Shown: positions 1-64,000, numbered from the stretch's first letter. The stretch: DNA of 64,000 nucleotides from Sulfurovum indicum (GCF_014931715.1 NZ_CP063164.1:1550001-1614000); one strand, 5' to 3'. The notes: a model not told the origin generated them from the letters alone. Translations and numbers: made by a program.

Positions 1-58
1 CTTCGTCAATGATCTTTAAATTGCCGTTGTCTTTGAGCCACTGGATGACATCCTGCAT
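1..58 (-). CDS. UbiD-family decarboxylase, N-terminal fragment (runs off left edge)
   Basis: Only the first 19 codons are in the window; they read MQDVIQWLKDNGNLKIIDE from an ATG at 58-56. An N-terminus pairing a short helix with a 'L(K/R)IID' strand is typical of UbiD-type prenylated-FMN decarboxylases, which in Campylobacterota act in menaquinone synthesis. The assignment rests on this short stretch and on my recollection of the family, so it is tentative. The reverse complement of about 61-70 (AGGGGAAC) gives a purine-rich ribosome-binding site. The gene lies downstream of hemC on the same strand, now separated from it by a MITE. Confidence 0.5.
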   Translation of the reverse strand, partial: MQDVIQWLKDNGNLKIIDE

Positions 59-116
59 ACTGTTCCCCTGTATAAATATAGGGAAGATTATAGCGAAAAA
101 GGAGTTATAGACTTAT

Positions 117-381
117 GGGCACCTCTAATAACCCCATACGCCCATAATGGGTTTTGCAGATGTGAGATTTTGCAAGAGGCTTTCAAGTCCTAGCCAAAGC
201 TAAGACGATGGAAGCATCTTGTGAAAGATCGCGTCTGCAAAGCCCACCCTTTGGGCAATGCCGGCTTTGCCCTATACGGCGTTACACTTTTTCGACTTAG
301 CTACGGCTAGGTCTGTAAAGTGTGCCTTGCCTAGAACAAAGCCGGCAATGTTATGAGCATATGGGGTTATTAGAGGTGCCC
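117..381 (+). mobile_element. MITE-like element, family 1, copy 1 (265 bp)
   Basis: Non-coding element with terminal inverted repeats beginning GGGCACCTCTAATAACCCC at both ends (about 29 of 31 positions match). It is flanked by a perfect 4-bp duplication, TTAT at 113-116 and 382-385. Two large imperfect hairpins fill the interior: A at 149-245 (GGGTTTTGCAGA pairing with TCTGCAAAGCCC) and B at 260-346 (GCCGGCTTTG pairing with CAAAGCCGGC). Their tips lie near 187-206 and 294-313. No reading frame resembles a transposase. It sits between the UbiD-like start and the hemC stop. Same orientation as the copy at 60950. Confidence 0.9.
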
Positions 382-440
382 TTATACTGATCCTTGAAAA
401 ACAGATACGATACAGCTATACTTTACTCTGCGGTAAAGTA

Positions 441-1403
441 TTACAGCCTCTCCGGCATCTCATCTTTAAAGGCACTCTTCTCAGCATTTTCAAGAATATC
501 AAGCGCACCTTTTTCTATCATGTTCTGGGCCAGCTGGTCACCGATAATATCAGCTTCATCAAGCGGTGCAGTAAGATATTCATGGAGAATGTGCGTACCG
601 TCAGGATAGCCGATCATCGCTCTGACAGAAAGAGTCTGAGCCTCCTCATCGATAGTAGCATTAACAGCAACCGGTGCGGAACAGCCTGCTCCAATAACAG
701 AGATGAAGTCACGCTCTACTTTGGTACAGATAAAAGTCGGCTCATGGTTCAAGCTCATAGCGATCTCTCTAACTCTGTCGTTGTTCGCCACTATCTCTAT
801 GCCAAGTGCCGCCTGTCCCATTGGTGGGATGAAAAAATCAAGCTTTTCTGTATACGGAATATCTTTTAGCAGATCAAGTCTTTTAAGACCTATATAGGCA
901 AGAATAATCGCATCATACTGTCCCTCTTTCAGTTTTCGCAAACGCGTATTGACATTGCCTCTGAGGTCTTTAACCTTAAGATCAGGGCGCTTCTCAAGCA
1001 GTTGCATACGGCGTCTGAGACTTGTTGTTCCTACTACTGCACCTTCAGGAAGTTCATCGAGGCTTTTATAGGTATGGGATAAAAAAACATCACTCTGGTC
1101 CTGACGCTCTGTAATGGCACAAAGTTCCAACCCTTCAGGGATGTAAGTCGGTACATCTTTAAGTGAGTGTACTGCCAGATGTGCATTTCCCGCAAGCATC
1201 TCATCTTCAAGTTCTTTTGTAAAGTGCCCTTTACCTCCAACCAGTGCCAGCGGTCTGTCAAGGATCCTGTCCCCTTTTGAAGTGATCTCATTAAGCTTAA
1301 CCGTAATCTCCGGGAAATCTCTCTCTATTCTCTCTTTAATGTGATACGCCTGCCAGAGTGCCAATGCACTCGCGCGTGTTGCAATGATCAGTGTTTCCAA
1401 CAA
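441..1403 (-). CDS. hemC: Hydroxymethylbilane synthase (porphobilinogen deaminase)
   Basis: Condenses four porphobilinogens into hydroxymethylbilane in cytosolic haem/sirohaem synthesis. At 320 aa it is the usual length. Visible signatures are the N-terminal IIATRASALALWQA, the catalytic aspartate in HSLKDVPT (about D83), the cofactor-binding arginine region TTSLRRRMQL, and the dipyrromethane-attachment cysteine in GAGCSAP (about C241). The start is TTG; two tandem TTG codons (1403 and 1400) follow a GGGAG ribosome-binding site, and the second has the better spacing. It is the most distal gene of the minus-strand cluster with proS, hemA and ispB. A heptanucleotide repeat lies in the gap to the upstream dsb gene. 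Confidence 0.97.
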   Translation of the reverse strand: MLETLIIATRASALALWQAYHIKERIERDFPEITVKLNEITSKGDRILDRPLALVGGKGHFTKELEDEMLAGNAHLAVHSLKDVPTYIPEGLELCAITERQDQSDVFLSHTYKSLDELPEGAVVGTTSLRRRMQLLEKRPDLKVKDLRGNVNTRLRKLKEGQYDAIILAYIGLKRLDLLKDIPYTEKLDFFIPPMGQAALGIEIVANNDRVREIAMSLNHEPTFICTKVERDFISVIGAGCSAPVAVNATIDEEAQTLSVRAMIGYPDGTHILHEYLTAPLDEADIIGDQLAQNMIEKGALDILENAEKSAFKDEMPERL

Positions 1404-1480
1404 TATTCTCCCTTCCTCGTGCGTTTGGAACCGCTTCCACCATACAAAAGGAGCTTTTTAGAATGAATAGCATACCAACA

Positions 1481-1503
1481 CTCTTCACTCTTCACTCCTC
1501 ACT
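1481..1503. repeat. Heptanucleotide tandem repeat (CTCTTCA-type), locus 1
   Basis: Three consecutive 7-bp units, CTCTTCA CTCTTCA CTCCTCA, followed by a partial unit, in the short gap between the dsb stop and the hemC start. The same unit recurs at 18524, 30050, 32973 and 62214. Confidence 0.8.
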
Positions 1504-1513
1504 TGTAAGAAGT

Positions 1514-2347
1514 TTACTTTACAAGCTTCTTGTATCCGTCTCTCATCTTATCCCACTGGCCGTCAATATAGACTGTCGGTGTACCATTAACCATCATTCT
1601 TCCTGCTGCTGATTCATCTGCCTTCATCGCATCTTTAACCTCTTTGGCATCGATCTTCGCAGCAGTGATCTCATATCCTGTCTGTTTCTTGATTGCTGAA
1701 AGTACTTTTTTTGTATCCTTCTCATTAGGACTGATCTTCAGTGTATACATCTTTTCAACAATATCTGTTTTACCCTCTTTTTGCGCTACATGCATCACAC
1801 GTGTCAAAATATCTGAAACGGGGTGGATTCTTCTTAACGGAAGATGATAATAATACACTGAGATCACCTCAGGATGCTCTTTGGCCGCTTTAAAAATTTC
1901 AGGTACTACTTCCTGGCAAAAAGGACACATCGGGTCTGAAAATACCAATATCTTGTGCTTGGCATCTTTATTCCCGAAAAGAAGATGTGCATCATCATAT
2001 ATCGTTTCAGGTACGGTCGGTTTGATCTCATTTCTGTAACTTCTGCCTGTTTTAATACTTACAAGGTTACCTGTGATCAGACCATCTTTAACAAACATAA
2101 CCTCCGGAGCATGGATCTCTTTCTTCTGATAGGTAAGATCTATTGTTGTAAGCAAAACTGTCCATCCGGGAAGATCCTTGTGGGTCTTTGCCTCTATGAC
2201 CGTAACACCGTTAACCTTTACCTGCGGGTTTTTCACCACATTTCTTTTAACATACTTCGTAAGTTTTTTCGTATCCGGTACATTATTCGCGTTCAATGCG
2301 ATCGTTGCGATCAATGTGCTCGTCAACAATTTCGACATCAATGACAT
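1514..2347 (-). CDS. Periplasmic DsbC/DsbG-like thiol:disulfide interchange protein
   Basis: 277 aa with an N-terminal signal sequence (about residues 4-20), a small N-terminal domain and a thioredoxin-fold domain carrying the redox motif CPFC (about 141-144) and a cis-proline segment NGTPTVYIDG. This architecture fits DsbC/DsbG-type isomerases or thioredoxin-like reductants acting on periplasmic disulfides; the exact partner cannot be told. The first ATG is preceded by a strong AAGGAG six bases upstream, so the start is well supported even though it places the first 65 bp inside the fxsA reading frame. It lies in the haem/proS operon; a role in cytochrome c maturation is possible but only inferred from haem-gene context. 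Confidence 0.85.
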   Translation of the reverse strand: MSLMSKLLTSTLIATIALNANNVPDTKKLTKYVKRNVVKNPQVKVNGVTVIEAKTHKDLPGWTVLLTTIDLTYQKKEIHAPEVMFVKDGLITGNLVSIKTGRSYRNEIKPTVPETIYDDAHLLFGNKDAKHKILVFSDPMCPFCQEVVPEIFKAAKEHPEVISVYYYHLPLRRIHPVSDILTRVMHVAQKEGKTDIVEKMYTLKISPNEKDTKKVLSAIKKQTGYEITAAKIDAKEVKDAMKADESAAGRMMVNGTPTVYIDGQWDKMRDGYKKLVK

Positions 2348-2717
2348 TATCGTCTCCTTTGTGTGTATGATAGTTTGTTCGTTCAGGTGTTATTTTAGCC
2401 ACAAATTGTAAATAAACCGTGTAAAGCAGCGCACCTATTCCCATAAAGTCACTGACAACTCCGGGAAGGATAAGCAAGATCGCTCCGGTGAAGTATGCCA
2501 TGTTGGCATCCTGAAACCTCTTCAGGTCAAGTTTCCCTTGCTGAAGCGACTGCATATTGCCCATCACTGCATAAGGAGATTGCTTCAAAAGCGTAACTCC
2601 TGCAAAGATCGATGCAATGATCCAAACAGTCGACCAGAGTGCACCGATGATCTCAAGCATCTTCAAAGAGAAATAGATCTCCAAAAAAAGATAAGGGATC
2701 AGAATAACAATTAACAT
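2283..2717 (-). CDS. fxsA: FxsA-family membrane protein
   Basis: 144 aa, with three or four hydrophobic segments in the first 110 residues and a polar, acidic tail ([12 protein letters not shown]). The pattern of a membrane core containing '[18 protein letters not shown]' is characteristic of FxsA, a cytoplasmic membrane protein named for suppressing phage F exclusion in E. coli; its cellular role is unknown. The gene overlaps the proS stop by 7 bp and the dsb start by 65 bp in another frame, so all three are probably cotranslated. The acidic tail is a common feature of the family, which argues that the overlap is genuine. Confidence 0.85.
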
Positions 2718-4420
2718 AATCTCTCTTCCACAAGAGAGAGGATCTCCTCTGCTGCGATCTCCTCTTTTATCATACCGTCCCTTGTCACAAATTCGACCAG
2801 TCCATCTGCCAGTTTCTTCCCTATAACAATCGAATAGGGAATACCGATCAGTTCATAGTCTTTCATCTTTGCACCAAACCTGTCCTTACGATCATCAAAG
2901 AGTACATCAATCCCTTTGTCAAGCATCGTTTCATAGAGCTTTTCCCCCAGTGCCATTTGCGCTTCATCTTTAATGTTTGACACCATAATGTGCAGATCAA
3001 ATGGTGCAGACTCCCTGGTCCAGATACACCCTTTGTCATCATGATTCTGTTCTATGATCGCCGCAATCAGACGGCTAACACCGATACCGTAGGTCCCCAT
3101 GACCATCGGTTGAGCTTTTCCGTTCTCATCAAGAAAAGTACACCCTAATGGTTCAGAATAACGCGTACCCAGCTGAAAGATGTGACCCGCTTCGATCCCT
3201 TTGGTATAACGTAACGGCGCACCACAGCAACTGCAGAGATCACCTTCCTGCACGGCAACCAGGTCTTTATAGTCAGCATCTACACCTTTAAAACTGTTAC
3301 CGACAAGATGGTAGTCTGTCTCATTGGCACCGCAGATCATTGATGTAGCCTCTTTAAGATTATTGTCCAGAACAACACGTACCCCTTCAGGTACTACTGT
3401 CGGCCCCATATAGCCGGCAACCAGTCCGATTTCCGCCAACTCCTCTTCAGTAACATCAACAAGCTCGTTTGCATTGACCGCGTTGCAGGCTTTAACCTCC
3501 TGAAGTTCATCTGAACCTCTGAGAGCAAAAAGCACGATCTGACTTCTACCTTCATCATAAAGTGCCTTTTTGGCCACTGTTTTCACAAGGTAGTACGGAT
3601 CGACCCTGAAAAACTTTGCAAGATCTTCGATAGTCATGGTATTTGGCGTATAGAACTTTGCAAAAAGTGCCTCAGGTGCTTCCGCTTCACACGGCTTTTC
3701 TTTTCGTACTGCCGCTTCAATATTCGCCCCGTATTCACAGGCATCACAGACTACAATAGTGTCTTCTCCGCTGTCAGCCAATACCATAAATTCTTTGGAA
3801 CCAGAACCCCCGATAGCACCAGAGTCCGCTTCTACCACTCTGAACTCCAGCCCCAGGCGATTAAAGATCTTTTTGTAAGTCTCCTCCATCAGATCGAACT
3901 CACGTTTCATGTCACATTCATCGGCATGGAAACTGTAGCCGTCCTTCATCAGGAATTCACGTCCCCGCATCAAACCGAAACGCGGCCTTATCTCATCACG
4001 GAACTTTAGGTTGATCTGGTAGAGGTTCAGAGGTAACTGCTTGTAACTTTTTACACTCTGGCGTACCAAGTTGACCATCATCTCTTCATGGGTCGGTCCA
4101 AGCACGAACTCATTCTCTTTGCGGTCTTTAAAACGCAAAAGCTCTTTACCATACTTTTCATAACGGCCGCTCTCTTTCCAAAGAGATGCAGGTGTTACGA
4201 AAGAGAGGCTTACTTCCTGGCAGCCGGCCTTGTCAAGCTCCTCTTTAACAACACGCTGCACTCGCTCCAGCACTCTTTTTCCCAATGGTAGAAAATTGTA
4301 TAGACCGCTTCCTCCCACAGACTGGATGAACCCTCCGCGGATTAGATAGATATGACTCGCCAATGTCGCATCATGGGGAGTCTCTTTGGTTGTCGGTACT
4401 AATAATCTTGAAAATCTCAC
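2711..4420 (-). CDS. proS: Prolyl-tRNA synthetase
   Basis: 569 aa, the length of the bacterial-type enzyme. Class II synthetase motif 2 is seen in [17 protein letters not shown] and motif 3 in [10 protein letters not shown]. The long segment between them (about 225-390) is the YbaK-like editing insertion that hydrolyses Ala-tRNA(Pro). The C-terminal anticodon-binding domain contains [20 protein letters not shown]. It charges tRNA(Pro) with proline. The start codon overlaps the hemA stop by 4 bp, showing translational coupling with hemA, the same order as in H. pylori. Confidence 0.98.
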
Positions 4421-5724
4421 GCGTTGTATCCTTTACTATGATGATCGTTCTTATACTGTTTTAGATCCACATGTTCTGTATCGATATTGAACATCTTCTT
4501 AACCGCTTCGATACAGTTGGCATTCTTTTTCTCTGTGGAGGAGGCTCTGAGATTCTGCGTCGGATCATGCAGAAACCGGTTGAACATCTGTTCTGCCATC
4601 TTTCGCATATTTTTCTCATACTCTTTGGGTACAAATCCTTTTTTCAGTGCCCTTGCCATCTCTTTTTCAATCGCTTCAGAAACATGCTCCCGCATCTGTT
4701 TGATAACCGGTTCTATAGAGAGTGCTCTCAGCCATGTATAGAACTCATCTGTATACCGCTTGACTATCTCTGTTGCACGAATAGCCTGCTCCTGACGCAT
4801 GGCATGGTTTTCATTGGAGATACTGCGCAGATCATCAATGCGGAAAAGCTCTAATTTTGGAAGATCCATATCAGCGATATCTCTTGGGATTGCCATGTCA
4901 AACCAGTGTCTTGGCAGTGTTTCATTTTCTATCATCTCCTGTGTAATAACAGGGTCAGATGATGATGTAGCAGAAAAAAGCAGTCGATAGCGGTTAATAT
5001 ACTTTGGAAGATTCTCCATTGTATCGGCTTTGACATTCTCCCCCAGATTGTCTGCAACACGCTGTACTTTCTCAAGGTCACGCCCTATCAGCACAACATC
5101 ACACCCTACTCTAAGCAGATGTTTGGCAGCCAGTACCCCCATCTCTCCTGCACCTACAACAATACCCTTCATCCCCTGAATATTGTCTCCAAGCAGTTTG
5201 TGTGCCTGGGCAACAGCTACTGAAGCGATAGAAACAGGGTTTTGGGAGATGTTGGTAGCATTTCTCACTTCTGCTGCACATTTGACAGCATAAGAGATGA
5301 CACGGTTAAGCTTGCGCCCCGCCGTACCGTTTTGAAAAGAGAGTTTGAAGGCATCTTTGACCTGTCCTGTAATCTGTGACTCTCCCACAACCAGAGAGTC
5401 TAAAGAAGAGACAACCGAAAAGATATGCTCAATCGCCTCTTCATCATCGTAACGTTTAGCTGTATTCTTAAGCTCATAAAAACTTAAATCACTCTTCTGG
5501 CTCATTAATCCGAGCACTGCATGAAAACTGGAAAAGTTGTCCCGTGTTGCAAGTATGATCTCCACACGGTTGCAGGTTGAAACAATGAACACTTCATGAA
5601 TGAACTCAAAATGAGTCAATTGGTCAAGAATGGTCTTCACCTCTTCATGATTGGCAAATGCCAGCTTCTCACGCATCATCAGCTCACAGTTCTTATGCGA
5701 AAAACTTACTACCTGGTAGTACAT
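4417..5724 (-). CDS. hemA: Glutamyl-tRNA reductase
   Basis: Reduces Glu-tRNA(Glu) to glutamate-1-semialdehyde, the committed step of C5-pathway tetrapyrrole synthesis. The catalytic cysteine is in [10 protein letters not shown] (about C51). The NADPH-binding domain follows with [17 protein letters not shown] near residue 185, and a C-terminal helical dimerisation domain ends the 435-aa protein. The ATG shares one base with the ispB stop (TAATG), and the 3' end overlaps proS by 4 bp. The shared operon supplies haem and the prenyl side chain of quinones, both needed for respiration. Confidence 0.98.
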
Positions 5725-6620
5725 TAAAACTCCCTGTCAATCATTTCCATAGCAATTTCCGAGAGAGCATCTTCTCCAAGAGCATTCATCAGCTCTACTG
5801 CCTCATCAATGAGCTCTCTTGCCTGTGCATGACACTTGATCAGTATCTGCTTCTCTTCCATCTGATGCATGATCCACATCTGTTCTTTGGGATCAAGCAC
5901 TTTTTTATGCAGTGATCGAAGTTTCTTCCTGTCAGTATCATCCAGAGTTTCATAGAGATAGATATATGGCAGTGTCGTTTTCCCTTCAACAAAATCATGC
6001 AGTGCAGGTTTACCCAAAGTCGTACTGTCAGCAGTAATATCCAACAGGTCATCAACCATCTGAAATGCCAATCCAAGGTTACGTCCGTAGATCATAAACG
6101 GCTCTTTGGGTTTGCCTGCAAGCACTGCTGCTGCACCTGCACTCGCTTCAATAAGCGAGGCAGTCTTTTGGTAGATCATCTCAAGATAAACCTCTTTGTC
6201 CACATTGAAGGTTTTTGAGAGTGAAACATCCTTGAGCTCTCCAAGACTCAACTGTACAACGGCATTGGAGACGATCTTAGCCACTTCTGTGGAGATATTA
6301 TTCAGTTCAAAGAAACCTTTGGAATAAAGAATGTCTCCCAACATGATCGCAGTTTTGTTGCCGTACAGTGCATTGAGAGAAGGTTTGTTTCGGCGTATAT
6401 ATGCATCATCGATCACATCATCATGTAACAGACTGGCTGCATGGATCATCTCTACGATCGCAGCTGTTTTCACTACGGGGAGACTTCCTCCCGCTATTCT
6501 TAAAATAAGTTTCGCACGCAGACGTTTTCCACGGGGAAGTCTCGTATAGAGTGAAGCAACCTCTTTGTCGTTCAATTCACCAACAAACTGCTCTATTTTT
6601 CTCTCAACGGCACTCAACAT
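5724..6620 (-). CDS. ispB: Polyprenyl (octaprenyl-type) diphosphate synthase
   Basis: 298-aa trans-prenyltransferase that extends farnesyl diphosphate with isopentenyl diphosphate to make the menaquinone side chain or a related polyprenyl product. The first aspartate-rich motif is LLHDDVIDDA (about 67-72) followed by the paired arginines of YIRRNKPS; the second is FQMVDDLLDI. Product length cannot be read from sequence with confidence; the H. pylori counterpart in the same position is annotated IspB. Its stop overlaps the hemA start by one base. Confidence 0.93.
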   Translation of the reverse strand: MLSAVERKIEQFVGELNDKEVASLYTRLPRGKRLRAKLILRIAGGSLPVVKTAAIVEMIHAASLLHDDVIDDAYIRRNKPSLNALYGNKTAIMLGDILYSKGFFELNNISTEVAKIVSNAVVQLSLGELKDVSLSKTFNVDKEVYLEMIYQKTASLIEASAGAAAVLAGKPKEPFMIYGRNLGLAFQMVDDLLDITADSTTLGKPALHDFVEGKTTLPYIYLYETLDDTDRKKLRSLHKKVLDPKEQMWIMHQMEEKQILIKCHAQARELIDEAVELMNALGEDALSEIAMEMIDREF

Positions 6621-6634
6621 TACTGTTCCTTAAC

Positions 6635-6910
6635 TTATTCGCACTGTGTAACAATGTTACCTACAAGTTCAATGAAAATAGAAGCAACTCTACTGTCAAC
6701 ATCTTTATCTATGACCAATGCTTTGATCTGTGCTTCAAGCTCCTCATCCAGACCGCGCTCTTCAAGCATCTTTTCAGCCACAGCCAGGCGACGGAACACC
6801 TTCTCGATCTCCATCTCTACAATGTTTTGGTTAGCTGTTTTGGCAATGCTGAAATAGTTCTCTTTTGGTGAACTTACCATAAAATCATCTTCGTCATCAA
6901 ATATATTCAT
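6635..6910 (-). CDS. DUF2018-family small protein (HP0242-like)
   Basis: 91-aa, highly charged, probably all-helical cytosolic protein. It has no signal peptide or membrane segment. The block RGLDEELEAQIKALVIDKD and the terminal 'VGNIVTQ' resemble H. pylori HP0242, whose structure is an intertwined, knotted dimer of unknown function. It occupies the same position upstream of ispB as HP0242 does relative to HP0240. It is the first gene of this minus-strand operon, behind a clear TATAAT box. Function unknown; assignment comes from both sequence resemblance and gene order. Confidence 0.75.
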   Translation of the reverse strand: MNIFDDEDDFMVSSPKENYFSIAKTANQNIVEMEIEKVFRRLAVAEKMLEERGLDEELEAQIKALVIDKDVDSRVASIFIELVGNIVTQCE

Positions 6911-6946
6911 ATTCTATTCCTTATATATAGTCTTAACAAGGAAATT

Positions 6947-6952
6947 ATTATA
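6947..6952 (-). promoter_or_regulatory. -10 box for the DUF2018-ispB-hemA-proS operon
   Basis: TATAAT on the minus strand in the context GGCTATAATAATT, 37 bases upstream of the ATG at 6910. A perfect -10 without an obvious -35 is usual for Campylobacterota sigma-70 promoters. Confidence 0.6.
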
Positions 6953-6963
6953 GCCAAATAGGT

Positions 6964-8844
6964 TTAATCTATATATGTCTCTATGGGTTTTGGCTCTCCC
7001 AGATAGTATCCCTGTACATAATCGATCTCCAATGAACGTACTTCATTATATATCTCTTCACTGGAAACAAACTCTGCAACAAGTTTATATCCAAAAGTCT
7101 CAGAGAGCTTCTTAAGAGAGGAGAGAACGGCTTTTGTACGCTTCGGACTTGTCAACAGCTCATGGATCAGACTGCCGTCGATCTTCAAGATATCTACATC
7201 CAGTCTGATCAGATAATTGTAGTTAGAGTAACCGCTTCCAAAATCATCTATAGCAATTTTTGAACCAAAAGTTTTTAACTGCTGAAAAACCAGTGCAACT
7301 TCATCGTAATCCTGAATTTCGTGGTTTTCTACTATCTCGAAAGTGAGTCTGTCTGCAATATTTTTATGACGATATAGTTTTTTTGTGATAAGTTTCAGCA
7401 TATCTTCATTGTGGAGATCATCAAGATCCAGATTAATAGATACTTTGATCTCCGGGTACTTATCCAAAACATTAAAGACCTCATTGAGTACCAGCTTGCT
7501 CATCTTGATATATTGCGTTGTCCCCCTGATCGTATCCAGGAAATAGTATGGCGAAATAAGCTTTTGCGGATCCTCTTTGTCGATCAAACGTACCAAAGCT
7601 TCATATTTGTCAATTTTCTGTGTTTCTGTATTGAAGATAGGCTGGTATAGACAGGTGATACGCTGCTCTTCCAGTGCGTTTCTGATATAATCTATATTAT
7701 ATCTCACTTCGTCAGCTTCTATATCATCAATAATTTCCAGTCCGTTCTTTCCTCTGCTTTTGACCTTCAGAAGCTTTTCATCCAAGAACCTGTAGATATT
7801 ATCTATGGATTTTGCATCTTCAGGTGTGACAATGGCACTCATTGAAAGTGTAAGGGAGATAACCTCATTATCGACCAGAAAGCGTTTTTTGTTTAAACCT
7901 TTAAATACTTTTTCGGCTGTTTCTTTCAAGTTACAGCTTCCTTTTTCAACCACTGCAAAAAACTCACTCCCTCCAATATGTATCACTCGAGACTCATTAG
8001 GCAAAAGTTCTGTCATCTCTTCGGTAAACTGTTTCAGGACCCTGTTTCCGGAAGCATACCCGTATCGGTCATTGACCTGTTTAAATCCATCTATATCAAC
8101 CATCATAGCATCATACCTGTTGACCTGCCTGGTATCAAAGAACTCTTTCAGGTAGAGCTTGGTATATGCAGAAGTTACCGGGTCTATCAATATATTTTTC
8201 CTCAGTTTATGAAAACTGTATGCCAGATAGGCCAAGAAGATCAGACTGGCAATCAAAAACCACTGCATCAATGTCACAATAAATACAATGGGGGAATTAA
8301 AATCATTGAGGTAGTCACCATACTCTTTGGAAAGATCCATAACCAAGAGAGCCTGGGTCTGATGCTCTTTGACAATCGGATAAACCAGTGAAAGCCAAAC
8401 CTCTTCAACCCCTTCGGACTGTTTGATTATCTGTGGCTTCTGTGTCTCATAGACCCTGTCAAAAAGTTTGCTTTTTGGAAAAAAGATCGTATTGTACTCA
8501 ACAGGGTCTTCCAGTGTTCCATCAAGCAAAAAACGGTAATGTCCCTTTTTATCTTTATAAATGAGGAAAATATACTGAAACTCTTTTGTCAAGAAGGCAT
8601 GGAGGGTTTTATTAAGGGTATGCCTCTTCTGAGGGTGTGTCTCCAGATACGATTTAAGTGCAGCAGCCCCCGTTTCAGACTGAATATATTGTGCGATTCT
8701 CTGGGCATACTGTTTTGCTTTATAAATCTCCGTATTTTTAAGTTTCTCGGTACTCTCAGCGATCGAATATTGTAGATAGATCGCAAAGAGAGTCAGCAGC
8801 CCCATTATGAGAAAAATATATTTATTGGTATGCCTGGAGATCAT
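6964..8844 (-). CDS. Membrane sensor protein with degenerate GGDEF and intact EAL domain
   Basis: 626 aa. TM1 (about 9-27) and TM2 (about 186-212) bracket a periplasmic Cache-like region. The GGDEF domain follows, with its signature changed to GGSEF (301-305), so diguanylate cyclase activity is doubtful. The EAL domain (about 405-620) keeps YEALVRL (EAL at 425-427), FEIVE, IDDFGSGYSNY, the KID motif and QGYYLGEP, so it should hydrolyse c-di-GMP. The start codon overlaps the stop of the 151-aa periplasmic protein gene by 4 bp. Inference: the GGDEF domain may act as a GTP-binding regulator of the phosphodiesterase, with input from the two upstream envelope proteins. Confidence 0.9.
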   Translation of the reverse strand: MISRHTNKYIFLIMGLLTLFAIYLQYSIAESTEKLKNTEIYKAKQYAQRIAQYIQSETGAAALKSYLETHPQKRHTLNKTLHAFLTKEFQYIFLIYKDKKGHYRFLLDGTLEDPVEYNTIFFPKSKLFDRVYETQKPQIIKQSEGVEEVWLSLVYPIVKEHQTQALLVMDLSKEYGDYLNDFNSPIVFIVTLMQWFLIASLIFLAYLAYSFHKLRKNILIDPVTSAYTKLYLKEFFDTRQVNRYDAMMVDIDGFKQVNDRYGYASGNRVLKQFTEEMTELLPNESRVIHIGGSEFFAVVEKGSCNLKETAEKVFKGLNKKRFLVDNEVISLTLSMSAIVTPEDAKSIDNIYRFLDEKLLKVKSRGKNGLEIIDDIEADEVRYNIDYIRNALEEQRITCLYQPIFNTETQKIDKYEALVRLIDKEDPQKLISPYYFLDTIRGTTQYIKMSKLVLNEVFNVLDKYPEIKVSINLDLDDLHNEDMLKLITKKLYRHKNIADRLTFEIVENHEIQDYDEVALVFQQLKTFGSKIAIDDFGSGYSNYNYLIRLDVDILKIDGSLIHELLTSPKRTKAVLSSLKKLSETFGYKLVAEFVSSEEIYNEVRSLEIDYVQGYYLGEPKPIETYID

Positions 8845-9296
8845 AGTGCATCAACCAAAAAGTTTTTATACTCTTTTGGCAGAGTAATATTGTGTTTGTC
8901 CAGACGATTTTTAATAAACAACAGCTGTGACCGCCCTTTTCGCCAGTAGAATGCTCCTACCGCTTCTGGAGAAAGCTTCAAAAGGCGATAATCTGTCACA
9001 AACAAAACAGGTTCTCTCTCTTTGTTACGCATATTCTCTCTTTCTCCTCTGATCTTAGAGAGTGTCGAACGGTTTGTAACCAAAATGACATCTGCCTTTT
9101 CCGGATCCCTAGATAAAAAAATTCTTTTTGAATAGGCAAACACTTGCCTGTATTCCCTATCATCCGTAAACACACGTATCACCGGCTTAGGTACCAGTAC
9201 AGAAAATATCTGATGGTATATTTTCAGGGTACTCTCCCTTTCCAATGCATGAAGCTGCCCATACAACAGCATAAGAACAGTCAGGATCTTTTTCAA
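8841..9296 (-). CDS. Small periplasmic protein, YfiR-like in layout
   Basis: 151 aa with a signal peptide ending near LYGQLHA. The mature part alternates predicted strands and helices: VIRVFTDDREY, ADVILVTNRST, PVLFVTDYRLLKL, VGAFYWRKGRSQLLFIKNRL. The order of a 'D-ILV' strand, a '(V)LFVTD' strand and a late 'gR-QL-F' strand resembles YfiR/DUF4154 proteins, periplasmic repressors of the diguanylate cyclase YfiN. I see no close match, so this is a layout-level resemblance only. Four-base overlaps with the TonB receptor gene (9293-9296) and the GGDEF/EAL gene (8841-8844) make it the middle member of a coupled trio, which is where a YfiR-type protein would be expected. Confidence 0.55.
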   Translation of the reverse strand: MKKILTVLMLLYGQLHALERESTLKIYHQIFSVLVPKPVIRVFTDDREYRQVFAYSKRIFLSRDPEKADVILVTNRSTLSKIRGERENMRNKEREPVLFVTDYRLLKLSPEAVGAFYWRKGRSQLLFIKNRLDKHNITLPKEYKNFLVDAL

Positions 9297-11188
9297 AACA
9301 GATACTCCATCTCAATGGTAATACGCTGATCTGTCGGAGAGATCTGTAAAGGAGTCAGCAGGGTTGATGTTACAGGGTCAACTCTAAACAGCGTTGACTT
9401 TTTGGCTTTGTCAAGAAGATTTTCTCCTTTGAGCGTCAGAGTAAGTTCCTCACTGATATTCCAGGAGACTGCACAGGTCAGATCGAAATAGTTTTTCCAG
9501 TCAAGACTGTTACTGTGCCATACTATACCATTGTAAAAATCCAGTTTTTCATAAGCATTTGTCAAACTGAGGTATCCGCTTACATCTTCCAGTTTGTCTA
9601 AATTAAAAATATCTTTATAGCGTGCATAATAAAGCTGCATGTTCACTTTATTATTCAGATCAATATCGTAATCATAGTTCATGACTGCAAAGAAGTACTT
9701 TGTTTCTCCCGATGCATCCGGGGTATCATTTTGCACAAGTCCATCTTCATCCTGCATCATAAGCAGCATTAACCTCAGACGATAGTTCTCATCACTATAG
9801 GCAATTTCCTGGGTAATACCCAGTGTGGTCTGCGGTTCTATGTCCTGAAGATTTGAAATATCCAAATAACGCACAAAGGGTTCCAAAGCAAACTGGGTAC
9901 GATAGAGATACGCCTTATAACTCCAGTGCTCGCTGCTGTAGATATATCCTAAACGCAGCTGCAAAAGCGAATCACTCTCCACCCCTCCGTTTCTTGAAAT
10001 ATGATTATAAGATGCCCCTAGTGTCACAAGCTGCCGATCACTAAACGCATACTGGTCCTGAAAAAAGACCGAAGCTATCCTTTCTTCTGTAAAAGGAGAT
10101 GTTAAAGCATCCTCCCCATCCCTTTCAAACGAATCAAGCTTTTTGTACCTCCCTTTGATGCCAGCCGTAATACGGTTCCTTCCTATAGTTTCCTTGTAAG
10201 TCACCTCTGCCGTATAGGTACTGTTCTTGTATACACCGTTGAAAGTATTCGCACCCAGGGCATCTGACCAGAGCAAAGGCAGATCATCTGCCTGTACCAT
10301 TTCTGTTTTCAGCCAGTCATAGGCAAACTGGGCACGCCAGTGTGTATCAAAAACTATTCCATAATCCAAATGCAAATTGAGATAGTCTATTTGTGAAACC
10401 AACGGTGTGGCATCCCAACTCATACCCGCAAGGCTGTCAGTATCTTTTTTCATGACCTGCAGATGAAAGACCTGATCTTCCGTTTTTACATAAGAGAAAA
10501 GCTGCATACGTTCAAAGTCCCTGCTTAGAGGTGTAGCGGTTCCGTTGGCTATGGTCTCTCTTTTGGCATCGGTGTGAGAGAAGTTGATCATATAGGAAAG
10601 ATCTTTTGTTTGCTGTCCGTAACTGACACTTTGGGAGTTGTACCCCCTGCTTCCCTCTACAAGATCCAGCTTTCCTCCACTGTCTCGCTTCGGGTCCTTG
10701 GAGTAAAGAAAAATAGTAAGGTAGGCCGGTTCAACGGAGGTATCAAAAGAGGGAATAGCGTAATAAAACTCTATATGGTCAACAAAATCGATATTCACAT
10801 CCCCATACAGCATCAATCCGCTGCCCATCCACCCCTGCGTAACCTCTACACCATCCACATAAAGACGGACAAAATTACTTCTGTAAGGTTCCAGCCCTCC
10901 GGAAGTCAAAGGATCAGGAAGTCCGTATCTGTTTTCATGATAATAGATCACCGGTGTTGCTTTAAAAACATCCTTCAGTGTCTTGGCATGCATCTTCTCC
11001 AGTTTTTCTCTGGTAAAAAGTACCAGATGCCCTTTATTTTCATCAATGGTCTTCTGGCTCAAAGCATTTTTTTGATTATACTCCTGCAAGATACTCTCAA
11101 CATTCTCTGCATGCCCCACAGCTGTTGAAAGTAACCATAAAAATACCAAACTCCCCTTTACTACTCTTTTCTTCACGCAATATCTCAT
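9293..11188 (-). CDS. TonB-dependent outer-membrane receptor
   Basis: 631 aa. A signal peptide ends around residue 27 (AVGHA). A plug domain follows (about 50-170, with KLEKMHAKTLKDVFKATPV and VRLYVDGVEV), then a 22-strand-type barrel rich in alternating aromatic residues, ending in the terminal phenylalanine typical of BamA substrates (EMEYLF). The ligand cannot be predicted. It is the first gene of the coupled trio with the YfiR-like and GGDEF/EAL genes. No tonB, exbB or exbD lies nearby, so energy coupling, if any, is supplied from elsewhere. A transport role and a purely sensory role are both possible. Confidence 0.88.
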   Translation of the reverse strand: MRYCVKKRVVKGSLVFLWLLSTAVGHAENVESILQEYNQKNALSQKTIDENKGHLVLFTREKLEKMHAKTLKDVFKATPVIYYHENRYGLPDPLTSGGLEPYRSNFVRLYVDGVEVTQGWMGSGLMLYGDVNIDFVDHIEFYYAIPSFDTSVEPAYLTIFLYSKDPKRDSGGKLDLVEGSRGYNSQSVSYGQQTKDLSYMINFSHTDAKRETIANGTATPLSRDFERMQLFSYVKTEDQVFHLQVMKKDTDSLAGMSWDATPLVSQIDYLNLHLDYGIVFDTHWRAQFAYDWLKTEMVQADDLPLLWSDALGANTFNGVYKNSTYTAEVTYKETIGRNRITAGIKGRYKKLDSFERDGEDALTSPFTEERIASVFFQDQYAFSDRQLVTLGASYNHISRNGGVESDSLLQLRLGYIYSSEHWSYKAYLYRTQFALEPFVRYLDISNLQDIEPQTTLGITQEIAYSDENYRLRLMLLMMQDEDGLVQNDTPDASGETKYFFAVMNYDYDIDLNNKVNMQLYYARYKDIFNLDKLEDVSGYLSLTNAYEKLDFYNGIVWHSNSLDWKNYFDLTCAVSWNISEELTLTLKGENLLDKAKKSTLFRVDPVTSTLLTPLQISPTDQRITIEMEYLF

Positions 11189-11221
11189 ACTTTCCTACTA
11201 CTCCAAAATTCCTATTTTTTT

Positions 11222-11227
11222 ATTATA
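11222..11227 (-). promoter_or_regulatory. -10 box for the TonB receptor operon; AT-rich operator-like sequence upstream
   Basis: TATAAT on the minus strand (context GGATATAATAAAA), 34 bases upstream of the start codon. Just upstream of it lies ATGATAATGAG, which partly resembles the GATAAT repeats of Fur boxes. Iron control would suit a TonB receptor, but the match is weak and should be treated as a hint. Confidence 0.45.
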
Positions 11228-11329
11228 TCCTCATTATCATAAAGTATAATAATCTTCATTTATTTAGTCAATTATAACAAAAAGAACTCTATAATTTCAA
11301 AGCGTACCATAAATAAAGGTTATCCTAAT

Positions 11330-12145
11330 ATGTCAGAAACAGAAGCCATCCACCTTTTAACAAAAGAATACTCTCTTGTTCTTGCTGCCACACAAGAAGA
11401 TTTTCAGGCTGTGAAAAAGCTGAGAAACGATATTATTTCTCACAACTATCCAGAATTGGATCCTCAAGAAATAGAGCCTTATCTTTTCAGTCAAGATGAT
11501 GAGCAGTCATTCATCTATCTTTTACGACATCAGACAACAAACAAATATGTCGGTACGGTCAGGATATTTTTCATCAATGGATATACTCCTATACAACAAA
11601 TACCTATGCAAAAAGATTTTCATGTCACAAATATAGACTACTTAGTAAAAAATGTGCCTTTCTGTGAGATTTCCAGAGGTGCCCTTATTCACAATATAAC
11701 AGACTATAAACATTATTCTCAACTAAAACTACGAACAATGTTAACTTATGGACTAATGGTTGCAACACGAATTAATTTTATACTTTATCCATACACCATG
11801 GTTTTCTCCATCATGGAATCCTCTTTGCATCGTATTCTTAAAAGACAGCGTGTCAACTTTGAACAAATAGGAGAACCTGTAAATCATTATGGAACACGAA
11901 TACCATTTGCCATCGAAAGACAAAAGCTTTTGATAGAAACCGAAAATACCATGGGGCAGATCACAAGATACTACCTCAAAGAACTTTGCAAAAATCCGGA
12001 AGCATTGTGGAAATTTGTAGACAACAACCCTTATCTGAAACGTTCGGACATTCACCTTGACCGCATCTGCCAACTCTTCAAAGAGTATGGAGATGATGTA
12101 GATATATCACTTTTACTGGAAGAAGCAGTAAATATCGAGGCTTGA
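11330..12145 (+). CDS. FeeM-like N-acyltransferase (N-acyl amino acid synthase / exosortase-associated acyltransferase family)
   Basis: 271 aa, GNAT-like fold related to LuxI and FeeM. Family landmarks are an early 'YxLrydvf'-type acceptor region (VKKLRNDIISHNYPELD), a strand with GTVRIFF, the block FCEISRGALI (about 112-120) matching the conserved E-(I/V)-S-R motif, and GEPVNHYGTRIPFAIE matching the late 'hxGxRxP' motif. Known members transfer a long-chain acyl group from acyl-ACP to an amino acid amine. No PEP-CTERM or exosortase gene is visible. The gene is divergent from the TonB/YfiR-like/EAL operon and is more AT-rich than its neighbours, suggesting transfer. An AAAGG precedes the ATG by ten bases. 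Confidence 0.72.
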   Translation: MSETEAIHLLTKEYSLVLAATQEDFQAVKKLRNDIISHNYPELDPQEIEPYLFSQDDEQSFIYLLRHQTTNKYVGTVRIFFINGYTPIQQIPMQKDFHVTNIDYLVKNVPFCEISRGALIHNITDYKHYSQLKLRTMLTYGLMVATRINFILYPYTMVFSIMESSLHRILKRQRVNFEQIGEPVNHYGTRIPFAIERQKLLIETENTMGQITRYYLKELCKNPEALWKFVDNNPYLKRSDIHLDRICQLFKEYGDDVDISLLLEEAVNIEA

Positions 12146-12252
12146 AAAAGCTCTCCTGTCTCAAATCTGTAGAAAAGAAACAGTTCTTGCCTACTTAATA
12201 ACGGCTTTTATAATTCTACTGCTGCTCCTGTTGCAGTAAGAGAGTCTCTATT

Positions 12253-12523
12253 ATTACCGCACCAACTAAATACCTCAAACTTTGAGAGAACGAGACGAGG
12301 CAAGATGTGCGTGAAAAAATCTGAAGGACTACCCGTAGGTAATTCAAAGATTTTTTTGCGTGCAGGTTGTCTCGTATCGTTCTCCCCGAAGGGTGCTGCA
12401 CTTTCGCCCACATACGGCGTTAGATTTTCTTGAATTAGCCTCCGGCTAGTCCTGCGAAAACCTGCCTTGTCTGTAAACGAAATTGCAGCATCAAAGATTG
12501 AGGTATTTAATTGGTACGGTAAT
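12253..12523. mobile_element. MITE-like element, family 2 (271 bp, single copy here)
   Basis: Terminal inverted repeats start ATTACCG(C/T)ACCAA and match at about 30 of 33 positions; the flanks offer a possible 3-bp duplication ATT (12250-12252 and 12524-12526), though TA is an alternative boundary. The ends are unrelated to family 1, but the interior again contains two long imperfect hairpins, with tips near 12327-12346 and 12432-12451. A further inverted partial copy of the end (ATACCGTAC) lies outside at 12553-12561. Short open frames here follow the hairpin arms and show no protein character. The flanks 12146-12252 contain no gene. Confidence 0.75.
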
Positions 12524-12549
12524 ATTATGCAGATTCTCAATAATTACGA

Positions 12550-12555
12550 TATAAT
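12550..12555 (+). promoter_or_regulatory. -10 box upstream of the helicase gene
   Basis: TATAAT immediately beyond the family 2 element. If used, transcripts would carry a 5' leader of roughly 175 bases before the ATG at 12738. Part of this promoter overlaps the outlying copy of the element end. Confidence 0.5.
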
Positions 12556-12639
12556 ACCGTACAATTTAAGCGTATATCGGTCAAACTCTCAAATATTCCC
12601 TGATCAACGGGAAGGACTGCCTTCAAGGTATTTCATAGA

Positions 12640-12725
12640 AAACTAAACATTTAACTCAGCCTAGGACCGACCTGTAAAACATATATGGTAGGCTCGGTCA
12701 CTCCGCAAACAGTCCGGAGTACAAA
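12640..12725 (+). promoter_or_regulatory. Structured 5' leader of the DEAD-box helicase gene
   Basis: Two inverted repeats lie just ahead of the gene: GACCGA (near 12666) pairing with TCGGTC (near 12695) across an A/T-rich loop, and ACTCCG pairing with CGGAGT across eight bases, ending shortly before AAAGG and the ATG. Long structured leaders are common on RNA-helicase and cold-shock genes, where they control mRNA stability or translation; that role is inferred here. Confidence 0.45.
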
Positions 12726-12737
12726 AGGTAAACAATT

Positions 12738-14021
12738 ATGTCATTCAATACACTGGGGCTCTCGGAACCTCTACTCAAAGCGATCAAAGATCAGGGCTAT
12801 ACAATCCCAACACCCATTCAGAAGCAGGCACTGCCTGTAGTCATCGAAGGGAAAGATGTACTTGCCGCAGCACAAACAGGTACAGGAAAAACTGCTGCTT
12901 TCACACTGCCTTTACTGGAAAGACTTTCACAAACACACCCGAAAATGGGGAAAAAACAGATACGCGTTCTAGTACTCACACCGACACGTGAACTTGCAGC
13001 ACAGGTTGCGCAGAGCATCAAAAACTACGGTAAGTATATGAAATACAGTTCGACTGTTATTTACGGTGGTGTAGGAATCAATCCGCAACTGGCTACTCTC
13101 AGAAAAGGTGTGGACACTGTCATCGCAACTCCGGGAAGACTGCTGGATATCGCAGGACAAGAGGGCATAGACTTCTCTGCATTGGAGACACTGATACTTG
13201 ATGAAGCGGACAGAATGCTGGATATGGGATTTATACATGATATAAAAAAACTGATGAAAATGATGCCGCAGAGGAGACAGACACTGCTCTTTTCCGCAAC
13301 ATTCTCCCCAGACATCAAAAAGCTTGCTTCCGGACTTTTAAAAAAGCCTGTACTGATAGAAGTAGCCAAAGAGAATACCACGGCAGAACAGGTCAGCCAA
13401 GTCGTACACTTTGTCGATAAGTCCCGTAAAAGAGAGCTGCTTTCACAACTTATCAAAACAAAAAACTGGAGACAGGTACTGGTCTTTACCCGTACCAAAC
13501 ACGGTGCAAACAGACTGACAAAACAGCTTGAAGAGAGCGGAATCACCGCGGCAGCCATTCATGGCAACAAAAGCCAGGGGGCCAGGACCAAAGCGCTTGC
13601 CAGTTTCAAAGCCAACGATATCCGTGTGCTTGTAGCAACTGACATCGCTGCAAGAGGTATAGACATCGATCAACTACCGCACGTGGTCAATTATGAACTG
13701 CCCAACGTACCTGAAGATTACGTACACCGTATAGGACGTACCGGGCGTGCCGGACAAAGCGGTGAAGCGGTCTCACTGGTCTGTATTGATGAACATAAAC
13801 TGCTTTTTGATATCGAGAAGTTCATTAAATCAAAGATCAACAAGGTTCAGATCGAAGCTTTTCAACCAGACCCTGACATTAAAGCCGAACCTATTCAGAA
13901 CGGTAGAGGCAGTGGACAAAAACGCAGAAGTGAAAATTCACGAAAGAGATCCGGGAACAACAGTTCCCGAAATAATAAACATAAAGAAACCAAAAGAAGA
14001 GCTCAGAAAACCACTCCCTGA
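12738..14021 (+). CDS. rhlE: DEAD-box ATP-dependent RNA helicase (RhlE-type)
   Basis: 427 aa. The helicase core contains the Q-motif region ([14 protein letters not shown]), Walker [13 protein letters not shown], motif Ia [13 protein letters not shown], motif [13 protein letters not shown], motif III SATF, then domain 2 with HGNKSQ, ARGIDI and motif [13 protein letters not shown] basic tail after about residue 375 ([18 protein letters not shown]) would bind RNA without sequence specificity. RhlE proteins remodel structured RNA in ribosome assembly and mRNA decay; the RhlE label rests on the short tail and the 'LDMGF' core. It is preceded by an unusually long structured leader. Confidence 0.95.
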
Positions 14022-14051
14022 ACAGACAGTAAAAAACAAATAACAAAGGTA

Positions 14052-14176
14052 GTTCCGTAGCTACAAACGTGAAGCAGTTCACGTTTGCTTAACGCTTTTG
14101 CCTCCACGGGTCGCTTTGCTCCACCGCTCCGGTTCCGTAGCTACAAACGTGAAGCAGTTCACGTTTGCTTAACGCT
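14052..14176. repeat. Pair of identical 45-bp REP-like repeats
   Basis: The sequence at 14052-14096 is repeated exactly at 14132-14176, an 80-bp period. Each unit contains a perfect palindrome, AAACGTGAA-GCAG-TTCACGTTT, between TAGCTAC and GCTTAACGCT. The right-hand unit overlaps the end of the RND gene and encodes its last residues (VKQT) and TGA stop. The left-hand unit lies in the gap after the helicase stop. There is no T-tract, so a simple intrinsic terminator is unlikely. Confidence 0.8.
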
Positions 14177-17100
14177 ACTCACCCTATATATAACAGCGTA
14201 CATGAGTGGTACGTAGAAAAGGTTGAGTACTGTAGCCCATGCGATACCAAATCCAAGTGAGATCGCCATAGGCTGAAGAATAAGTGCCTGTCCGCTTGCA
14301 AAGAATATCAAGGAAGAGAGTCCGAGAACTGTTGTCAATGATGTAAGAATGATTGGTCTTAAACGCATTCCGGCTTTCTCTACTACCTCCCCATAGTTTT
14401 TGCTTCTTTGAATAAAATCAAGCATAATCAACCCGTCATTGACAACAACCCCTGCCAATCCGATGAGCCCCATCACTCCGGGCATCGTCATATGGATACC
14501 CATGATCTTCGTACCTACCAATGCACCCAGTATCGAGAGTGGGATAGTCGAAAGAATGATCAGTGGAAGTACCAGAGAATTGAACATCCACACCAGCGTA
14601 ATAAAAATCAGAAAAATTGCAATAACTGCTGCCTGTATCATCTCTTTTTTAAGTTTTTGATTCTCTTTCTCTTCCCCTTTAATGATTACCTTGACACCTT
14701 TTTTCTCTATCTCTTCCAATAGCGGTTTGATCTTCTTCATCACTTCTGTCGGTGTAATAAGCTGTTTTTCAACACGAGCGAACACGGAACGGACTTTGTC
14801 ACCATCTTCTTTGAATATCTTAACAAAACTTTTTTGATAGTAGAAGTCACAAATATCCTGAAGCCTGACCACTTCCATACCGTCAGGTGTTGTCAACTTG
14901 AAGTTACCGATCTCTTTACTGTTCTTCTTATAAAGATCTTCTATCTTGATACGCATAAGACCTTTCTCATTAAACATTTTGGCATATTCTGCTTTCAGAA
15001 ATGCCCCTCTCAGTATATTGATGAGATAGGTTTCTGTAAATCCCAACTGTTGCCCATACTCGTTGACGCGAAGCTTGAGCTCTCGCTCTCCCTCATTGGC
15101 ATTATTGGAGACATCTTCTACTCCTTTGATGGCAGAGAGACCGGCTTCAATCTGGTAGAGTGCGCTTAGCATCTTCTTTTGGTCATCTGAGCTGAAACCT
15201 ATTTCAATATCATGACTGACAATCCCTGTCTGCTGGACATAGACATTAAACTCTTCATAGAATTTTTTACCATTGATCTTCTTCTTTTTAAACCTGTCGA
15301 TCACATTTTTCTGTATCTCTTTGGCGATCTCCTGTGCTTTGTGCCGGCGGATCATATCACTGTCATCATACTCCAAAGAGAAAACCGGATTGATATATTT
15401 GTCAAAAAAGCTCTCTGGTGCCTTCTCATGCAGATTGACAAAGATCTGAAAAAGATTGTCTCCTATCTCAAAGCTGGCATCAGGGTTAAATTTAAAACCA
15501 ATGACCGAAGTGATCGAGTCGACATCCTGTTTGTCAAGTGTTTCAAGCAAAGTCTCTTCTATCTCGGTAACATAAACTTCCGTCTCATGCAGGTCATGGT
15601 TAATATCTATTTTTCCATTCACATAAATCTGCTGTGCATCAAACTCAGGAAAAAGCTGAAACTTGGTGACCTTTGCCATACCTATCGTAGACAGAATGAT
15701 GAAAAGCACCAGTGCGATCAAGGATTTCCACTTCTTTTCAAGCAGTCTGTATAAAAACCCTTTATAGCCATGAATGAACTTCTTCCAAAAGCCTCCTTCA
15801 TCATCGATCTGTCTTACTTTTCCCATACTGAAGAACTCTTTGGCATGCAGCGGAAGAAAATAGAATGCTTCAAAAAGAGAAGAGAGCAGCAGAATAGAGA
15901 TCATCACCGGTAGGACCTGCATGAACATCCCCATTTTTCCACTCATAATCAATAGCGGAAGGAAAGCAAATACCGTGGTCAAGGTTGCGGTCAAAACTGC
16001 AGGGAACATCTCAAGAGCCCCATCTATAGCCGCTTCTCTCGGGCCTTTGCCCATCTCAAGATGGCGATAGATATTCTCTGCAACTACGATCGCTTCATCA
16101 ACAAGCATCCCCAGAGCAATCAATGCCCCCAGAAGAGTAAGCATATTCAGACTGTACCCTATGAGTTCGGCTGCAATAAGCGTGATCATAAACGAAGCAG
16201 GAATACCGATAGCAACCACCCAGGCGATACGAACATTGACTGAAAGAAAAAGTGCCAGGAATACCAGGATCAGACCAAAGAGGATATTTGAAGAGACCAG
16301 GTTAAGACGATTCTTCACCCATATGGAGGTATCGGTATAGGCTTCAAAAGAGATCTCCGGATACTTCTCTTCATACATTTTGAGAAGTTGACGTATCTCT
16401 TTGCTCAATGCTATGGCATTTCCCTCTTTTGTCTTGTTAATATTCAAAGAGATATTGGGTTTTCCGTTAAAATGTGAGATCTGTACAGGGTCTCCCAGAC
16501 CTATCTTTACAGTTGCAATATCACTAAGACGGATGCGTTTGCCGTTTACACTAAGCAGCGTACCTGCGATCGCCTCTTGCGACTTTTCACCGTTTATCGT
16601 CGAGATATAGAGATGATCTCCCTCTTCATCCAGTGTTCCGGCAGGAAAAATAGAAGCTATTTGACTGATCGCCTGATACACTGCTGTCTTGTTGAGCCCA
16701 TAGGCATCAAGTTTTTTCTGATCCAGAGTAACAAGCACCTCTTCATCTGCATCCCCGCGTATCACTATGCCGCTGAGATCCTTTATGAGGGCCAGTTGCC
16801 CTTTTAGATCATCAGCAACATCAAGCAGGCGCTGCTTGGGCACATCACCCGAGATCGCAACAAGTAACAACGGGTAATCATGTACCACCACTTTGGCAAC
16901 AGGCTCGTCCATATCCGAAGGAAGATCTCGTCTGATGTTGGCAATAATATCTTTGACATCAGAAAGTACCAGCTGCTTGTCATTTCCCGGCTTGATATCT
17001 GCATTGATCGTAAAAAGGCCATTCTGAATAGTTGTATAGATCGTATCGATCTCAGAAAGGCTTTTAAGTTCATCTTCAATCTGCTTGACCACCATCTTAT

Positions 17101-17281
17101 CAAGTACATCTGCACTGGCACCTACATATCCCCCGCTGACCGATATCTCATCAAGTGTCGATGCCGGAAATATCTCTTTGGCAATATTCTGATAGGCAAA
17201 TATGGAGAGCAGCAGCATAAAAACCATCAATATATGATTGAGTATCGGTCTGTCCACCGCAAACTTGATAAATCCGTACAT
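14159..17281 (-). CDS. RND-family efflux transporter (AcrB/HAE-like inner-membrane pump)
   Basis: 1040 aa, full length. It has the RND plan: TM1 near residue 10, a large periplasmic loop, TM2-6 (about 330-480), TM7, a second loop, and TM8-12 at the end. In TM4 the proton-relay pair reads GMLVDEAIVVAENIYR (D-E instead of D-D), and in TM10 the lysine of AcrB is replaced by asparagine in GVVVNDGLIMLDF, as in the less-studied non-drug branch of the family. No membrane-fusion protein or outer-membrane channel is adjacent; a TolC-like gene lies 41 kb away. It is the last gene of the rsmH-ftsL cluster, three bases after ftsL. The 3' end is inside a REP-like repeat. Confidence 0.93.
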   Translation of the reverse strand: MYGFIKFAVDRPILNHILMVFMLLLSIFAYQNIAKEIFPASTLDEISVSGGYVGASADVLDKMVVKQIEDELKSLSEIDTIYTTIQNGLFTINADIKPGNDKQLVLSDVKDIIANIRRDLPSDMDEPVAKVVVHDYPLLLVAISGDVPKQRLLDVADDLKGQLALIKDLSGIVIRGDADEEVLVTLDQKKLDAYGLNKTAVYQAISQIASIFPAGTLDEEGDHLYISTINGEKSQEAIAGTLLSVNGKRIRLSDIATVKIGLGDPVQISHFNGKPNISLNINKTKEGNAIALSKEIRQLLKMYEEKYPEISFEAYTDTSIWVKNRLNLVSSNILFGLILVFLALFLSVNVRIAWVVAIGIPASFMITLIAAELIGYSLNMLTLLGALIALGMLVDEAIVVAENIYRHLEMGKGPREAAIDGALEMFPAVLTATLTTVFAFLPLLIMSGKMGMFMQVLPVMISILLLSSLFEAFYFLPLHAKEFFSMGKVRQIDDEGGFWKKFIHGYKGFLYRLLEKKWKSLIALVLFIILSTIGMAKVTKFQLFPEFDAQQIYVNGKIDINHDLHETEVYVTEIEETLLETLDKQDVDSITSVIGFKFNPDASFEIGDNLFQIFVNLHEKAPESFFDKYINPVFSLEYDDSDMIRRHKAQEIAKEIQKNVIDRFKKKKINGKKFYEEFNVYVQQTGIVSHDIEIGFSSDDQKKMLSALYQIEAGLSAIKGVEDVSNNANEGERELKLRVNEYGQQLGFTETYLINILRGAFLKAEYAKMFNEKGLMRIKIEDLYKKNSKEIGNFKLTTPDGMEVVRLQDICDFYYQKSFVKIFKEDGDKVRSVFARVEKQLITPTEVMKKIKPLLEEIEKKGVKVIIKGEEKENQKLKKEMIQAAVIAIFLIFITLVWMFNSLVLPLIILSTIPLSILGALVGTKIMGIHMTMPGVMGLIGLAGVVVNDGLIMLDFIQRSKNYGEVVEKAGMRLRPIILTSLTTVLGLSSLIFFASGQALILQPMAISLGFGIAWATVLNLFYVPLMYAVIYRVSSVKQT

Positions 17282-17284
17282 TGG

Positions 17285-17554
17285 CTACTCTTCTCCGATA
17301 ACAAAGATCGTATCAGTTACCCTGTTTTTAAACTTCAGCGCTTCGACATTTTGCTGCAGTATCATCTTTTCCGCTTTCAGTGCCTCAACCTGACGATACA
17401 TTTTATTAACTTTTTTGCTTTCATAATAGATCTGATTACTCAGATAAACCTTTATCAGTGTCAGAATCAAAATAATAGCCATTGACATCAGGATCACACT
17501 AAGCATCCCGAACGTAATACCATTGGGAGCTTTTCTCTTCTTTCCTGCAGCCAT
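17285..17554 (-). CDS. ftsL: FtsL-like cell-division protein
   Basis: 89 aa bitopic protein: a short basic cytoplasmic segment (AAGKKRKAPNG), one transmembrane helix (about 16-36), and a periplasmic coiled coil (KKVNKMYRQVEALKAEKM and on). This plan, together with its position one base after rsmH, is the standard one for FtsL, which forms the FtsQLB divisome complex. Sequence conservation in FtsL is very low, so the call depends on topology and neighbourhood. Confidence 0.75.
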   Translation of the reverse strand: MAAGKKRKAPNGITFGMLSVILMSMAIILILTLIKVYLSNQIYYESKKVNKMYRQVEALKAEKMILQQNVEALKFKNRVTDTIFVIGEE

Positions 17555-17555
17555 G

Positions 17556-18479
17556 CTAAGTATTGTCCTTAAACCTGAAACTTCTCAACTTGGCAGAACG
17601 GCTTCTTGGGTTTTGTTTTAACTCGGCATTGGAAGCGGTAATGGGTTTACGGAAAAGAGGTTTCCCCAATGCATGGTTCTTTCCGCAGGTACAGCGCATT
17701 GCCTGAGGATCACAGATACACTCGGTCGCCCATCTTTTAAAGCGGTTCTTGACCAGTCGGTCCTCAAGAGAGTGAAAGGTGATCAGTGAGACCACCTCAC
17801 CTGCATAATGTTTTGCTTCAAGAGCATCAAGCAATCCTTCAATCTCACCCAATTCATTGTTCACTTCGATACGAATCGCCTGAAAAGGCAGTGTTGCAGG
17901 ATGAATCTTTCCCCCGGACGGGATAACACTTTTAATGATCTGACTGAGCTCTGAGGCACTCTTTATGGGTTTCCCTACTCTGGCATCCACTATAGCAGCA
18001 GCCAGTTTTTTATAGGAGCGGACCTCACCGTACACATTAAAGATGTACTCAAGTTTCTCCTTTGAATAAGTATTTACCACCTCATAGGCACTTAACGGTG
18101 CAGTAGCATCCATACGCATATCAAGTGTTTCTGACTCAAAGGAAAAACCACGTTCTTTTTTGTCAAGCTGTAACGAAGAGACACCAAAGTCTGCAAGCAA
18201 TGCAGTAACGGGAGCTTCTTTCAATGTCGGCAATAGAGTTGCAAAGGTCCCTTTGTAAAGAAGACTCCTCTCAGCATATGGTTCAAGCCGTTTTTTGGAA
18301 AAAGCCAAAGCCTCATCATCTCTGTCGATACCTATATGTTTCAAATGGGAATACTTGCCAAGTATCTCCATACTATGTCCTGCATATCCCAAGGTACAGT
18401 CTACAAAGTACCCCTTCCGAACACCCTTGAAACTCTCCAACACCTCATCCAAAAGTACCGGTATATGCGGACTCTCCAT
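17556..18479 (-). CDS. rsmH: 16S rRNA (cytosine-1402-N4)-methyltransferase
   Basis: About 307 aa. Methylates N4 of C1402 in the decoding centre of 16S rRNA. Start region HIPVLLDEVLESF and the SAM-binding FVDCTLGYAGHSMEIL are typical, as are GVSSLQLD and the late ITFHSLEDRLVK and RSRSAKLRSFR motifs. I place the start at the ATG at 18479 because AAGGGGAACAG precedes it and because the family begins with this 'HIPVLL' segment; an in-frame upstream codon at 18527 would add an unconserved 16-residue lead. It heads the rsmH-ftsL-RND cluster. Confidence 0.96.
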   Translation of the reverse strand: MESPHIPVLLDEVLESFKGVRKGYFVDCTLGYAGHSMEILGKYSHLKHIGIDRDDEALAFSKKRLEPYAERSLLYKGTFATLLPTLKEAPVTALLADFGVSSLQLDKKERGFSFESETLDMRMDATAPLSAYEVVNTYSKEKLEYIFNVYGEVRSYKKLAAAIVDARVGKPIKSASELSQIIKSVIPSGGKIHPATLPFQAIRIEVNNELGEIEGLLDALEAKHYAGEVVSLITFHSLEDRLVKNRFKRWATECICDPQAMRCTCGKNHALGKPLFRKPITASNAELKQNPRSRSAKLRSFRFKDNT

Positions 18480-18523
18480 CTGTTCCCCTTTTTCACAATA
18501 GTGTTGCCCGGCAATGCATACCA

Positions 18524-18558
18524 TCACTATTCACCACTCACTATTTACTATTCACAAA
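18524..18558. repeat. Heptanucleotide tandem repeat, locus 2 (degenerate)
   Basis: Five units with a 7-bp period: TCACTAT TCACCAC TCACTAT TTACTAT TCACAAA. It sits between the divergent rsmH and aldolase-like genes, just upstream of a TATAAT. More diverged than the other loci. Confidence 0.7.
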
Positions 18559-18568
18559 ATAATGGTGT

Positions 18569-18574
18569 TATAAT
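18569..18574 (+). promoter_or_regulatory. -10 box for the class II aldolase-like gene
   Basis: TATAAT (context GTTATAATAGC) about 30 bases ahead of the ATG at 18606. Confidence 0.5.
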
Positions 18575-18605
18575 AGCAAAATAATCCTAACAAAGGTTGC
18601 CATTT

Positions 18606-19178
18606 ATGGACAAGCACCTCATAGACGATATTAAACATGTTTCACTCTCACTTTTTGAAAAAAACTTCTTTGGTGTCTATCATGGTTCAATCTCTGCACG
18701 TGTTACTGCCAACGGATTCATAATCAACTCCAAAGACACCATACTCAACGAAGTGACTGAAGAGTCTCTTGTACGGCTTGACTGTCAGAGACGGGACTAC
18801 CGTTGGAGTATGGCCAATAATGATGTACATATCCACGAGCATATCTATGAAAACATTCCCAATGCCAAATATGTCTGTTATACAATGCCTCCTTATGCTA
18901 CAGCCTATTCACTCAAACACGGGAAGGTCTCTCCGCAGGACTACTATGGTAAACAGGTTCTGGGAGAAGTGGTCGTCTATGATCCTAAAAATTTTGATGA
19001 CTGGTTGGAACGCGCCCCATATGAAATACCGCAATTCTTCCAGAAACACGATACCCATCTACTGCTGATAAAAGGATTCGGTCTGATCGCCTATGACCGT
19101 GATATCACCGAAATGGCCAAAAAGATCGCTATTTTGGAGAACTCCTGTCGTCTTCTGGCATTAAGTGCCACTCTATAA
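18606..19178 (+). CDS. Class II aldolase/adducin-domain protein lacking the metal histidines
   Basis: 190 aa covering a single aldolase/adducin fold: GSISARVTANGFIINSK, then a 'P-Y-A-T-A-Y-S-L' segment and a C-terminal LIAYDRDITEMAKKIAILE. In active zinc enzymes (FucA, AraD) the middle motif is H-T-H-P-P; here it reads YTMPPYATAYS, and the third histidine of 'NHG' is replaced in LLIKGFGLIA. All three usual ligands therefore seem lost. A nearby HIHEH cluster might form another site. Catalysis of the usual retro-aldol reaction looks unlikely; a binding or structural role is possible. I prefer the ATG at 18606 (AAAGG nine bases upstream) to the TTG at 18597. Confidence 0.8.
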   Translation: MDKHLIDDIKHVSLSLFEKNFFGVYHGSISARVTANGFIINSKDTILNEVTEESLVRLDCQRRDYRWSMANNDVHIHEHIYENIPNAKYVCYTMPPYATAYSLKHGKVSPQDYYGKQVLGEVVVYDPKNFDDWLERAPYEIPQFFQKHDTHLLLIKGFGLIAYDRDITEMAKKIAILENSCRLLALSATL

Positions 19179-19296
19179 AATACTCTGGCCGAAGGTCCAG
19201 GAAGATCACTCCCTTGCAATAAGGGGGCTGACAGATGTGTAAAGCATAATTTTGTTATACTTTTTTTACTATACTTCACTTCCTTAGGATCAGTGC

Positions 19297-20541
19297 ATGA
19301 ATCAAACCCAAAAACGTTTAAGTATCATCAAACTCGCTATCTCTATTGGAGATAGTGAGACGATCCAGCTGCAGATATTGAAACTCTCTCCTCTTAAAAC
19401 AGATGAAAGGGTACAGGAGATCATCAAAGGTCTTCAGGCAGAGAACTATGCACAAACCCAGGCACTCATCACCGAATATATCGAAACACCTACCGAGGAG
19501 ATACTTCAGAGAACTTCGCAAAATGAAAAACCTGTTTTAGAAGATGAAGAAGCAATCATTGAAGAATTTGACCTTTTCAAGGTTAAAACCGATGATGAAG
19601 AAGAGATTCAAGAGATCACAGATCTTAAAAATATCGATACTTTACCCGTAGCAGAAAAGAGGTGCAGAGAGATCAATTTTGATTCTCTCCTCGATCTCAA
19701 AAGTGATGATATTCTTACTGAGAATATTGATATATCTCAAACCAGCCTTCCCAAAGATGACTTTTTCGATATCGATAAAAATACAGAAAAGCCGTATAAC
19801 TATACAGAGGTTGTCGAAAAAGACGATTTTTTCCATTCAGAAGAACCTGAAAAAAAAACAGGTGAAGAGATAGTTGGAGGCAAAACAGAAGATTTCAACA
19901 CAGATACTTCCGAGTCAAATGAAGCATACAAAAAAAACCCTGAAGAGTCCCATAACAGACAGAACGTACCGCTTCATACCTTTATAAAAAAAAGAATCAG
20001 TGAACCATCAGTATATGAAGCGATTCCCTACATCGACCAGAAACTAAAGAACATGCAAACACAATACCCTCCCCTTGAAACAGCAGAAGAAAGCTCTCCC
20101 TCTGTAAATGCATGGCTGATGAAGATCAGTAATGAAGGATATACTGAAAAAGATGTGGAAGCTGTCATGGAAGAGATCCGGAAACTTGCAGAGGAGGAGA
20201 GAAAGGCTGAAGCAGCCCAACTTCTTCTTATATCTGCTGCCACCCAGTCAAAATTTGCACAATTCATGCTCGCACGCTCTCTCTTTAAAGGTGATCTTCT
20301 TGAAAAAAATCTTGCTGAGGCTTTTACCCTGATCAACCGTCTTGCCATGGATGATGACTATGCCGAAGCAATTTGTGATCTTGGGCAGCTCTACGAACAT
20401 GGTATCGGTATCAATAAAGACAAAAAACGTGCGGAGGAGCTCTACAAAGAAGCCATGGAACTTGGTATCAAACGTGCCTGTGCACACTACGAAAGAGTAC
20501 ATAAACAAAATAAAGGGCTTTTTTCATTCCTGAGACGTTAG
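19297..20541 (+). CDS. Sel1-like repeat protein with long acidic linker
   Basis: 414 aa, no signal peptide. Residues 1-60 are helical; about 60-230 form a low-complexity acidic linker rich in E, D and S; about 285-400 contain tandem Sel1/TPR-like helical repeats (AAQLLLISAATQSKFAQFMLARSLFKGD and AICDLGQLYEHGIGINKDKKRAEELYKEAMELG). Sel1 repeats mediate protein-protein contacts, often in envelope or signalling complexes. No catalytic motif is present and the partner is unknown. AGGATCAGTGC precedes the ATG. Confidence 0.75.
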   Translation: MNQTQKRLSIIKLAISIGDSETIQLQILKLSPLKTDERVQEIIKGLQAENYAQTQALITEYIETPTEEILQRTSQNEKPVLEDEEAIIEEFDLFKVKTDDEEEIQEITDLKNIDTLPVAEKRCREINFDSLLDLKSDDILTENIDISQTSLPKDDFFDIDKNTEKPYNYTEVVEKDDFFHSEEPEKKTGEEIVGGKTEDFNTDTSESNEAYKKNPEESHNRQNVPLHTFIKKRISEPSVYEAIPYIDQKLKNMQTQYPPLETAEESSPSVNAWLMKISNEGYTEKDVEAVMEEIRKLAEEERKAEAAQLLLISAATQSKFAQFMLARSLFKGDLLEKNLAEAFTLINRLAMDDDYAEAICDLGQLYEHGIGINKDKKRAEELYKEAMELGIKRACAHYERVHKQNKGLFSFLRR

Positions 20542-20608
20542 TTTGTCTCTCTAAAGCCGTTTTGACAACCTTTTCCTGCAGATCTCAATTTTGCTCAGAC
20601 CTGTATCT

Positions 20609-20873
20609 GGGCACCTCTAATAACCCCATATGCTCATAACATTGCCGGCTTTGTTCTAGGCAAGGCACACTTTACAGACCTAGCCGTAGCTAAGTCGAAA
20701 AAGTGTAACGCCGCATAGGGCAAAGCCGGCATTGCCCAAAGGGTGGGCTTTGCAGACGCGATCTTTCACAAGTTGCTTCCATCGTCTTAGCTTTGGCTAG
20801 GACTTGAAAGCCTCTTGCAAAATCTCACATCTGCAAAACCCATTATGGGCGTATGGGGTTATTAGAGGTGCCC
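20609..20873 (-). mobile_element. MITE-like element, family 1, copy 2 (265 bp)
   Basis: Inverted relative to the copy at 117, with only a few substitutions. It has the same terminal repeats and a perfect 4-bp duplication ATCT (20605-20608 and 20874-20877). The right end lies one base plus the duplication from the bioA stop codon, so insertion came close to the 3' end of bioA without altering the protein. It fills most of the gap 20542-20878 between convergent genes; nothing else is seen there. Confidence 0.9.
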
Positions 20874-20878
20874 ATCTG

Positions 20879-22207
20879 TTAATTGTTACCGGACAAAGAG
20901 CCAGACAGTAACTGCTCTATCCCGCTATAGGCTACCTCCATCATCTTGTCGATCTGGGCAAAGGTAATGATATACGGCGGCATAAAATAGATCACATTGC
21001 CCAGCGGACGCAGCAGTACTCCCTCTTTCAGTCCATATTGATAGATGCGCAACCCTATACGCTCTTTGGCATCGTACCCATCCAACTCCACCGCTGCAAC
21101 CATTCCTTGCTGCCTGATGGTCCTGACATTCTCCAGTGTTTTGAATATTTCAAGTTTTTGTGCAATATAGGCACTCTTCTTTACATTTTCACACAGTACC
21201 TTCTCCTCCTCAAATATTTCCAGTGTAGCCAGTGCAGCACTACATGCCAGAGGGTTACCGGTATAACTGTGTGAATGCAGAAATGCTTTGTAGTCATTGT
21301 AGTCACAGTAGAATGCACTGTAAACTTCATTGGTCGTCATGACAACAGAAAGAGGAAGATATCCGCCGGTAAGACCTTTGGACAGGGTCATGAAATCGGG
21401 TGAAATATCCGCATGCTCACAAGCGAACATTTTACCTGTCCGTCCAAACCCTGTCATAATCTCATCAGCAATCAAATGGACATCAAACTTTTTTGTCAAT
21501 CTTCGGGCACCGACAAGATACTCGGGGTGATACATATGCATCCCCCCTGCCCCCTGTATAAGCGGTTCAAGAATCAATGCAGCGATCTTATCTGCTTCCT
21601 CCTCCAATACACTTTCCAGATGAAGCAAAGCTTCCTCTGCCGATTCAACCGTTTGATCTTTGGGAACAGCAACCTGCCTGTTGGCTATAAGCAGCGGTTC
21701 ATAGGTCTCCTTGTAAAGTGCCACATCCCCTACAGAGAGAGCTCCGATGGTCTCTCCGTGATAAGAGTTCGTCAAAGAGAGGAAAAGCGGTTTCTCTTTT
21801 CCTCTGTTACGGTGGAAGTGATAACTCATCTTCAAGGCAGCCTCGACAGCACTTGAACCGTTGTCAACATAAAAGACCTTTTTCAAACCCTCCGGTGTAA
21901 GGCTGACAAGGTGATGTGCCAGCTCGATCGCAGGTTCATGGGTAAACCCTGCAAGGAGTACATGTTCCAGAGTATCGATCTGTGCTTTAACCTTGGCATT
22001 GATCTTTGGGTTGGCATGGCCGAAGAGATTGACCCACCATGAGCTCACTGCATCGATATAGCTGTTACCCTCAAAATCAAAAAGATACACACCCTTTCCT
22101 GATTTTATCGGAATAAGAGGGAGTGTTTCATGATCTTTCATCTGAGTACACGGATGCCATATAACTTCCAGGTCACGTTGCATCATTACACTGTTCTTGT
22201 TATCCAT
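20879..22207 (-). CDS. bioA: Adenosylmethionine-8-amino-7-oxononanoate aminotransferase
   Basis: 442-aa class III PLP aminotransferase that makes 7,8-diaminopelargonate in biotin synthesis using SAM as amino donor. Distinctive features are IWHPCTQMKDHE near the N-terminus, YIDAVSSWWVNLFGHANP, DNGSSAVEAALKM, SYHGETIGALS, DEIMTGFGRTGKMF and the PLP lysine in LSKGLTGGYLPLSVV. The WHPCTQ and SSWW motifs separate BioA from other class III transaminases. It stands alone, divergent from ppiD, with no other biotin gene in the window. Confidence 0.97.
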   Translation of the reverse strand: MDNKNSVMMQRDLEVIWHPCTQMKDHETLPLIPIKSGKGVYLFDFEGNSYIDAVSSWWVNLFGHANPKINAKVKAQIDTLEHVLLAGFTHEPAIELAHHLVSLTPEGLKKVFYVDNGSSAVEAALKMSYHFHRNRGKEKPLFLSLTNSYHGETIGALSVGDVALYKETYEPLLIANRQVAVPKDQTVESAEEALLHLESVLEEEADKIAALILEPLIQGAGGMHMYHPEYLVGARRLTKKFDVHLIADEIMTGFGRTGKMFACEHADISPDFMTLSKGLTGGYLPLSVVMTTNEVYSAFYCDYNDYKAFLHSHSYTGNPLACSAALATLEIFEEEKVLCENVKKSAYIAQKLEIFKTLENVRTIRQQGMVAAVELDGYDAKERIGLRIYQYGLKEGVLLRPLGNVIYFMPPYIITFAQIDKMMEVAYSGIEQLLSGSLSGNN

Positions 22208-22293
22208 AAAACATTATCCCCTTATTCAATTGGTATTAACCTCAACTTGACTAAAATATTATACAAATTTTACCATAGAAGGCAGATAAAAAA

Positions 22294-23769
22294 ATGATTA
22301 GTTGGATGCAGAAACACAATAAATACCTCGTATGGACCATTTGGGTCGCCACTATCGCATTTATCGGTGCGGGTTTCGTAGGATGGGGAAGTTACGATTT
22401 CGGTTCCAAAGCAGGGAATGTCGCCAAGATCGGTGACATAGAGATTAAACAATCCAAACTCAATATGGCATACAGCAATCTTTACAACCAGTACAATGAA
22501 ATGCTTCAGGGACAACTCGATGAGAAAAAAGCCAAAGAGATGGGCCTGGTCAAGCAGGCATTTGCCACCATCGCTACACAGGCCAAACTCCTTAACTATG
22601 CAAAAGACCTTGGTATTGTAGTTTCTGATGAAGAGGTCGCACACACACTCGAATCGATCAAAGGATTCCAAAAAAACGGAATGTTCGACAAAAGTATTTA
22701 CAAGATGTATCTAACATCACAAAGACTCAAAGCCAAAACCTTTGAAGATACACTTAGAGACGAGCTCACCATCACCAAACTCCTTGACCTGCTGAATGTC
22801 GGAAGCCTGCCTCTGGAAGAAGAAGCTGTCGGAGCAGCAATGAATGTTGCAGACAGGATCAAATATCGTGTACTGACAAACAGTGATGTCAACCTTACAA
22901 TTGATGAAGCAAAACTCAAAGCATTCTGGGAGTCGAACAAAGAACAGTTCAAAACACCAAAAACCTACACTTTGGCTATCGTGTGGACAACAAGTATTGA
23001 TACCAAGATAACTGATGATGAACTTAAAAACTTCTATGAGACAAACAGCTTTAACTATACTGATGCAACAGGAAAGCAGCTCTCCCTGGATGCAGCAAAA
23101 GAGAAAGTTATACAAGACCTGAAACTTAAAAAAACAAAAAAAACAGCACAGAAAGCCTACATTGCCTTTAAAAAAGGGCAACTTGAGAGCAGTGAGACAA
23201 TAACACTTCCATTGGGTGACAACACGCTTTCAAAAGAGGTTTGGGATGAGATCCAGCAGAAAGCAGAAGGAGATATTATGAAGCCTAAAGTCGTCAATGA
23301 CCGATATGCAACTGTAAAGATCGAAGCCGTTACACAACCTCGGGTAATGAGTTTCAATGAGGCAAAAGAGATGGTCAGAAAACGCTATGAAACAGAGGCA
23401 AAGAATAAAGCACTTTTGGCGCTTGCCGAGTCAACGCTGCAAAACATACAGGAAGCCAATGCAACTGTTTCCGACTTTATGAGTTTAAATAATTTTGACA
23501 ATCTCGAGGGCTTAAATTCACAAGAAAGTTTACAATTTTTACAAAAACTCTTTACATCTTCAAAAGAAAAAGGTATTATTAGTGTATCGAATAAAGTTGT
23601 AGTTTACAATATTATGGAGCAGACACACCTTCCTTTGGACAAGAATCAGACCCGGGTTGTCAAAGAGACTGTAAATACAATAAAACAAAGGGTGTTTGAA
23701 TCCAACCTGATCAAAATGTTGGATACCAAATATCCTACAGAAGTTTACATGGGAGGACTCACAAATTGA
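22294..23769 (+). CDS. SurA/PpiD-like periplasmic chaperone anchored in the inner membrane
   Basis: 491 aa. One N-terminal membrane anchor (about 12-33, YLVWTIWVATIAFIGAGFVG) is followed by a SurA_N-type chaperone region (KIGDIEIKQSKLNMAYSNL, VKQAFATIATQAKLLNYAK). E. coli PpiD is about 620 aa with a parvulin domain; here I do not find the parvulin core histidine pattern, so prolyl-isomerase activity seems lost. It probably binds exported proteins near the Sec translocon. The stop overlaps the TTG start of ftsA, and the ppiD-ftsA-ftsZ order is that of Campylobacter. Confidence 0.85.
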   Translation: MISWMQKHNKYLVWTIWVATIAFIGAGFVGWGSYDFGSKAGNVAKIGDIEIKQSKLNMAYSNLYNQYNEMLQGQLDEKKAKEMGLVKQAFATIATQAKLLNYAKDLGIVVSDEEVAHTLESIKGFQKNGMFDKSIYKMYLTSQRLKAKTFEDTLRDELTITKLLDLLNVGSLPLEEEAVGAAMNVADRIKYRVLTNSDVNLTIDEAKLKAFWESNKEQFKTPKTYTLAIVWTTSIDTKITDDELKNFYETNSFNYTDATGKQLSLDAAKEKVIQDLKLKKTKKTAQKAYIAFKKGQLESSETITLPLGDNTLSKEVWDEIQQKAEGDIMKPKVVNDRYATVKIEAVTQPRVMSFNEAKEMVRKRYETEAKNKALLALAESTLQNIQEANATVSDFMSLNNFDNLEGLNSQESLQFLQKLFTSSKEKGIISVSNKVVVYNIMEQTHLPLDKNQTRVVKETVNTIKQRVFESNLIKMLDTKYPTEVYMGGLTN

Positions 23770-25142
23770 GTGATACAGTTTTAGCTATCGATATCGGTTC
23801 AACCAAAATATGTGCAATCATAGCTGAAATTGAAGAAGAGAAAGTCCAGGTGGTCGGTCACGGTGTTTCTAAATCACAAGGGATCAAAAAAGGCGCCATC
23901 ACCAATATTGAACTTGCTTCCAAATCTATCAAAAAAGCGATCAATGATGCAAAACGCATTGCCGGCAGCAATATTACTTCGGCTACCGTCTCCATCTCAA
24001 ATGCCTATGCAAAAAGCCTTAACTCTACAGGGATCGTGAACATCCCGCACAAAGATATCTCCATTAAGGAGATCAACCGTGTTATGCAGACTGCGCTCTA
24101 TAATGCGAATGTGCCCAATGAATATGAAGTGATTCATGTACTTCCTTACAATTTCAGAGTAGATGACCAGGACTTCATTGAAGATCCGTTTGGTATGAAT
24201 GCAAGCCGTATGGAAGTAGATGTCAATATCATCATGACGCAAAAATCCAACCTTTCCAATCTTAAAAAAGCAGTACGGTCTGCCGGTGTGGAAATAGACG
24301 GGATCGTCTTGAGCGGATATGCTTCTGCGATTTCCGTAATGGATGAAGATGAAAAAGAGCTCGGGGTGGCAGTTATCGACCTTGGGGGTCAAACCAGTAA
24401 CCTGGTTATTCATGCAGGGAACTCTATCCGCTATAATGACTTCCTTGGTGTCGGTTCAAACCACATCACAAATGACCTCTCCATGGCCCTGCATACTCCT
24501 TTGCAGGTGGCAGAGAATGTTAAGATCCGTCACGGGAACCTTATAGAAACAAGTAATGAGATCATAGAGCTGCCTATCATAGGAGATGAGGAAAACCGTA
24601 ACGGAGTTTCACTTGAGATCGTACATTCGGTCATCTTCTCACGTGTGGAAGAGGCTTTAATGATTTTGGCAAAATCATTGGAGAAATCAGCACTCAAAGA
24701 ACAGATAGGTGCAGGGATTATCCTTACAGGAGGGATGACCAAGCTAAAAGGGATCAGAGAGTTGGCTCAATCTATCTTCCCTGCAATGCCGGTGCGGATC
24801 GCCAAACCCAAAGAGGTCGAAGGTCTTTTTGATGAACTTAAAGATCCTGCCTTTGCAACTGTCATCGGTCTGGTACTCTACAAAGCCGGGAAACATACCC
24901 CGTATGAGATCAATTTCAACCAGGAGATGCTCCACTCCAAAGCGGTCCATCATGAGAATCTGAGAGATATCGACCTCAGCAGTCCCGAACACACACCGGC
25001 ACAACCGGAAAAGGAAAAATCGGAAATACAAAAAGAAGAGAGTGAACCATCAACCATTACATTTGATGATTTGCCGGACATTGGAAAAGAAAACAGTAAC
25101 CCGATCAAAAAATTTGCAAATTGGGCAAAACAGCTTTTTTAG
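23766..25142 (+). CDS. ftsA: Cell-division protein FtsA
   Basis: 458-aa actin-like ATPase that anchors FtsZ to the membrane and recruits later divisome proteins. Visible are the phosphate-1 loop AIDIGSTKICAI, the 1C domain (VIHVLPYNFRVD), phosphate-2 VIDLGGQTSNLVI, the adenosine motif IILTGGMTKLKGI, an acidic linker, and a C-terminal amphipathic membrane-targeting helix (NPIKKFANWAKQLF). The start is TTG within the TTGA overlap with ppiD. Confidence 0.97.
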   Translation: MSDTVLAIDIGSTKICAIIAEIEEEKVQVVGHGVSKSQGIKKGAITNIELASKSIKKAINDAKRIAGSNITSATVSISNAYAKSLNSTGIVNIPHKDISIKEINRVMQTALYNANVPNEYEVIHVLPYNFRVDDQDFIEDPFGMNASRMEVDVNIIMTQKSNLSNLKKAVRSAGVEIDGIVLSGYASAISVMDEDEKELGVAVIDLGGQTSNLVIHAGNSIRYNDFLGVGSNHITNDLSMALHTPLQVAENVKIRHGNLIETSNEIIELPIIGDEENRNGVSLEIVHSVIFSRVEEALMILAKSLEKSALKEQIGAGIILTGGMTKLKGIRELAQSIFPAMPVRIAKPKEVEGLFDELKDPAFATVIGLVLYKAGKHTPYEINFNQEMLHSKAVHHENLRDIDLSSPEHTPAQPEKEKSEIQKEESEPSTITFDDLPDIGKENSNPIKKFANWAKQLF

Positions 25143-25174
25143 CATAAAACACACATCACATAAAGGGGGAAGAA

Positions 25175-26326
25175 ATGGAAGAGTTTGAAATAGACATCGT
25201 TGAAACAAAATGTCATACAAATGGTGCCAAGATCAAGGCGATAGGTGTAGGCGGCGGCGGCGGTAATATGATCAACCACATGATCCAGGAAGGGATCAAC
25301 AGTATTGATCTTATCGTTGCGAATACGGATGCACAAGCCCTGGAAAGCTCGCTTGCGCCATATAAGATGCAACTTGGACTGAATGCAACACGCGGTCTGG
25401 GTGCAGGTATGATCCCGGAAAAAGGTCGTGAGGCGGCACTGGAAAGTTTTGAGGATATCAAATCAATGCTTGAGGGGTCTGATATTGTCTTTATCTCTGC
25501 CGGACTTGGCGGAGGTACAGGTACCGGTGCGGCTCCGATCATTGCCCAGGCAGCAAAAGAGGTGGGTGCACTGACTGTCTCTATTGTCACAAGTCCGTTC
25601 AAGTTCGAAGGGCGGAAAAGAACCAAACTTGCAAAAGAGGGTCTTGAAGAACTCAAACGTGAAAGCGACTCCATTATTGTCGTACCAAATGAAAAGCTCC
25701 TCTCTATCGTTGAAAAAAACCTCGGTATCAAAGAGAGCTTCAGAATGGTTGACGATATTCTTGCACAGGCAGTGGGTGGCATCTCAAAAGTGATCCTCTC
25801 CCATGGTGAGAACGATATCAACCTTGACTTTGCTGATGTGAAAACAGTTATGAGCCACCGAGGTCTTGCATTGATGGGAACAGGATACAGTGCCGGTACC
25901 AATGCTGCCTATGATGCGGCCAAAGCAGCCATCGAATCTCCTCTGCTGGACAATATCTCTATTGATGGAGCGATGGGAGTGCTTGTCCACTTTGATATTC
26001 ATCCTGATTACCCTATTATGGAAATCGGGGAAGCTATGAGCATCGTTGAAGAGAGTGCAGATGAAGATGCATCTGTTATCTTCGGTACGACAACAGATCC
26101 AAGCATGGATATCGATGAAGTAAAGATTACAATCATTGCAACCGGGTTTGAAGATAAAAATGCTATTGCAGAACCAGCGCCTGTCAGCAAACAGAAAACC
26201 CTCCTGAATACAAGCAACACAATCAATACAATGGGTGGGACAAGACGTATGGTCGTAGGAAGTGATTACGGAGAGCATGAAGATATTCTCGATGTCCCTA
26301 CCTTCCTCAGAAAACAAATGGATTAA
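25175..26326 (+). CDS. ftsZ: Cell-division GTPase FtsZ
   Basis: 383-aa tubulin homologue forming the Z-ring. The glycine-rich N-terminal loop IGVGGGGGNMIN, the tubulin signature LGGGTGTGAAP (about 111-121), the synergy-loop NLDFADVKTVM and the C-terminal conserved peptide DILDVPTFLRKQMD, which binds FtsA, are all present. A strong AAGGGGG lies five bases before the ATG. It is 32 bases after ftsA, giving higher initiation than the weak TTG of ftsA, in line with the usual FtsZ excess. Confidence 0.98.
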   Translation: MEEFEIDIVETKCHTNGAKIKAIGVGGGGGNMINHMIQEGINSIDLIVANTDAQALESSLAPYKMQLGLNATRGLGAGMIPEKGREAALESFEDIKSMLEGSDIVFISAGLGGGTGTGAAPIIAQAAKEVGALTVSIVTSPFKFEGRKRTKLAKEGLEELKRESDSIIVVPNEKLLSIVEKNLGIKESFRMVDDILAQAVGGISKVILSHGENDINLDFADVKTVMSHRGLALMGTGYSAGTNAAYDAAKAAIESPLLDNISIDGAMGVLVHFDIHPDYPIMEIGEAMSIVEESADEDASVIFGTTTDPSMDIDEVKITIIATGFEDKNAIAEPAPVSKQKTLLNTSNTINTMGGTRRMVVGSDYGEHEDILDVPTFLRKQMD

Positions 26327-26380
26327 AAGCAGACGGGAGTTAGCCCCTCTTCTTTCCTTTGTCCCTCCTTATCTTACAAC

Positions 26381-26405
26381 GGGGAGTCCCCTCTCTCTGT
26401 TTTTC
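26381..26405 (+). terminator. Possible terminator after ftsZ
   Basis: GGGG-AGT-CCCC hairpin followed by TCTCTCTGTTTTTC. The stem is only four G:C pairs, so this is a weak candidate. Confidence 0.35.
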
Positions 26406-26458
26406 ATTACCTTTTTTTTGCTATGATACCCCAACTATTTTTGTGACAAGGATACATT

Positions 26459-27040
26459 ATGAAATATATTAAAACATTCTCAGCGATTGCTGCTTCAGGC
26501 GTTGCTGCCCTGCTGTCAACCGGGCTTACAGGATGTGAACAGAGGCCTGCACAGGAGCAGACACAGCCAAAAGGTGCTTTTGTCATCATTGAAGAGACCG
26601 CACCTGGAAAATACAAGATAAAAGATGAATTTCCTGCGGATGAAACCCGTATTGTATTGAAAAAACTTGATAATACAGAAAAGATACTGACCCAGGAGGA
26701 GATGGATGTACTTTTAGCGGAAGAAGCTGCCAAAATTGACAATGGTACATCCAACCTTACAAACCCGGATGCACAGATGAGTATGCAAGGCGGTATGAGT
26801 CTGGGTGAAGCCATCCTGGCATCTGCTGCAGGTGCGATTATCGGTTCATGGATCGGGAGCAAACTCTTTGGGAACCAAAATTACCAAAATAACCGTAAAG
26901 CCGGATACAAATCCCCATCAACCTACCAAAGAAGCAAAAACAGCTTCAATAAGGCGCGTACCAGCAGTACAAAAAAGAGTGGCTTCTTCGGTAAGAATAA
27001 AAACAGTGCTTCCAGAAGCGGCGGCTTCTTTGGCGGATAG
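26459..27040 (+). CDS. UPF0323-family lipoprotein
   Basis: 193 aa. An N-terminal export signal ends in a lipobox (LTGC, about residue 26). A glycine-rich hydrophobic patch at about 116-135 (GEAILASAAGAIIGSWIGSK) resembles glycine-zipper membrane segments, and the basic tail is rich in K, S and G (KKSGFFGKNKN). The family is found in Campylobacterota (H. pylori HP0232) and has no known function. It is directly followed, with no gap, by the glutathionylspermidine-synthase-family gene, the same pairing as HP0232/HP0233, so the two likely act together. Confidence 0.85.
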   Translation: MKYIKTFSAIAASGVAALLSTGLTGCEQRPAQEQTQPKGAFVIIEETAPGKYKIKDEFPADETRIVLKKLDNTEKILTQEEMDVLLAEEAAKIDNGTSNLTNPDAQMSMQGGMSLGEAILASAAGAIIGSWIGSKLFGNQNYQNNRKAGYKSPSTYQRSKNSFNKARTSSTKKSGFFGKNKNSASRSGGFFGG

Positions 27041-28228
27041 ATGATGATACAGCTACAGCAAACCTCACCCCTGACAACAGAATATCTTGAATCACTCGGT
27101 TTTGTATGGCATACAGACAGTGATGCAACCCCCTATGTCTCTGATCAGCTTGTCATACTTTCCAAAGCAGAAGCAGAGGCCTACTATAAAGCCGGTAACG
27201 AACTGTATGATATGTTCGTTGCCGCAGCACAGTATGTCATAGATAATAATCTTTTTCATGAGATCGGTATTCCTTTCAATCTGGTAGAGCTGATCAAAGA
27301 GTCATGGGAGACCGATATACACTGGCATCTTTACGGGCGTTTCGATCTTGCCGGAGGAGTAGACGGAAGCCCCATCAAGCTTCTTGAATTCAATGCAGAT
27401 ACTCCTACTGCACTCTTTGAAACAGCTATTGTTCAATGGGCACTACTCAAACAAAACGGTATGGAAGAGACAGCACAGTTCAACGGTGTTTATGAAGCTA
27501 TTCTTGACAATTTCAAACGCCTTGTCACACTTGAAGAGAATGTCGCCACCTTTGAAGCATGTTATGAAGGATGGAAATTCCTCTTTACCTCCGTACGTGG
27601 CAACAGTGAAGAAGAGAATACAGTCAGACTGCTTCAACATATTGCCACCGAAGCTGGGTATATTACAGAGTTCGCCTATATGGATGAAGTTGAATTTGAT
27701 GAAAATGAGGGTATCTTTTACAATCAGGAGCAGTACGAATTATGGTTCAAGCTCATCCCATGGGAAGACATTGCCCTTGAAGAACCAGATCTTGCCATGA
27801 TACTGACCAATATTATCAAAAATCAGAAAGCAATCATATTCAACCCCCCTTATACCCTTCTCTTTCAAAGTAAAGGGTTGCTTAAGATCCTATGGGATCT
27901 CTATCCCAACCATCCTTTGCTGCTTGAAACCTCTTTTGAACCGCTGCAAAATACAAAACAGGTCCAAAAACCTGTTTTCGGAAGAGAGGGAGAGAGTGTA
28001 CGCATCCTCGATGAAAACATCACTCTCATCGAAGGTACAGAGGGAGATTATGACAACCATAAAATGGTCTATCAAACATATGTTGAGCTCCCTTCAGACA
28101 GTAAAAAGAGCAGTTATCAGGCTGGTCTTTTCTTTGCTTATGAATCATGTGGTGTCGGATTTAGAAAAGGAGGAAAAATACTCAACAACACTTCCAAGTT
28201 CGTCGGACACCTTCTACTTGACTCTTAG
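27041..28228 (+). CDS. Glutathionylspermidine synthase family (ATP-grasp) protein
   Basis: 395 aa with the GspS amidase/synthetase-type ATP-grasp fold: HWHLYGRFDLAGGVDGSPIKLLEFNADTPTALFETA near residue 90-125, AIIFNPPYTLLFQSKGLLKILWDLYPNHPLL, KPVFGREGESVRIL and the ending SCGVGFRKGG. In E. coli such enzymes couple glutathione to spermidine; stand-alone synthetase homologues like this often act on other peptide or cell-wall substrates, so the substrate is uncertain. The ATG abuts the UPF0323 stop codon. Confidence 0.85.
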   Translation: MMIQLQQTSPLTTEYLESLGFVWHTDSDATPYVSDQLVILSKAEAEAYYKAGNELYDMFVAAAQYVIDNNLFHEIGIPFNLVELIKESWETDIHWHLYGRFDLAGGVDGSPIKLLEFNADTPTALFETAIVQWALLKQNGMEETAQFNGVYEAILDNFKRLVTLEENVATFEACYEGWKFLFTSVRGNSEEENTVRLLQHIATEAGYITEFAYMDEVEFDENEGIFYNQEQYELWFKLIPWEDIALEEPDLAMILTNIIKNQKAIIFNPPYTLLFQSKGLLKILWDLYPNHPLLLETSFEPLQNTKQVQKPVFGREGESVRILDENITLIEGTEGDYDNHKMVYQTYVELPSDSKKSSYQAGLFFAYESCGVGFRKGGKILNNTSKFVGHLLLDS

Positions 28229-28243
28229 TATAGAGTTTATATC

Positions 28244-28272
28244 TGCATCATATAATTCCGGAATATGATGCA
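28244..28272. repeat. Palindrome after the ATP-grasp gene
   Basis: TGCATCATAT and ATATGATGCA form a perfect 10-bp stem around a 9-base loop containing TTCCGGA. It could end transcription or be a dyad binding site; there is no T-tract. The rest of 28273-28440 shows nothing but a likely promoter (TATAATAATACT) before the next gene. Confidence 0.5.
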
Positions 28273-28456
28273 CCTAAAAGGTCTGCTGCAGAAATAAACA
28301 ATAAGATACTTTCCCTTATCATAGAAACTCTTTACAGAAACACTACAATCATATATAAAACTAAAATGAGATACCGTCTACTTTAAGTACGAACTGTACA
28401 AAAGTGTCTACAAGTTGCTATAATAATACTATCTCCCGATAAAAGAGGAAGTTGAT

Positions 28457-29056
28457 ATGAAAAAAAGGCTATTAACCGGACTTACAGCATTTTGTCTGTG
28501 TACAGCACCTTCACTCTATGCTGATGAGATCACTGATATACTCAATCAGATACGTCAGTCATATGAAGCAAAAGATTACAAAGCGGCACTCGATGACCTT
28601 AACTATATCTCTGCAAAAATACAGAAACTTGCTGCAGCCCAAAACCAGCAACTATTGCCAAAACCGCTTGATGGATGGCAAATGCAACTAAAAGATGACG
28701 GTTCCCAGATGGCAATATCCATGACAGGCGGCGGTACAATGACCCAGGCAGAATATAGCAGAGGCAAGGAGCTTATCACTATACAGATCATTGCAAACTC
28801 ACCGATGGTCTCCATGTTGGCTATGGCAATAAACAACCCCATGCTGATGCAGAGTGATCCAGGCAGTGAGCCTTTTCGTTATAAACGTCTCAAAGGAGTT
28901 AAAAAGAAAGAGGGTCCAAATACAGAGATCACCCTTATTATGGCTGGACAAATACTGATCCAGCTTAAAGGTGAGAACCTTAAAGATGAAAGTATTCTCA
29001 AACAATATCTTGATACTATGGATATGAAAAAGATAAAATCGGAACTGCTCCAGTAA
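28457..29056 (+). CDS. Periplasmic protein of unknown function
   Basis: 199 aa with a clear Sec signal peptide (MKKRLLTGLTAFCLCTAPSLYA). The first mature section is a helical segment, YEAKDYKAALDDLNYISAKIQKLAA, followed by a strand-rich domain (DGWQMQLKDDGSQMAISMTGGGTMTQAEY) and a lysine-rich end. I do not recognise the family. It seems monocistronic, with GAGGAAGTTGAT before the ATG and a possible terminator hairpin after it. Confidence 0.75.
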   Translation: MKKRLLTGLTAFCLCTAPSLYADEITDILNQIRQSYEAKDYKAALDDLNYISAKIQKLAAAQNQQLLPKPLDGWQMQLKDDGSQMAISMTGGGTMTQAEYSRGKELITIQIIANSPMVSMLAMAINNPMLMQSDPGSEPFRYKRLKGVKKKEGPNTEITLIMAGQILIQLKGENLKDESILKQYLDTMDMKKIKSELLQ

Positions 29057-29160
29057 GTATCGGTTAAGATATAAGGCTGATTACCCTAACCCGGATCGTA
29101 CATTGCAGTTGCCAAATATCTTACAGCTCATTGGTGATCTTTAATACATATTCCTGACTT

Positions 29161-29185
29161 AGCAGCTTTCATGAAGAGTGCTGCT
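29161..29185 (+). terminator. Possible terminator hairpin
   Basis: AGCAGC pairs with GCTGCT around an inner partial palindrome (CTTTCATGAAGAG), just downstream of the 28457 gene and before the convergent apaH stop. It is followed by TTGTAT rather than a real T-run. Confidence 0.35.
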
Positions 29186-29197
29186 TGTATAACAGGT

Positions 29198-30034
29198 TTA
29201 GCCCTCTTTAGGTTCCATACATCCCTCACATTCGACTTGTACAATCTTTGGTACAGCCAGGTCGATACGTGCAGCTGTCAATGCTCCTCCCCACAGACAT
29301 CCCGTATCCAAAGCCAGAACATGCTCATCCTTGTGAAACCCGAGAGTGGACCAGTGTCCAAAGATAATCTTCAAGTCGATATCTTTCCGCCTTTCACACT
29401 CGAACCATGGTTTAAGCCCTTTTGTTCTTAGTTCATCAGTCGGTTTTCCCTTTTGTTTAAAGTCCAGTCTGTGATCTTTGTAGCAGTAACGCATACGTGT
29501 AAAAGAACTGACAATATAACGATCAATATCTTCCAAAGCTGCATTTCGGTCGAAACGTTCTACCCCTTCTTTAAACATCTTTTTCAACCAAACTGCTGCA
29601 TCATCACTCTGAAGTTTTTCTTCAATCCGTTTGGCATACTCTATGGCCATACCAAGATCGAATTCCGGCGAGATCCCCGCATGTGCCATACAGTAACCAA
29701 GACTGAAATCGACATGAAGAAATTTTTGTAAGCGTAGCCAGTCAATGAGTTCCCTGGCTCTGGGAGAACTCAACACAGGATCGATTGTAGGGTTGGACTT
29801 CTTTATCCCATAGTAGGCTGCGATCAATGCAATATCATGATTTCCAAGTACCAGCCGGACAGAATCTCTAATGCTGTAAAGGTACTCAATTGTCTTCAGT
29901 GAGTCATCTCCTCTGTTGACAATATCTCCTGCCAACCAAAGTGTATCATAACGTGCATCAAACTGGATCTTTTGTAAAAGTTTCTGAAAAGAGCCGTAAC
30001 ACCCTTGAATATCACCGATTGCCCATACACTCAT
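29198..30034 (-). CDS. apaH: Symmetrical bis(5'-nucleosyl)-tetraphosphatase
   Basis: About 278 aa metallophosphatase that cleaves Ap4A to two ADP and removes Np4-type RNA caps. The dinuclear-metal motifs are AIGDIQGCY, AGDIVNRGDDS, LVLGNHDIAL and MAHAGISPEF, with a C-terminal GHWSTLG and LDTGCLWGG. I choose the ATG at 30034, preceded by GGAG, because the family begins directly with the strand leading into GDIxG; the longer frame to 30097 runs through a heptanucleotide repeat and would add unrelated residues. Confidence 0.95.
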   Translation of the reverse strand: MSVWAIGDIQGCYGSFQKLLQKIQFDARYDTLWLAGDIVNRGDDSLKTIEYLYSIRDSVRLVLGNHDIALIAAYYGIKKSNPTIDPVLSSPRARELIDWLRLQKFLHVDFSLGYCMAHAGISPEFDLGMAIEYAKRIEEKLQSDDAAVWLKKMFKEGVERFDRNAALEDIDRYIVSSFTRMRYCYKDHRLDFKQKGKPTDELRTKGLKPWFECERRKDIDLKIIFGHWSTLGFHKDEHVLALDTGCLWGGALTAARIDLAVPKIVQVECEGCMEPKEG

Positions 30035-30049
30035 CAGCTCTGCTCCAAT

Positions 30050-30083
30050 GAGTGAGTAAAGAGTGAAGAGTGAAGAGTGAAGA
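30050..30083. repeat. Heptanucleotide tandem repeat, locus 3
   Basis: Units of AGAGTGA repeat at 30060, 30067 and 30074, with degenerate units on both sides. On the minus strand this is the same TCACTCT/CTCTTCA unit as locus 1. It lies directly upstream of apaH, in its probable leader. Confidence 0.8.
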
Positions 30084-30157
30084 ACGCTGGTATGCATTTT
30101 TTCAAAATACTGTTATCTAAATGTGAATGTCCTTGCACTTTTATATTCCTCTTTTCT

Positions 30158-30190
30158 TTTTTAACTTTTAATTTTTAATTTTTAATTTTT
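30158..30190. repeat. Heptanucleotide tandem repeat, TTTTTAA unit
   Basis: Four 7-bp units (TTTTTAA CTTTTAA TTTTTAA TTTTTAA) and a partial one. They encode the last residues and stop of the glycosylase gene (reading KLKIKN on the minus strand). Same 7-bp period as the TTCACTC-type loci but a different unit. Confidence 0.75.
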
Positions 30191-30668
30191 CCCTATAGAC
30201 TTCTGCTTTTTCCTCAAACGACATCGCTGCATAAGCAGGTGACGGTGACGGGAGGTAAACACACTCGATCTTAAGATATGCAAAGTGGCTTTCAAAAAGT
30301 GCCTGGGCTTTTTTACCTGTAAATGCGATCTTTTCTATACTTGAATACTTTTCAAGCAGTACAGGAATATCATTTACCACCTCATCTTCCAGAGAACTGT
30401 CAAGTGAATTCTCTCGTTGACATGAAGAGATCATATCCCATAGTCCCAGACGATTCTCTTTCAACAGCCAGATCTTCTGATCTCGGTTGTTGACCGGATA
30501 ACCAGTCACCACTTCAAGGATCTTCCAGAACTGATTTCGCGGATGGGCATAGTAAAAGTTGTTTTCAAATGACCGAATACTGGGAAATGAACCCAGTATA
30601 AGTATTTGCGTGTCATTAAATACAATAGGATCAAAAGGGTGATTTAGCTGTTTATTCTCTTTTCTCAT
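30168..30668 (-). CDS. Hypoxanthine-DNA (deoxyinosine) glycosylase, UDG superfamily
   Basis: About 166 aa. Removes deaminated bases, chiefly hypoxanthine, from DNA to start base-excision repair. The active-site strand ILILGSFPSIRS and the block NNFYYAHPRNQFWKIL are hallmarks of the HDG branch (family 6) of uracil-DNA glycosylases, and the late LPSPSPAYA matches its 'LPSTSPA' loop. The ATG at 30668 is preferred over the GTG two codons upstream. The C-terminal KLKIKN is encoded by a TTTTTAA heptad array, so the tail length may vary between strains. Confidence 0.88.
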   Translation of the reverse strand: MRKENKQLNHPFDPIVFNDTQILILGSFPSIRSFENNFYYAHPRNQFWKILEVVTGYPVNNRDQKIWLLKENRLGLWDMISSCQRENSLDSSLEDEVVNDIPVLLEKYSSIEKIAFTGKKAQALFESHFAYLKIECVYLPSPSPAYAAMSFEEKAEVYREKLKIKN

Positions 30669-30695
30669 TTTCACTTTTCTTTCAATCTAAAATTA

Positions 30696-30960
30696 GGGCA
30701 CCTCTAATAACCCCATATGCTCATAACATTGCCGGCTTTGTTCTAGGCAAGGCACACTTTACAGACCTAGCCGTAGCTAAGTCGAAAAAGTGTAACGCCG
30801 CATAGGGCAAAGCCGGCATTGCCCAAAGGGTGGGCTTTGCAGACGTGATCTTTCACAAGATGCTTCCATCGTCTTAGCTTTGGCTAGGACTTGAAAGCCT
30901 CTTGCAAAATCTCACATCTGCAAAACCCATTATGGGCGTATGGGGTTATTAGAGGTGCCC
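30696..30960 (-). mobile_element. MITE-like element, family 1, copy 3 (265 bp)
   Basis: Same orientation as the copy at 20609 and nearly identical. Flanking tetranucleotides are ATTA (30692-30695) and ACTA (30961-30964), an imperfect duplication that fits one later substitution. It lies between the glycosylase start and the DUF4149 stop; no other feature is seen in the 30669-31004 gap. Confidence 0.88.
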
Positions 30961-31004
30961 ACTATCTTATTTCCGGACGCTTAATGCTCAGTACTCATTG
31001 CTTC

Positions 31005-31484
31005 TTATTTACATGCTTTTTGCATATTGCGTATCATCAATACCAAAAGAGCAGTCGAAAAGATCTTAAAGTTTATCTCACTGCCTTTATGGGTATTGAC
31101 AAAGGCTGCCGTTTTCGTCATCTCCTCTCCTGCCATCTGCATAGTCAGTATATCGGGCAGGTAGTAGTGTCCGAACATCAACCCTGTGACGATTACAAAA
31201 AAGGTTGCTACCTGTGTAATGTTATCTCTTTCGAACTTTTTGTACTTATATCCTTCATACAATGCTACAGCGATCACTGTCACATCAACCAGATAGGAGA
31301 GTTTGACAAAATTCTGTGTCATAATAAGTCCCTCCTGATAGTGGCTGAGTATTTCACTTCCAAGCCAGTTTTCCGTATGGAACGTTACAGGTGCTACGAC
31401 AATACCGGCAAAAAGTCCTGCCCCCAGTGTTGCTCCAATCAAGATTAGATAGGCAATGGTTACTTTTCTAAAAATTTTGTTCAT
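31005..31484 (-). CDS. DUF4149-family integral membrane protein
   Basis: 159 aa, four predicted membrane helices (about 8-30, 60-78, 90-110 and 138-153). The segment GLFAGIVVAPVTFHTE in helix 1 and FGHYYLPDI after helix 3 fit the TMEM205-like DUF4149 family. Function unknown; it has no catalytic signature. It is nine bases after dtd and probably cotranscribed with it. Confidence 0.75.
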   Translation of the reverse strand: MNKIFRKVTIAYLILIGATLGAGLFAGIVVAPVTFHTENWLGSEILSHYQEGLIMTQNFVKLSYLVDVTVIAVALYEGYKYKKFERDNITQVATFFVIVTGLMFGHYYLPDILTMQMAGEEMTKTAAFVNTHKGSEINFKIFSTALLVLMIRNMQKACK

Positions 31485-31492
31485 ACTATTCC

Positions 31493-31936
31493 TTATAATG
31501 TTTTACTGTCGGCAATAATAGTTACAGGTCCATCATTGACAATACCCACTTCCATCATCGCACCAAACTCTCCGGACGCCACGGTAAGCTCTCTTGAGAG
31601 TACCTCTATGAATAATTCATACAGAGTCTTCGCACCTTTAGGCTCCATTGCACCGGTAAAATCGGGACGGTTACCTTTTTTGATCCGTCCTGCCAACGTG
31701 AACTGTGAAACCACAAGCACTTCACCGACAACCTGTACGATGTTTCTATCCATCTTTCCCTCCTCATTGGGAAAGATACGCAGTGCCAACACCTTTCGTA
31801 CCAGTTTGGTAACATCTTCGTACGTATCACCCTCCATCACACCCAGTAGAATGTTATATCCTCTGCCAATAGCAGCGATCTGCTCTCCGTTAACTTTCAC
31901 CCAGGACTTTTCCACACGCTGGATCAATGCGATCAT
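31493..31936 (-). CDS. dtd: D-aminoacyl-tRNA deacylase
   Basis: 147-aa homodimeric enzyme that hydrolyses D-amino acids (and glycine mischarged on tRNA(Ala)) from tRNA, protecting translation. The two signature motifs are SQFTLAG (nucleophile region, about 78-84) and the cross-subunit loop GIVNDGPVTI. Length and motif spacing are standard. Downstream is the DUF4149 gene. Confidence 0.96.
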   Translation of the reverse strand: MIALIQRVEKSWVKVNGEQIAAIGRGYNILLGVMEGDTYEDVTKLVRKVLALRIFPNEEGKMDRNIVQVVGEVLVVSQFTLAGRIKKGNRPDFTGAMEPKGAKTLYELFIEVLSRELTVASGEFGAMMEVGIVNDGPVTIIADSKTL

Positions 31937-31988
31937 TGTATACTCTTCCTATCTTTCATATACTATTTTATCTGTCACTGAGCTCTTG

Positions 31989-32050
31989 GTGTACCGATGC
32001 TCGGGCATCCACATTTTTGAAGCAGAATGCCGAAGTCATCGCAGCACACT
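31989..32050. repeat. Intergenic imperfect hairpin
   Basis: Arms TGTACCGATGCTCGGGCATC and GATGACTTCGGCATTC (reading the right arm reversed-complemented), closed by GTGT/ACAC, form a long imperfect stem-loop between prmC and dtd. Possibly a decayed repeat element or a transcription boundary. Confidence 0.45.
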
Positions 32051-32126
32051 TGTAAAGTGATACTTCTTTCCCCACTTTCTACCAAAGAGAGTAGAGAAAC
32101 AACCCTAAACCACATAAAAGCTCTAC

Positions 32127-32984
32127 TTAGTAAAAAGAGAGCATGAACCCTCTGTCAAATCCGGCAAGGTCTTTGTAAAACTTAATGGATTTTACCCCAA
32201 TTTCATTAACAAAAGCCAATATCGGCTCTTTCTGGTCATACCCCATCTCACACACTAACCACTTGATACCTCTGTTTTTTACATCAACAATGATCTGTTT
32301 TAAAAGCTCATCTCCTACTCTGCCTCCAAAGAGCGCCTCTTTGGGTTCATAGTCAACCACATTGGACTCTAAGAGAAAATCTTCAGCAATATAGGGCGGA
32401 TTGGAGACAACGAGTTCGACAGGTTCACTCACCAAATCAATAAGATTGGATTTATACAGTTGGATCTGTCTGGAGAGTCCAAACCGCTCTACATTCTCTT
32501 TTGCTACCTTCAACGGAGTATCACAAATATCGGTGGCGATTATCTTCAGCTGCGGGAACTTTCGTGCCAGTACCACAGAGATGGCACCAGACCCCACACC
32601 GATCTCTGCAATTTGCGTAACCTTCTCTTTTTCAATGATCTCTGCCACAAGATCTATCAGTATCTCCGTTTCAGGTCTGGGAATAAGTACACCAGGTTCT
32701 ACCTTCAGATGAATGTCATAAAAGCTGGCACTCCCTACAATATACTCATAGGGTTCATGCCCGGCTCGTCTTTGAACCAGTTTCTGATAATTTTCAATAT
32801 TTCCCACAACATCATGATCATGTGCCATAAGGTAGATACGCTCTTTTTGAAGATGATATGCCAAAAGCAGTTCTGCTTCCAACTGCGGGCGTTCACAACT
32901 CTTATGCAAGCGTTCTTTTGCCCACTTTAATGCTTCTGCAATCGTAGCATCAGTCTGCAACACATCTTGAAACTCCTCACTCAT
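32127..32984 (-). CDS. prmC: Peptide chain release factor N5-glutamine methyltransferase
   Basis: About 285 aa. Methylates the GGQ glutamine of RF1/RF2 using SAM. The N-terminal helical release-factor-binding domain (RPQLEAELLLAYHL) precedes a Rossmann methyltransferase with IGVGSGAISVVLA and the catalytic VVSNPPYI motif; PRPETEILIDL is also typical. The start lies inside a heptanucleotide array (32973-33000) whose TGAGGAG/TGAGGGG units supply both the purine-rich ribosome-binding sequence and the ATGAGTGAGGAG beginning of the gene, so repeat changes could alter translation. Confidence 0.95.
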   Translation of the reverse strand: MSEEFQDVLQTDATIAEALKWAKERLHKSCERPQLEAELLLAYHLQKERIYLMAHDHDVVGNIENYQKLVQRRAGHEPYEYIVGSASFYDIHLKVEPGVLIPRPETEILIDLVAEIIEKEKVTQIAEIGVGSGAISVVLARKFPQLKIIATDICDTPLKVAKENVERFGLSRQIQLYKSNLIDLVSEPVELVVSNPPYIAEDFLLESNVVDYEPKEALFGGRVGDELLKQIIVDVKNRGIKWLVCEMGYDQKEPILAFVNEIGVKSIKFYKDLAGFDRGFMLSFY

Positions 32985-33000
32985 CACTCCTCACCCCTCA
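32973..33000. repeat. Heptanucleotide tandem repeat, locus 4
   Basis: Four units, CTCCTCA CTCATCA CTCCTCA CCCCTCA, spanning the prmC translation start. On the coding (minus) strand the units read TGAGGAG, a Shine-Dalgarno-like sequence. Confidence 0.8.
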
Positions 33001-33003
33001 TTT

Positions 33004-34281
33004 TTACTGACTTTTTCGATCAACGAACGTAAATATCCCTTCTGCCGTTTTTTCAGACTTCTCTTCCCCTGCAACCGTATTGGCCGCATCATATCCCATC
33101 GCATTGAGACGCTCGATGATCGGTGGATGGGTATAGTAAAAAAAGATCACCAAAGGATGAGACTTTGGAAAAGATTTGTTCTCGGTAACCAATTTTAAAA
33201 GTGCAGAGACCAAGTTATCCTGACCACCCATTTTGGACCCGAATGCATCTGCAGCATATTCATTGTGACGACTTACATAACTCATAAACGGTGTAAAGAT
33301 AAAACTTACCAGCGGTAACAGAAGCATCAAGGTAGCGATCTTCACGCCTGCATGCGGTGCCACATGCATTTGAATAAAGAGTTCATCGGGTAAATGTCCA
33401 AAGAGGAAAAAGACTACAAACAGAAGCAATCCCATCAGTCCTATGTTCTTCCAGATATCTCCATGTGAGTAGTGTCCAAGCTCGTGCCCAAGTACGGCAA
33501 GAAGCTCTTCTTTGTTGAGTTTCTCAAGCAACGTGTCAAATAGAACCACTCGTTTACTCTTGCCAAGCCCGCCAAAGTAGGCATTGAGCCTGCTGTCACG
33601 CTTACTGGCATCCATCACAAAAATACCGTCACTTTTCAATCCTACCTTTTCCATCATTGCAGTAATAGCATCTTTAAGCTCTCCCTCTTCAAGCGGATTA
33701 AACTTATTAAAAATAGGGGCAATTACAGTTGGATAGAGCACATTTACAAGCAGTGCCACTCCAAAGAGCAGTACAAATCCGCCAAGCCACCACATCTCAT
33801 AATTAACAATAATCCAAGCCAGGAGTGCGAAAAGTACTCCACCCAACACCACAAACATCACTGCAGACTTGAGCGTATCGAGCACGTACATCCTGAGTGT
33901 CATTTGATTAAAATGGAAATCTTCATCGATCTTGAACTTCTGGTAGAGTTCGAACGGTAACCCCACAATATAGTTAACAACCATGAACCCGTACAAAAAG
34001 AGCACTGCCTGCATAATCTGACCATCAACACTAACCAGAGAAGAGAGCCACGAGAATCCCGCAAAAACCCACCATACAAACATGAGGTAATCAACAAAAT
34101 GCTCAACAATCGCCAGCTTCTCTTTGGCAACAGCATAATTAGCCGCCACCATATATTTCCCGGCAGGCATCAATACAGGATCTTTACGTTTTTCCTGATT
34201 GATATAGCCTATCTGCATCACTGAAATATACACCCGCATGAATGTATAGAGTGAATAAATCCCTATAATCAATTCCAACAT
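33004..34281 (-). CDS. M48-family CAAX-type zinc metalloprotease (Ste24/HtpX-like)
   Basis: About 425 aa with several membrane helices. The zinc motif is LGHELGHYSHGD, with the third ligand in the NEYAADAFGSK segment; FVMDASKRDSRLNAYFGGLGKSKRVVLFDTLL is the strand region preceding it in Ste24-type enzymes. Eukaryotic homologues trim prenylated CAAX proteins; bacterial ones act in membrane-protein quality control. I place the start at the ATG at 34281 (AAGGAATTTTG upstream) because the 63-residue extension to 34470 runs through promoter-like, low-complexity sequence. Confidence 0.92.
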   Translation of the reverse strand: MLELIIGIYSLYTFMRVYISVMQIGYINQEKRKDPVLMPAGKYMVAANYAVAKEKLAIVEHFVDYLMFVWWVFAGFSWLSSLVSVDGQIMQAVLFLYGFMVVNYIVGLPFELYQKFKIDEDFHFNQMTLRMYVLDTLKSAVMFVVLGGVLFALLAWIIVNYEMWWLGGFVLLFGVALLVNVLYPTVIAPIFNKFNPLEEGELKDAITAMMEKVGLKSDGIFVMDASKRDSRLNAYFGGLGKSKRVVLFDTLLEKLNKEELLAVLGHELGHYSHGDIWKNIGLMGLLLFVVFFLFGHLPDELFIQMHVAPHAGVKIATLMLLLPLVSFIFTPFMSYVSRHNEYAADAFGSKMGGQDNLVSALLKLVTENKSFPKSHPLVIFFYYTHPPIIERLNAMGYDAANTVAGEEKSEKTAEGIFTFVDRKSQ

Positions 34282-34505
34282 CAAAATTCCTTGCTCAACA
34301 AAAACTAAAAAACTGCAAAGCCACACATTTAGTATTCCGGAACCATGCAGCAACCGGCAGGTCATTGACAACGTGTTAACTCTTTGGTTTTTCTTTTTCT
34401 TTAATTCGTTCCTCTTTTCTTCATACAACACAAAGGAGAAGAAATGAACATACAAAAATATACCGCCCAATATATCACGATGGACTTTAGCAAGCCTTAA
34501 AAGAG

Positions 34506-34511
34506 TATAAT
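34506..34511 (+). promoter_or_regulatory. -10 box for the ABC-F gene
   Basis: TATAAT (context GAGTATAATTTC) 28 bases ahead of the ATG at 34539. The rest of the 34282-34538 divergent gap holds no gene that I can see. Confidence 0.5.
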
Positions 34512-34538
34512 TTCACAAAAAAAGATAAAGGCAGCACT

Positions 34539-36488
34539 ATGGCACTCATCGACCTCTTTGATATAAAAAAACAGTACGATGTCAAACTTCTCCTTGATGG
34601 GGTCGATTTTCATCTTAATGAGGGAGAGAGGGTTGCCATTGTCGGAAAGAACGGATGCGGGAAGTCTACACTGATGAAGATCGCTCTTGGGGTGGAAGAG
34701 CCCACTGAAGGAAAAAGGGTGATAGATCGTTCTATACAGATAGAGATGCTCTCGCAACAGCCTCTTTTCAACCCTTCGCTTAATGTCAAAGAAGCCATAG
34801 AAAACGAACTTACTGAGCTCAAAGAAGCAAAAGAGAAGTATGATACTCTCTCACAACAGGTAGCTGAAAACTTTGAAGATAAACAACTTTTGGAAGAGCT
34901 GGAGAAGACCACCTCCTACCTTGATCACCATAATGCATGGAGTCTGGATGACAAAATAGAACGTGTTCTTCAGGAGTTCAAGCTCAAAGAGTATGAAGAT
35001 CGTCTAGTCATATCACTCTCAGGTGGAGAACAGCGTCGTGTAGCACTGGCATCACTTATTTTGAAAAAACCAGATGTGCTGTTGCTGGATGAACCAACAA
35101 ACCATCTTGATGTCTATATGGTGGAGTTTCTTGAAGAGATACTTCTCAAAGAGAAGTTCACCCTACTCTTTATCTCTCATGACAGACACTTCATTGATAC
35201 TATAGCGACACGGGTCATAGAGGTAGAGAACCAGAAACTTATCTCCTATAAAGGGGGATACCGAGACTATCTTGCAGAGAAAGAAGCACGAATGAAAGCG
35301 CTGGCAAAACAGCATGAGAACCTGCTTAAACTGCTCAAACATGAAGAGGAATGGCTGGGGAAAAGTGTCCGTGCACGGGAAAAGAGGAATCAGGGGAGGA
35401 AGGCAAGGGTCTTCAAACTGCGCGAAGAGGCAAAAAAGAACCCTACACTTATCCGTAAAATGCAGTTAGAACTTGAACGTGAAAAGAAACATTTCAACCG
35501 TGAGCAGAGTGTGGGCAGGAAAAAAATGCTCTTTGAAATCGACCATCTCTACTACTCCATCGCCAACAAAGTACTCATTAAAGACTTTACTACACGTATT
35601 CTTCAGCGTGATAAAATCGCCATCGTAGGAATAAATGGTGCGGGGAAATCGACCCTGCTCAGACTTCTGCTTGGACGGATCAAGGCAGATAGTGGCAGTA
35701 TCAAAAAAGGAGACTTTAGTATCGGCTACTTTGATCAGCACAGGGAGATGCTCAAAGATGATGAGACGCTCATCGATACCTTCTGTCCGGATGGTGGCGA
35801 CCATATTGATGTCAGAGGCAGACATATGCATGTCTATGCCTACCTCAAACTCTTTCTCTTTCCGGAAGAGTTCCTGACAAAAAAGATCGCACAACTCAGC
35901 GGAGGAGAAAAGAACAGAGTCGCTCTTGCACTGCTTTTTACCAAAAATGTCGACTGTCTTATTCTTGATGAGCCTACCAACGATCTGGACATACAAACCA
36001 TCAATATTCTTGAAGAACAGCTGCTGAACTTCCCCGGAGCTATCATCTTCGTCTCTCATGACCGCTACTTTGTCGACAAGATCGCCTCCAAGCTCTATAT
36101 CTTCAAAGGCAAAGGGGTCATTGAAGAGTCCTACCAGAGCTACTCTGAGTACCTTGAGATCGAAAAAGAGATCAAAGAGATCGAACATATGGCTGAAGAG
36201 CTAGGACGGTCAGACAGCAAGGAAGAGGTTGCAGAGAGCAGAGAAAAGAAAAAACCTACCAAACTCAGCTATAAAGACCAAAGAGACCTTGACAAACTTC
36301 CTGATGAGATTGAAGCACTGGAAGAGAAGATCGATGCATTGAATACCTGCCTGGCTGATCCGGAGTGTTATCAGGAAAAAGGGCTGAGCAGACTCAGTGA
36401 TGAGCTTGCTGAAGTTGAAAAGATTTATGAAGAGAAAAGCGAACGGTATCTGGAGGTACTTGAGCTGTATGAGTCGTTACAGGCTTAA
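34539..36488 (+). CDS. ABC-F family ATPase (Uup-like)
   Basis: 649 aa soluble protein with two ABC ATPase domains and no membrane segments. Domain 1: Walker A GKNGCGKSTL, signature LSGGEQRRVALA, Walker B LLLDEPTNHLD. Domain 2: GINGAGKSTLLRLL, LSGGEKNRVALALL, LILDEPTNDLD. A charged linker with KSVRAREKRNQGRKARV joins them, and the end (about 560-645) is a coiled coil (DKLPDEIEALEEKIDALN) as in Uup. ABC-F proteins act on ribosomes, easing stalled or misfolded translation; Uup also affects DNA transactions. Confidence 0.93.
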   Translation: MALIDLFDIKKQYDVKLLLDGVDFHLNEGERVAIVGKNGCGKSTLMKIALGVEEPTEGKRVIDRSIQIEMLSQQPLFNPSLNVKEAIENELTELKEAKEKYDTLSQQVAENFEDKQLLEELEKTTSYLDHHNAWSLDDKIERVLQEFKLKEYEDRLVISLSGGEQRRVALASLILKKPDVLLLDEPTNHLDVYMVEFLEEILLKEKFTLLFISHDRHFIDTIATRVIEVENQKLISYKGGYRDYLAEKEARMKALAKQHENLLKLLKHEEEWLGKSVRAREKRNQGRKARVFKLREEAKKNPTLIRKMQLELEREKKHFNREQSVGRKKMLFEIDHLYYSIANKVLIKDFTTRILQRDKIAIVGINGAGKSTLLRLLLGRIKADSGSIKKGDFSIGYFDQHREMLKDDETLIDTFCPDGGDHIDVRGRHMHVYAYLKLFLFPEEFLTKKIAQLSGGEKNRVALALLFTKNVDCLILDEPTNDLDIQTINILEEQLLNFPGAIIFVSHDRYFVDKIASKLYIFKGKGVIEESYQSYSEYLEIEKEIKEIEHMAEELGRSDSKEEVAESREKKKPTKLSYKDQRDLDKLPDEIEALEEKIDALNTCLADPECYQEKGLSRLSDELAEVEKIYEEKSERYLEVLELYESLQA

Positions 36489-36521
36489 TAGAGGCTGAAA
36501 CTCTTATCTCACACTCCAAAG

Positions 36522-36542
36522 AGAGACACTGTGCCTGTCTCT
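36522..36542. terminator. Possible bidirectional terminator hairpin
   Basis: AGAGACA and TGTCTCT form a 7-bp stem around a 7-base loop between the convergent ABC-F and 3D-domain genes. No strong T-run on either side. Confidence 0.35.
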
Positions 36543-36562
36543 ACACAATATCCATCTTCATT

Positions 36563-37720
36563 TTACCAGTAGATAATAACACTTCTTCTTCCCCAGCGCA
36601 ACGCCTTCCGTCTATCAGTCCCCATATAGATATCAATACGTTTTTTATAGCGCTTGTTCATCTTGTCGCGTACACGGTAAATACCCGGAAGCCCTCCAAT
36701 ACGTACCTTTGTACCGTTACGCATACCATATTTTGTCAGAAGATCTCGGGAAACGGCAATGATCTTCATCCCTGGACGCAAACGGTTATTCCATGCAGCA
36801 AGAAAGGGTGTACTGTCTGTCTGGCCCCGGTGTGAAGTATATGCTGTTGCCGTTACCCTCAGTCTTCTTTTTCCAAATCCCCGTATTAGTTTACTTTTTG
36901 AAGCTTTCTTTGCCTTGGCAAGAGCCTGTGCCTTTTTTTTCGCCTTCATTTCTGCAATTTTATAAGGAAGAGGCAAACGCAATACCGTATCTGTTTTGAT
37001 TTGACTTGTTGTTTTTATATTGTTGAACTTTGCCAACTCTTTTGGATCCAGATCAAACTTTTTTGCAATACCCAGAAGCGTATCACCTTTTTCGACCCTG
37101 TAAGAAGCTGTTATAATGGCATTGCGTTTTTTCTCTGATATAGGAAGCGTAAGCTTTTGTCCAATACGTAACTGATCTTTCTTCTGCAGCCCATTCTGTT
37201 CCATAATATCTTTGATCTTCATATTGAACATCAAAGCAATATTGCTTAAAGTATCACCTTTTTGTACCTTATAGATACTCTTTTCTACAACAACGGATGG
37301 AACCGGTATTGGTACTTTCTTCGTTTTATTCATATCCGAAATTTGTGCAACTGTCCGGTTCTCTTCTTGTACGGAAGTAGTCTCTTCTGGCAATTTCTTT
37401 TTATGTTTCAGTGTTTTAAAATATGCTTTATCTTCTGTTCCCTTAAAACGCAAAGACTCCTCTACTTTTACATATCTTTCTATCATCTCTGCAATAGAGA
37501 TCACTTTGATATGCTGTTTCTCAGGTAGGGGAAGTACCCGATCTACGATCAGTTTTTTACGGTTTACTCCATAATTGATCTCTTTGGCTTTTAGCAATCG
37601 TTTTGTATAAGGGTTGCATTCTGTTATCTCCCCTACAATCACTCTACAGTCTACAACTTCCGCTTTTGCCAGCCCCAAGAGCAAAACAGAAAGTAAAGTG
37701 ATCTTTGCAAACCTTTTCAT
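36563..37720 (-). CDS. Cell-wall protein with two LysM domains and a C-terminal 3D domain
   Basis: 385 aa. Signal peptide (LLSVLLLGLAKA), then two LysM peptidoglycan-binding modules (YKVQKGDTLSNIALMF near 150 and YRVEKGDTLLGIAKKF near 208), a basic alanine/lysine linker (KAKKKAQALAKAKKASKSK), and a 3D domain (about 285-385) whose three conserved aspartates are in QTDSTP, VRDKMN and RIDIYMG. 3D domains have the double-psi barrel fold of lytic transglycosylases such as MltA, so peptidoglycan cleavage is likely but not proven. Confidence 0.88.
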   Translation of the reverse strand: MKRFAKITLLSVLLLGLAKAEVVDCRVIVGEITECNPYTKRLLKAKEINYGVNRKKLIVDRVLPLPEKQHIKVISIAEMIERYVKVEESLRFKGTEDKAYFKTLKHKKKLPEETTSVQEENRTVAQISDMNKTKKVPIPVPSVVVEKSIYKVQKGDTLSNIALMFNMKIKDIMEQNGLQKKDQLRIGQKLTLPISEKKRNAIITASYRVEKGDTLLGIAKKFDLDPKELAKFNNIKTTSQIKTDTVLRLPLPYKIAEMKAKKKAQALAKAKKASKSKLIRGFGKRRLRVTATAYTSHRGQTDSTPFLAAWNNRLRPGMKIIAVSRDLLTKYGMRNGTKVRIGGLPGIYRVRDKMNKRYKKRIDIYMGTDRRKALRWGRRSVIIYW

Positions 37721-37735
37721 GATCTCTTGTCAAAC

Positions 37736-39202
37736 TTACAGAAAGTTCAACATCTCCCCTTTAATAGCATCTTTCTCCACAACAACGGTATGTACAATCG
37801 GTTTATGAAAAAGAGCATGGATCATTGGCGGAACAGAAACATTTGTATTCTCAGTTACCCACTGAAGCGCTTCAATATCTCCATCTACAGGATGTCCAAG
37901 CGATTTGGCTACTGTTGGAGAGAACTTCGTCCACTCTGCTGTTGAGTATATCACAGTCGGGAGTGCTTTTTCACGCAATGTTTCATAAGCTTTCATACAG
38001 GTTGCCGTATGCGGATCCATAATATACCCTTTTTGGGCATATTTGGCAATTTCCTTCTCACACTCTGTATCATCCGAATAACTTGCCGCAAAGTCCTCTT
38101 GCAACTTTGCCAGTTCTTCTGCTGCCAGCTTGAATCTCCCTTCCGAAGCAAGATTCTCCATAAGTTCCCTGGTACGTGCTGCACCGAATTTGTCAAACAT
38201 GATACGCTCAATATTCGAACTCTTCAAAATATCCATCGCAGGAGATTCGGTCAGAACCAATTCTCTGTCATTAAGATCATATTCACCTTTATTGATCCAA
38301 TCTGTCAATATATTATTGACATTGGAGCTGATAAGTATCTTTTCTATAGGAAGTCCTGCTTTCTTTGCATAGTAGCCACCCAGTGCATTTCCAAAATTTC
38401 CGCTTGGGACCACAAGATATATCTTCTCTCCCATACTGATCTTTCCACTACGCATCATCTCAAGATAGCTGTGGATATGGTAGATAACCTGAAAAATAAT
38501 ACGCCCGAAATTCACAGAGTTCGCCGCTGAAAGCTTAATATTACGTGTCTGAAGCTCTGCTTTGAAGTCTTCTGATGCCAACAGCTCCTTAAGTGTTTGC
38601 TGTGTGTCGTCAAAATTTCCCTTGACACCTATCACTTTGAGGTTCGGTGCATCTTCTGTTACCATTTGCAGGCGCTGTACATCTGACGTTCCACCATCCG
38701 GATAAAGACAGGCCACTTTGACATTATCCTGATTTTTAAATGTCTCCAGCGTTGCCGGACCGGTATCCCCGCTTGTCGCTGCCATAATAAGATAGTTCTC
38801 ATCTCTTTTTTGTGCCAGTTTGGCAAGAATATAGCCAAAAGGCTGCAAGGCCATATCTTTAAATGCACGTGTAGGACCGTGATAGAGTTCTGCTACACAG
38901 CAGTCCTCTTCGATCTCTGAGAGCGGTACCGGATTTTTCGGATCATCAAACCCGTCATATCTGTCCAGAGCTGCCTGCAGAACATCCTCTTCGATATCTA
39001 TACCGAAGGTGGTCAAAAAGTCCAACGCCAATGTTTTATAGTGACTGTTTAAATGTTTTTCCAAAAAAGCCGTATCGATCGTAGGCAGCTGCACTGGAAC
39101 ATATAGCCCGCCAAAACTTGCGCTTGGGCTGAGTATCGCTTCTGAAAATGTGACTGATGAAGGCTTTATCCCATCATTTCCGCGTGTCTCAATAAATTGC
39201 AT
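37736..39202 (-). CDS. threonine synthase thrC: Threonine synthase
   Basis: 488-aa PLP enzyme of the longer (E. coli/yeast-like) type that converts O-phosphohomoserine to threonine. The N-terminal GLYVPVQLP, the PLP lysine in GPTRAFKDMALQPFG and the phosphate-binding ATSGDTGPATLETF, KVACLYPDGGTSDVQRLQM are clear. The following gap to 39426 contains no convincing gene. Monocistronic as far as can be seen. Confidence 0.97.
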   Translation of the reverse strand: MQFIETRGNDGIKPSSVTFSEAILSPSASFGGLYVPVQLPTIDTAFLEKHLNSHYKTLALDFLTTFGIDIEEDVLQAALDRYDGFDDPKNPVPLSEIEEDCCVAELYHGPTRAFKDMALQPFGYILAKLAQKRDENYLIMAATSGDTGPATLETFKNQDNVKVACLYPDGGTSDVQRLQMVTEDAPNLKVIGVKGNFDDTQQTLKELLASEDFKAELQTRNIKLSAANSVNFGRIIFQVIYHIHSYLEMMRSGKISMGEKIYLVVPSGNFGNALGGYYAKKAGLPIEKILISSNVNNILTDWINKGEYDLNDRELVLTESPAMDILKSSNIERIMFDKFGAARTRELMENLASEGRFKLAAEELAKLQEDFAASYSDDTECEKEIAKYAQKGYIMDPHTATCMKAYETLREKALPTVIYSTAEWTKFSPTVAKSLGHPVDGDIEALQWVTENTNVSVPPMIHALFHKPIVHTVVVEKDAIKGEMLNFL

Positions 39203-39426
39203 TTATCATCCTGTTATCTATTATATTTCTTAAAATTATATCTAAAAAAACTGATGCTACTGTTTTTACAGCGTAATAAGGCCGAAGGGTCTCTTCCTTT
39301 TAAAAGGGTTTGTTTCCTGTAGCAATTACTATTCTTTTACCATACATAATAATACCATCTCCTTCATCTTTATCTTCTTCTCGGACTGTCATCAGATCAA
39401 TTCACTGCTTCTCTACAAATCCGGCA

Positions 39427-42309
39427 TCATGAATGGGAAGGGTTCTTTATCCCTTTTTCTTTCAAAAAATCTAAAAACTGCTTTTCATCCATAGGTTCTG
39501 CAAAGTAGAAACCTTGAGCGAAGTCACACTTGTTTTCCCGTAAAAACTGTTCCTGTGCCGCGTTCTCTATTCCCTCTGCAACCACTTTGTAACCCAAGCT
39601 TTTTGAAAGAGCAATGATCGCTTTGGAGACTTCTGCATCATGCGTATTCTCAGGAAGCTCCACGATAAAGGACTTATCGATCTTTACCGTATCCAGAGGC
39701 AGCTGTTTCATATAGCTCATAGATGAGTAACCCGTTCCAAAATCATCAATGGAAATCTGACATCCTAAAGTACGGAGATCTTCAAGGATTGTCAGATTTG
39801 TTGTAGAGTACTCCATAATAAAACGCTCGGTGATCTCTATCTCAATTGCACTTGCCTCAACCCCTGTCCGAACCAGAATGTCTTTCAGTTTTTCTAAAAA
39901 ATACTCTTCCCTGAATTGTACGGCAGAAATATTGATGGCAACCCTTTCAAGCAGAAACCCTTCATCTCTCCATTTCTTATAGGCTTTACATGCCTCTTCA
40001 AAAACGAAATATCCTATCTTGACGATTACACCTGTCTCTTCGGCAATAGCGATAAAATCATCAGGTGATACCTTTCCAAGGATCCCACTATCCCATCGGA
40101 GCAGTGCTTCTACTCCCTTAACCTCACCTGTCTCAAGCAGATACTGGGGCTGATACTCAACATGAAGTTCTTTCCGTTCCAAAGCATGCAGCAGTTCCTG
40201 TTCAAGGTTAAGTCGTGTCTGTACATCCAAAGAGAGCTGTTTAGTATAGAACTGGTAATTGTCTTTTCCTTTCTCTTTGGCTGCATACATCGCAGAATCA
40301 GCATACTTGACGATCTCATATTTATCCATTCCGTCATCCGGAAAGAGTGCAATCCCTATACTCGCAGTCGTATTGAGATAGTAATCATAGACATGTACAG
40401 GTTCACGAATAACAGAAAGTAGTTTACCGGCCATTTCTTCTACTTCTTTTTTCCCATCCTCCAGTATACATGTTACTACGAACTCATCCCCACCCATACG
40501 GGCAAAAAGTACATTCTTATCAAAAATCTTCTGCATGCGCCCGGCTAGTTCGACAAGCATTCCGTCTCCAACAGAGTGTCCGAGAGTATCATTGATCACT
40601 TTAAACCGGTCAAGGTCTATAAAGAGAATTGCCACCTGCTGATCAGAGGTTCTTGCCACATTCAGAATATCTACAATGCGTAGATCAAAATAGGCACGGT
40701 TTGGCAGACCGGTCAGAGAGTCATGGTAGGCTAAATACTCCGCTTTCTCTTGTGTAGCAATGATATCCTTCAGGTTGGTATAGATCGCGATAAAGTTCTC
40801 TATCTCCCCTTTTTCATCTCGAACTACCGTAAGTGTCAGCCAGACAGGAATAATTGTACCGTCTTTGGCCTGGTTATGCAGCTTACCGGACCAACGGTTT
40901 TGTCTTAAAAGCTGATCCCACATCTGCCGATAAAAATAGATATCCTCTTTAAGTGTTCTGATAATCATCGGCTCTTTTCCTATCAGCTCCTCTTCGGTGT
41001 AACCAAATATTTTGACAAATGCCGGATTGGCCGAAAGTATATGTTTCTCCTTATCAGTCACCAGGATCCCGTCACCTATCATCTCATAAACAGCAGCAGC
41101 CTGTTTCAGACGCTGCTGCTGTTCTTTATACTCTGTAATATCCAGTTTGACTGCCAGATACTGTACCAGTTCACCATTGATATATATAGGGATGATCGAT
41201 GCTTTTTCATACAGTATACTCCCGTTTTTACGCCGATTAATCAACTCTCCCTGCCATATTTCACCTCGATTGAGCGTCTCATTCAACTCTTTATAGAAGG
41301 CACTACTCAACAAACCTGACTTCAAAATACTCGGGTTTTTGCCAAGTACTTCTTCTTTGGTATATCCTGAACGCAGCTCAAAAGCTTCATTGACATATTG
41401 TATCTCTCTTTGGATATTAGTCATCACTATAGCATTGTCACTCTTTTCTATCGCATACTGAAAAGCTTGAAGTTCCCGTGTATTTTTACGCATACGTCTG
41501 TAGTTGAGAACCAGAAGTATAAGAATGATAAAGGCAAAGATAAAAAAAGAAAAGGCTATTATTGTCTGCCAATTACGATCTTTATTATACTGTCCGGTGA
41601 GACCTTCAAACAATTGTTCCAGTGAATCCAAAAGAGGAATTTGGTTTATTTTTTGCTGAACCTCTTTGACATGATCAACATTCAGAAGAAATTGTCTGCT
41701 GTGTTGAAGGAAATATATAAGAAGTTTCTCTTTATCACTGTTGGTGGACAACTTATCCAGTTCTTTGGAAAGACGTGCTTTATCATAGGGAATATCCATC
41801 AGTATTTGACTGATAGAGAAAAAAATATTATCAACCAACATCTTTTTATCCGGATCATCCATTAATCTTTTTTCCAATGTTTTACGCAAGTCATAAAGAA
41901 AATGGATCGAGTTGGTCACTCTTGCATTCAATGCTTTAAAATCTTCAAAATAAAGTTTTTTTAGAGTATACTCTTTTTCAATTTTTTTTATCTGACGATA
42001 GATATCCGGTCCAAATTTCTTAATAATATTTGGTCTATTCAGAAATGCCAGTGCCTCTTCAAACCTCTTTTCAAGCTGAGTGATCTCATCATAGGCAATA
42101 TAGCGATAGGTTTTAGATAAATAGTTTTCAAACTGATAATCCAACACTCTCATCATCTCGACTTTCTCATGGTATCTATCATAGTTCCTGATATCTTTAT
42201 CGATCTTGACAAGATAGAGTAGAAGTACCAAAAGTACTAGGAAAAAGAGACTTAACAGCAGAGTGAATCTGTCAGTACGCTGTTGCCAGGGATCGAAAGA
42301 GGACCTCAT
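39427..42309 (-). CDS. Membrane sensor with DAHL-like, two PAS, GGDEF and EAL domains
   Basis: 960 aa. TM1 (about 17-35) and TM2 (about 248-268) enclose an all-helical periplasmic region; YFEDFKALNARVTNSIHFL resembles the 'EdFKsxNAxlrNS' signature of DAHL ligand-binding domains. Two PAS domains follow (about 280-400 and 405-525; SGYTKEEVLGKNPSILKSG, FGYTEEELIGKEPMIIRT), then an intact GGDEF (ARMGGDEFVVTC) and an intact EAL domain (GVEALLRWDS, IEITERF, IDDFGTGYSSMSYM, QGFYFAEP). Both c-di-GMP synthesis and breakdown are possible. The start overlaps the cytochrome c peroxidase stop by 4 bp, suggesting a functional link with peroxide or respiratory state. Confidence 0.92.
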   Translation of the reverse strand: MRSSFDPWQQRTDRFTLLLSLFFLVLLVLLLYLVKIDKDIRNYDRYHEKVEMMRVLDYQFENYLSKTYRYIAYDEITQLEKRFEEALAFLNRPNIIKKFGPDIYRQIKKIEKEYTLKKLYFEDFKALNARVTNSIHFLYDLRKTLEKRLMDDPDKKMLVDNIFFSISQILMDIPYDKARLSKELDKLSTNSDKEKLLIYFLQHSRQFLLNVDHVKEVQQKINQIPLLDSLEQLFEGLTGQYNKDRNWQTIIAFSFFIFAFIILILLVLNYRRMRKNTRELQAFQYAIEKSDNAIVMTNIQREIQYVNEAFELRSGYTKEEVLGKNPSILKSGLLSSAFYKELNETLNRGEIWQGELINRRKNGSILYEKASIIPIYINGELVQYLAVKLDITEYKEQQQRLKQAAAVYEMIGDGILVTDKEKHILSANPAFVKIFGYTEEELIGKEPMIIRTLKEDIYFYRQMWDQLLRQNRWSGKLHNQAKDGTIIPVWLTLTVVRDEKGEIENFIAIYTNLKDIIATQEKAEYLAYHDSLTGLPNRAYFDLRIVDILNVARTSDQQVAILFIDLDRFKVINDTLGHSVGDGMLVELAGRMQKIFDKNVLFARMGGDEFVVTCILEDGKKEVEEMAGKLLSVIREPVHVYDYYLNTTASIGIALFPDDGMDKYEIVKYADSAMYAAKEKGKDNYQFYTKQLSLDVQTRLNLEQELLHALERKELHVEYQPQYLLETGEVKGVEALLRWDSGILGKVSPDDFIAIAEETGVIVKIGYFVFEEACKAYKKWRDEGFLLERVAINISAVQFREEYFLEKLKDILVRTGVEASAIEIEITERFIMEYSTTNLTILEDLRTLGCQISIDDFGTGYSSMSYMKQLPLDTVKIDKSFIVELPENTHDAEVSKAIIALSKSLGYKVVAEGIENAAQEQFLRENKCDFAQGFYFAEPMDEKQFLDFLKEKGIKNPSHS

Positions 42310-43226
42310 GGCACCCTGCCTATATCTGAAGGTAATTCACCTGTCAAAGTTTTAAGAAATACTACGATCGCATCGATCTCCTCTTCTTCCATATACCTTC
42401 CCAGCTGATACTGCGTCATAAATACCACTGCTTCCCTGAGAGTTTTAAAACGGCCGTCGTGCATATAGGGTGCAGTAAGCGCCACATTACGTAAAGATGG
42501 TACTCTGAAAACAAACTTGTCTTCCTCACGCTTTGTAATATTGTAGCGTCCCATCTCTGTACTGTTCGTATCTTTGTAAATACCAAACCTGTTATAAAGG
42601 TTGCCTCCTATATTTACCCCGTTATGGCAAATAATGCACCCTTTGTATTTAAAAAGAAGATATCCCTCTTTAGCCTGTTCTGAAATAGCATTTTCATCCC
42701 CTTTAAGATAGCGGTCAAACGGTGAGTTGGGCGTAATAAGCCTTTTCTCATACTCTGCAATGCTATCAGCGATATTCTCTTTGCTCACTCCCTCTTCATA
42801 AATACTTTTGAACAGTTTTTTATATATAGGATGATATTTGAGTTTTTCAACCAGTTCTTCAAAATTGTGACCCATTTCAACAGGGTTCTCAATAGGACCT
42901 GTCACCTGTTCTTTCAGATCCTTTGCACGTCCGTCCCAAAACTGTCTGAAATTAAATACTGCATTATATACCGTAGGAGTATTCATACTGCCTTTTGCAC
43001 CTTTAATACCGAAAGAGAATTGCAATCCGTCATCTCCTCCACTCTGCAGATCATGACAGGTGGCACAGGAAACAGTATTATCTTTTGAAAGGATTGGGTC
43101 AAAGAAAAGCCGTTTGCCTAATTCTGCTTTCCTGATATCTACTTTTATCTCAGTTGGAATAGGTTTGATAACACTGGCGTGCAACGTTATTACGATACCT
43201 GCTATATATAAAGTAAACCATCTCAT
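42306..43226 (-). CDS. Di-haem cytochrome c peroxidase (CcpA/MauG family)
   Basis: About 306 aa periplasmic protein with a signal peptide (WFTLYIAGIVITLHA) and two haem-c sites: SCATCH early and GCIICH near the middle. NTPTVYNAVFNFRQFWDGRAKDLKEQV and VPSLRNVALTAPYMHDGRFKTLREAV are standard for bacterial di-haem peroxidases, which reduce hydrogen peroxide with electrons from cytochrome c. I prefer the ATG at 43226; a TTG at 43250 would overlap argB by 11 bp and has a slightly better GGGA upstream, so the start is uncertain. Coupled by 4 bp to the GGDEF/EAL gene. Confidence 0.93.
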   Translation of the reverse strand: MRWFTLYIAGIVITLHASVIKPIPTEIKVDIRKAELGKRLFFDPILSKDNTVSCATCHDLQSGGDDGLQFSFGIKGAKGSMNTPTVYNAVFNFRQFWDGRAKDLKEQVTGPIENPVEMGHNFEELVEKLKYHPIYKKLFKSIYEEGVSKENIADSIAEYEKRLITPNSPFDRYLKGDENAISEQAKEGYLLFKYKGCIICHNGVNIGGNLYNRFGIYKDTNSTEMGRYNITKREEDKFVFRVPSLRNVALTAPYMHDGRFKTLREAVVFMTQYQLGRYMEEEEIDAIVVFLKTLTGELPSDIGRVP

Positions 43227-43239
43227 TTTATAAGATACA

Positions 43240-44091
43240 CTAAAGTTCAATACAGGTTCCCACCCCCGAACTTGTCAGTATCTCAAGCAGTAAAGAGTGT
43301 TCTACACGCCCATCGATAATGTGTGCTTTCTTCACGCCGCCACGCAACGCTTCGATACATGCATCAACTTTGGGCACCATTCCGCCACTTATTGTACCAT
43401 CGGCCTTAAGTGCTTGGGTTTTGGCAATATCAAGATTCGTAATAAGACGCATTTCTTTATCAAGTACCCCGGCTGTATCGGTAAGGAAAAGTACTTTTCT
43501 CGCCTCTAATGCAACAGCGATCTGGCTTGCTGCCAGATCGGCATTAATATTGAACCCGGGATGTCCTACACTGCTGCTCGAAGCGATCGGTGCGATAACA
43601 GGAACAAACCCGTCATCAATAATATTCTCGACGATCTCCGGATTAACCTGTTCTATCACACCTGTATAGCCAAAACTGTCAAAATCTTTAGGACGGGCTT
43701 CAAGGAATTTTGCATCTTTTCCGGAAATCCCTATTGCTTTTCCGCCATGATTGTTAAGCAGAGAAACGATCTCTTTATTGATCTCACCGCTTAGTACCAT
43801 CTCTGCAATACGCATCACCTCTTTTGTCGTTACACGCTGTCCGTCAACAAACTCTGTCTCTACCCCCAGGTCGGCAAGCAAACTGGTAATACTCTTGCCT
43901 CCTCCATGCACGATGATCGGTTTCATCCCTACAAGATGCAGAAGTACGATATCCTGTGCAAACTGTTCTTTGAGCTCCGGAGAGGTCTGTGCCGATCCTC
44001 CGTATTTGATGACGATTTTCTCATTGGAGAACTTTTTGATAAACGGTAGTGCGTCCAGCAGCGTTTTGACTACATCAATCTTACTCTTCAT
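43240..44091 (-). CDS. argB: Acetylglutamate kinase
   Basis: 283 aa amino-acid-kinase-fold enzyme that phosphorylates N-acetylglutamate in arginine synthesis. The nucleotide-binding KYGGSAQTSPEL, the substrate loop VHGGGKSITSLL, ISGKDAKFLEA and the late ISGGMVPKVDACIEALRGGV (lysine that stabilises the transferred phosphate) are all present. It follows lpxK by 11 bases. argD, the next step but one, lies near 60 kb. Confidence 0.97.
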   Translation of the reverse strand: MKSKIDVVKTLLDALPFIKKFSNEKIVIKYGGSAQTSPELKEQFAQDIVLLHLVGMKPIIVHGGGKSITSLLADLGVETEFVDGQRVTTKEVMRIAEMVLSGEINKEIVSLLNNHGGKAIGISGKDAKFLEARPKDFDSFGYTGVIEQVNPEIVENIIDDGFVPVIAPIASSSSVGHPGFNINADLAASQIAVALEARKVLFLTDTAGVLDKEMRLITNLDIAKTQALKADGTISGGMVPKVDACIEALRGGVKKAHIIDGRVEHSLLLEILTSSGVGTCIEL

Positions 44092-44102
44092 CCAGTTTTT
44101 CC

Positions 44103-45011
44103 TTATTTATATTTTTTAATATATTCACTAATCTTCATGATGATTTCTTTTTTAATCTCTAATTTTAACCTCATTTGGGAGACAGGCAACTTAAAATCTT
44201 CCATTTTAACAGCATCTTTCTCAGTCACAAGCAGAGACTCCGCACCTACTTCCATCATCTTCTCTTCAAGAGAAGAGACGTCAAAATAGGCATGATCTTC
44301 CAAACAGAACCTGCCAACAACACCTTCGGGCAAATAAGATTCCAATCGTTTAGGATTAGCTATAGCCGTTGCCAAAAGCATTTTTTGAGCAGGATGATCG
44401 ATGGTTACCACTCTTTTAAAATCTATTCCCTCTTTCAGTAACAGATCTGCATATCGTTTGGTAAACCGAAATTCACGAAAAGGACCGGCAGGAAACGGAA
44501 AAGTGTTGGGCACATATTCCGGTTCAAGCAGTACCTCAAACTTTTCAATAGCTACACGGTTGAACCCATCATCCAGAATAATCAGCGATGCTCCATTTAT
44601 CTTGGCAAATTCGATCGCACTTTCTCTCTCTTCACTGACAATCACTGAAGCATTCGGGAGGGACTTTGCCATCAGCATCGCCTCATCTCCGCTCTCTTCT
44701 ACCGAAGCGATTATATTTCCCTTCCTGCTTACTTCGATCAATCCTCTGCTCTTTCTGCCATATCCTCTTGAGATGACCGTTACATTTTCATACCTCGATG
44801 CCAAAGCAATAACAAACGGTGTTTTACCGCTTCCTCCGACAATCAGATTGCCTACTGATACGATAGGAATACCAAAATCCTTTTTCCTGGCAGCCAGGCG
44901 CCTTGCTAGCATAACTGTTCCATAAAGGAGTGAAAGCGGAAGCAATATGAATATAACCGGATATTGATAGGGTTTTGGATGATAATACATCGATTCAAAA
45001 AACTGTTTCAT
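44103..45011 (-). CDS. lpxK: Tetraacyldisaccharide 4'-kinase
   Basis: 302 aa. Phosphorylates the 4' position of the lipid A disaccharide at the inner membrane, completing lipid IVA. Walker A is VGGSGKTPFVIALA; an N-terminal membrane-associating helix (YPVIFILLPLSLLYGTVML) and DEAMLMAKSLPNASVIV, LIILDDGFNR fit LpxK. First gene of the lpxK-argB-peroxidase-GGDEF/EAL string. Confidence 0.95.
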   Translation of the reverse strand: MKQFFESMYYHPKPYQYPVIFILLPLSLLYGTVMLARRLAARKKDFGIPIVSVGNLIVGGSGKTPFVIALASRYENVTVISRGYGRKSRGLIEVSRKGNIIASVEESGDEAMLMAKSLPNASVIVSEERESAIEFAKINGASLIILDDGFNRVAIEKFEVLLEPEYVPNTFPFPAGPFREFRFTKRYADLLLKEGIDFKRVVTIDHPAQKMLLATAIANPKRLESYLPEGVVGRFCLEDHAYFDVSSLEEKMMEVGAESLLVTEKDAVKMEDFKLPVSQMRLKLEIKKEIIMKISEYIKKYK

Positions 45012-45060
45012 CCAAACCCTTCACTCTTTTTCATCATTATCACTTACAACTGACTGCATC

Positions 45061-45876
45061 CTAGCTGCACTCTTTTGCACCCAGTTTCAGTATCTCTTCA
45101 CATGCAAACCCTGCCTTTTTTCGCGCCTGGATATTGATATGTGGACGGTGTTTGCCTAAAAGTCTATAACGGTCAAGTATCTCAAAGTAGATACTCTCAT
45201 TTTTACCTTCATGTTTACAGAAATACTTGAACCACCTGTCTCCTTTATGGACATGATCGATCTCCTCATGATAGATGATCTTCAGTGCATCAATAAGCTT
45301 CGCAACATGGGGATTTTTACGTTTATTCTCCAGTTTTTTCATAATCTGTGGATTCACATCGAGTCCTGAAGCTTCATAGTAACGCGGGATAATGGCCATA
45401 CGATCAAGAATACTCTCTGCCGTATGCTGCGCTGCATCAAACAGTCCGCAATGTACCGGAAAACTACCATAAAAATATCCAAGATCTTCCAATAAACAAT
45501 TGAGCATATTATAGTGGCGTATTTCATCGGCTGCAACCTCCAACCAGTCAATTTTATAAGCCTTTGGTGCAGTAGGGAACCGGTAGACTGCATCCAATGC
45601 AAGATCAATAGCAGAATACTCAATGTGGGTAATAGCATGTACGAGTGTTGCCAGTCCTTCAGTCGAATTAAACTCTTTTCGTGCAGGTAACTCCCGGGGG
45701 GCAACGATGCGACACTTTGAAGCATAGGAAGGTCTTTCAAAGGATTTCGGTATAAAGTCTTCCTCTGCCCTAACCTCATTTTGGTTACAATACTCCAAAC
45801 ATTGAAGCGTCAATCGTTCTTTTACCTCAATATCATCACTGACGATCGCTTCTTCCAATATATTATAAAAATCCAT
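45061..45876 (-). CDS. DUF455 family ferritin-like protein
   Basis: 271 aa. Helical protein with repeated E/H metal-ligand patterns of a di-iron four-helix bundle: ITHIEYSAIDLALDAVYRF, AADEIRHYNMLNCLLEDLGY and YHEEIDHVHKGDRWF. The family is widespread and uncharacterised; some members are annotated with rhamnosyltransferase-like names that are not supported here. Oxidase or hydroxylase chemistry is plausible from the ligand pattern only. Divergent from the metallo-hydrolase gene, with 13 bases between start codons. Confidence 0.88.
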   Translation of the reverse strand: MDFYNILEEAIVSDDIEVKERLTLQCLEYCNQNEVRAEEDFIPKSFERPSYASKCRIVAPRELPARKEFNSTEGLATLVHAITHIEYSAIDLALDAVYRFPTAPKAYKIDWLEVAADEIRHYNMLNCLLEDLGYFYGSFPVHCGLFDAAQHTAESILDRMAIIPRYYEASGLDVNPQIMKKLENKRKNPHVAKLIDALKIIYHEEIDHVHKGDRWFKYFCKHEGKNESIYFEILDRYRLLGKHRPHINIQARKKAGFACEEILKLGAKECS

Positions 45877-45889
45877 AAGGAATTATATC

Positions 45890-46495
45890 ATGCAAATCAA
45901 AATCCAACCTATGGGTCCATACCAGACAAACTGTTACATAGTCACCCTTGACAACAAAGACCTCATCATCGACCCTGGTGTTGATGCAACCGAGTGGGTA
46001 CTGAACAATGTCACCAATCCTGTTGCCATTCTCAACACCCATGGACACTTCGACCATGTTTGGAGCAATACAGCAGTCAAAGAAGCACTCAACATTCCTA
46101 TCTTCTGTCCCAAAGATGATATATTCATGCTCACGGACGATCCCCTTGGGCAAGGTACTCCCAAAAGTATACCGGACTATGAAGTGGTCGGTGATGAACT
46201 GCTTGATGTTGCCGGTATCAAAGTGCAATATCGTCATTTTCCCGGTCACACTCCCGGCTGTTCAGTCATAGAAATAGATGATGTCTGGTTCAGCGGAGAC
46301 TTTCTCTTTCAACAAAGTATCGGACGCTGGGACTTTCCGGCATCCAACGGAGAGGATATGATCAAAAGCCTGGAGAAAGCATTGGGCATCAAGGGAGACT
46401 ATACCATCTATCCGGGTCATGGTTTAAGCACCACGCTCAAAGCTGAACAGCATGTTATCCCCTATTGGATAGAACAGGTAAAACGCACATTATGA
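45890..46495 (+). CDS. Metallo-beta-lactamase-fold hydrolase (glyoxalase II-like)
   Basis: 201 aa. The dinuclear zinc motif is LNTHGHFDHVWS, with further ligands in FPGHTPGCS, WFSGDFLFQ and YPGHGLSTT. Short enzymes of this type include hydroxyacylglutathione hydrolases and related thioesterases; the substrate cannot be fixed. The start ATG lies 13 bases from the divergent DUF455 ATG, so the two share one compact promoter region. Confidence 0.92.
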   Translation: MQIKIQPMGPYQTNCYIVTLDNKDLIIDPGVDATEWVLNNVTNPVAILNTHGHFDHVWSNTAVKEALNIPIFCPKDDIFMLTDDPLGQGTPKSIPDYEVVGDELLDVAGIKVQYRHFPGHTPGCSVIEIDDVWFSGDFLFQQSIGRWDFPASNGEDMIKSLEKALGIKGDYTIYPGHGLSTTLKAEQHVIPYWIEQVKRTL

Positions 46496-46532
46496 ATATG
46501 AACAGCTATATTCAGTGTAGGCACCATAAGCG

Positions 46533-46682
46533 ATGTATCGAACACAGCAAAAGAGGCCAAAAGCAAGAGAATACTACAATCATAAAGTACTTTACGATTG
46601 GCTCGATGAAACTATTTCAGCACTGTCTCTCTACATGCAACTTGCGGAGGAGAGGAATACCTCTCCCTATTCCAACACATGA
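46533..46682 (+). CDS. Possible 49-aa small protein
   Basis: An ATG-to-TGA frame of 50 codons 38 bases after the metallo-hydrolase gene. It starts MYRTQQKRPKARE and continues with the amphipathic, protein-like VLYDWLDETISALSLYMQLA and AEERN. A TAA lies two codons upstream in frame. No good ribosome-binding site is visible, and the last 16 bp overlap the convergent thioesterase gene. The amino-acid pattern looks more genuine than the other frames here, but proof is lacking. Confidence 0.35.
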   Translation: MYRTQQKRPKAREYYNHKVLYDWLDETISALSLYMQLAEERNTSPYSNT

Positions 46683-47050
46683 CTCTCTAAGACAAAAGTT
46701 GTAAAACTCCCTGAAAATACCAACCTGTCCGATACAAACGCTTTGACCTCCACTTCTCTCTTCTTCCCTTTTTGAGAAATGACAGATGCTGTATACAGTA
46801 CCGCTGCACCCACTTTTACAGGTGCTATAAATTTTGATGTTGCTGCTCCAAGCACAACATTTGGATCATTAACCGCACACATTGCTGCAAAATCCGCCGC
46901 TCCGAAGATGAAACCTCCATGGATCAATCCTTTTTCATCTGCTGCCATTTGATACGTTGTATGCAACAGTACCTCCGCATAATTATTTGCAAGTTTTGTG
47001 ACTTTCCCACATAGAGAACTGTTTATATTCAGATGAGTATTGAGTTGCAT
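46667..47050 (-). CDS. Hotdog-fold acyl-CoA thioesterase (PaaI-like)
   Basis: 127 aa. The hotdog core motif IHGGFIFGAADFAAMCAVN (about 43-61) matches PaaI/YbgC-type thioesterases, with AAATSKFIAPVKVG forming the next strand. Such enzymes hydrolyse acyl- or aryl-CoA thioesters; the specific substrate is unknown. Confidence 0.85.
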   Translation of the reverse strand: MQLNTHLNINSSLCGKVTKLANNYAEVLLHTTYQMAADEKGLIHGGFIFGAADFAAMCAVNDPNVVLGAATSKFIAPVKVGAAVLYTASVISQKGKKREVEVKAFVSDRLVFSGSFTTFVLESHVLE

Positions 47051-47146
47051 AACACTCCCTCTTTTTAGGAAATTATAGCAGATAATAGAAAAAATATTGA
47101 AAAAAAGAAGGTTTACGTGGTGCGTTAGAAACGCACCCTGCCAAAT

Positions 47147-47806
47147 TTAATAGGAGAATTTATAACCACGACGACGGACAGTGTGAATCACCTGGAAACC
47201 AAGAATACTTTTAAGACGTTTTCGGATCTGGTTGATTGCAACCTCAACCGTATTGTCACTGACATACTCCGGTTCTTCCCAGAGTGCATTGATGATCTCA
47301 TCTTTACTGAACACACGTTGTTTTCTCAGTGCAAGGTAAGCCAGAATGTCAAATGTCTTGCCGTTAAGTGAGACGATCTTCTCATCAAACTCAATCTTCT
47401 TGTTGGCAATATCAATGACAAGTTTGTCAATGTTCACCTGTGTTCCGAAGAGGTGACGCATATTCGCAAGTACACGTGCAGCAATCAGGTCAGGATGTTC
47501 AATATGATGAGTGATCACATCATCGATCCCCAAGTCAAAAAAGTCTTTTTGGTTCCGTACATTGGAGGTAAGAATGATAATCTTAGTCTCACTCTTCTTT
47601 TTTTTGACTTCGTTAACATAACGCTCCAATGAGAACTTGATCCCCTCATCTACAATAACCACCAATTCATAGTGTCTGAAATCTGTAAAGTTTGTTGCAT
47701 CATACATGTCTTTTGCATTGTCAACAATACAGATAAAATATTTATCCAGCTCTTTTTCAAGCTCTTTTACATATTCGTCGTCAAAACCTACTGTAAGTAT
47801 TCTCAT
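47147..47806 (-). CDS. hsrA: HsrA/HP1043-type orphan response regulator
   Basis: 219 aa. A receiver-like domain (1-120) joins an OmpR-type winged-helix DNA-binding domain; the block WEEPEYVSDNTVEVAINQIRKRL and ending VRRRGYKFSY closely follow H. pylori HP1043. The receiver is atypical: an Asp pair is present near residues 9-10 and one near 53 (VVIVDEG), but the conserved 'K-P' lysine is replaced in VITHHIEHPDL, and no histidine kinase is nearby. In Campylobacterota this regulator is essential and works without classical phosphorylation, controlling housekeeping and oxidative responses. Confidence 0.88.
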   Translation of the reverse strand: MRILTVGFDDEYVKELEKELDKYFICIVDNAKDMYDATNFTDFRHYELVVIVDEGIKFSLERYVNEVKKKKSETKIIILTSNVRNQKDFFDLGIDDVITHHIEHPDLIAARVLANMRHLFGTQVNIDKLVIDIANKKIEFDEKIVSLNGKTFDILAYLALRKQRVFSKDEIINALWEEPEYVSDNTVEVAINQIRKRLKSILGFQVIHTVRRRGYKFSY

Positions 47807-48108
47807 TTATCTCTGCTGTCCTGCTACTTTCAAAAAAACTGTAAAACTTAAAGTTTTTCATGTTTTTATATTTTATTAGCGTATTTATATCAGAATCTAC
47901 CTTATTTAAAAATAAAAGTAACTTTCAGGTTGTTTAGATATTTTATTAGGATTTGAACATTTAACCTGAATTATGCATATTGGCAAAGAAACAATTTCAC
48001 GGGATATTTCAGACTAAACTCTGTCAGCTGTGCTGTTAACACCAGGCTTGTCTCAGCAGCAAACACACGAAAGAAGTATTTTTTAGGGTACTCACACAAA
48101 TAGCTGCC
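47807..48108. other. Gene-free AT-rich gap between hsrA and cmoB
   Basis: About 300 bp with no supported reading frame. The hsrA-proximal part (47810-47900) is very AT-rich and holds the likely promoter (TATAAA on the minus strand near 47865) and the palindromic AACTTAAAGTTT near 47847, which could be an autoregulatory site. The cmoB-proximal part has only short imperfect hairpins. Confidence 0.5.
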
Positions 48109-49011
48109 TTATTTTTTGAATGCTTTAATATAGACCCGTTTTGGTGCGGGGTACCCCTCCACTGTTTTATTGGGGTTGTCTGGATCAAGGAAATCTTCAA
48201 GACTTTGGGTATTGATCCAATCTGTTTTTCTCTGTTCATTCAAGTCGGTCTTTTTGGTTTCCAGTACCTCTACCTTTTCAAAGCCGGCCCTGTAACACCA
48301 GTTCTTCAGAGCTTTCACTGTCGGTACAAAATAGATATTGGGGATCTTCGAATAACGTTCCCTCGGTGTCAGACAGATATCTTCCTCTCCATCTATCATA
48401 AAAGTATCAAGGATCAATTCACCTCCTTTATTCAAGCCCTTAAAGAGCGACTTCAACATACCAACGGGGTCACTGCGATGATAGAGTACTCCAAGGCAGA
48501 AAAGCACATCAAACTTGTGTTCATAGAGTTCTACATGTTCCACCCCCAAAAGTTCATAGACAATATCAGATTTAATAAAGTGGTCGATAAACTGAAACTG
48601 CGAGTAGTAGATAGCTGAAGGGTCAAACCCTACCAGTTTTTTAGGTTGATGTGTCAGCATACGGAAAAGATAGTAGCCATTATTACACCCTATATCCCCT
48701 ACAATTTTATCTTTGAGATCGAAATAAGGTTCCAATAGATTGTATTTAATCTGGCTTTGCCACTCCGAATCAATAAAAAGATCATTGATCTGAAAAGGAC
48801 CTTTTCTCCACGGCAGCATCAACCGTGCCGTCTCTTCTATTTGAGAGGCATCTTCTGTACTCAAATTATCTATATTGATGGTTACACGGTCACCAAATGA
48901 AGCAGTGACATACTCAAACTCAGGAAGTGAAGCAATAGCTTCCTGATAGGGGCGTATGTTTTTCCAGGTTAACCATTTTTTACGCTCTTCTCTTATACTA
49001 TTCAGATCCAA
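48109..49011 (-). CDS. cmoB: tRNA U34 carboxymethyltransferase
   Basis: About 300 aa. Transfers a carboxymethyl group from carboxy-SAM to 5-hydroxyuridine-34, giving cmo5U in the wobble position. Characteristic CmoB segments are LMLPWRKGPFQI, IDSEWQSQIKYN, VGDIGCNNGYYLFRM (SAM site), VLFCLGVLYHRSDPVGML and LILDTFMIDGE. I favour a TTG start at 49011, because AAAAGGA lies five bases upstream and the 18 residues added by the ATG at 49065 are not family-like. The partner cmoA is not in the window. Confidence 0.93.
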   Translation of the reverse strand: MDLNSIREERKKWLTWKNIRPYQEAIASLPEFEYVTASFGDRVTINIDNLSTEDASQIEETARLMLPWRKGPFQINDLFIDSEWQSQIKYNLLEPYFDLKDKIVGDIGCNNGYYLFRMLTHQPKKLVGFDPSAIYYSQFQFIDHFIKSDIVYELLGVEHVELYEHKFDVLFCLGVLYHRSDPVGMLKSLFKGLNKGGELILDTFMIDGEEDICLTPRERYSKIPNIYFVPTVKALKNWCYRAGFEKVEVLETKKTDLNEQRKTDWINTQSLEDFLDPDNPNKTVEGYPAPKRVYIKAFKK

Positions 49012-49117
49012 TGGAGTCCTTTTATTGTGTGTTGGGAATATAACTGCAGACTGTATTAAATACATAAGCTTGTTCCCGCACTAAACACGGGAACAGGAAA
49101 ACAATAAAAAGCAAAGT

Positions 49118-49663
49118 TTACTTTTTAATATACGCTTTTTTGATCTTCTGGTCAAACATAGGTCTGTCACTTCTGTCAGTAGTAACATTTTCAATCTTTC
49201 TGACCACATCCTGCCCTTTGACTACTTTGCCAAAGATCGTATAGCCACCGTTCAAATGCGGTGTAGGAACCGTTGTAATGAAAAACTGGCTTCCGTTGGT
49301 ATTTGGGCCTCTGTTTGCCATAGCAAGCAGAAAGGGCCTGTCGAAAACAAGATTGGGAGCATACTCATTCTTAAACTCTTTCCCCCAAATCGACTCACCG
49401 CCTCTTCCTGTACCGGTCGGATCACCTCCCTGTATCATGAAGCCTTTGATAACTCTGTGAAAGATCACTCCATCGTAGTATCCGTTCTTCACATGTGTCA
49501 CAAAATTCTCTACAGCAAGCGGTGCTGCCTTGGGAAACATTTGAAGCTCTATTTTCCCTACATTGGTCTCAAGTACGACAACCGGTACTTTATTTTCGAC
49601 AGCATGAAGCGTACCGACTTCCAACGCTATCATCAATAATCCTATTAAAAATTTTTTAATCAT
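49118..49663 (-). CDS. Cyclophilin-type peptidyl-prolyl cis-trans isomerase, exported
   Basis: 181 aa with an N-terminal signal peptide (FLIGLLMIALEVGTLHA) followed by a compact cyclophilin: VIFHRVIKGFMIQGGDPTGTGRGG contains the catalytic arginine and QGGD, and ANRGPNTNGSQFFIT is the substrate-groove motif. It accelerates proline isomerisation in periplasmic protein folding. It sits 17 bases after the 100-aa gene upstream, likely as an operon. Confidence 0.95.
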   Translation of the reverse strand: MIKKFLIGLLMIALEVGTLHAVENKVPVVVLETNVGKIELQMFPKAAPLAVENFVTHVKNGYYDGVIFHRVIKGFMIQGGDPTGTGRGGESIWGKEFKNEYAPNLVFDRPFLLAMANRGPNTNGSQFFITTVPTPHLNGGYTIFGKVVKGQDVVRKIENVTTDRSDRPMFDQKIKKAYIKK

Positions 49664-49680
49664 CTCTCTTTTCCCTCTTT

Positions 49681-49983
49681 TTACTGTATGACATCATTGG
49701 CACATTTATCGATTTTTAACACTTTAAGCAGTAATTCAAAAAAGGCACCACTATCTCTTTGTGCCTCATCGGTAAACTCAATATAAAAAGCCTCATGCCC
49801 TGCTTTATCCGTTTCGGCATTATTAAAAACCAATGGTTGCAGTTTTGTCTGTCTACAGACAGCTTCAATAGCTTCGTCGATCTCCTGCTTCAGATCCACT
49901 CTCTTTCCATCAAATACCAGACTCATTCCGGCATAGCACTCTTCCATTTTTACATTTGCAACGATCTCTTCACATCTATCCAC
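49681..49983 (-). CDS. Small protein of unknown function
   Basis: 100 aa, acidic, without signal peptide or membrane segment. It begins at a GTG with AAGG seven bases upstream (VDRCEEIVANVKMEECYAG) and carries several cysteines (residues 4, 16, 43 and 94). A predicted alpha/beta pattern is seen, but I do not recognise a family. Its position upstream of the cyclophilin gene suggests cotranscription. Confidence 0.65.
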   Translation of the reverse strand: MDRCEEIVANVKMEECYAGMSLVFDGKRVDLKQEIDEAIEAVCRQTKLQPLVFNNAETDKAGHEAFYIEFTDEAQRDSGAFFELLLKVLKIDKCANDVIQ

Positions 49984-50063
49984 TATTTTACCTTTTTATA
50001 GAAAATTGATACTGTTTGCAACATTATACTCACTCTTTGATTATAACGCTATTTTGATTGATT

Positions 50064-50131
50064 TGGCAATACTCACTGCACGTATTTCCCTGATGACACT
50101 GACTTTGATCTCCCGGTGTACTGCACCTTCT
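50064..50131 (-). pseudogene. Duplicated 3' end of rny (remnant)
   Basis: About 68 bp that match the last part of rny (50259-50327) at about 63 positions, in the same orientation and 195 bp downstream. Read from the matching frame it gives IKVSVIREIRAV and SIAKSIKIAL, then a TAA stop, while a one-base difference breaks the frame further up. It may be the ancestral end of rny, displaced when the intervening 127 bp were inserted. Confidence 0.6.
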
Positions 50132-50253
50132 ACTTCATCTATTGGATGCACAGGAGCAAAGCCACTGTTGCTGCACTAATGCTGTGTTCGCTTCATCAGC
50201 GGGTATCCAAAGGAAGAGCCCTTGGGGGCGCTACTCCCTCAACTTGTTGCTCT

Positions 50254-51780
50254 TTACCTGGCAATACTTGCTGCACGTGTTTCCCTGATGACACTGACTT
50301 TGATCTCCCCGGGGTACTGCACCTTCTCTTCTATCTCTTTTGCAATCTCTTTGCTTAGCAGAACTGTTTCGTTGTCATTCACTTTCTGTGCATTGACAAA
50401 GACACGTATCTCACGTCCGGCATTGATCGCATAGGCCTTTTGGACATTTGGTTTGGATGTGGCAATCTCCTCTATCTCTTTGACCCGTTTGGTAAAACTT
50501 TCAAGTACCTCTCTTCTTGCCCCCGGCCTGGCAGCGGAAAGCGTATCGGCCGCACAAACTGCCGCACTTTCGACAGAGTCTGGTTCTTTATGTCCATGAT
50601 GCGCATAAATAGCATTGACAACCGTTGGATGTTCGTTATAGCGTCTGCAAAGCTCTGCACCTATCTCCACATGTGAACCGCCCAGATCCTGTGTCAACGC
50701 TTTACCGATATCATGCAAAAGTCCTGCCCTCATCGCCAGTTTTTCGTCTCCTCCCATTTCTGCGGCCATTACCCGTGCCAGTTTAGCTACTTCAAGAGTA
50801 TGAGCCAATGCATTCTGCCCATAACTTGCACGATATTTCAAACGTCCTATCAGTTTGATCAGCTCCTCATGCATCGGAAAGAGTCCCAGGTCTATAAGAA
50901 TATTCTCGCCCTCCTCATAGGTTTTCTGTTCGAACTCCTTCTCTACCTTTGCATGTACCTCTTCAATACGTCCAGGGTGGATACGTCCATCTTCAACAAG
51001 TATTTCGATCACCCGTGTAGCGATGGCACGGCGATAGAGGTTGAAAGAGCTGACCAGTATTACCCCCGGTGTCTCATCGATAATAATATCAACACCAAGC
51101 AGCATCTCCAGTGCTTTTATATTGCGGCCCTCTTTCCCGATGATACGCCCTTTGTGTTCATCACTTGGGAGATTGACCAGATTGATAAGCCGTTCTCCTG
51201 CGAACTCTCCCGCATATCGGGTTGTTGCCTGTGCAAGAATATAATTGGCTTTCTTTTCAGCCTCTTCTTTGGCTATTTTCTCATATTTTCGTACAATAGC
51301 AGCTACTTCTGAACGACTCTGCTCCTCTACCTTTTCAAGAATAAAAGCTTTTGCTTCTTCTCTTGTCAACGATGCAACATGCTGCAGTTTTTCCACTGCC
51401 TCGGATATCTGTTCATTTTTTTGGATTTCAAGTGCTTCAAGCTGTTCCTCTCTCTCAAGCAGACGATGCTGCATCGAAGCAAGCTTTTCCTCTTCATTTT
51501 CCAACTCTTTACGCTGCAGTATCAAAGCGCGGTTGCGTTCATCAACCTCTGCCATACGCTTTTGAAACTCAGCTTCCTGTTCCAGGGCCTTGGCCTTGAG
51601 TTTCACCTCAGTTTCCTGCAGCAGAAGCTCCGCCTCATTGCTAATGGCTTTAGCCTTGGCTTTGGCTTCATACTCCAAATGGGCAAAACGTTTCTCCGCA
51701 CTGCTTTTAAGCCACAGGTAACTGATACCTGTACCCACCACAACTCCGGCTACACCGGAGAGTGTCATTACTCCTATCAT
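50254..51780 (-). CDS. rny: Ribonuclease Y
   Basis: 508-aa membrane-anchored endonuclease that initiates mRNA decay. N-terminal TM (LSGVAGVVVGTGISYLWL), a long coiled coil (about 30-190), a KH RNA-binding domain (RIIGKEGRNIKALEMLLG) and the HD metal site (LLHDIGKAL, with AIYAHHGHKEP) are all seen. AAAGGA lies six bases before the ATG. The last residues, ETRAASIAR, differ from the paralogous remnant downstream (EIRAVSIAKSIKIAL), which suggests the C-terminus was changed by a local duplication/insertion. Confidence 0.95.
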   Translation of the reverse strand: MIGVMTLSGVAGVVVGTGISYLWLKSSAEKRFAHLEYEAKAKAKAISNEAELLLQETEVKLKAKALEQEAEFQKRMAEVDERNRALILQRKELENEEEKLASMQHRLLEREEQLEALEIQKNEQISEAVEKLQHVASLTREEAKAFILEKVEEQSRSEVAAIVRKYEKIAKEEAEKKANYILAQATTRYAGEFAGERLINLVNLPSDEHKGRIIGKEGRNIKALEMLLGVDIIIDETPGVILVSSFNLYRRAIATRVIEILVEDGRIHPGRIEEVHAKVEKEFEQKTYEEGENILIDLGLFPMHEELIKLIGRLKYRASYGQNALAHTLEVAKLARVMAAEMGGDEKLAMRAGLLHDIGKALTQDLGGSHVEIGAELCRRYNEHPTVVNAIYAHHGHKEPDSVESAAVCAADTLSAARPGARREVLESFTKRVKEIEEIATSKPNVQKAYAINAGREIRVFVNAQKVNDNETVLLSKEIAKEIEEKVQYPGEIKVSVIRETRAASIAR

Positions 51781-51825
51781 TTCTTATCCTTTGCAGTAAC
51801 AAAGAAAAAGTCTCAAAAATATATG

Positions 51826-51979
51826 TATCCAGAATAATACAGTTGTGTAACTCTGTATTCTGCAGTTGCTTTCTTTACAAGCGTTTGAAAAAACCTGATC
51901 AATCCGCTGCTTCTTTATAATTGCCTGAGAAACGATCGTTTAGATTAAGATCAGTAGTTTCTCTTGTACATTCTGGATA
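51826..51979. repeat. Structured intergenic element closed by a 10-bp inverted repeat
   Basis: TATCCAGAAT (51826-51835) pairs with ATTCTGGATA (51970-51979). Inside are further hairpins, including AATACAG/CTGTATT and GAGAAAC/GTTTCTC with an inner GATC pair. It starts three bases past the formyl-THF cyclo-ligase stop. It may be an RNA gene or a small inverted-repeat element; no target duplication is obvious. Confidence 0.5.
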
Positions 51980-51982
51980 TTT

Positions 51983-52534
51983 TCAGGGCACGATAACCAG
52001 ATCTGCTTTTACATCATAATGATCTGTCACGATCTCTTTGGAAAAACAGAGTTCCCGTGCCACAAATACTACTTTTTTTATATTTTTAATCTCTTTTTCA
52101 AAAAATCTGTCGTACATTCCTTTTCCGAATCCTACACGTCTGTATGCAGCATCCATCCCCACTATCGGTACGACCGCTATATCTATCTGTTTTTTTCTAT
52201 ACTGTTTTGATCTTTTCGGTTCTTTAATACCAAAACGCTTTGTTCTCAGCGGGTATCTATATTTTACCAACCTGAAACTTTTACCTTCCATAAACGGCAC
52301 ATAGAGTTTTAGTTTTTCCTGTCTTAAGTGTCTGATAAGAGGATAGATGTTCACCTCATTGGCAAGAGGCAAATAAAGCATTACAGAAGAGGCTTTCTCC
52401 TCTTTTATCAGTAGATAGAGTTTTTTTAAAACTTTTTTGTCTTTATGTCGTATACCATGCCTGCTTGCACGTTTCAGACGCTTTAAACATGCCTCTCTGA
52501 ATACCGACTTTTTGCTTTTTACTGTTTCTTCCAT
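51983..52534 (-). CDS. 5-formyltetrahydrofolate cyclo-ligase
   Basis: 183 aa. ATP-dependent conversion of 5-formyl-THF to 5,10-methenyl-THF. The C-terminal motif RRVGFGKGMYDRFFEK matches the 'GxGxGYYDR' ATP/phosphate site, LYLPLANEVNIYPLI is the substrate-side strand and the ending ADLVIVP is typical. The basic N-terminal helix binds ATP phosphate. Standard length. Confidence 0.9.
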   Translation of the reverse strand: MEETVKSKKSVFREACLKRLKRASRHGIRHKDKKVLKKLYLLIKEEKASSVMLYLPLANEVNIYPLIRHLRQEKLKLYVPFMEGKSFRLVKYRYPLRTKRFGIKEPKRSKQYRKKQIDIAVVPIVGMDAAYRRVGFGKGMYDRFFEKEIKNIKKVVFVARELCFSKEIVTDHYDVKADLVIVP

Positions 52535-52610
52535 TCTTTTTAGTGCTCTTTAGATATAATTTTTAACTTTTTCTCATGAGATGAGAACATATTATAGCAA
52601 AAGGAAACGT

Positions 52611-53309
52611 GTGAAAACATACTCTAACATTCAGCTTCTTTCTATAGTTTTCACACTTCTTTTCCTGCTTGACGGATGCAAAGAGAAACCCAAAGATGAA
52701 CTCCCCCATGAACAAAGTATTAAAAACATGCCTGAGACACACTCCAAAAAGATTATAGAAGAGATCAAAGGGGAAAAAGACATAACAGAAGAAAATACTA
52801 CTGAAAAAAACATAAGCAGGAAAGAGATATCAGCACCCCTCTCTTCCAAGGCCGATAAACTCTTCCATCTTGGTGACCATAACGGGTTCAAACATGCCGT
52901 TTCTATAGAGAATGAGAAGCTGCTTTTCAAAGATATTCCGCAGCCTGTTGTCATTCTGAATTTCTTCAGCACCTGGTCTCTTCCCTGTCAGGGAGAGGCT
53001 CCATATCTTGCAGATCTTCAAAAAAAATATGAAAAAGAGCTCTTCGTTTTAGGGATACTCCTGCATCCCGATGACCATCTGCAGGAGCTGGAAACATTCA
53101 TTCAGAAAAATAATGCTTCTTTTTTTATCTCAAGCAGCAGTGAGAACGATGCCTTTGTCAAAGAGATAGCCAAAATGCTTCACTTGCCGGATATACTCCC
53201 CATTCCATTGACGATTATTTACAAAGACGGGCACCCTTACCGCTATTATGAAGGGGCTGTTCCCGTCGAGATGATAGAGCACGACATCAAGTCATTATTA
53301 AAACAGTAA
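52611..53309 (+). CDS. TlpA-like thioredoxin-fold lipoprotein with SxxC active site
   Basis: About 232 aa from a GTG at 52611 (AAGGA five bases upstream); the ATG at 52581 would put charged residues before the signal and lacks a site. A lipobox FLLDGC (Cys about 23) anchors it. A long lysine/glutamate linker precedes a thioredoxin domain in which the usual W-C-x-x-C reads STWSLPCQGEAP, so only the second cysteine (about 126) remains; the cis-proline segment ILPIPLTIIYKDG is kept. A single-cysteine site suggests peroxiredoxin-, isomerase- or binding-type function rather than dithiol reduction. It is 12 bases upstream of ftsY. Confidence 0.85.
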   Translation: MKTYSNIQLLSIVFTLLFLLDGCKEKPKDELPHEQSIKNMPETHSKKIIEEIKGEKDITEENTTEKNISRKEISAPLSSKADKLFHLGDHNGFKHAVSIENEKLLFKDIPQPVVILNFFSTWSLPCQGEAPYLADLQKKYEKELFVLGILLHPDDHLQELETFIQKNNASFFISSSSENDAFVKEIAKMLHLPDILPIPLTIIYKDGHPYRYYEGAVPVEMIEHDIKSLLKQ

Positions 53310-53321
53310 GGAGATTCTATT

Positions 53322-54188
53322 ATGTTCAACATATTGAAAAAAGTATTTGGAAAAACAGGTGACGCAATTAAAGAGGTGGTCCCTGAGAAGAAAAAAGAGA
53401 TTACCAAAGATGAATTCGAAGATATCCTGCTTGAAGCAGATGTCAACTATGAACTGGTAGAGCGTCTACTTGAAGCGTTGCCGGAGAAGATTAACCGTAT
53501 TCAAGCCTTCAACTCCCTTATCTCCGTTTTCCAATATAAAGCAGACTGGAAGGAGAGTGATAACAAACCGTATATAGAAATGATCATCGGCGTAAACGGT
53601 GCAGGAAAGACCACTACTATTGCCAAACTTGCATACCGCTATAAAGAGATGGGGCACGATGTTATTCTTGGTGCCGGAGACACTTTTCGCGCTGCTGCAA
53701 TAGAACAGCTTAGCAGATGGGCAGAAAAACTGAATATACCTATCATTGCTACTCAGCAGGGGCATGACCCTTCCGCTGTCGTGTATGACAGCATAGAATC
53801 AGCAAAAGCAAAAGGAATTGACAATGTCATTATTGATACTGCCGGCAGACTCCATACACAAACCAATCTTAGTGAAGAACTGAAAAAAATGATCCGAGTT
53901 GCAGGAAAAGCAATGGAAGGAGCACCCCATCGAAAAATGCTTATACTTGACGGTACACAGGGAAGCTCTTCTATCAACCAGGCCAAAGCATTCAATGAAA
54001 TGGTCGGGGTTGACGGCATTATCATCACAAAGCTTGACGGTACAGCAAAAGGCGGTTCGGTACTCAGTATCGCTGATGAACTGCAAATGCCTATTTTTTA
54101 TATAGGTACAGGCGAGCAGCCTAAAGACTTGATCAGATTTAAAGCAAATGAATATGTCAATACTATTTTAGATGAAATCTTTATCTAA
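53322..54188 (+). CDS. ftsY: Signal-recognition-particle receptor FtsY
   Basis: 288-aa GTPase that docks SRP-ribosome complexes at the membrane. The NG domain shows G1 IGVNGAGKTTTIAKLA, the GDTFRAAAIEQLSRWAEKL motif, G3 IDTAGRLHTQ, GTQGSSSINQAKAFNE and G4 TKLDGTAKGG. The acidic A domain is nearly absent, as in other Campylobacterota; the N-terminal amphipathic helix (FNILKKVFGKTG) probably provides membrane contact. Confidence 0.97.
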   Translation: MFNILKKVFGKTGDAIKEVVPEKKKEITKDEFEDILLEADVNYELVERLLEALPEKINRIQAFNSLISVFQYKADWKESDNKPYIEMIIGVNGAGKTTTIAKLAYRYKEMGHDVILGAGDTFRAAAIEQLSRWAEKLNIPIIATQQGHDPSAVVYDSIESAKAKGIDNVIIDTAGRLHTQTNLSEELKKMIRVAGKAMEGAPHRKMLILDGTQGSSSINQAKAFNEMVGVDGIIITKLDGTAKGGSVLSIADELQMPIFYIGTGEQPKDLIRFKANEYVNTILDEIFI

Positions 54189-54215
54189 AACAGTTCAATC
54201 TGGGGACTAAAATAT

Positions 54216-54896
54216 CTATATAGAAAATCTCTCTCGATACAGAGTCTCCAGATCTCCTTTTTCTTTATAATCTATCATATTCCCGATCACTATGACAATT
54301 TCCCGTTTCTGACTGCTGTCTTCAAGTGCATCTTTCAAAACATTGGCAGCATTTCCTTTAATATATACAGGCAGTATCGGCAATCTGTTCTTCAAAGCAA
54401 TAATACGTGAACCCTCTTTGAATGCAGAGATCGGTGCGTTAGTTTTATTTCGTGTGCCCTCGGGAAAAATAAAGATAGAATTTCCCTTTTCAACCCCTTT
54501 TTTGATGTCAGAAAAAAAACCACTCATCTGGCTCTTTTCCCTATCCAGAAGTATACAACCGGCATTACGTACAAACAAGCCGAAAAAAAATGAGTTGTAA
54601 AGCTCTTTTTTTGAAACCCATAATCCAAAAATATCTGTATGTTCCAAAGCAGTCTCTATGATAGGCGGGTCAATAATGGTACGATGATTACTGACAAGCA
54701 GATACTGCCCCTGCGCAGGCAGATTCTCTATATTCTCCACCTTTACCTCTATATTCAGTGCATTCAACTGTGCTTTTGAGTACGCAAGTCTTAACCTTTT
54801 CTTTTCTCTAGAATCTTTGGTTTGTCTTAATCTGAACCCGAAACTGTTGGTCAGGTAAAGTGCATGGATAAACTGCTTTATTTTATGAAAATTCAA
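54216..54896 (-). CDS. plsC: 1-acyl-sn-glycerol-3-phosphate acyltransferase-like enzyme
   Basis: 226 aa. Acyltransferase motif I is VSNHRTIIDPP (H-x4-D), motif III FIFPEGTRNK, and motif IV ILPVYIKGNA. PlsC acylates lysophosphatidate at the membrane. The sequence lacks a strong N-terminal transmembrane helix, so another lipid acceptor is possible. Convergent with ftsY. Confidence 0.88.
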   Translation of the reverse strand: MNFHKIKQFIHALYLTNSFGFRLRQTKDSREKKRLRLAYSKAQLNALNIEVKVENIENLPAQGQYLLVSNHRTIIDPPIIETALEHTDIFGLWVSKKELYNSFFFGLFVRNAGCILLDREKSQMSGFFSDIKKGVEKGNSIFIFPEGTRNKTNAPISAFKEGSRIIALKNRLPILPVYIKGNAANVLKDALEDSSQKREIVIVIGNMIDYKEKGDLETLYRERFSI

Positions 54897-55031
54897 TAAA
54901 CATCCCCATCTGTAAATGTAATTAAAATTATAACTAAAACAATTGAAAGATTAAAATATGACAATATGACATATTTTTGTACCATTTAAAAAATAATGTT
55001 TAAAATACAGTAAAAGAGTTAAGGAAAGAGA

Positions 55032-56378
55032 ATGGCGAAGAAAAAGACACTCTTTGAATGCCAGGCATGCGGATTTCAGTCTCCAAGATGGATGGGAAAG
55101 TGTACCTCATGTAACCAATGGGAAACAATGGTAGAACTTACTGCCGATCAGATAAAGTTTCTCAAGGAGACGACGTCTACTGCCCAAAACGTATCCTCAA
55201 AAGCCAAACCAATTACACAGATCGATGAAGATAATATTGTCCGTTTTCCTTCAGGAAGCAAAGAGCTCGACCTGGTACTTGGCGGAGGTATTGTACCGGG
55301 ATCCCTCACACTTATTGGTGGCAGTCCGGGTATCGGTAAATCCACACTGCTTCTAAAAATTGCAGGCAACCTGGCCGGGCAGGACAAGAAAATCCTTTAT
55401 GTTTCCGGAGAAGAGTCTGCAGGGCAGATAAAACTGCGTGCAAACAGACTGCAGGCTAACCATGACAATCTCTATCTTCTTTCAGAGATCAATCTTGGAT
55501 CCGTTATTGCAGAGATCAATAGACAGACTTATGAATTCATCGTTATTGACTCTATCCAAACCCTCTACTCCGACGAAACACCTTCCGCTCCTGGTTCGGT
55601 TACTCAGGTACGTACCATTACTTTCGAATTAATGCGTATCGCCAAAAGCCTGCATATTCCTATCTTCATCATAGGACACATTACCAAAGACGGCTCCATT
55701 GCGGGACCAAGAGTCCTTGAACATATGGTTGACACCGTACTTTACTTTGAAGGAGACAGCAACTCTGAACTGCGCCTGCTTCGTGGATTCAAGAACCGTT
55801 TTGGCTCAACAAATGAAGTTGGCATCTTTGAAATGAATAAAGAAGGACTCAATGATGCTAAAAGCATGGCAGGTCGTTTCTTTAACAAAGACAAACTTCA
55901 GTCAGGCTCTGCTCTCACTGTTATCATGGAAGGAAGCCGTCCTATTATTATCGAAGTCCAGGCCCTTGTCAGTGAAGCTTACGGACACCCTAAACGAAGC
56001 TCTACCGGCTTTGATAATAACAGGCTTAATATGCTTTTGGCTCTGCTTGAAAAGAAGCTGGACCTGCCCCTGGGGACCTATGATGTATTCATCAATATCT
56101 CAGGAGGTATCAAGATCAACGAGCCTTCTGCTGATCTTGCCATCATTGCTGCTATTCTCAGCAGCTACAGAGACAGAGAACTCAGTTCGGAAACACTCTT
56201 CCTCGGAGAAGTCTCCCTTACCGGTGAAATCCGTGAAATCCCAGGCCTTACCCAACGTCTCAAAGAGATTGAGACCCAAGGCTTTAAAAAGGCTCTCATC
56301 CCCAACAAACCCATAGAGCATACTGATGTCAAGTGTTTTGTTACTGATGAAGTTTCAAAAGTAGTTGACTGGATGTAA
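55032..56378 (+). CDS. radA: DNA repair protein RadA
   Basis: 448-aa RecA-family helicase that drives branch migration in recombination. N-terminal zinc finger FECQACGFQ and GKCTSCNQW, Walker A IGGSPGIGKSTLL, the RadA-specific FKNRFGSTNEVGIFEM motif, and a C-terminal Lon-protease-like domain (VFINISGGIKINEPSADLAI) without protease activity. AAGGAAAGAG precedes the ATG. Confidence 0.97.
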   Translation: MAKKKTLFECQACGFQSPRWMGKCTSCNQWETMVELTADQIKFLKETTSTAQNVSSKAKPITQIDEDNIVRFPSGSKELDLVLGGGIVPGSLTLIGGSPGIGKSTLLLKIAGNLAGQDKKILYVSGEESAGQIKLRANRLQANHDNLYLLSEINLGSVIAEINRQTYEFIVIDSIQTLYSDETPSAPGSVTQVRTITFELMRIAKSLHIPIFIIGHITKDGSIAGPRVLEHMVDTVLYFEGDSNSELRLLRGFKNRFGSTNEVGIFEMNKEGLNDAKSMAGRFFNKDKLQSGSALTVIMEGSRPIIIEVQALVSEAYGHPKRSSTGFDNNRLNMLLALLEKKLDLPLGTYDVFINISGGIKINEPSADLAIIAAILSSYRDRELSSETLFLGEVSLTGEIREIPGLTQRLKEIETQGFKKALIPNKPIEHTDVKCFVTDEVSKVVDWM

Positions 56379-56411
56379 TATCTATTAAACCAAGATCGCC
56401 TGCATCTGGTT

Positions 56412-56528
56412 TTAGAATTCAGTGCAGGAGCAGTTGAACATTCCAATCAGACTGATAAGTATGCCCATTAAAATATACATAATATAGCTGTAAGGCATAT
56501 ACGTTAAAAAAAAGGCTAACCACTTCAT
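56412..56528 (-). CDS. 38-aa single-pass membrane microprotein
   Basis: An ATG at 56528 is preceded by a perfect AAGGGG with five-base spacing (AAGGGGTGAATATG). The frame encodes 38 residues: MKWLAFFLTYMPYSYIMYI and then LMGILISLIGMFNCSC and TEF, a single hydrophobic helix ending in two cysteines, with a TAA stop. It lies divergently between radA and acpS. I recognise no family. The strong initiation site is the main reason for calling it. Confidence 0.6.
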   Translation of the reverse strand: MKWLAFFLTYMPYSYIMYILMGILISLIGMFNCSCTEF

Positions 56529-56565
56529 ATTCACCCCTTAACTCTTTTTTCGCTACACTATTGCC

Positions 56566-56916
56566 ATGAAAATCGGAACAGACATTATTCAGATCAACCG
56601 TATCGAGAAGTCTCTCAAACGGTATGGTAACAAATTCAAACAACGTTTTCTCTCTACAAGCGAGATCGATATTGCACACCGGATTGAGACAATTGCAGGA
56701 TTTTGGGCAGCAAAAGAAGCAATTGCAAAAGCTTTAGGATGCGGAATTGGAAAAGATCTCTCTTTTCATGATATAGTGATCGCCAAAGACAACAAGGGTG
56801 CTCCCTGTTTCAATCTTACAAAAGAGGCACAGAAGTTACACAGAATCAAAGCGTCATCTCTCTCAATCAGCCATGACGGCGGTTTTGCCATTGCTGTCGT
56901 TGTCATTGAGCAATAA
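56566..56916 (+). CDS. acpS: Holo-[acyl-carrier-protein] synthase
   Basis: 116 aa. Transfers 4'-phosphopantetheine from CoA to ACP. The magnesium-binding residues are in IGTDIIQINRIEKSL and FWAAKEAIAKALGCGI, and SISHDGGFAIAVV closes the fold. Length is typical of AcpS-type enzymes. Divergent from the membrane microprotein. Confidence 0.95.
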   Translation: MKIGTDIIQINRIEKSLKRYGNKFKQRFLSTSEIDIAHRIETIAGFWAAKEAIAKALGCGIGKDLSFHDIVIAKDNKGAPCFNLTKEAQKLHRIKASSLSISHDGGFAIAVVVIEQ

Positions 56917-56960
56917 ATATTGTATTTCTTGCAAGATTATATTACAATGGTGCTCTAAAT

Positions 56961-57122
56961 CCAAAATCTCGAAATAGGATTCTTTGAATTTGTTTCATAC
57001 TCGTGTTTGTGGGGGGGGTGCATCAAATATGAGTCTCACCCGTAGGTTCGACGATGATTTTATGCAAAGTCCATGAATACGATGATGATGTAAAGTCATG
57101 AATTTCTATTTCGAGATTTGGG
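56961..57122. mobile_element. Inverted-repeat element with TAAAT target duplication (162 bp)
   Basis: Ends CCAAAATCTCGAAATAGGATTC and its counterpart at 57100-57122 match in about 19 of 22 positions in inverted orientation. A perfect 5-bp direct repeat TAAAT flanks it (56956-56960 and 57123-57127). The interior has a run of eight G (57011-57018), a GGGTG/CACCC pairing, and two imperfect 28-29 bp tandem units starting ACGATGAT (57051 and 57080). No reading frame is convincing. It forms the leader region of the lipoprotein gene that follows. Confidence 0.65.
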
Positions 57123-57149
57123 TAAATAATTCGATCAAAGGAAATAGTG

Positions 57150-57533
57150 ATGAAACTTTGGCTCTCTTCCTCCCTGCTTACGCTGCTTCTTTCCGGGTGC
57201 ATTTCACAACAGCCTATCTACCGTCCGGTTCCGGTAAAACTAAAACCTGAACCTGAACCTGCACCTGTAGTCATACAGGCGAAGCCTAAAAAAACACACC
57301 AGTTCAAAGAGGTTCAGGATAACAACTTCTCTCCGGAGTATATGTATCCAAAGGTCCCTAAAAATCAGCCAAAAACCCAAAAAGAAGAGTCTGTCAGCAC
57401 AGTGTCAGCATCTATGAGCAGAGAGGATTGCATTGCTATGATCGGGCAGCAGAAGTTTGACAAATACACACAGATGCTGGGAGGTGAGTCAGCTGCAGTC
57501 AAACGCTGTATACTGTTAAAGTCAATGAAGTAG
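57150..57533 (+). CDS. Small proline-rich lipoprotein
   Basis: 127 aa. Signal peptide with lipobox LLLSGC (Cys about 17), then a proline/lysine-rich stretch (YRPVPVKLKPEPEPAPVVI) that could span the periplasm or bind peptidoglycan, and a small C-terminal domain with two cysteines (REDCIAMIGQQKFDKYTQML, VKRCILL). Function unknown. AAAGGA lies seven bases before the ATG at 57150. An inverted-repeat element ends 27 bases upstream, so its insertion may have reset the promoter. Confidence 0.75.
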   Translation: MKLWLSSSLLTLLLSGCISQQPIYRPVPVKLKPEPEPAPVVIQAKPKKTHQFKEVQDNNFSPEYMYPKVPKNQPKTQKEESVSTVSASMSREDCIAMIGQQKFDKYTQMLGGESAAVKRCILLKSMK

Positions 57534-57536
57534 CTA

Positions 57537-58526
57537 CTATCCTTTTTTAAGATGGATCATTTTGAAACGATCCCCCATCATGGTTGGGGCAATAAGCGTC
57601 TTTATCTTGTCCGCTTCTCTCATATAGTTTGCCTGTAAAGTCTGTTTGGCAAACTGTTCCAAAATATCAATAATTCCAAAACGAATCAGTGCTCTTGCCT
57701 GTGTTTCATATGTCTCTTCGCTAAAACCGGCTGCTTTATAAGCCTCAAGTACATGAGCAAAATTAACATCATACGTAATATCATCTTGTTGAAATGACTC
57801 TTCAAGCTTCAGATCTTCATCAAAAAGCGGAAAAGTTTCATGCTCTCTGTAAACCCTGATGGAAAAGTCATTACGTACATACTTTTCTCCATAATCAAAG
57901 GTTACAAAGTCACACTTTCCAATACCTTCTGCCATTGCCTTGGCAAATGCTTCATACCCTACTGCGATCTCTCCGGTAGTAAGATAATGTTGTTCTGCCC
58001 ATGCTTTCATCTCCGGAGAAGCTTCTTCCCAACCTATCTTATGATCTTCCACAGTAGCAACTTTTCCGTCTTTGTAGAGATCACACGGAAAAGCATCAAA
58101 GATCTCGTTGGCAACTACAAAAGCATACTCTGCTTTTACTTTGGAAATGTCATCAAAATGTGTCACTTCCACATCTTCCCCAAAACGTGATCCTATATAT
58201 TCCAATTGAGCCTTTTGCACTTCAGGCTGACGCTCAACAATACCGAACTTCAACGTCTCCATCAGTGTCGGATCACAGGTATAGAGCCACTGTATCATAT
58301 CACACAACAGATACCCCTGGTGGGCACCCACTTCAATGAGCCAGCCATTACGGTCAGCTTTGCCCTCCTTTATCAACTTGTAAAAATGGTTGGCAATGCT
58401 TGCACCGAAAAAGGAGCTGGTGCTTACTGCCGTATAGAAATCCCCGCTTTTACCTATTGCCTTGAAGTGTCTGTAGTATCCATGCTCTCCGTAGAGCCAT
58501 TCGTTCATATAGTCGCTAAAGTACAT
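57537..58526 (-). CDS. MidA/NDUFAF7-family SAM-dependent methyltransferase
   Basis: About 329 aa. The COG1565 signatures are the early SGDFYTAVSTSSFFGASIA, the SAM-binding LIEVGAHQGYLLCDMIQWL and VVANEIFDAFPCDLYK, with FDYGEKYVR later. The mitochondrial homologue NDUFAF7 methylates an arginine of a complex I subunit; the bacterial substrate is not established. I use the ATG at 58526, in keeping with the family start; the longer frame to 58592 reads through the end of tolC. It overlaps that gene by 11 bp. Confidence 0.88.
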   Translation of the reverse strand: MYFSDYMNEWLYGEHGYYRHFKAIGKSGDFYTAVSTSSFFGASIANHFYKLIKEGKADRNGWLIEVGAHQGYLLCDMIQWLYTCDPTLMETLKFGIVERQPEVQKAQLEYIGSRFGEDVEVTHFDDISKVKAEYAFVVANEIFDAFPCDLYKDGKVATVEDHKIGWEEASPEMKAWAEQHYLTTGEIAVGYEAFAKAMAEGIGKCDFVTFDYGEKYVRNDFSIRVYREHETFPLFDEDLKLEESFQQDDITYDVNFAHVLEAYKAAGFSEETYETQARALIRFGIIDILEQFAKQTLQANYMREADKIKTLIAPTMMGDRFKMIHLKKG

Positions 58527-59736
58527 TTTCCACCCGTATATAGAGTTTGAGCAGCTGTATCTGCTTATCGATCTCATAGATCTTCTGATCAAGTTTGCGT
58601 ATCTTCAGAGAATTACGCATCACAGCAACATCCAAAGAGGTCTTTTCACCAGCCTGTGCAAGATTTTTAGTCAGATGGTAGAGGCTACTGTATACCTTTT
58701 CATCTTTTTTTGCCAGGGCGATCTTTCTCTCAAGGATATTCAAAGAGTTTTGTACCCATGCATACTCTTCATCCACAGTCTCTTTTCTGTCAAGTACCTG
58801 TGTCTTTGCACGCAGTTTGGCTACTTTATTCGATTCAATATCTGTAAAACTGTTGATATCCAAAGGCATGGAAATAGTAAAACCGTAATTGTAGTAACGC
58901 TCCTTAATACCGCTTCCTCCCCATAAAGGGTTGAGATCACCATCGGTATACTGTCCCTGAAGTGAAATACTGGGCAGATACTTGGCTATAGTCATATTTT
59001 CTTGATATTCCAACTCTTCAGCGATCATTGCATCTCTTTTGAGTTCAAGGTTATGTGCCCTATAGCTCTCTTTACTGATCAGTTTTAATTTTGGAAGTTT
59101 CAGAGTAGCGGGGTCTTTGTCGCTTAACAGCGAAAAATTCTGTTTGAGCTCCAGCAGATTAAGTTTAAGCTCCAGAAGGGATGCTTCATCCTGACTCTTC
59201 TTCAGGATTGCCTGATCAAGAAAACTGCTGTCTAGCAAACCGGCATTGTAACTGTCTCGTTTCTGGTAAATATCAATCTTGTCATTTGCTATCTGAAGTG
59301 TAAGCTTCTTTTGCTGAAGTGCATTTTTTCTTAGTTGAAAAAGAATGGAAACGGCATCCCCTATCATCTGGCGACGTTTGAGAATAATATCGGTTCTGTT
59401 GGCGGATCTAAACGCATCAGCATACTTAATAGCATAGTAGATACCGCCTGAACGGAAGATCGGCTGATCAATGGAGACAGTATAGCTCCCCGTTTTTATG
59501 GTCTGTCCCGGGAACTGGGTAGAGTGGTTCTGACTGTAACGCAGTATCACCGGATTGATCCAGCTCTTTGAAAGTTTGTCGCTCTCAAGTTCATTACGCT
59601 CAAGCTCGTACTCAAACATCAATGTCTTGTTGGTTGAAAGAATATCTTTCAGCACATCCCCGAAAAGAGGGATCGCTACAAGACTACAAAGTAGAAATAG
59701 CCGCTTCAAAACGCTTGAATCCTTCATCAATTTCAT
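58516..59736 (-). CDS. TolC-family outer-membrane efflux protein
   Basis: About 406 aa. A signal sequence (LKRLFLLCSLVAIPLFG) is followed by the two-fold repeated helix-strand-helix pattern of outer-membrane factors: long coiled-coil helices (LRKNALQQKKLTLQIANDK, LLELKLNLLELKQNF) alternating with beta segments (GSYTVSIDQPIF, YYNYGFTISMPLD). TolC proteins form the exit duct for RND, ABC or MFS pumps; no pump is adjacent, though an RND transporter lies at 14 kb. The 5' end overlaps argD by 53 bp if the ATG at 59736 is used. A TTG at 59709, with AAGGA upstream, would give a cleaner signal peptide. Confidence 0.88.
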   Translation of the reverse strand: MKLMKDSSVLKRLFLLCSLVAIPLFGDVLKDILSTNKTLMFEYELERNELESDKLSKSWINPVILRYSQNHSTQFPGQTIKTGSYTVSIDQPIFRSGGIYYAIKYADAFRSANRTDIILKRRQMIGDAVSILFQLRKNALQQKKLTLQIANDKIDIYQKRDSYNAGLLDSSFLDQAILKKSQDEASLLELKLNLLELKQNFSLLSDKDPATLKLPKLKLISKESYRAHNLELKRDAMIAEELEYQENMTIAKYLPSISLQGQYTDGDLNPLWGGSGIKERYYNYGFTISMPLDINSFTDIESNKVAKLRAKTQVLDRKETVDEEYAWVQNSLNILERKIALAKKDEKVYSSLYHLTKNLAQAGEKTSLDVAVMRNSLKIRKLDQKIYEIDKQIQLLKLYIRVENVL

Positions 59737-60880
59737 CTTTTCTAATAGTTAGACTCGGAAGAAAACGTACCGTGTTACGCCCTGCTTTAAGAATGACCAG
59801 TCCCTCTTTCATACAGTTTTTAATGATATTCCCCTGAATCTCAGCACTTTTTGCACGCAGCCCGCGCATCATCCCAAGCCCCACCTCTTTGTCAAAAAGA
59901 GTGTCATATTTGGATGCAGTCTCCTTCAGTTTTTGCTCAAAATAAAGCAGCGTTTCATGCAGTACTCCGTTATCATAAAGCTCAGAAAGAATGTCAAGTA
60001 CGGCAAGTCCCGCTGCTGTGCTCAAATAATTCCCGCCAAATGTGCTTCCATGGTCTCCGGGAGCAAAAACATCTTTATGTCTGGTCATTACCGCACCAAT
60101 AGGTACACCTCCGCCAAGTCCTTTGGCCAGAGTAATGATGTCCGGCTCGATCTCATACAGATTCGATGCTAAAAACTCTCCTGTTCTGTACACACCAGTC
60201 TGTACCTCATCAACAATAAGTAATACCCCGTTCTCTTTTAAATGAGCAGCAAGTTTCTGTATCTCTTCTTTTTCAAAGGGCTGCACACCCCCTTCACCCT
60301 GTACCAGTTCTATGAGTACTGCTACCGTCTCATCATCTATCGCTTTGTAAACATCTTCTATACTCTTTTCATAACTGAACCCGGCAGGATACGGTGAGAA
60401 ATGCGGCGTATGAAAACTCTCCTGACCAGTCGCTTTCACTGTTGTAATAGTACGTCCATGGAACGAGTGCTCCAATGTAATGACCTTGTAACGTTTGTTC
60501 TCAAACTTCGTTTCGCCATATTTACGTGCAATCTTGATAGCTCCTTCATTTGCCTCTGCTCCCGAATTTGCAAAGAATACCCCCATATCATACCCTGAAA
60601 GCTCCACAATCTTCTGTGCCAGCTTTGCCTGTGGCTCTATCACCTGCAGATTGGAGATATGAATGATCTTCTTTACCTGCTCACAAATGGCACTCACCAA
60701 TTTCTCGTTTCCGTGCCCCACAGAATTCACAGCAATACCTGAAGCAAAATCAATATAGTCTCGTCCGCTCTCATCATACAGAGTAGAACCCACACCCTTT
60801 ACAAAGTTTGTATAGTCACGTGCATAAGTTTGCAGCACATATTTTTTATCTAATTCTTCCAATGTCATATTCTTATCCAT
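59684..60880 (-). CDS. argD: Acetylornithine aminotransferase
   Basis: 398-aa class III PLP transaminase that makes N-acetylornithine in arginine synthesis (and can act in lysine synthesis as a succinyldiaminopimelate transaminase). FASGIAVNSVGHGNEKL, FFANSGAEANEGAIKIARKY, LEHSFHGRTITTVKATGQ, DEVQTGVYRTG and the PLP lysine in TLAKGLGGGVPIGAV are present. It heads the argD-tolC-methyltransferase overlapping string. MITE copy 4 lies about 70 bases upstream. Confidence 0.95.
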   Translation of the reverse strand: MDKNMTLEELDKKYVLQTYARDYTNFVKGVGSTLYDESGRDYIDFASGIAVNSVGHGNEKLVSAICEQVKKIIHISNLQVIEPQAKLAQKIVELSGYDMGVFFANSGAEANEGAIKIARKYGETKFENKRYKVITLEHSFHGRTITTVKATGQESFHTPHFSPYPAGFSYEKSIEDVYKAIDDETVAVLIELVQGEGGVQPFEKEEIQKLAAHLKENGVLLIVDEVQTGVYRTGEFLASNLYEIEPDIITLAKGLGGGVPIGAVMTRHKDVFAPGDHGSTFGGNYLSTAAGLAVLDILSELYDNGVLHETLLYFEQKLKETASKYDTLFDKEVGLGMMRGLRAKSAEIQGNIIKNCMKEGLVILKAGRNTVRFLPSLTIRKDEIDEGFKRFEAAISTL

Positions 60881-60949
60881 TCTATAATCTATGATTCCAT
60901 CCTTGATGCTCCAACCTTTTCGGGGCTCTCTTCCACCATGGTATCTTCA

Positions 60950-61214
60950 GGGCACCTCTAATAACCCCATACGCCCATAATGGGTTTTGCAGATGTGAGA
61001 TTTTGCAAGAGGCTTTCAAGTCCTAGCCAAAGCTAAGACGATGGAAGCATCTTGTGAAAGATCGCGTCTGCAAAGCCCACCCTTTGGGCAATGCCGGCTT
61101 TGCCCTATACGGCGTTACACTTTTTCGACTTAGCTACGGCTAGGTCTGTAAAGTGTGCCTTGCCTAGAACAAAGCCGGCAATGTTATGAGCATATGGGGT
61201 TATTAGAGGTGCCC
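60950..61214 (+). mobile_element. MITE-like element, family 1, copy 4 (265 bp)
   Basis: Almost identical to the copy at 117 and in the same orientation. Perfect 4-bp duplication TTCA (60946-60949 and 61215-61218). It occupies most of the 60881-61263 gap between the argD start and the pxpC stop; no other gene is seen there. Its nearness to argD could affect argD promoter activity. Confidence 0.92.
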
Positions 61215-61263
61215 TTCAATTTAAAGTGATGTTATTATAGCAGAGAGTTGGTAATAGGACACA

Positions 61264-62151
61264 TCAAATATTTTCTTTATTCTTACTTTTACAAATATCC
61301 AAAGATACCGTTTCAAACCTCACTTTTGCTCCTGTTCCCAACTGCGCAAGTCTGTAACAGTCTTCAGCCAGTACTACTCCCATCTTCGGATAGCCTCCAA
61401 TCGTCTGCCTTTGAACAAGCAGTACAATAGGCTGCCCATCATTGGGAATCTGCACTGAACCCAAGGCAATTGCTTCTGAGAGGATCTCTCTGCCTGTCCC
61501 TTCAACGGACTCACCCTGCAGTCTGTATCCCATACGGTCACTCTGTAAAGTCACTTTATATACTGAAGAGAAAAAAATATCTTTGGCTTTATCGGAAAAG
61601 TCATTATATTGGTATGTGGGCAAAAGCCGTAGGGTAGTAATCTCCTGATCATAACGGGGTACAGCCCCGGCACGTAAATGTCTGTACTGATGTGTAATCT
61701 TTGGCATAAAAGAGAGTCTGTCTCCTTTTTTGAGGACTGCACCAACTCCCTCATGCAGGGTACATGCCACACTCCCTTTCACTCTTGGCAGATCAAAACC
61801 GCCTTTGACAGCAATGTACGTTCTCATTCCATCTATACGTTTTTCAAAGCTCAGTACCTGACCGGCTTTGAGAGGGAAGCTTCTCCATATTTCAACAGGT
61901 ACCCCATCAACCCTGGCATCCAGATCTGCACCCGTAACAGCAATAGTTGTCTCCTGCAATATCCTAAGCTTCAAGCCGACCATCGCTTCAATAGCATTAC
62001 CATCTTCTTCTCCAAGCAGTTGCAGTGCCCACCGGAATGCATGCATATCGAGTGCACCTGACGGTGTGACACCCTGATGCATGAACCCGTGCCGTCCGGC
62101 ATCCTGTATACAGGCAAACAGTCCAGGATTGATCACTTCAAATGCCATCAT
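61264..62151 (-). CDS. pxpC: 5-oxoprolinase subunit C
   Basis: 295 aa of the KipA/biotin-dependent carboxyltransferase-like family. Motifs: VINPGLFACIQDAGRHGFMHQGVTPSGALD near the N-terminus, EAMVGLKLRI, TYIAVKGGFDLP and QRQTIGGYPKMGVV. With PxpA and PxpB it hydrolyses 5-oxoproline (pyroglutamate) to glutamate using ATP, recycling a spontaneous damage product of glutamine and glutamate. Third gene of a pxpA-pxpB-pxpC cluster. Confidence 0.92.
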   Translation of the reverse strand: MMAFEVINPGLFACIQDAGRHGFMHQGVTPSGALDMHAFRWALQLLGEEDGNAIEAMVGLKLRILQETTIAVTGADLDARVDGVPVEIWRSFPLKAGQVLSFEKRIDGMRTYIAVKGGFDLPRVKGSVACTLHEGVGAVLKKGDRLSFMPKITHQYRHLRAGAVPRYDQEITTLRLLPTYQYNDFSDKAKDIFFSSVYKVTLQSDRMGYRLQGESVEGTGREILSEAIALGSVQIPNDGQPIVLLVQRQTIGGYPKMGVVLAEDCYRLAQLGTGAKVRFETVSLDICKSKNKENI

Positions 62152-62213
62152 AAACTCTTGAGCATCTGTTCATATTCCGGGATAAAAGTATTGCCATGCA
62201 ATACATACTGCCA

Positions 62214-62241
62214 CTCCTCGTTCCTCACTCCTCACTCCTCA
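62214..62241. repeat. Heptanucleotide tandem repeat, locus 5
   Basis: Four units, CTCCTCG TTCCTCA CTCCTCA CTCCTCA, overlapping the 3' end of pxpB. On the coding strand the array encodes the last residues (SVRSEE) and the TGA stop. Same unit type as at 1481 and 32973. Confidence 0.8.
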
Positions 62242-62848
62242 CTGATACAAACCGTATTCTGTCTCCGATCTTAAACTTTTCAAAATCATCAAATGTTGTC
62301 TGTCCGACAATGTTCCACCCTCCTGCACTCTCTTTAGGATAGATAGCTGTCTGCTCATTTGCAATGGCGACACTCCCTTTGGGCACTTTCTGTCTTGGAG
62401 TAGGCAGACGAGGTATGGCGATACGCTGATCAACCACCCCCAGATAAGCGAATCCAACCATAAAACCGATAGCATAGACACGATAGGTGTGTGCCGTGTG
62501 CAGTGCAATAACTTCGTTTATGCCCAAACCTGCATATTCAGATATACGTATAAGATCAGGTCCTTTGGTATAGTCAACAGGAATTTCAAAAAGTCTGGAA
62601 TCTGTTTTGGTTTGACGGGGCGCCAGACTGTTTAAAGCATCCAGTACCTTTTGCTGTATATTCTGCAGAGAATATATTTTGTCATCAAAACGTACCCAGA
62701 TGGAGGCATAAGAGGGCACTACTTCTATGAACCCTTCCCTGCCCTGCAATAAAAAATAGTCACGCTGTACCTTATCCAAGATCGCTTCATCGATGCGCGC
62801 TTCATAGCGCAAAATGATACTGTCGCAGCTAACTGTCTCTATACGCAT
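62225..62848 (-). CDS. pxpB: 5-oxoprolinase subunit B
   Basis: 207 aa of the KipI/allophanate hydrolase subunit 1 family. Landmarks are IPVDYTKGPDL, LHTAHTYRVYAIGFMVGFAYLG and RLPTPRQKVPKGSVAIANEQTAIYP, the last being the family's best-conserved strip. It overlaps pxpA by 20 bp at its 5' end. Its last residues and stop are encoded by a heptanucleotide repeat, so repeat-number changes would vary the C-terminus. Confidence 0.92.
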   Translation of the reverse strand: MRIETVSCDSIILRYEARIDEAILDKVQRDYFLLQGREGFIEVVPSYASIWVRFDDKIYSLQNIQQKVLDALNSLAPRQTKTDSRLFEIPVDYTKGPDLIRISEYAGLGINEVIALHTAHTYRVYAIGFMVGFAYLGVVDQRIAIPRLPTPRQKVPKGSVAIANEQTAIYPKESAGGWNIVGQTTFDDFEKFKIGDRIRFVSVRSEE

Positions 62849-63575
62849 CGATCATATCCCGCAGTGCGATTACAAGCGAACGCGCCGTTTTGGTGTCACC
62901 ATGTACACAGAGGGTATCGGCTTTCAAATGAAGCAATGCACCGTCATTGCTCTCCAGCACACCCTCCTCCAACAGACGCCCGATACGCCCAAGTACTTCA
63001 CTCTCATCTTCAATGACTGCACCTTTCTCACTTCGGGAAACCAGTCTCCCCTCATTGGTATAGGCTCTGTCGGCAAAAAGTTCATACATAAGCCTGATAC
63101 CGTATTTCTCTGCGATCTCTTCATACTGTTGGCTTTGCGGTGTAGAAAGAATAACCAGAGGCAAATCGATATTATACTTTGCAATACTATGTACGATAGA
63201 TTCAAAGAGTAAAGGCTCTTTCATCATTTGATTGTAAAGTGCGCCATGTGGCTTGACATAATCCACCTTTGTACCCTCTACCCGGCACATCGCATCAAGT
63301 GCACCTATCTGGTAGAGCATGAACGCCTCTATCTCTTCAGGTGTACACTGCATCACACGCCGGCCAAACCCCTGAAGGTCCGGATAGCTTGGATGAGCTC
63401 CAATACTTACACCATACATTTTTGCCAGGCGCACACTCTCTTGCATATGGGAAGGATCAGAAGCATGAAAACCACAGGCGAGGTTCGCCATATCAATATA
63501 AGGCATGATCTTGTTATCTTCCCCTATACGGTAGATACCAAATCCTTCACCCAGATCACAGTTTAGTTTCAACAT
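62829..63575 (-). CDS. pxpA: 5-oxoprolinase subunit A (LamB/YcsF family)
   Basis: 248 aa. LNCDLGEGFGIY at the start, ANLACGFHASDPSHM, GAHPSYPDLQGFGRR and VKPHGALYNQMM are the defining LamB/YcsF motifs, with likely metal or substrate histidines and aspartates; FADRAYTNEGRLVSR follows. It is the catalytic-type subunit of the ATP-dependent PxpABC complex and the first gene of that cluster. Confidence 0.95.
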   Translation of the reverse strand: MLKLNCDLGEGFGIYRIGEDNKIMPYIDMANLACGFHASDPSHMQESVRLAKMYGVSIGAHPSYPDLQGFGRRVMQCTPEEIEAFMLYQIGALDAMCRVEGTKVDYVKPHGALYNQMMKEPLLFESIVHSIAKYNIDLPLVILSTPQSQQYEEIAEKYGIRLMYELFADRAYTNEGRLVSRSEKGAVIEDESEVLGRIGRLLEEGVLESNDGALLHLKADTLCVHGDTKTARSLVIALRDMIDAYRDS

Positions 63576-63587
63576 CTGCTATTACTC

Positions 63588-64000
63588 TCAACTGTCACTA
63601 TCCATTTTTTCAATTGTCACCTTCACTTCCTGATAACAGGCATTGTGCCCCTCATCACTCAAAATAGCAGGAGTAAGATAGTTCACACCAACCGTGTTAT
63701 TTGTTACAACCACACAGTTTGTCCGTATATCCTCATTCAGGTGTACAATGAAATCATACTCTCCATGCTCTGAAGTCAGGCGTACTTTCTCACCCTCTTT
63801 AAATCCGGTATCCGGATGTACCTGCACTCTGTTATCACGATAAAATTGCGTATTTAGCGATTTGGCAGATTTTGGAGAGAGCAACCAGAATGTCTCATCC
63901 GGTTTTTTATTTTTACTCTGTTTTCTATGTTTTCTAAAACGCTTGGGATTAATGAAATCATCATCATAGTCATCAATGAATTCAAACTCTTCATCCCCCT
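63588..64000 (-). CDS. Molybdopterin oxidoreductase, C-terminal fragment (runs off right edge)
   Basis: The frame stays open to the window edge, giving about 137 residues of the end of a larger protein. A charged, asparagine- and lysine-rich segment (FRKHRKQSKNKK) precedes FWLLSPKSAKSLNTQF, the start of the molybdopterin-dinucleotide-binding domain; TNCVVVTNNTVGVNYLTPA and SDEGHNACYQEVKV end it. The exact enzyme (formate dehydrogenase-, NuoG- or other DMSO-reductase-type) needs the upstream sequence. Located 13 bases upstream of pxpA, on the same strand. Confidence 0.8.
   Translation of the reverse strand, partial: GDEEFEFIDDYDDDFINPKRFRKHRKQSKNKKPDETFWLLSPKSAKSLNTQFYRDNRVQVHPDTGFKEGEKVRLTSEHGEYDFIVHLNEDIRTNCVVVTNNTVGVNYLTPAILSDEGHNACYQEVKVTIEKMDSDS

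Follow-up and report, generated by a model that had tools for sequence, protein, structure and literature searches.

Evidence that a coupled operon of Sulfurovum indicum probably encodes a relay from a TonB-type receptor through a YfiR-like protein to a predicted c-di-GMP phosphodiesterase

Three minus-strand genes, whose products are a receptor of the TonB type, an exported protein of 151 aa and a protein with GGDEF and EAL domains, lie together in the window analysed here, a stretch of 64,000 nucleotides from the single 2.2 Mb contig that makes up the genome of Sulfurovum indicum. The question raised by this trio is whether an outer-membrane receptor can act across the periplasm on the breakdown of c-di-GMP in the cytoplasm, as the initial annotation had proposed by analogy with the YfiBNR system. 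In Pseudomonas aeruginosa, periplasmic YfiR is the repressor of YfiN and is itself sequestered at the outer membrane by YfiB (PMC3375315, PMC4655355). The features of the locus, with the evidence for each one in brackets, were as follows (positions counted along the window):

6964-8844, minus strand: inner-membrane sensor/GGDEF/EAL protein, 626 aa (domain search)
6991-7686, minus strand: EAL domain, all catalytic residues (E/N/E/D/D/K/E/Q) present (Pfam and residues)
7960-7974, minus strand: GGSEF, degenerate GGDEF motif, aa 291-295 (motif inspection)
8284-8757, minus strand: predicted periplasmic sensor domain of the PAS/Cache type, flanked by two membrane helices, about aa 30-187 (AlphaFold2, WalK match)
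8841-9296, minus strand: 151-aa periplasmic protein of YfiR-like type, started by TTG and signal-like at its N-terminus (AlphaFold2 model, matches to YfiR structures)
8931-8945, minus strand: W118-x-K120-G-R122 hairpin of the YfiR-like protein (no variation of W, K or R among 66 homologues)
9293-11188, minus strand: TonB-type outer-membrane receptor, plug and barrel, 631 aa (Pfam; gene order in 80 loci)
11030-11101, minus strand: receptor residues 30-53, conserved N-terminal motif in the place of a TonB box (conservation in 66 sequences)
11189-11329, no strand assigned: intergenic region between receptor and acyltransferase genes (best promoter-like site at 11300-11271, minus strand, with an extended -10)
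11330-12145, plus strand: divergent GNAT acyltransferase of the TIGR03694/LuxI/FeeM superfamily, 271 aa (profiles; co-inheritance with the trio in the genus)

Both junctions within the trio were 4-bp overlaps, TTGA at 9293-9296 and ATGA at 8841-8844, in agreement with the first description of the locus. The same description had a TonB-type barrel replacing YfiB, and the operon indeed contained such a receptor and no gene for a YfiB-type (OmpA/Pal-like) lipoprotein. Promoter-like sites in the scanned region were no more numerous than in shuffled sequences, and the alignment of the divergent intergenic region between the receptor and acyltransferase genes contained no conserved operator.

Conservation of the trio as a unit was evaluated in a survey of co-occurrence. 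Of 399 genomes belonging to the order, 138 encoded relatives of the 151-aa protein; a contig scan with the single protein as query gave no relatives, and an alignment as query gave 175. A scan of public genomes yielded 80 loci, mostly from Campylobacterota and three from Aquificota, and in nearly all of them the receptor gene was directly upstream and the output gene directly downstream of the gene for the small protein; the trio is clearly conserved as a unit. The loci that broke this order were mostly short contigs or receptors split by frameshifts, with one broken copy. Among the 77 loci in which both neighbours were readable, 69 had both junctions overlapping or abutting, and the coupling of the three genes is therefore more than chance. 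Pairwise distances of the receptor, the small protein and the sensor domain correlated with each other (r 0.83-0.91) better than with the GGDEF part (0.66-0.74), a correlation to which shared ancestry contributes and which is no proof of contact. Outside the Sulfurovum clade, no convincing recurrent neighbour gene of the trio was detected. Linkage to HemA, IspB and ProS, considered as a hint of a heme ligand, was discarded as housekeeping synteny seen only in the Sulfurovum clade.

The 626-aa protein contained an EAL domain that scored 181.7 bits in Pfam, and its catalytic set was complete here and in nearly all relatives. Its GGDEF motif reads GGSEF, which departs from GG[DE]EF, and was degenerate throughout the Sulfurovum clade; outside this clade GGEEF was kept nearly everywhere, mostly with an RxxD inhibitory site. 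The earlier assignment as a likely phosphodiesterase therefore agrees with the residues, the activity itself being a prediction, and, judged by these motifs, the Sulfurovum clade has probably turned the module into a phosphodiesterase-only device. A GGDEF/EAL membrane protein with a periplasmic protein partner recalls LapD-LapG, although the EAL catalytic set is intact in the trio protein; LapD sends its signal outwards and binds c-di-GMP with no degradation. No HAMP domain was detected in the output protein. Residues 30-187, which have a membrane helix on either side, were modelled as a PAS/Cache domain located in the periplasm (AlphaFold2, pLDDT 89.9), closest to the extracellular domain of WalK (Z 15.4, rmsd 2.6, 142 residues aligned). 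The AAVVF motif of YfiN, proposed to contact YfiR (PMC3375315) and present in E. coli YfiN, was found in none of 75 partners, so that any contact of the small protein with the sensor domain must differ from that of YfiBNR.

The kind of output was itself variable. When 75 loci were placed on the receptor tree, 61 had a GGDEF-EAL protein, eight a GGDEF protein alone and six a histidine kinase, requiring at least five changes of output type with retention of the receptor and the YfiR-like protein. Similar arrangements were found around bona fide DUF4154 (YfiR-family) genes. In the same bacterial order, receptor-DUF4154-GGDEF genes with 4-bp overlaps occurred in two loci (L195 and L196) and a receptor-DUF4154-kinase order in a third (L213), and in Pseudomonadota, where the cases were drawn from plasmid records, a TonB-type receptor gene and a YfiR-family gene were followed by a gene for an EAL protein (Pseudoalteromonas, Caballeronia) or for a kinase (Sphingobium, Indioceanicola). 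Since bona fide YfiR proteins of both Campylobacterota and Pseudomonadota are also encoded between a TonB-type receptor and such outputs, the receptor-YfiR-output layout is widespread and not peculiar to this genome. The Pseudomonadota operons share with the trio the three-gene order and the kinds of output; in contrast, they have a bona fide YfiR, another receptor N-terminus and other sensor domains, and are known from annotations only. A search of the open-access literature, subscription papers aside, found no paper describing a receptor-YfiR system. Modular outputs in divergent YfiR-YfiN relatives were reported by Malone et al. (2012), who also found most of these divergent systems to lack YfiB and whose main text does not mention TonB (PMC3375315). 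A receptor in the place of YfiB would give such YfiB-less systems a signal source, with a chemically specific input; cyclases, phosphodiesterases or kinases could then be joined to outer-membrane receptors by the small protein, acting as an adaptor of general use.

These observations bear on one alternative, that the three genes share an operon with no functional link, the receptor serving the uptake of an unrelated nutrient while something else is sensed by the EAL protein. This explanation is hard to reconcile with the strict gene order across two phyla, with the exchange of outputs while the receptor and the small protein stay, and with the parallel DUF4154 cases, and we regard it as very improbable.

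The 151-aa protein had been described as YfiR-like in layout, with a search against DUF4154 and a structure prediction suggested as checks, which gave different answers. Pfam DUF4154 (PF13689) had no match in the genome, in the 151-aa protein or in 25 homologues, so that membership of this family was not borne out. The AlphaFold2 model built on the 25 homologues was confident (pLDDT 92.8) and matched YfiR over its whole length, with a Foldseek probability of 1.00 and a TM of 0.59 to 4zhu_B; the Foldseek E-values to YfiR were modest, 0.013 at best. With VIA-align, the model was superimposed on P. aeruginosa YfiR (4xjy) with a Z of 9.2 and an rmsd of 3.8 over 128 of 151 residues. The model thus supports a YfiR-type fold. 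Folds of substrate-binding proteins (6k1y and 3lkv, among small proteins and parts of larger ones) scored as well as YfiR, and for this reason the fold supports a YfiR function without proving it. At the sequence level, hhalign of the family profile with DUF4154 proteins of the same order gave a probability of 62.5% (E 7e-5) in the C-terminal half only, and searches of solved structures with the small protein and its profile returned chance matches only. W118, K120 and R122, located in a beta-hairpin, were invariant in 66 sequences. The mature protein had no cysteines and hence neither of the conserved YfiR pairs (71-110 and 145-152), and about one third of the homologues had a cysteine pair about 18 residues apart, differing from those of YfiR.

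The presence of substrate-binding proteins among the top fold matches suggests another role for the small protein, that of a ligand binder: the receptor would be a transporter that imports a compound, and not a signalling partner, and the PAS/Cache domain would read the periplasmic complex. In favour of this explanation, small ligands are what Cache domains usually bind. Weak binding of Trp and vitamin B6 by YfiR (PMC4887326) also favours it. The receptor and its surroundings point the other way. Four other plug proteins of the genome had TonB-box-like stretches after the signal peptide (e.g. LGEIIVTTA and LDPIVIGAD), whereas no TonB box was recognisable by eye near the mature N-terminus of the trio receptor, which has ENVESILQEYNQKNALSQKTIDENKG ahead of the plug in its place. 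TonB boxes are loose motifs, and the genome encodes two TonB proteins, so that this receptor may yet depend on TonB. The lack of a recognisable box argues against energised import, and no uptake genes recurred around the trio outside the Sulfurovum clade. On balance we consider a ligand binder served by a transporter unlikely.

The receptor itself consists of a plug and a barrel. In the search of the window proteins, plug and barrel scored 21.2 and 22.8 bits, just below the Pfam cut-offs, and in the search of the genome the Plug scored 24.8 bits, above the cut-off. The segment ahead of the plug contained a motif, L-x8-LS-x2-T-x5-G (L34, L43, S44, T47 and G53), that was among the best-conserved parts of the family: T47 and G53 were each found in 65 of 66 sequences and L34 in 62 of 66. 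We infer that the YfiR-like protein likely docks at this motif. No N-terminal STN domain was matched at E-values up to 10, and only about 30 residues precede the plug. Signalling from an outer-membrane receptor through the periplasm to an inner-membrane protein is known from FecA-FecR-FecI and other trans-envelope receptors, from which the trio differs in having no detected STN domain, neither FecR nor a sigma factor among the operon genes, and c-di-GMP turnover as its output.

In our view the three products probably form a YfiR-type relay that spans three compartments, from the outer-membrane receptor to the c-di-GMP phosphodiesterase. What was computed in its favour is the gene coupling, the conservation as a unit, the predicted folds, the intact EAL domain, the dead GGDEF motif of the clade and the swapping of outputs. 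For the contacts between the partners, the direction of control and the sensing of a ligand by the receptor, we infer the following course. Binding of a ligand to the receptor would alter the hold of its N-terminal periplasmic segment on the YfiR-like protein and thereby change how far the PAS/Cache domain of the inner-membrane partner is occupied; the EAL phosphodiesterase activity would change in turn and alter c-di-GMP. If control follows the pattern of YfiBNR, repression would come from the YfiR-like protein and be released when the receptor captures it.

Coupling, conservation and the YfiR-type fold thus uphold most of the outline of the relay first proposed, but a contact of the YfiBNR type does not fit partners without the AAVVF site. 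In common with YfiBNR (AwsXRO and TpbB in Pseudomonas and E. coli), the trio has a periplasmic YfiR-type fold, an inner-membrane c-di-GMP enzyme that carries a PAS-like domain in the periplasm, and an outer-membrane partner. The partner is a TonB-type receptor as opposed to the OmpA/Pal-like lipoprotein YfiB, the DUF4154 match, the cysteines and the AAVVF site are missing, and the output is a predicted phosphodiesterase. The trio is a variant of a known relay type, and a candidate signal synthase encoded beside it adds to its interest.

This candidate is the divergent acyltransferase gene at 11330-12145, which the initial annotation had missed. Its 271-aa GNAT product scored 69.9 bits against TIGR03694, below the cut-off of 111.95, and together with its homologues it gave weak matches to autoinducer synthase and FeeM, below the Pfam cut-offs. 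When the profile was compared with solved structures, the AHL synthase 3p2f was matched only at an E-value of 1.8. R32, D57, R78, E113, S115 and R116, putative active-site residues, were invariant in the homologues, a pattern that we take to resemble that of LuxI enzymes. The protein shares with the TIGR03694, FeeM and LuxI acyl synthases a GNAT-type superfamily, the conserved E-x-S-R and other putative active-site positions; it differs in scoring below all the curated cut-offs, in a genome without an exosortase and in being tied to a receptor operon.

Within the genus, the acyltransferase gene was found in 27 of 29 genomes with the trio of this clade and in none of 49 without it (78 genomes; Fisher p 6e-19, relatedness ignored). 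The two trio genomes without the gene are fragmented assemblies, apparently with contigs ending near the receptor. As a control, a neighbouring efflux pump was present throughout the genus, in trio genomes and in the others alike, so that regional synteny alone does not explain the pattern of the acyltransferase. This LuxI/FeeM-superfamily divergent neighbour co-inherited with the trio is what is new here.

A possible refinement, compatible with the relay, is quorum-type self-signalling at the level of the genus, the ligand of the receptor being a product of the acyltransferase or dependent on it. In this circuit the acyltransferase, as a LuxI/FeeM-like synthase, would make an N-acyl signal. 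Once outside the cell, the signal would be detected by the TonB-type receptor, and not by a cytoplasmic regulator, with c-di-GMP being set through the YfiR-like protein and the phosphodiesterase. The co-inheritance, with the efflux pump as control, and the invariance of the putative active-site residues favour such a cell-surface circuit, as does the production of N-acyl amides in Neisseria by a relative of the PEP-CTERM type (PMC9762135). An independent case was provided by locus L211, whose overlapping genes for an acyltransferase, a receptor and a DUF4154 protein of the bona fide kind form a single operon, with a gene for a GGDEF/EAL protein pointing away from it; these are the same four functions built from other family members. 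On the other side, one deletion removing linked genes could explain the joint absence of trio and acyltransferase, the genomes being not independent; the protein is below the TIGR03694 and Pfam cut-offs and its product is a postulated one; and most trio lineages elsewhere have no such gene nearby. We therefore advance this circuit tentatively, as a possibility that is rather doubtful at present. A co-inherited candidate synthase makes ligand, receptor and response testable together in this genus and, if the proposal is true, the set would connect the control of c-di-GMP in Sulfurovum-type bacteria with a possible signal between cells.

Two further roles for genes of this neighbourhood were considered and set aside. 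The RND pump was not supported as the signal exporter of the module, its orthologues being spread over the genus whether the trio is there or not, and PEP-CTERM sorting was rejected as the role of the acyltransferase on account of the genome having no exosortase (PF09721). Finally, one genome (G430) carried two trios and two copies of the acyltransferase gene.

At L211, one of the loci compared with the window, the overlapping genes for an acyltransferase, a TonB-type receptor and a bona fide DUF4154 protein constituted one operon, and the GGDEF/EAL gene was divergent from it:

5337-5870, minus strand, bona fide DUF4154 gene
5867-7921, minus strand, TonB-type receptor gene
7918-8475, minus strand, acyltransferase gene
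8670-10628, plus strand, GGDEF/EAL gene

These are the same four functions as those of the window locus, assembled independently. DUF4154 proteins in Campylobacterota (L195, L196, L206, L209 and their neighbours) were accompanied by a second receptor family, which bore its own conserved N-terminal segment, LLxxLxEAxxIAxxxxLNID, unlike that of the trio receptors.

A TIGR03694 acyltransferase (206 bits, over the family cut-off) was encoded at L142 (9015-9761, minus strand), where its gene was paired with a ThiF-like gene and was convergent to another trio of receptor, YfiR-like protein and output gene. At locus L041 the trio was broken: the EAL gene was truncated, the receptor consisted of pieces on both strands and the small protein was interrupted by stops. 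No acyltransferase was found in the genome carrying this locus (G021).

About one third of the YfiR-like homologues (L047, L051, L114, L131 and L147, among others) had two cysteines approximately 18 residues apart. This pair, which differs from the cysteine pairs of YfiR itself, is possibly an alternative disulfide or redox site.

As for the flanking genes, a DUF2018 gene (6635-6910, minus strand) separated the trio from the IspB-HemA-ProS genes in the window, a placement common to many Sulfurovum loci. In the window, hemA was downstream of the trio. At L046, a uroporphyrinogen decarboxylase gene (8376-9428, minus strand) was found directly upstream of a kinase-output trio. The record title of L106, Helicobacter pylori PMSS1, seems to be wrong, the genome being a 2.7 Mb metagenome assembly. 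IS30 transposase genes adjoined the YfiR-receptor operons of two Pseudoalteromonas plasmids (L222 and L223), and in L223 one of them occupied the place of the receptor.
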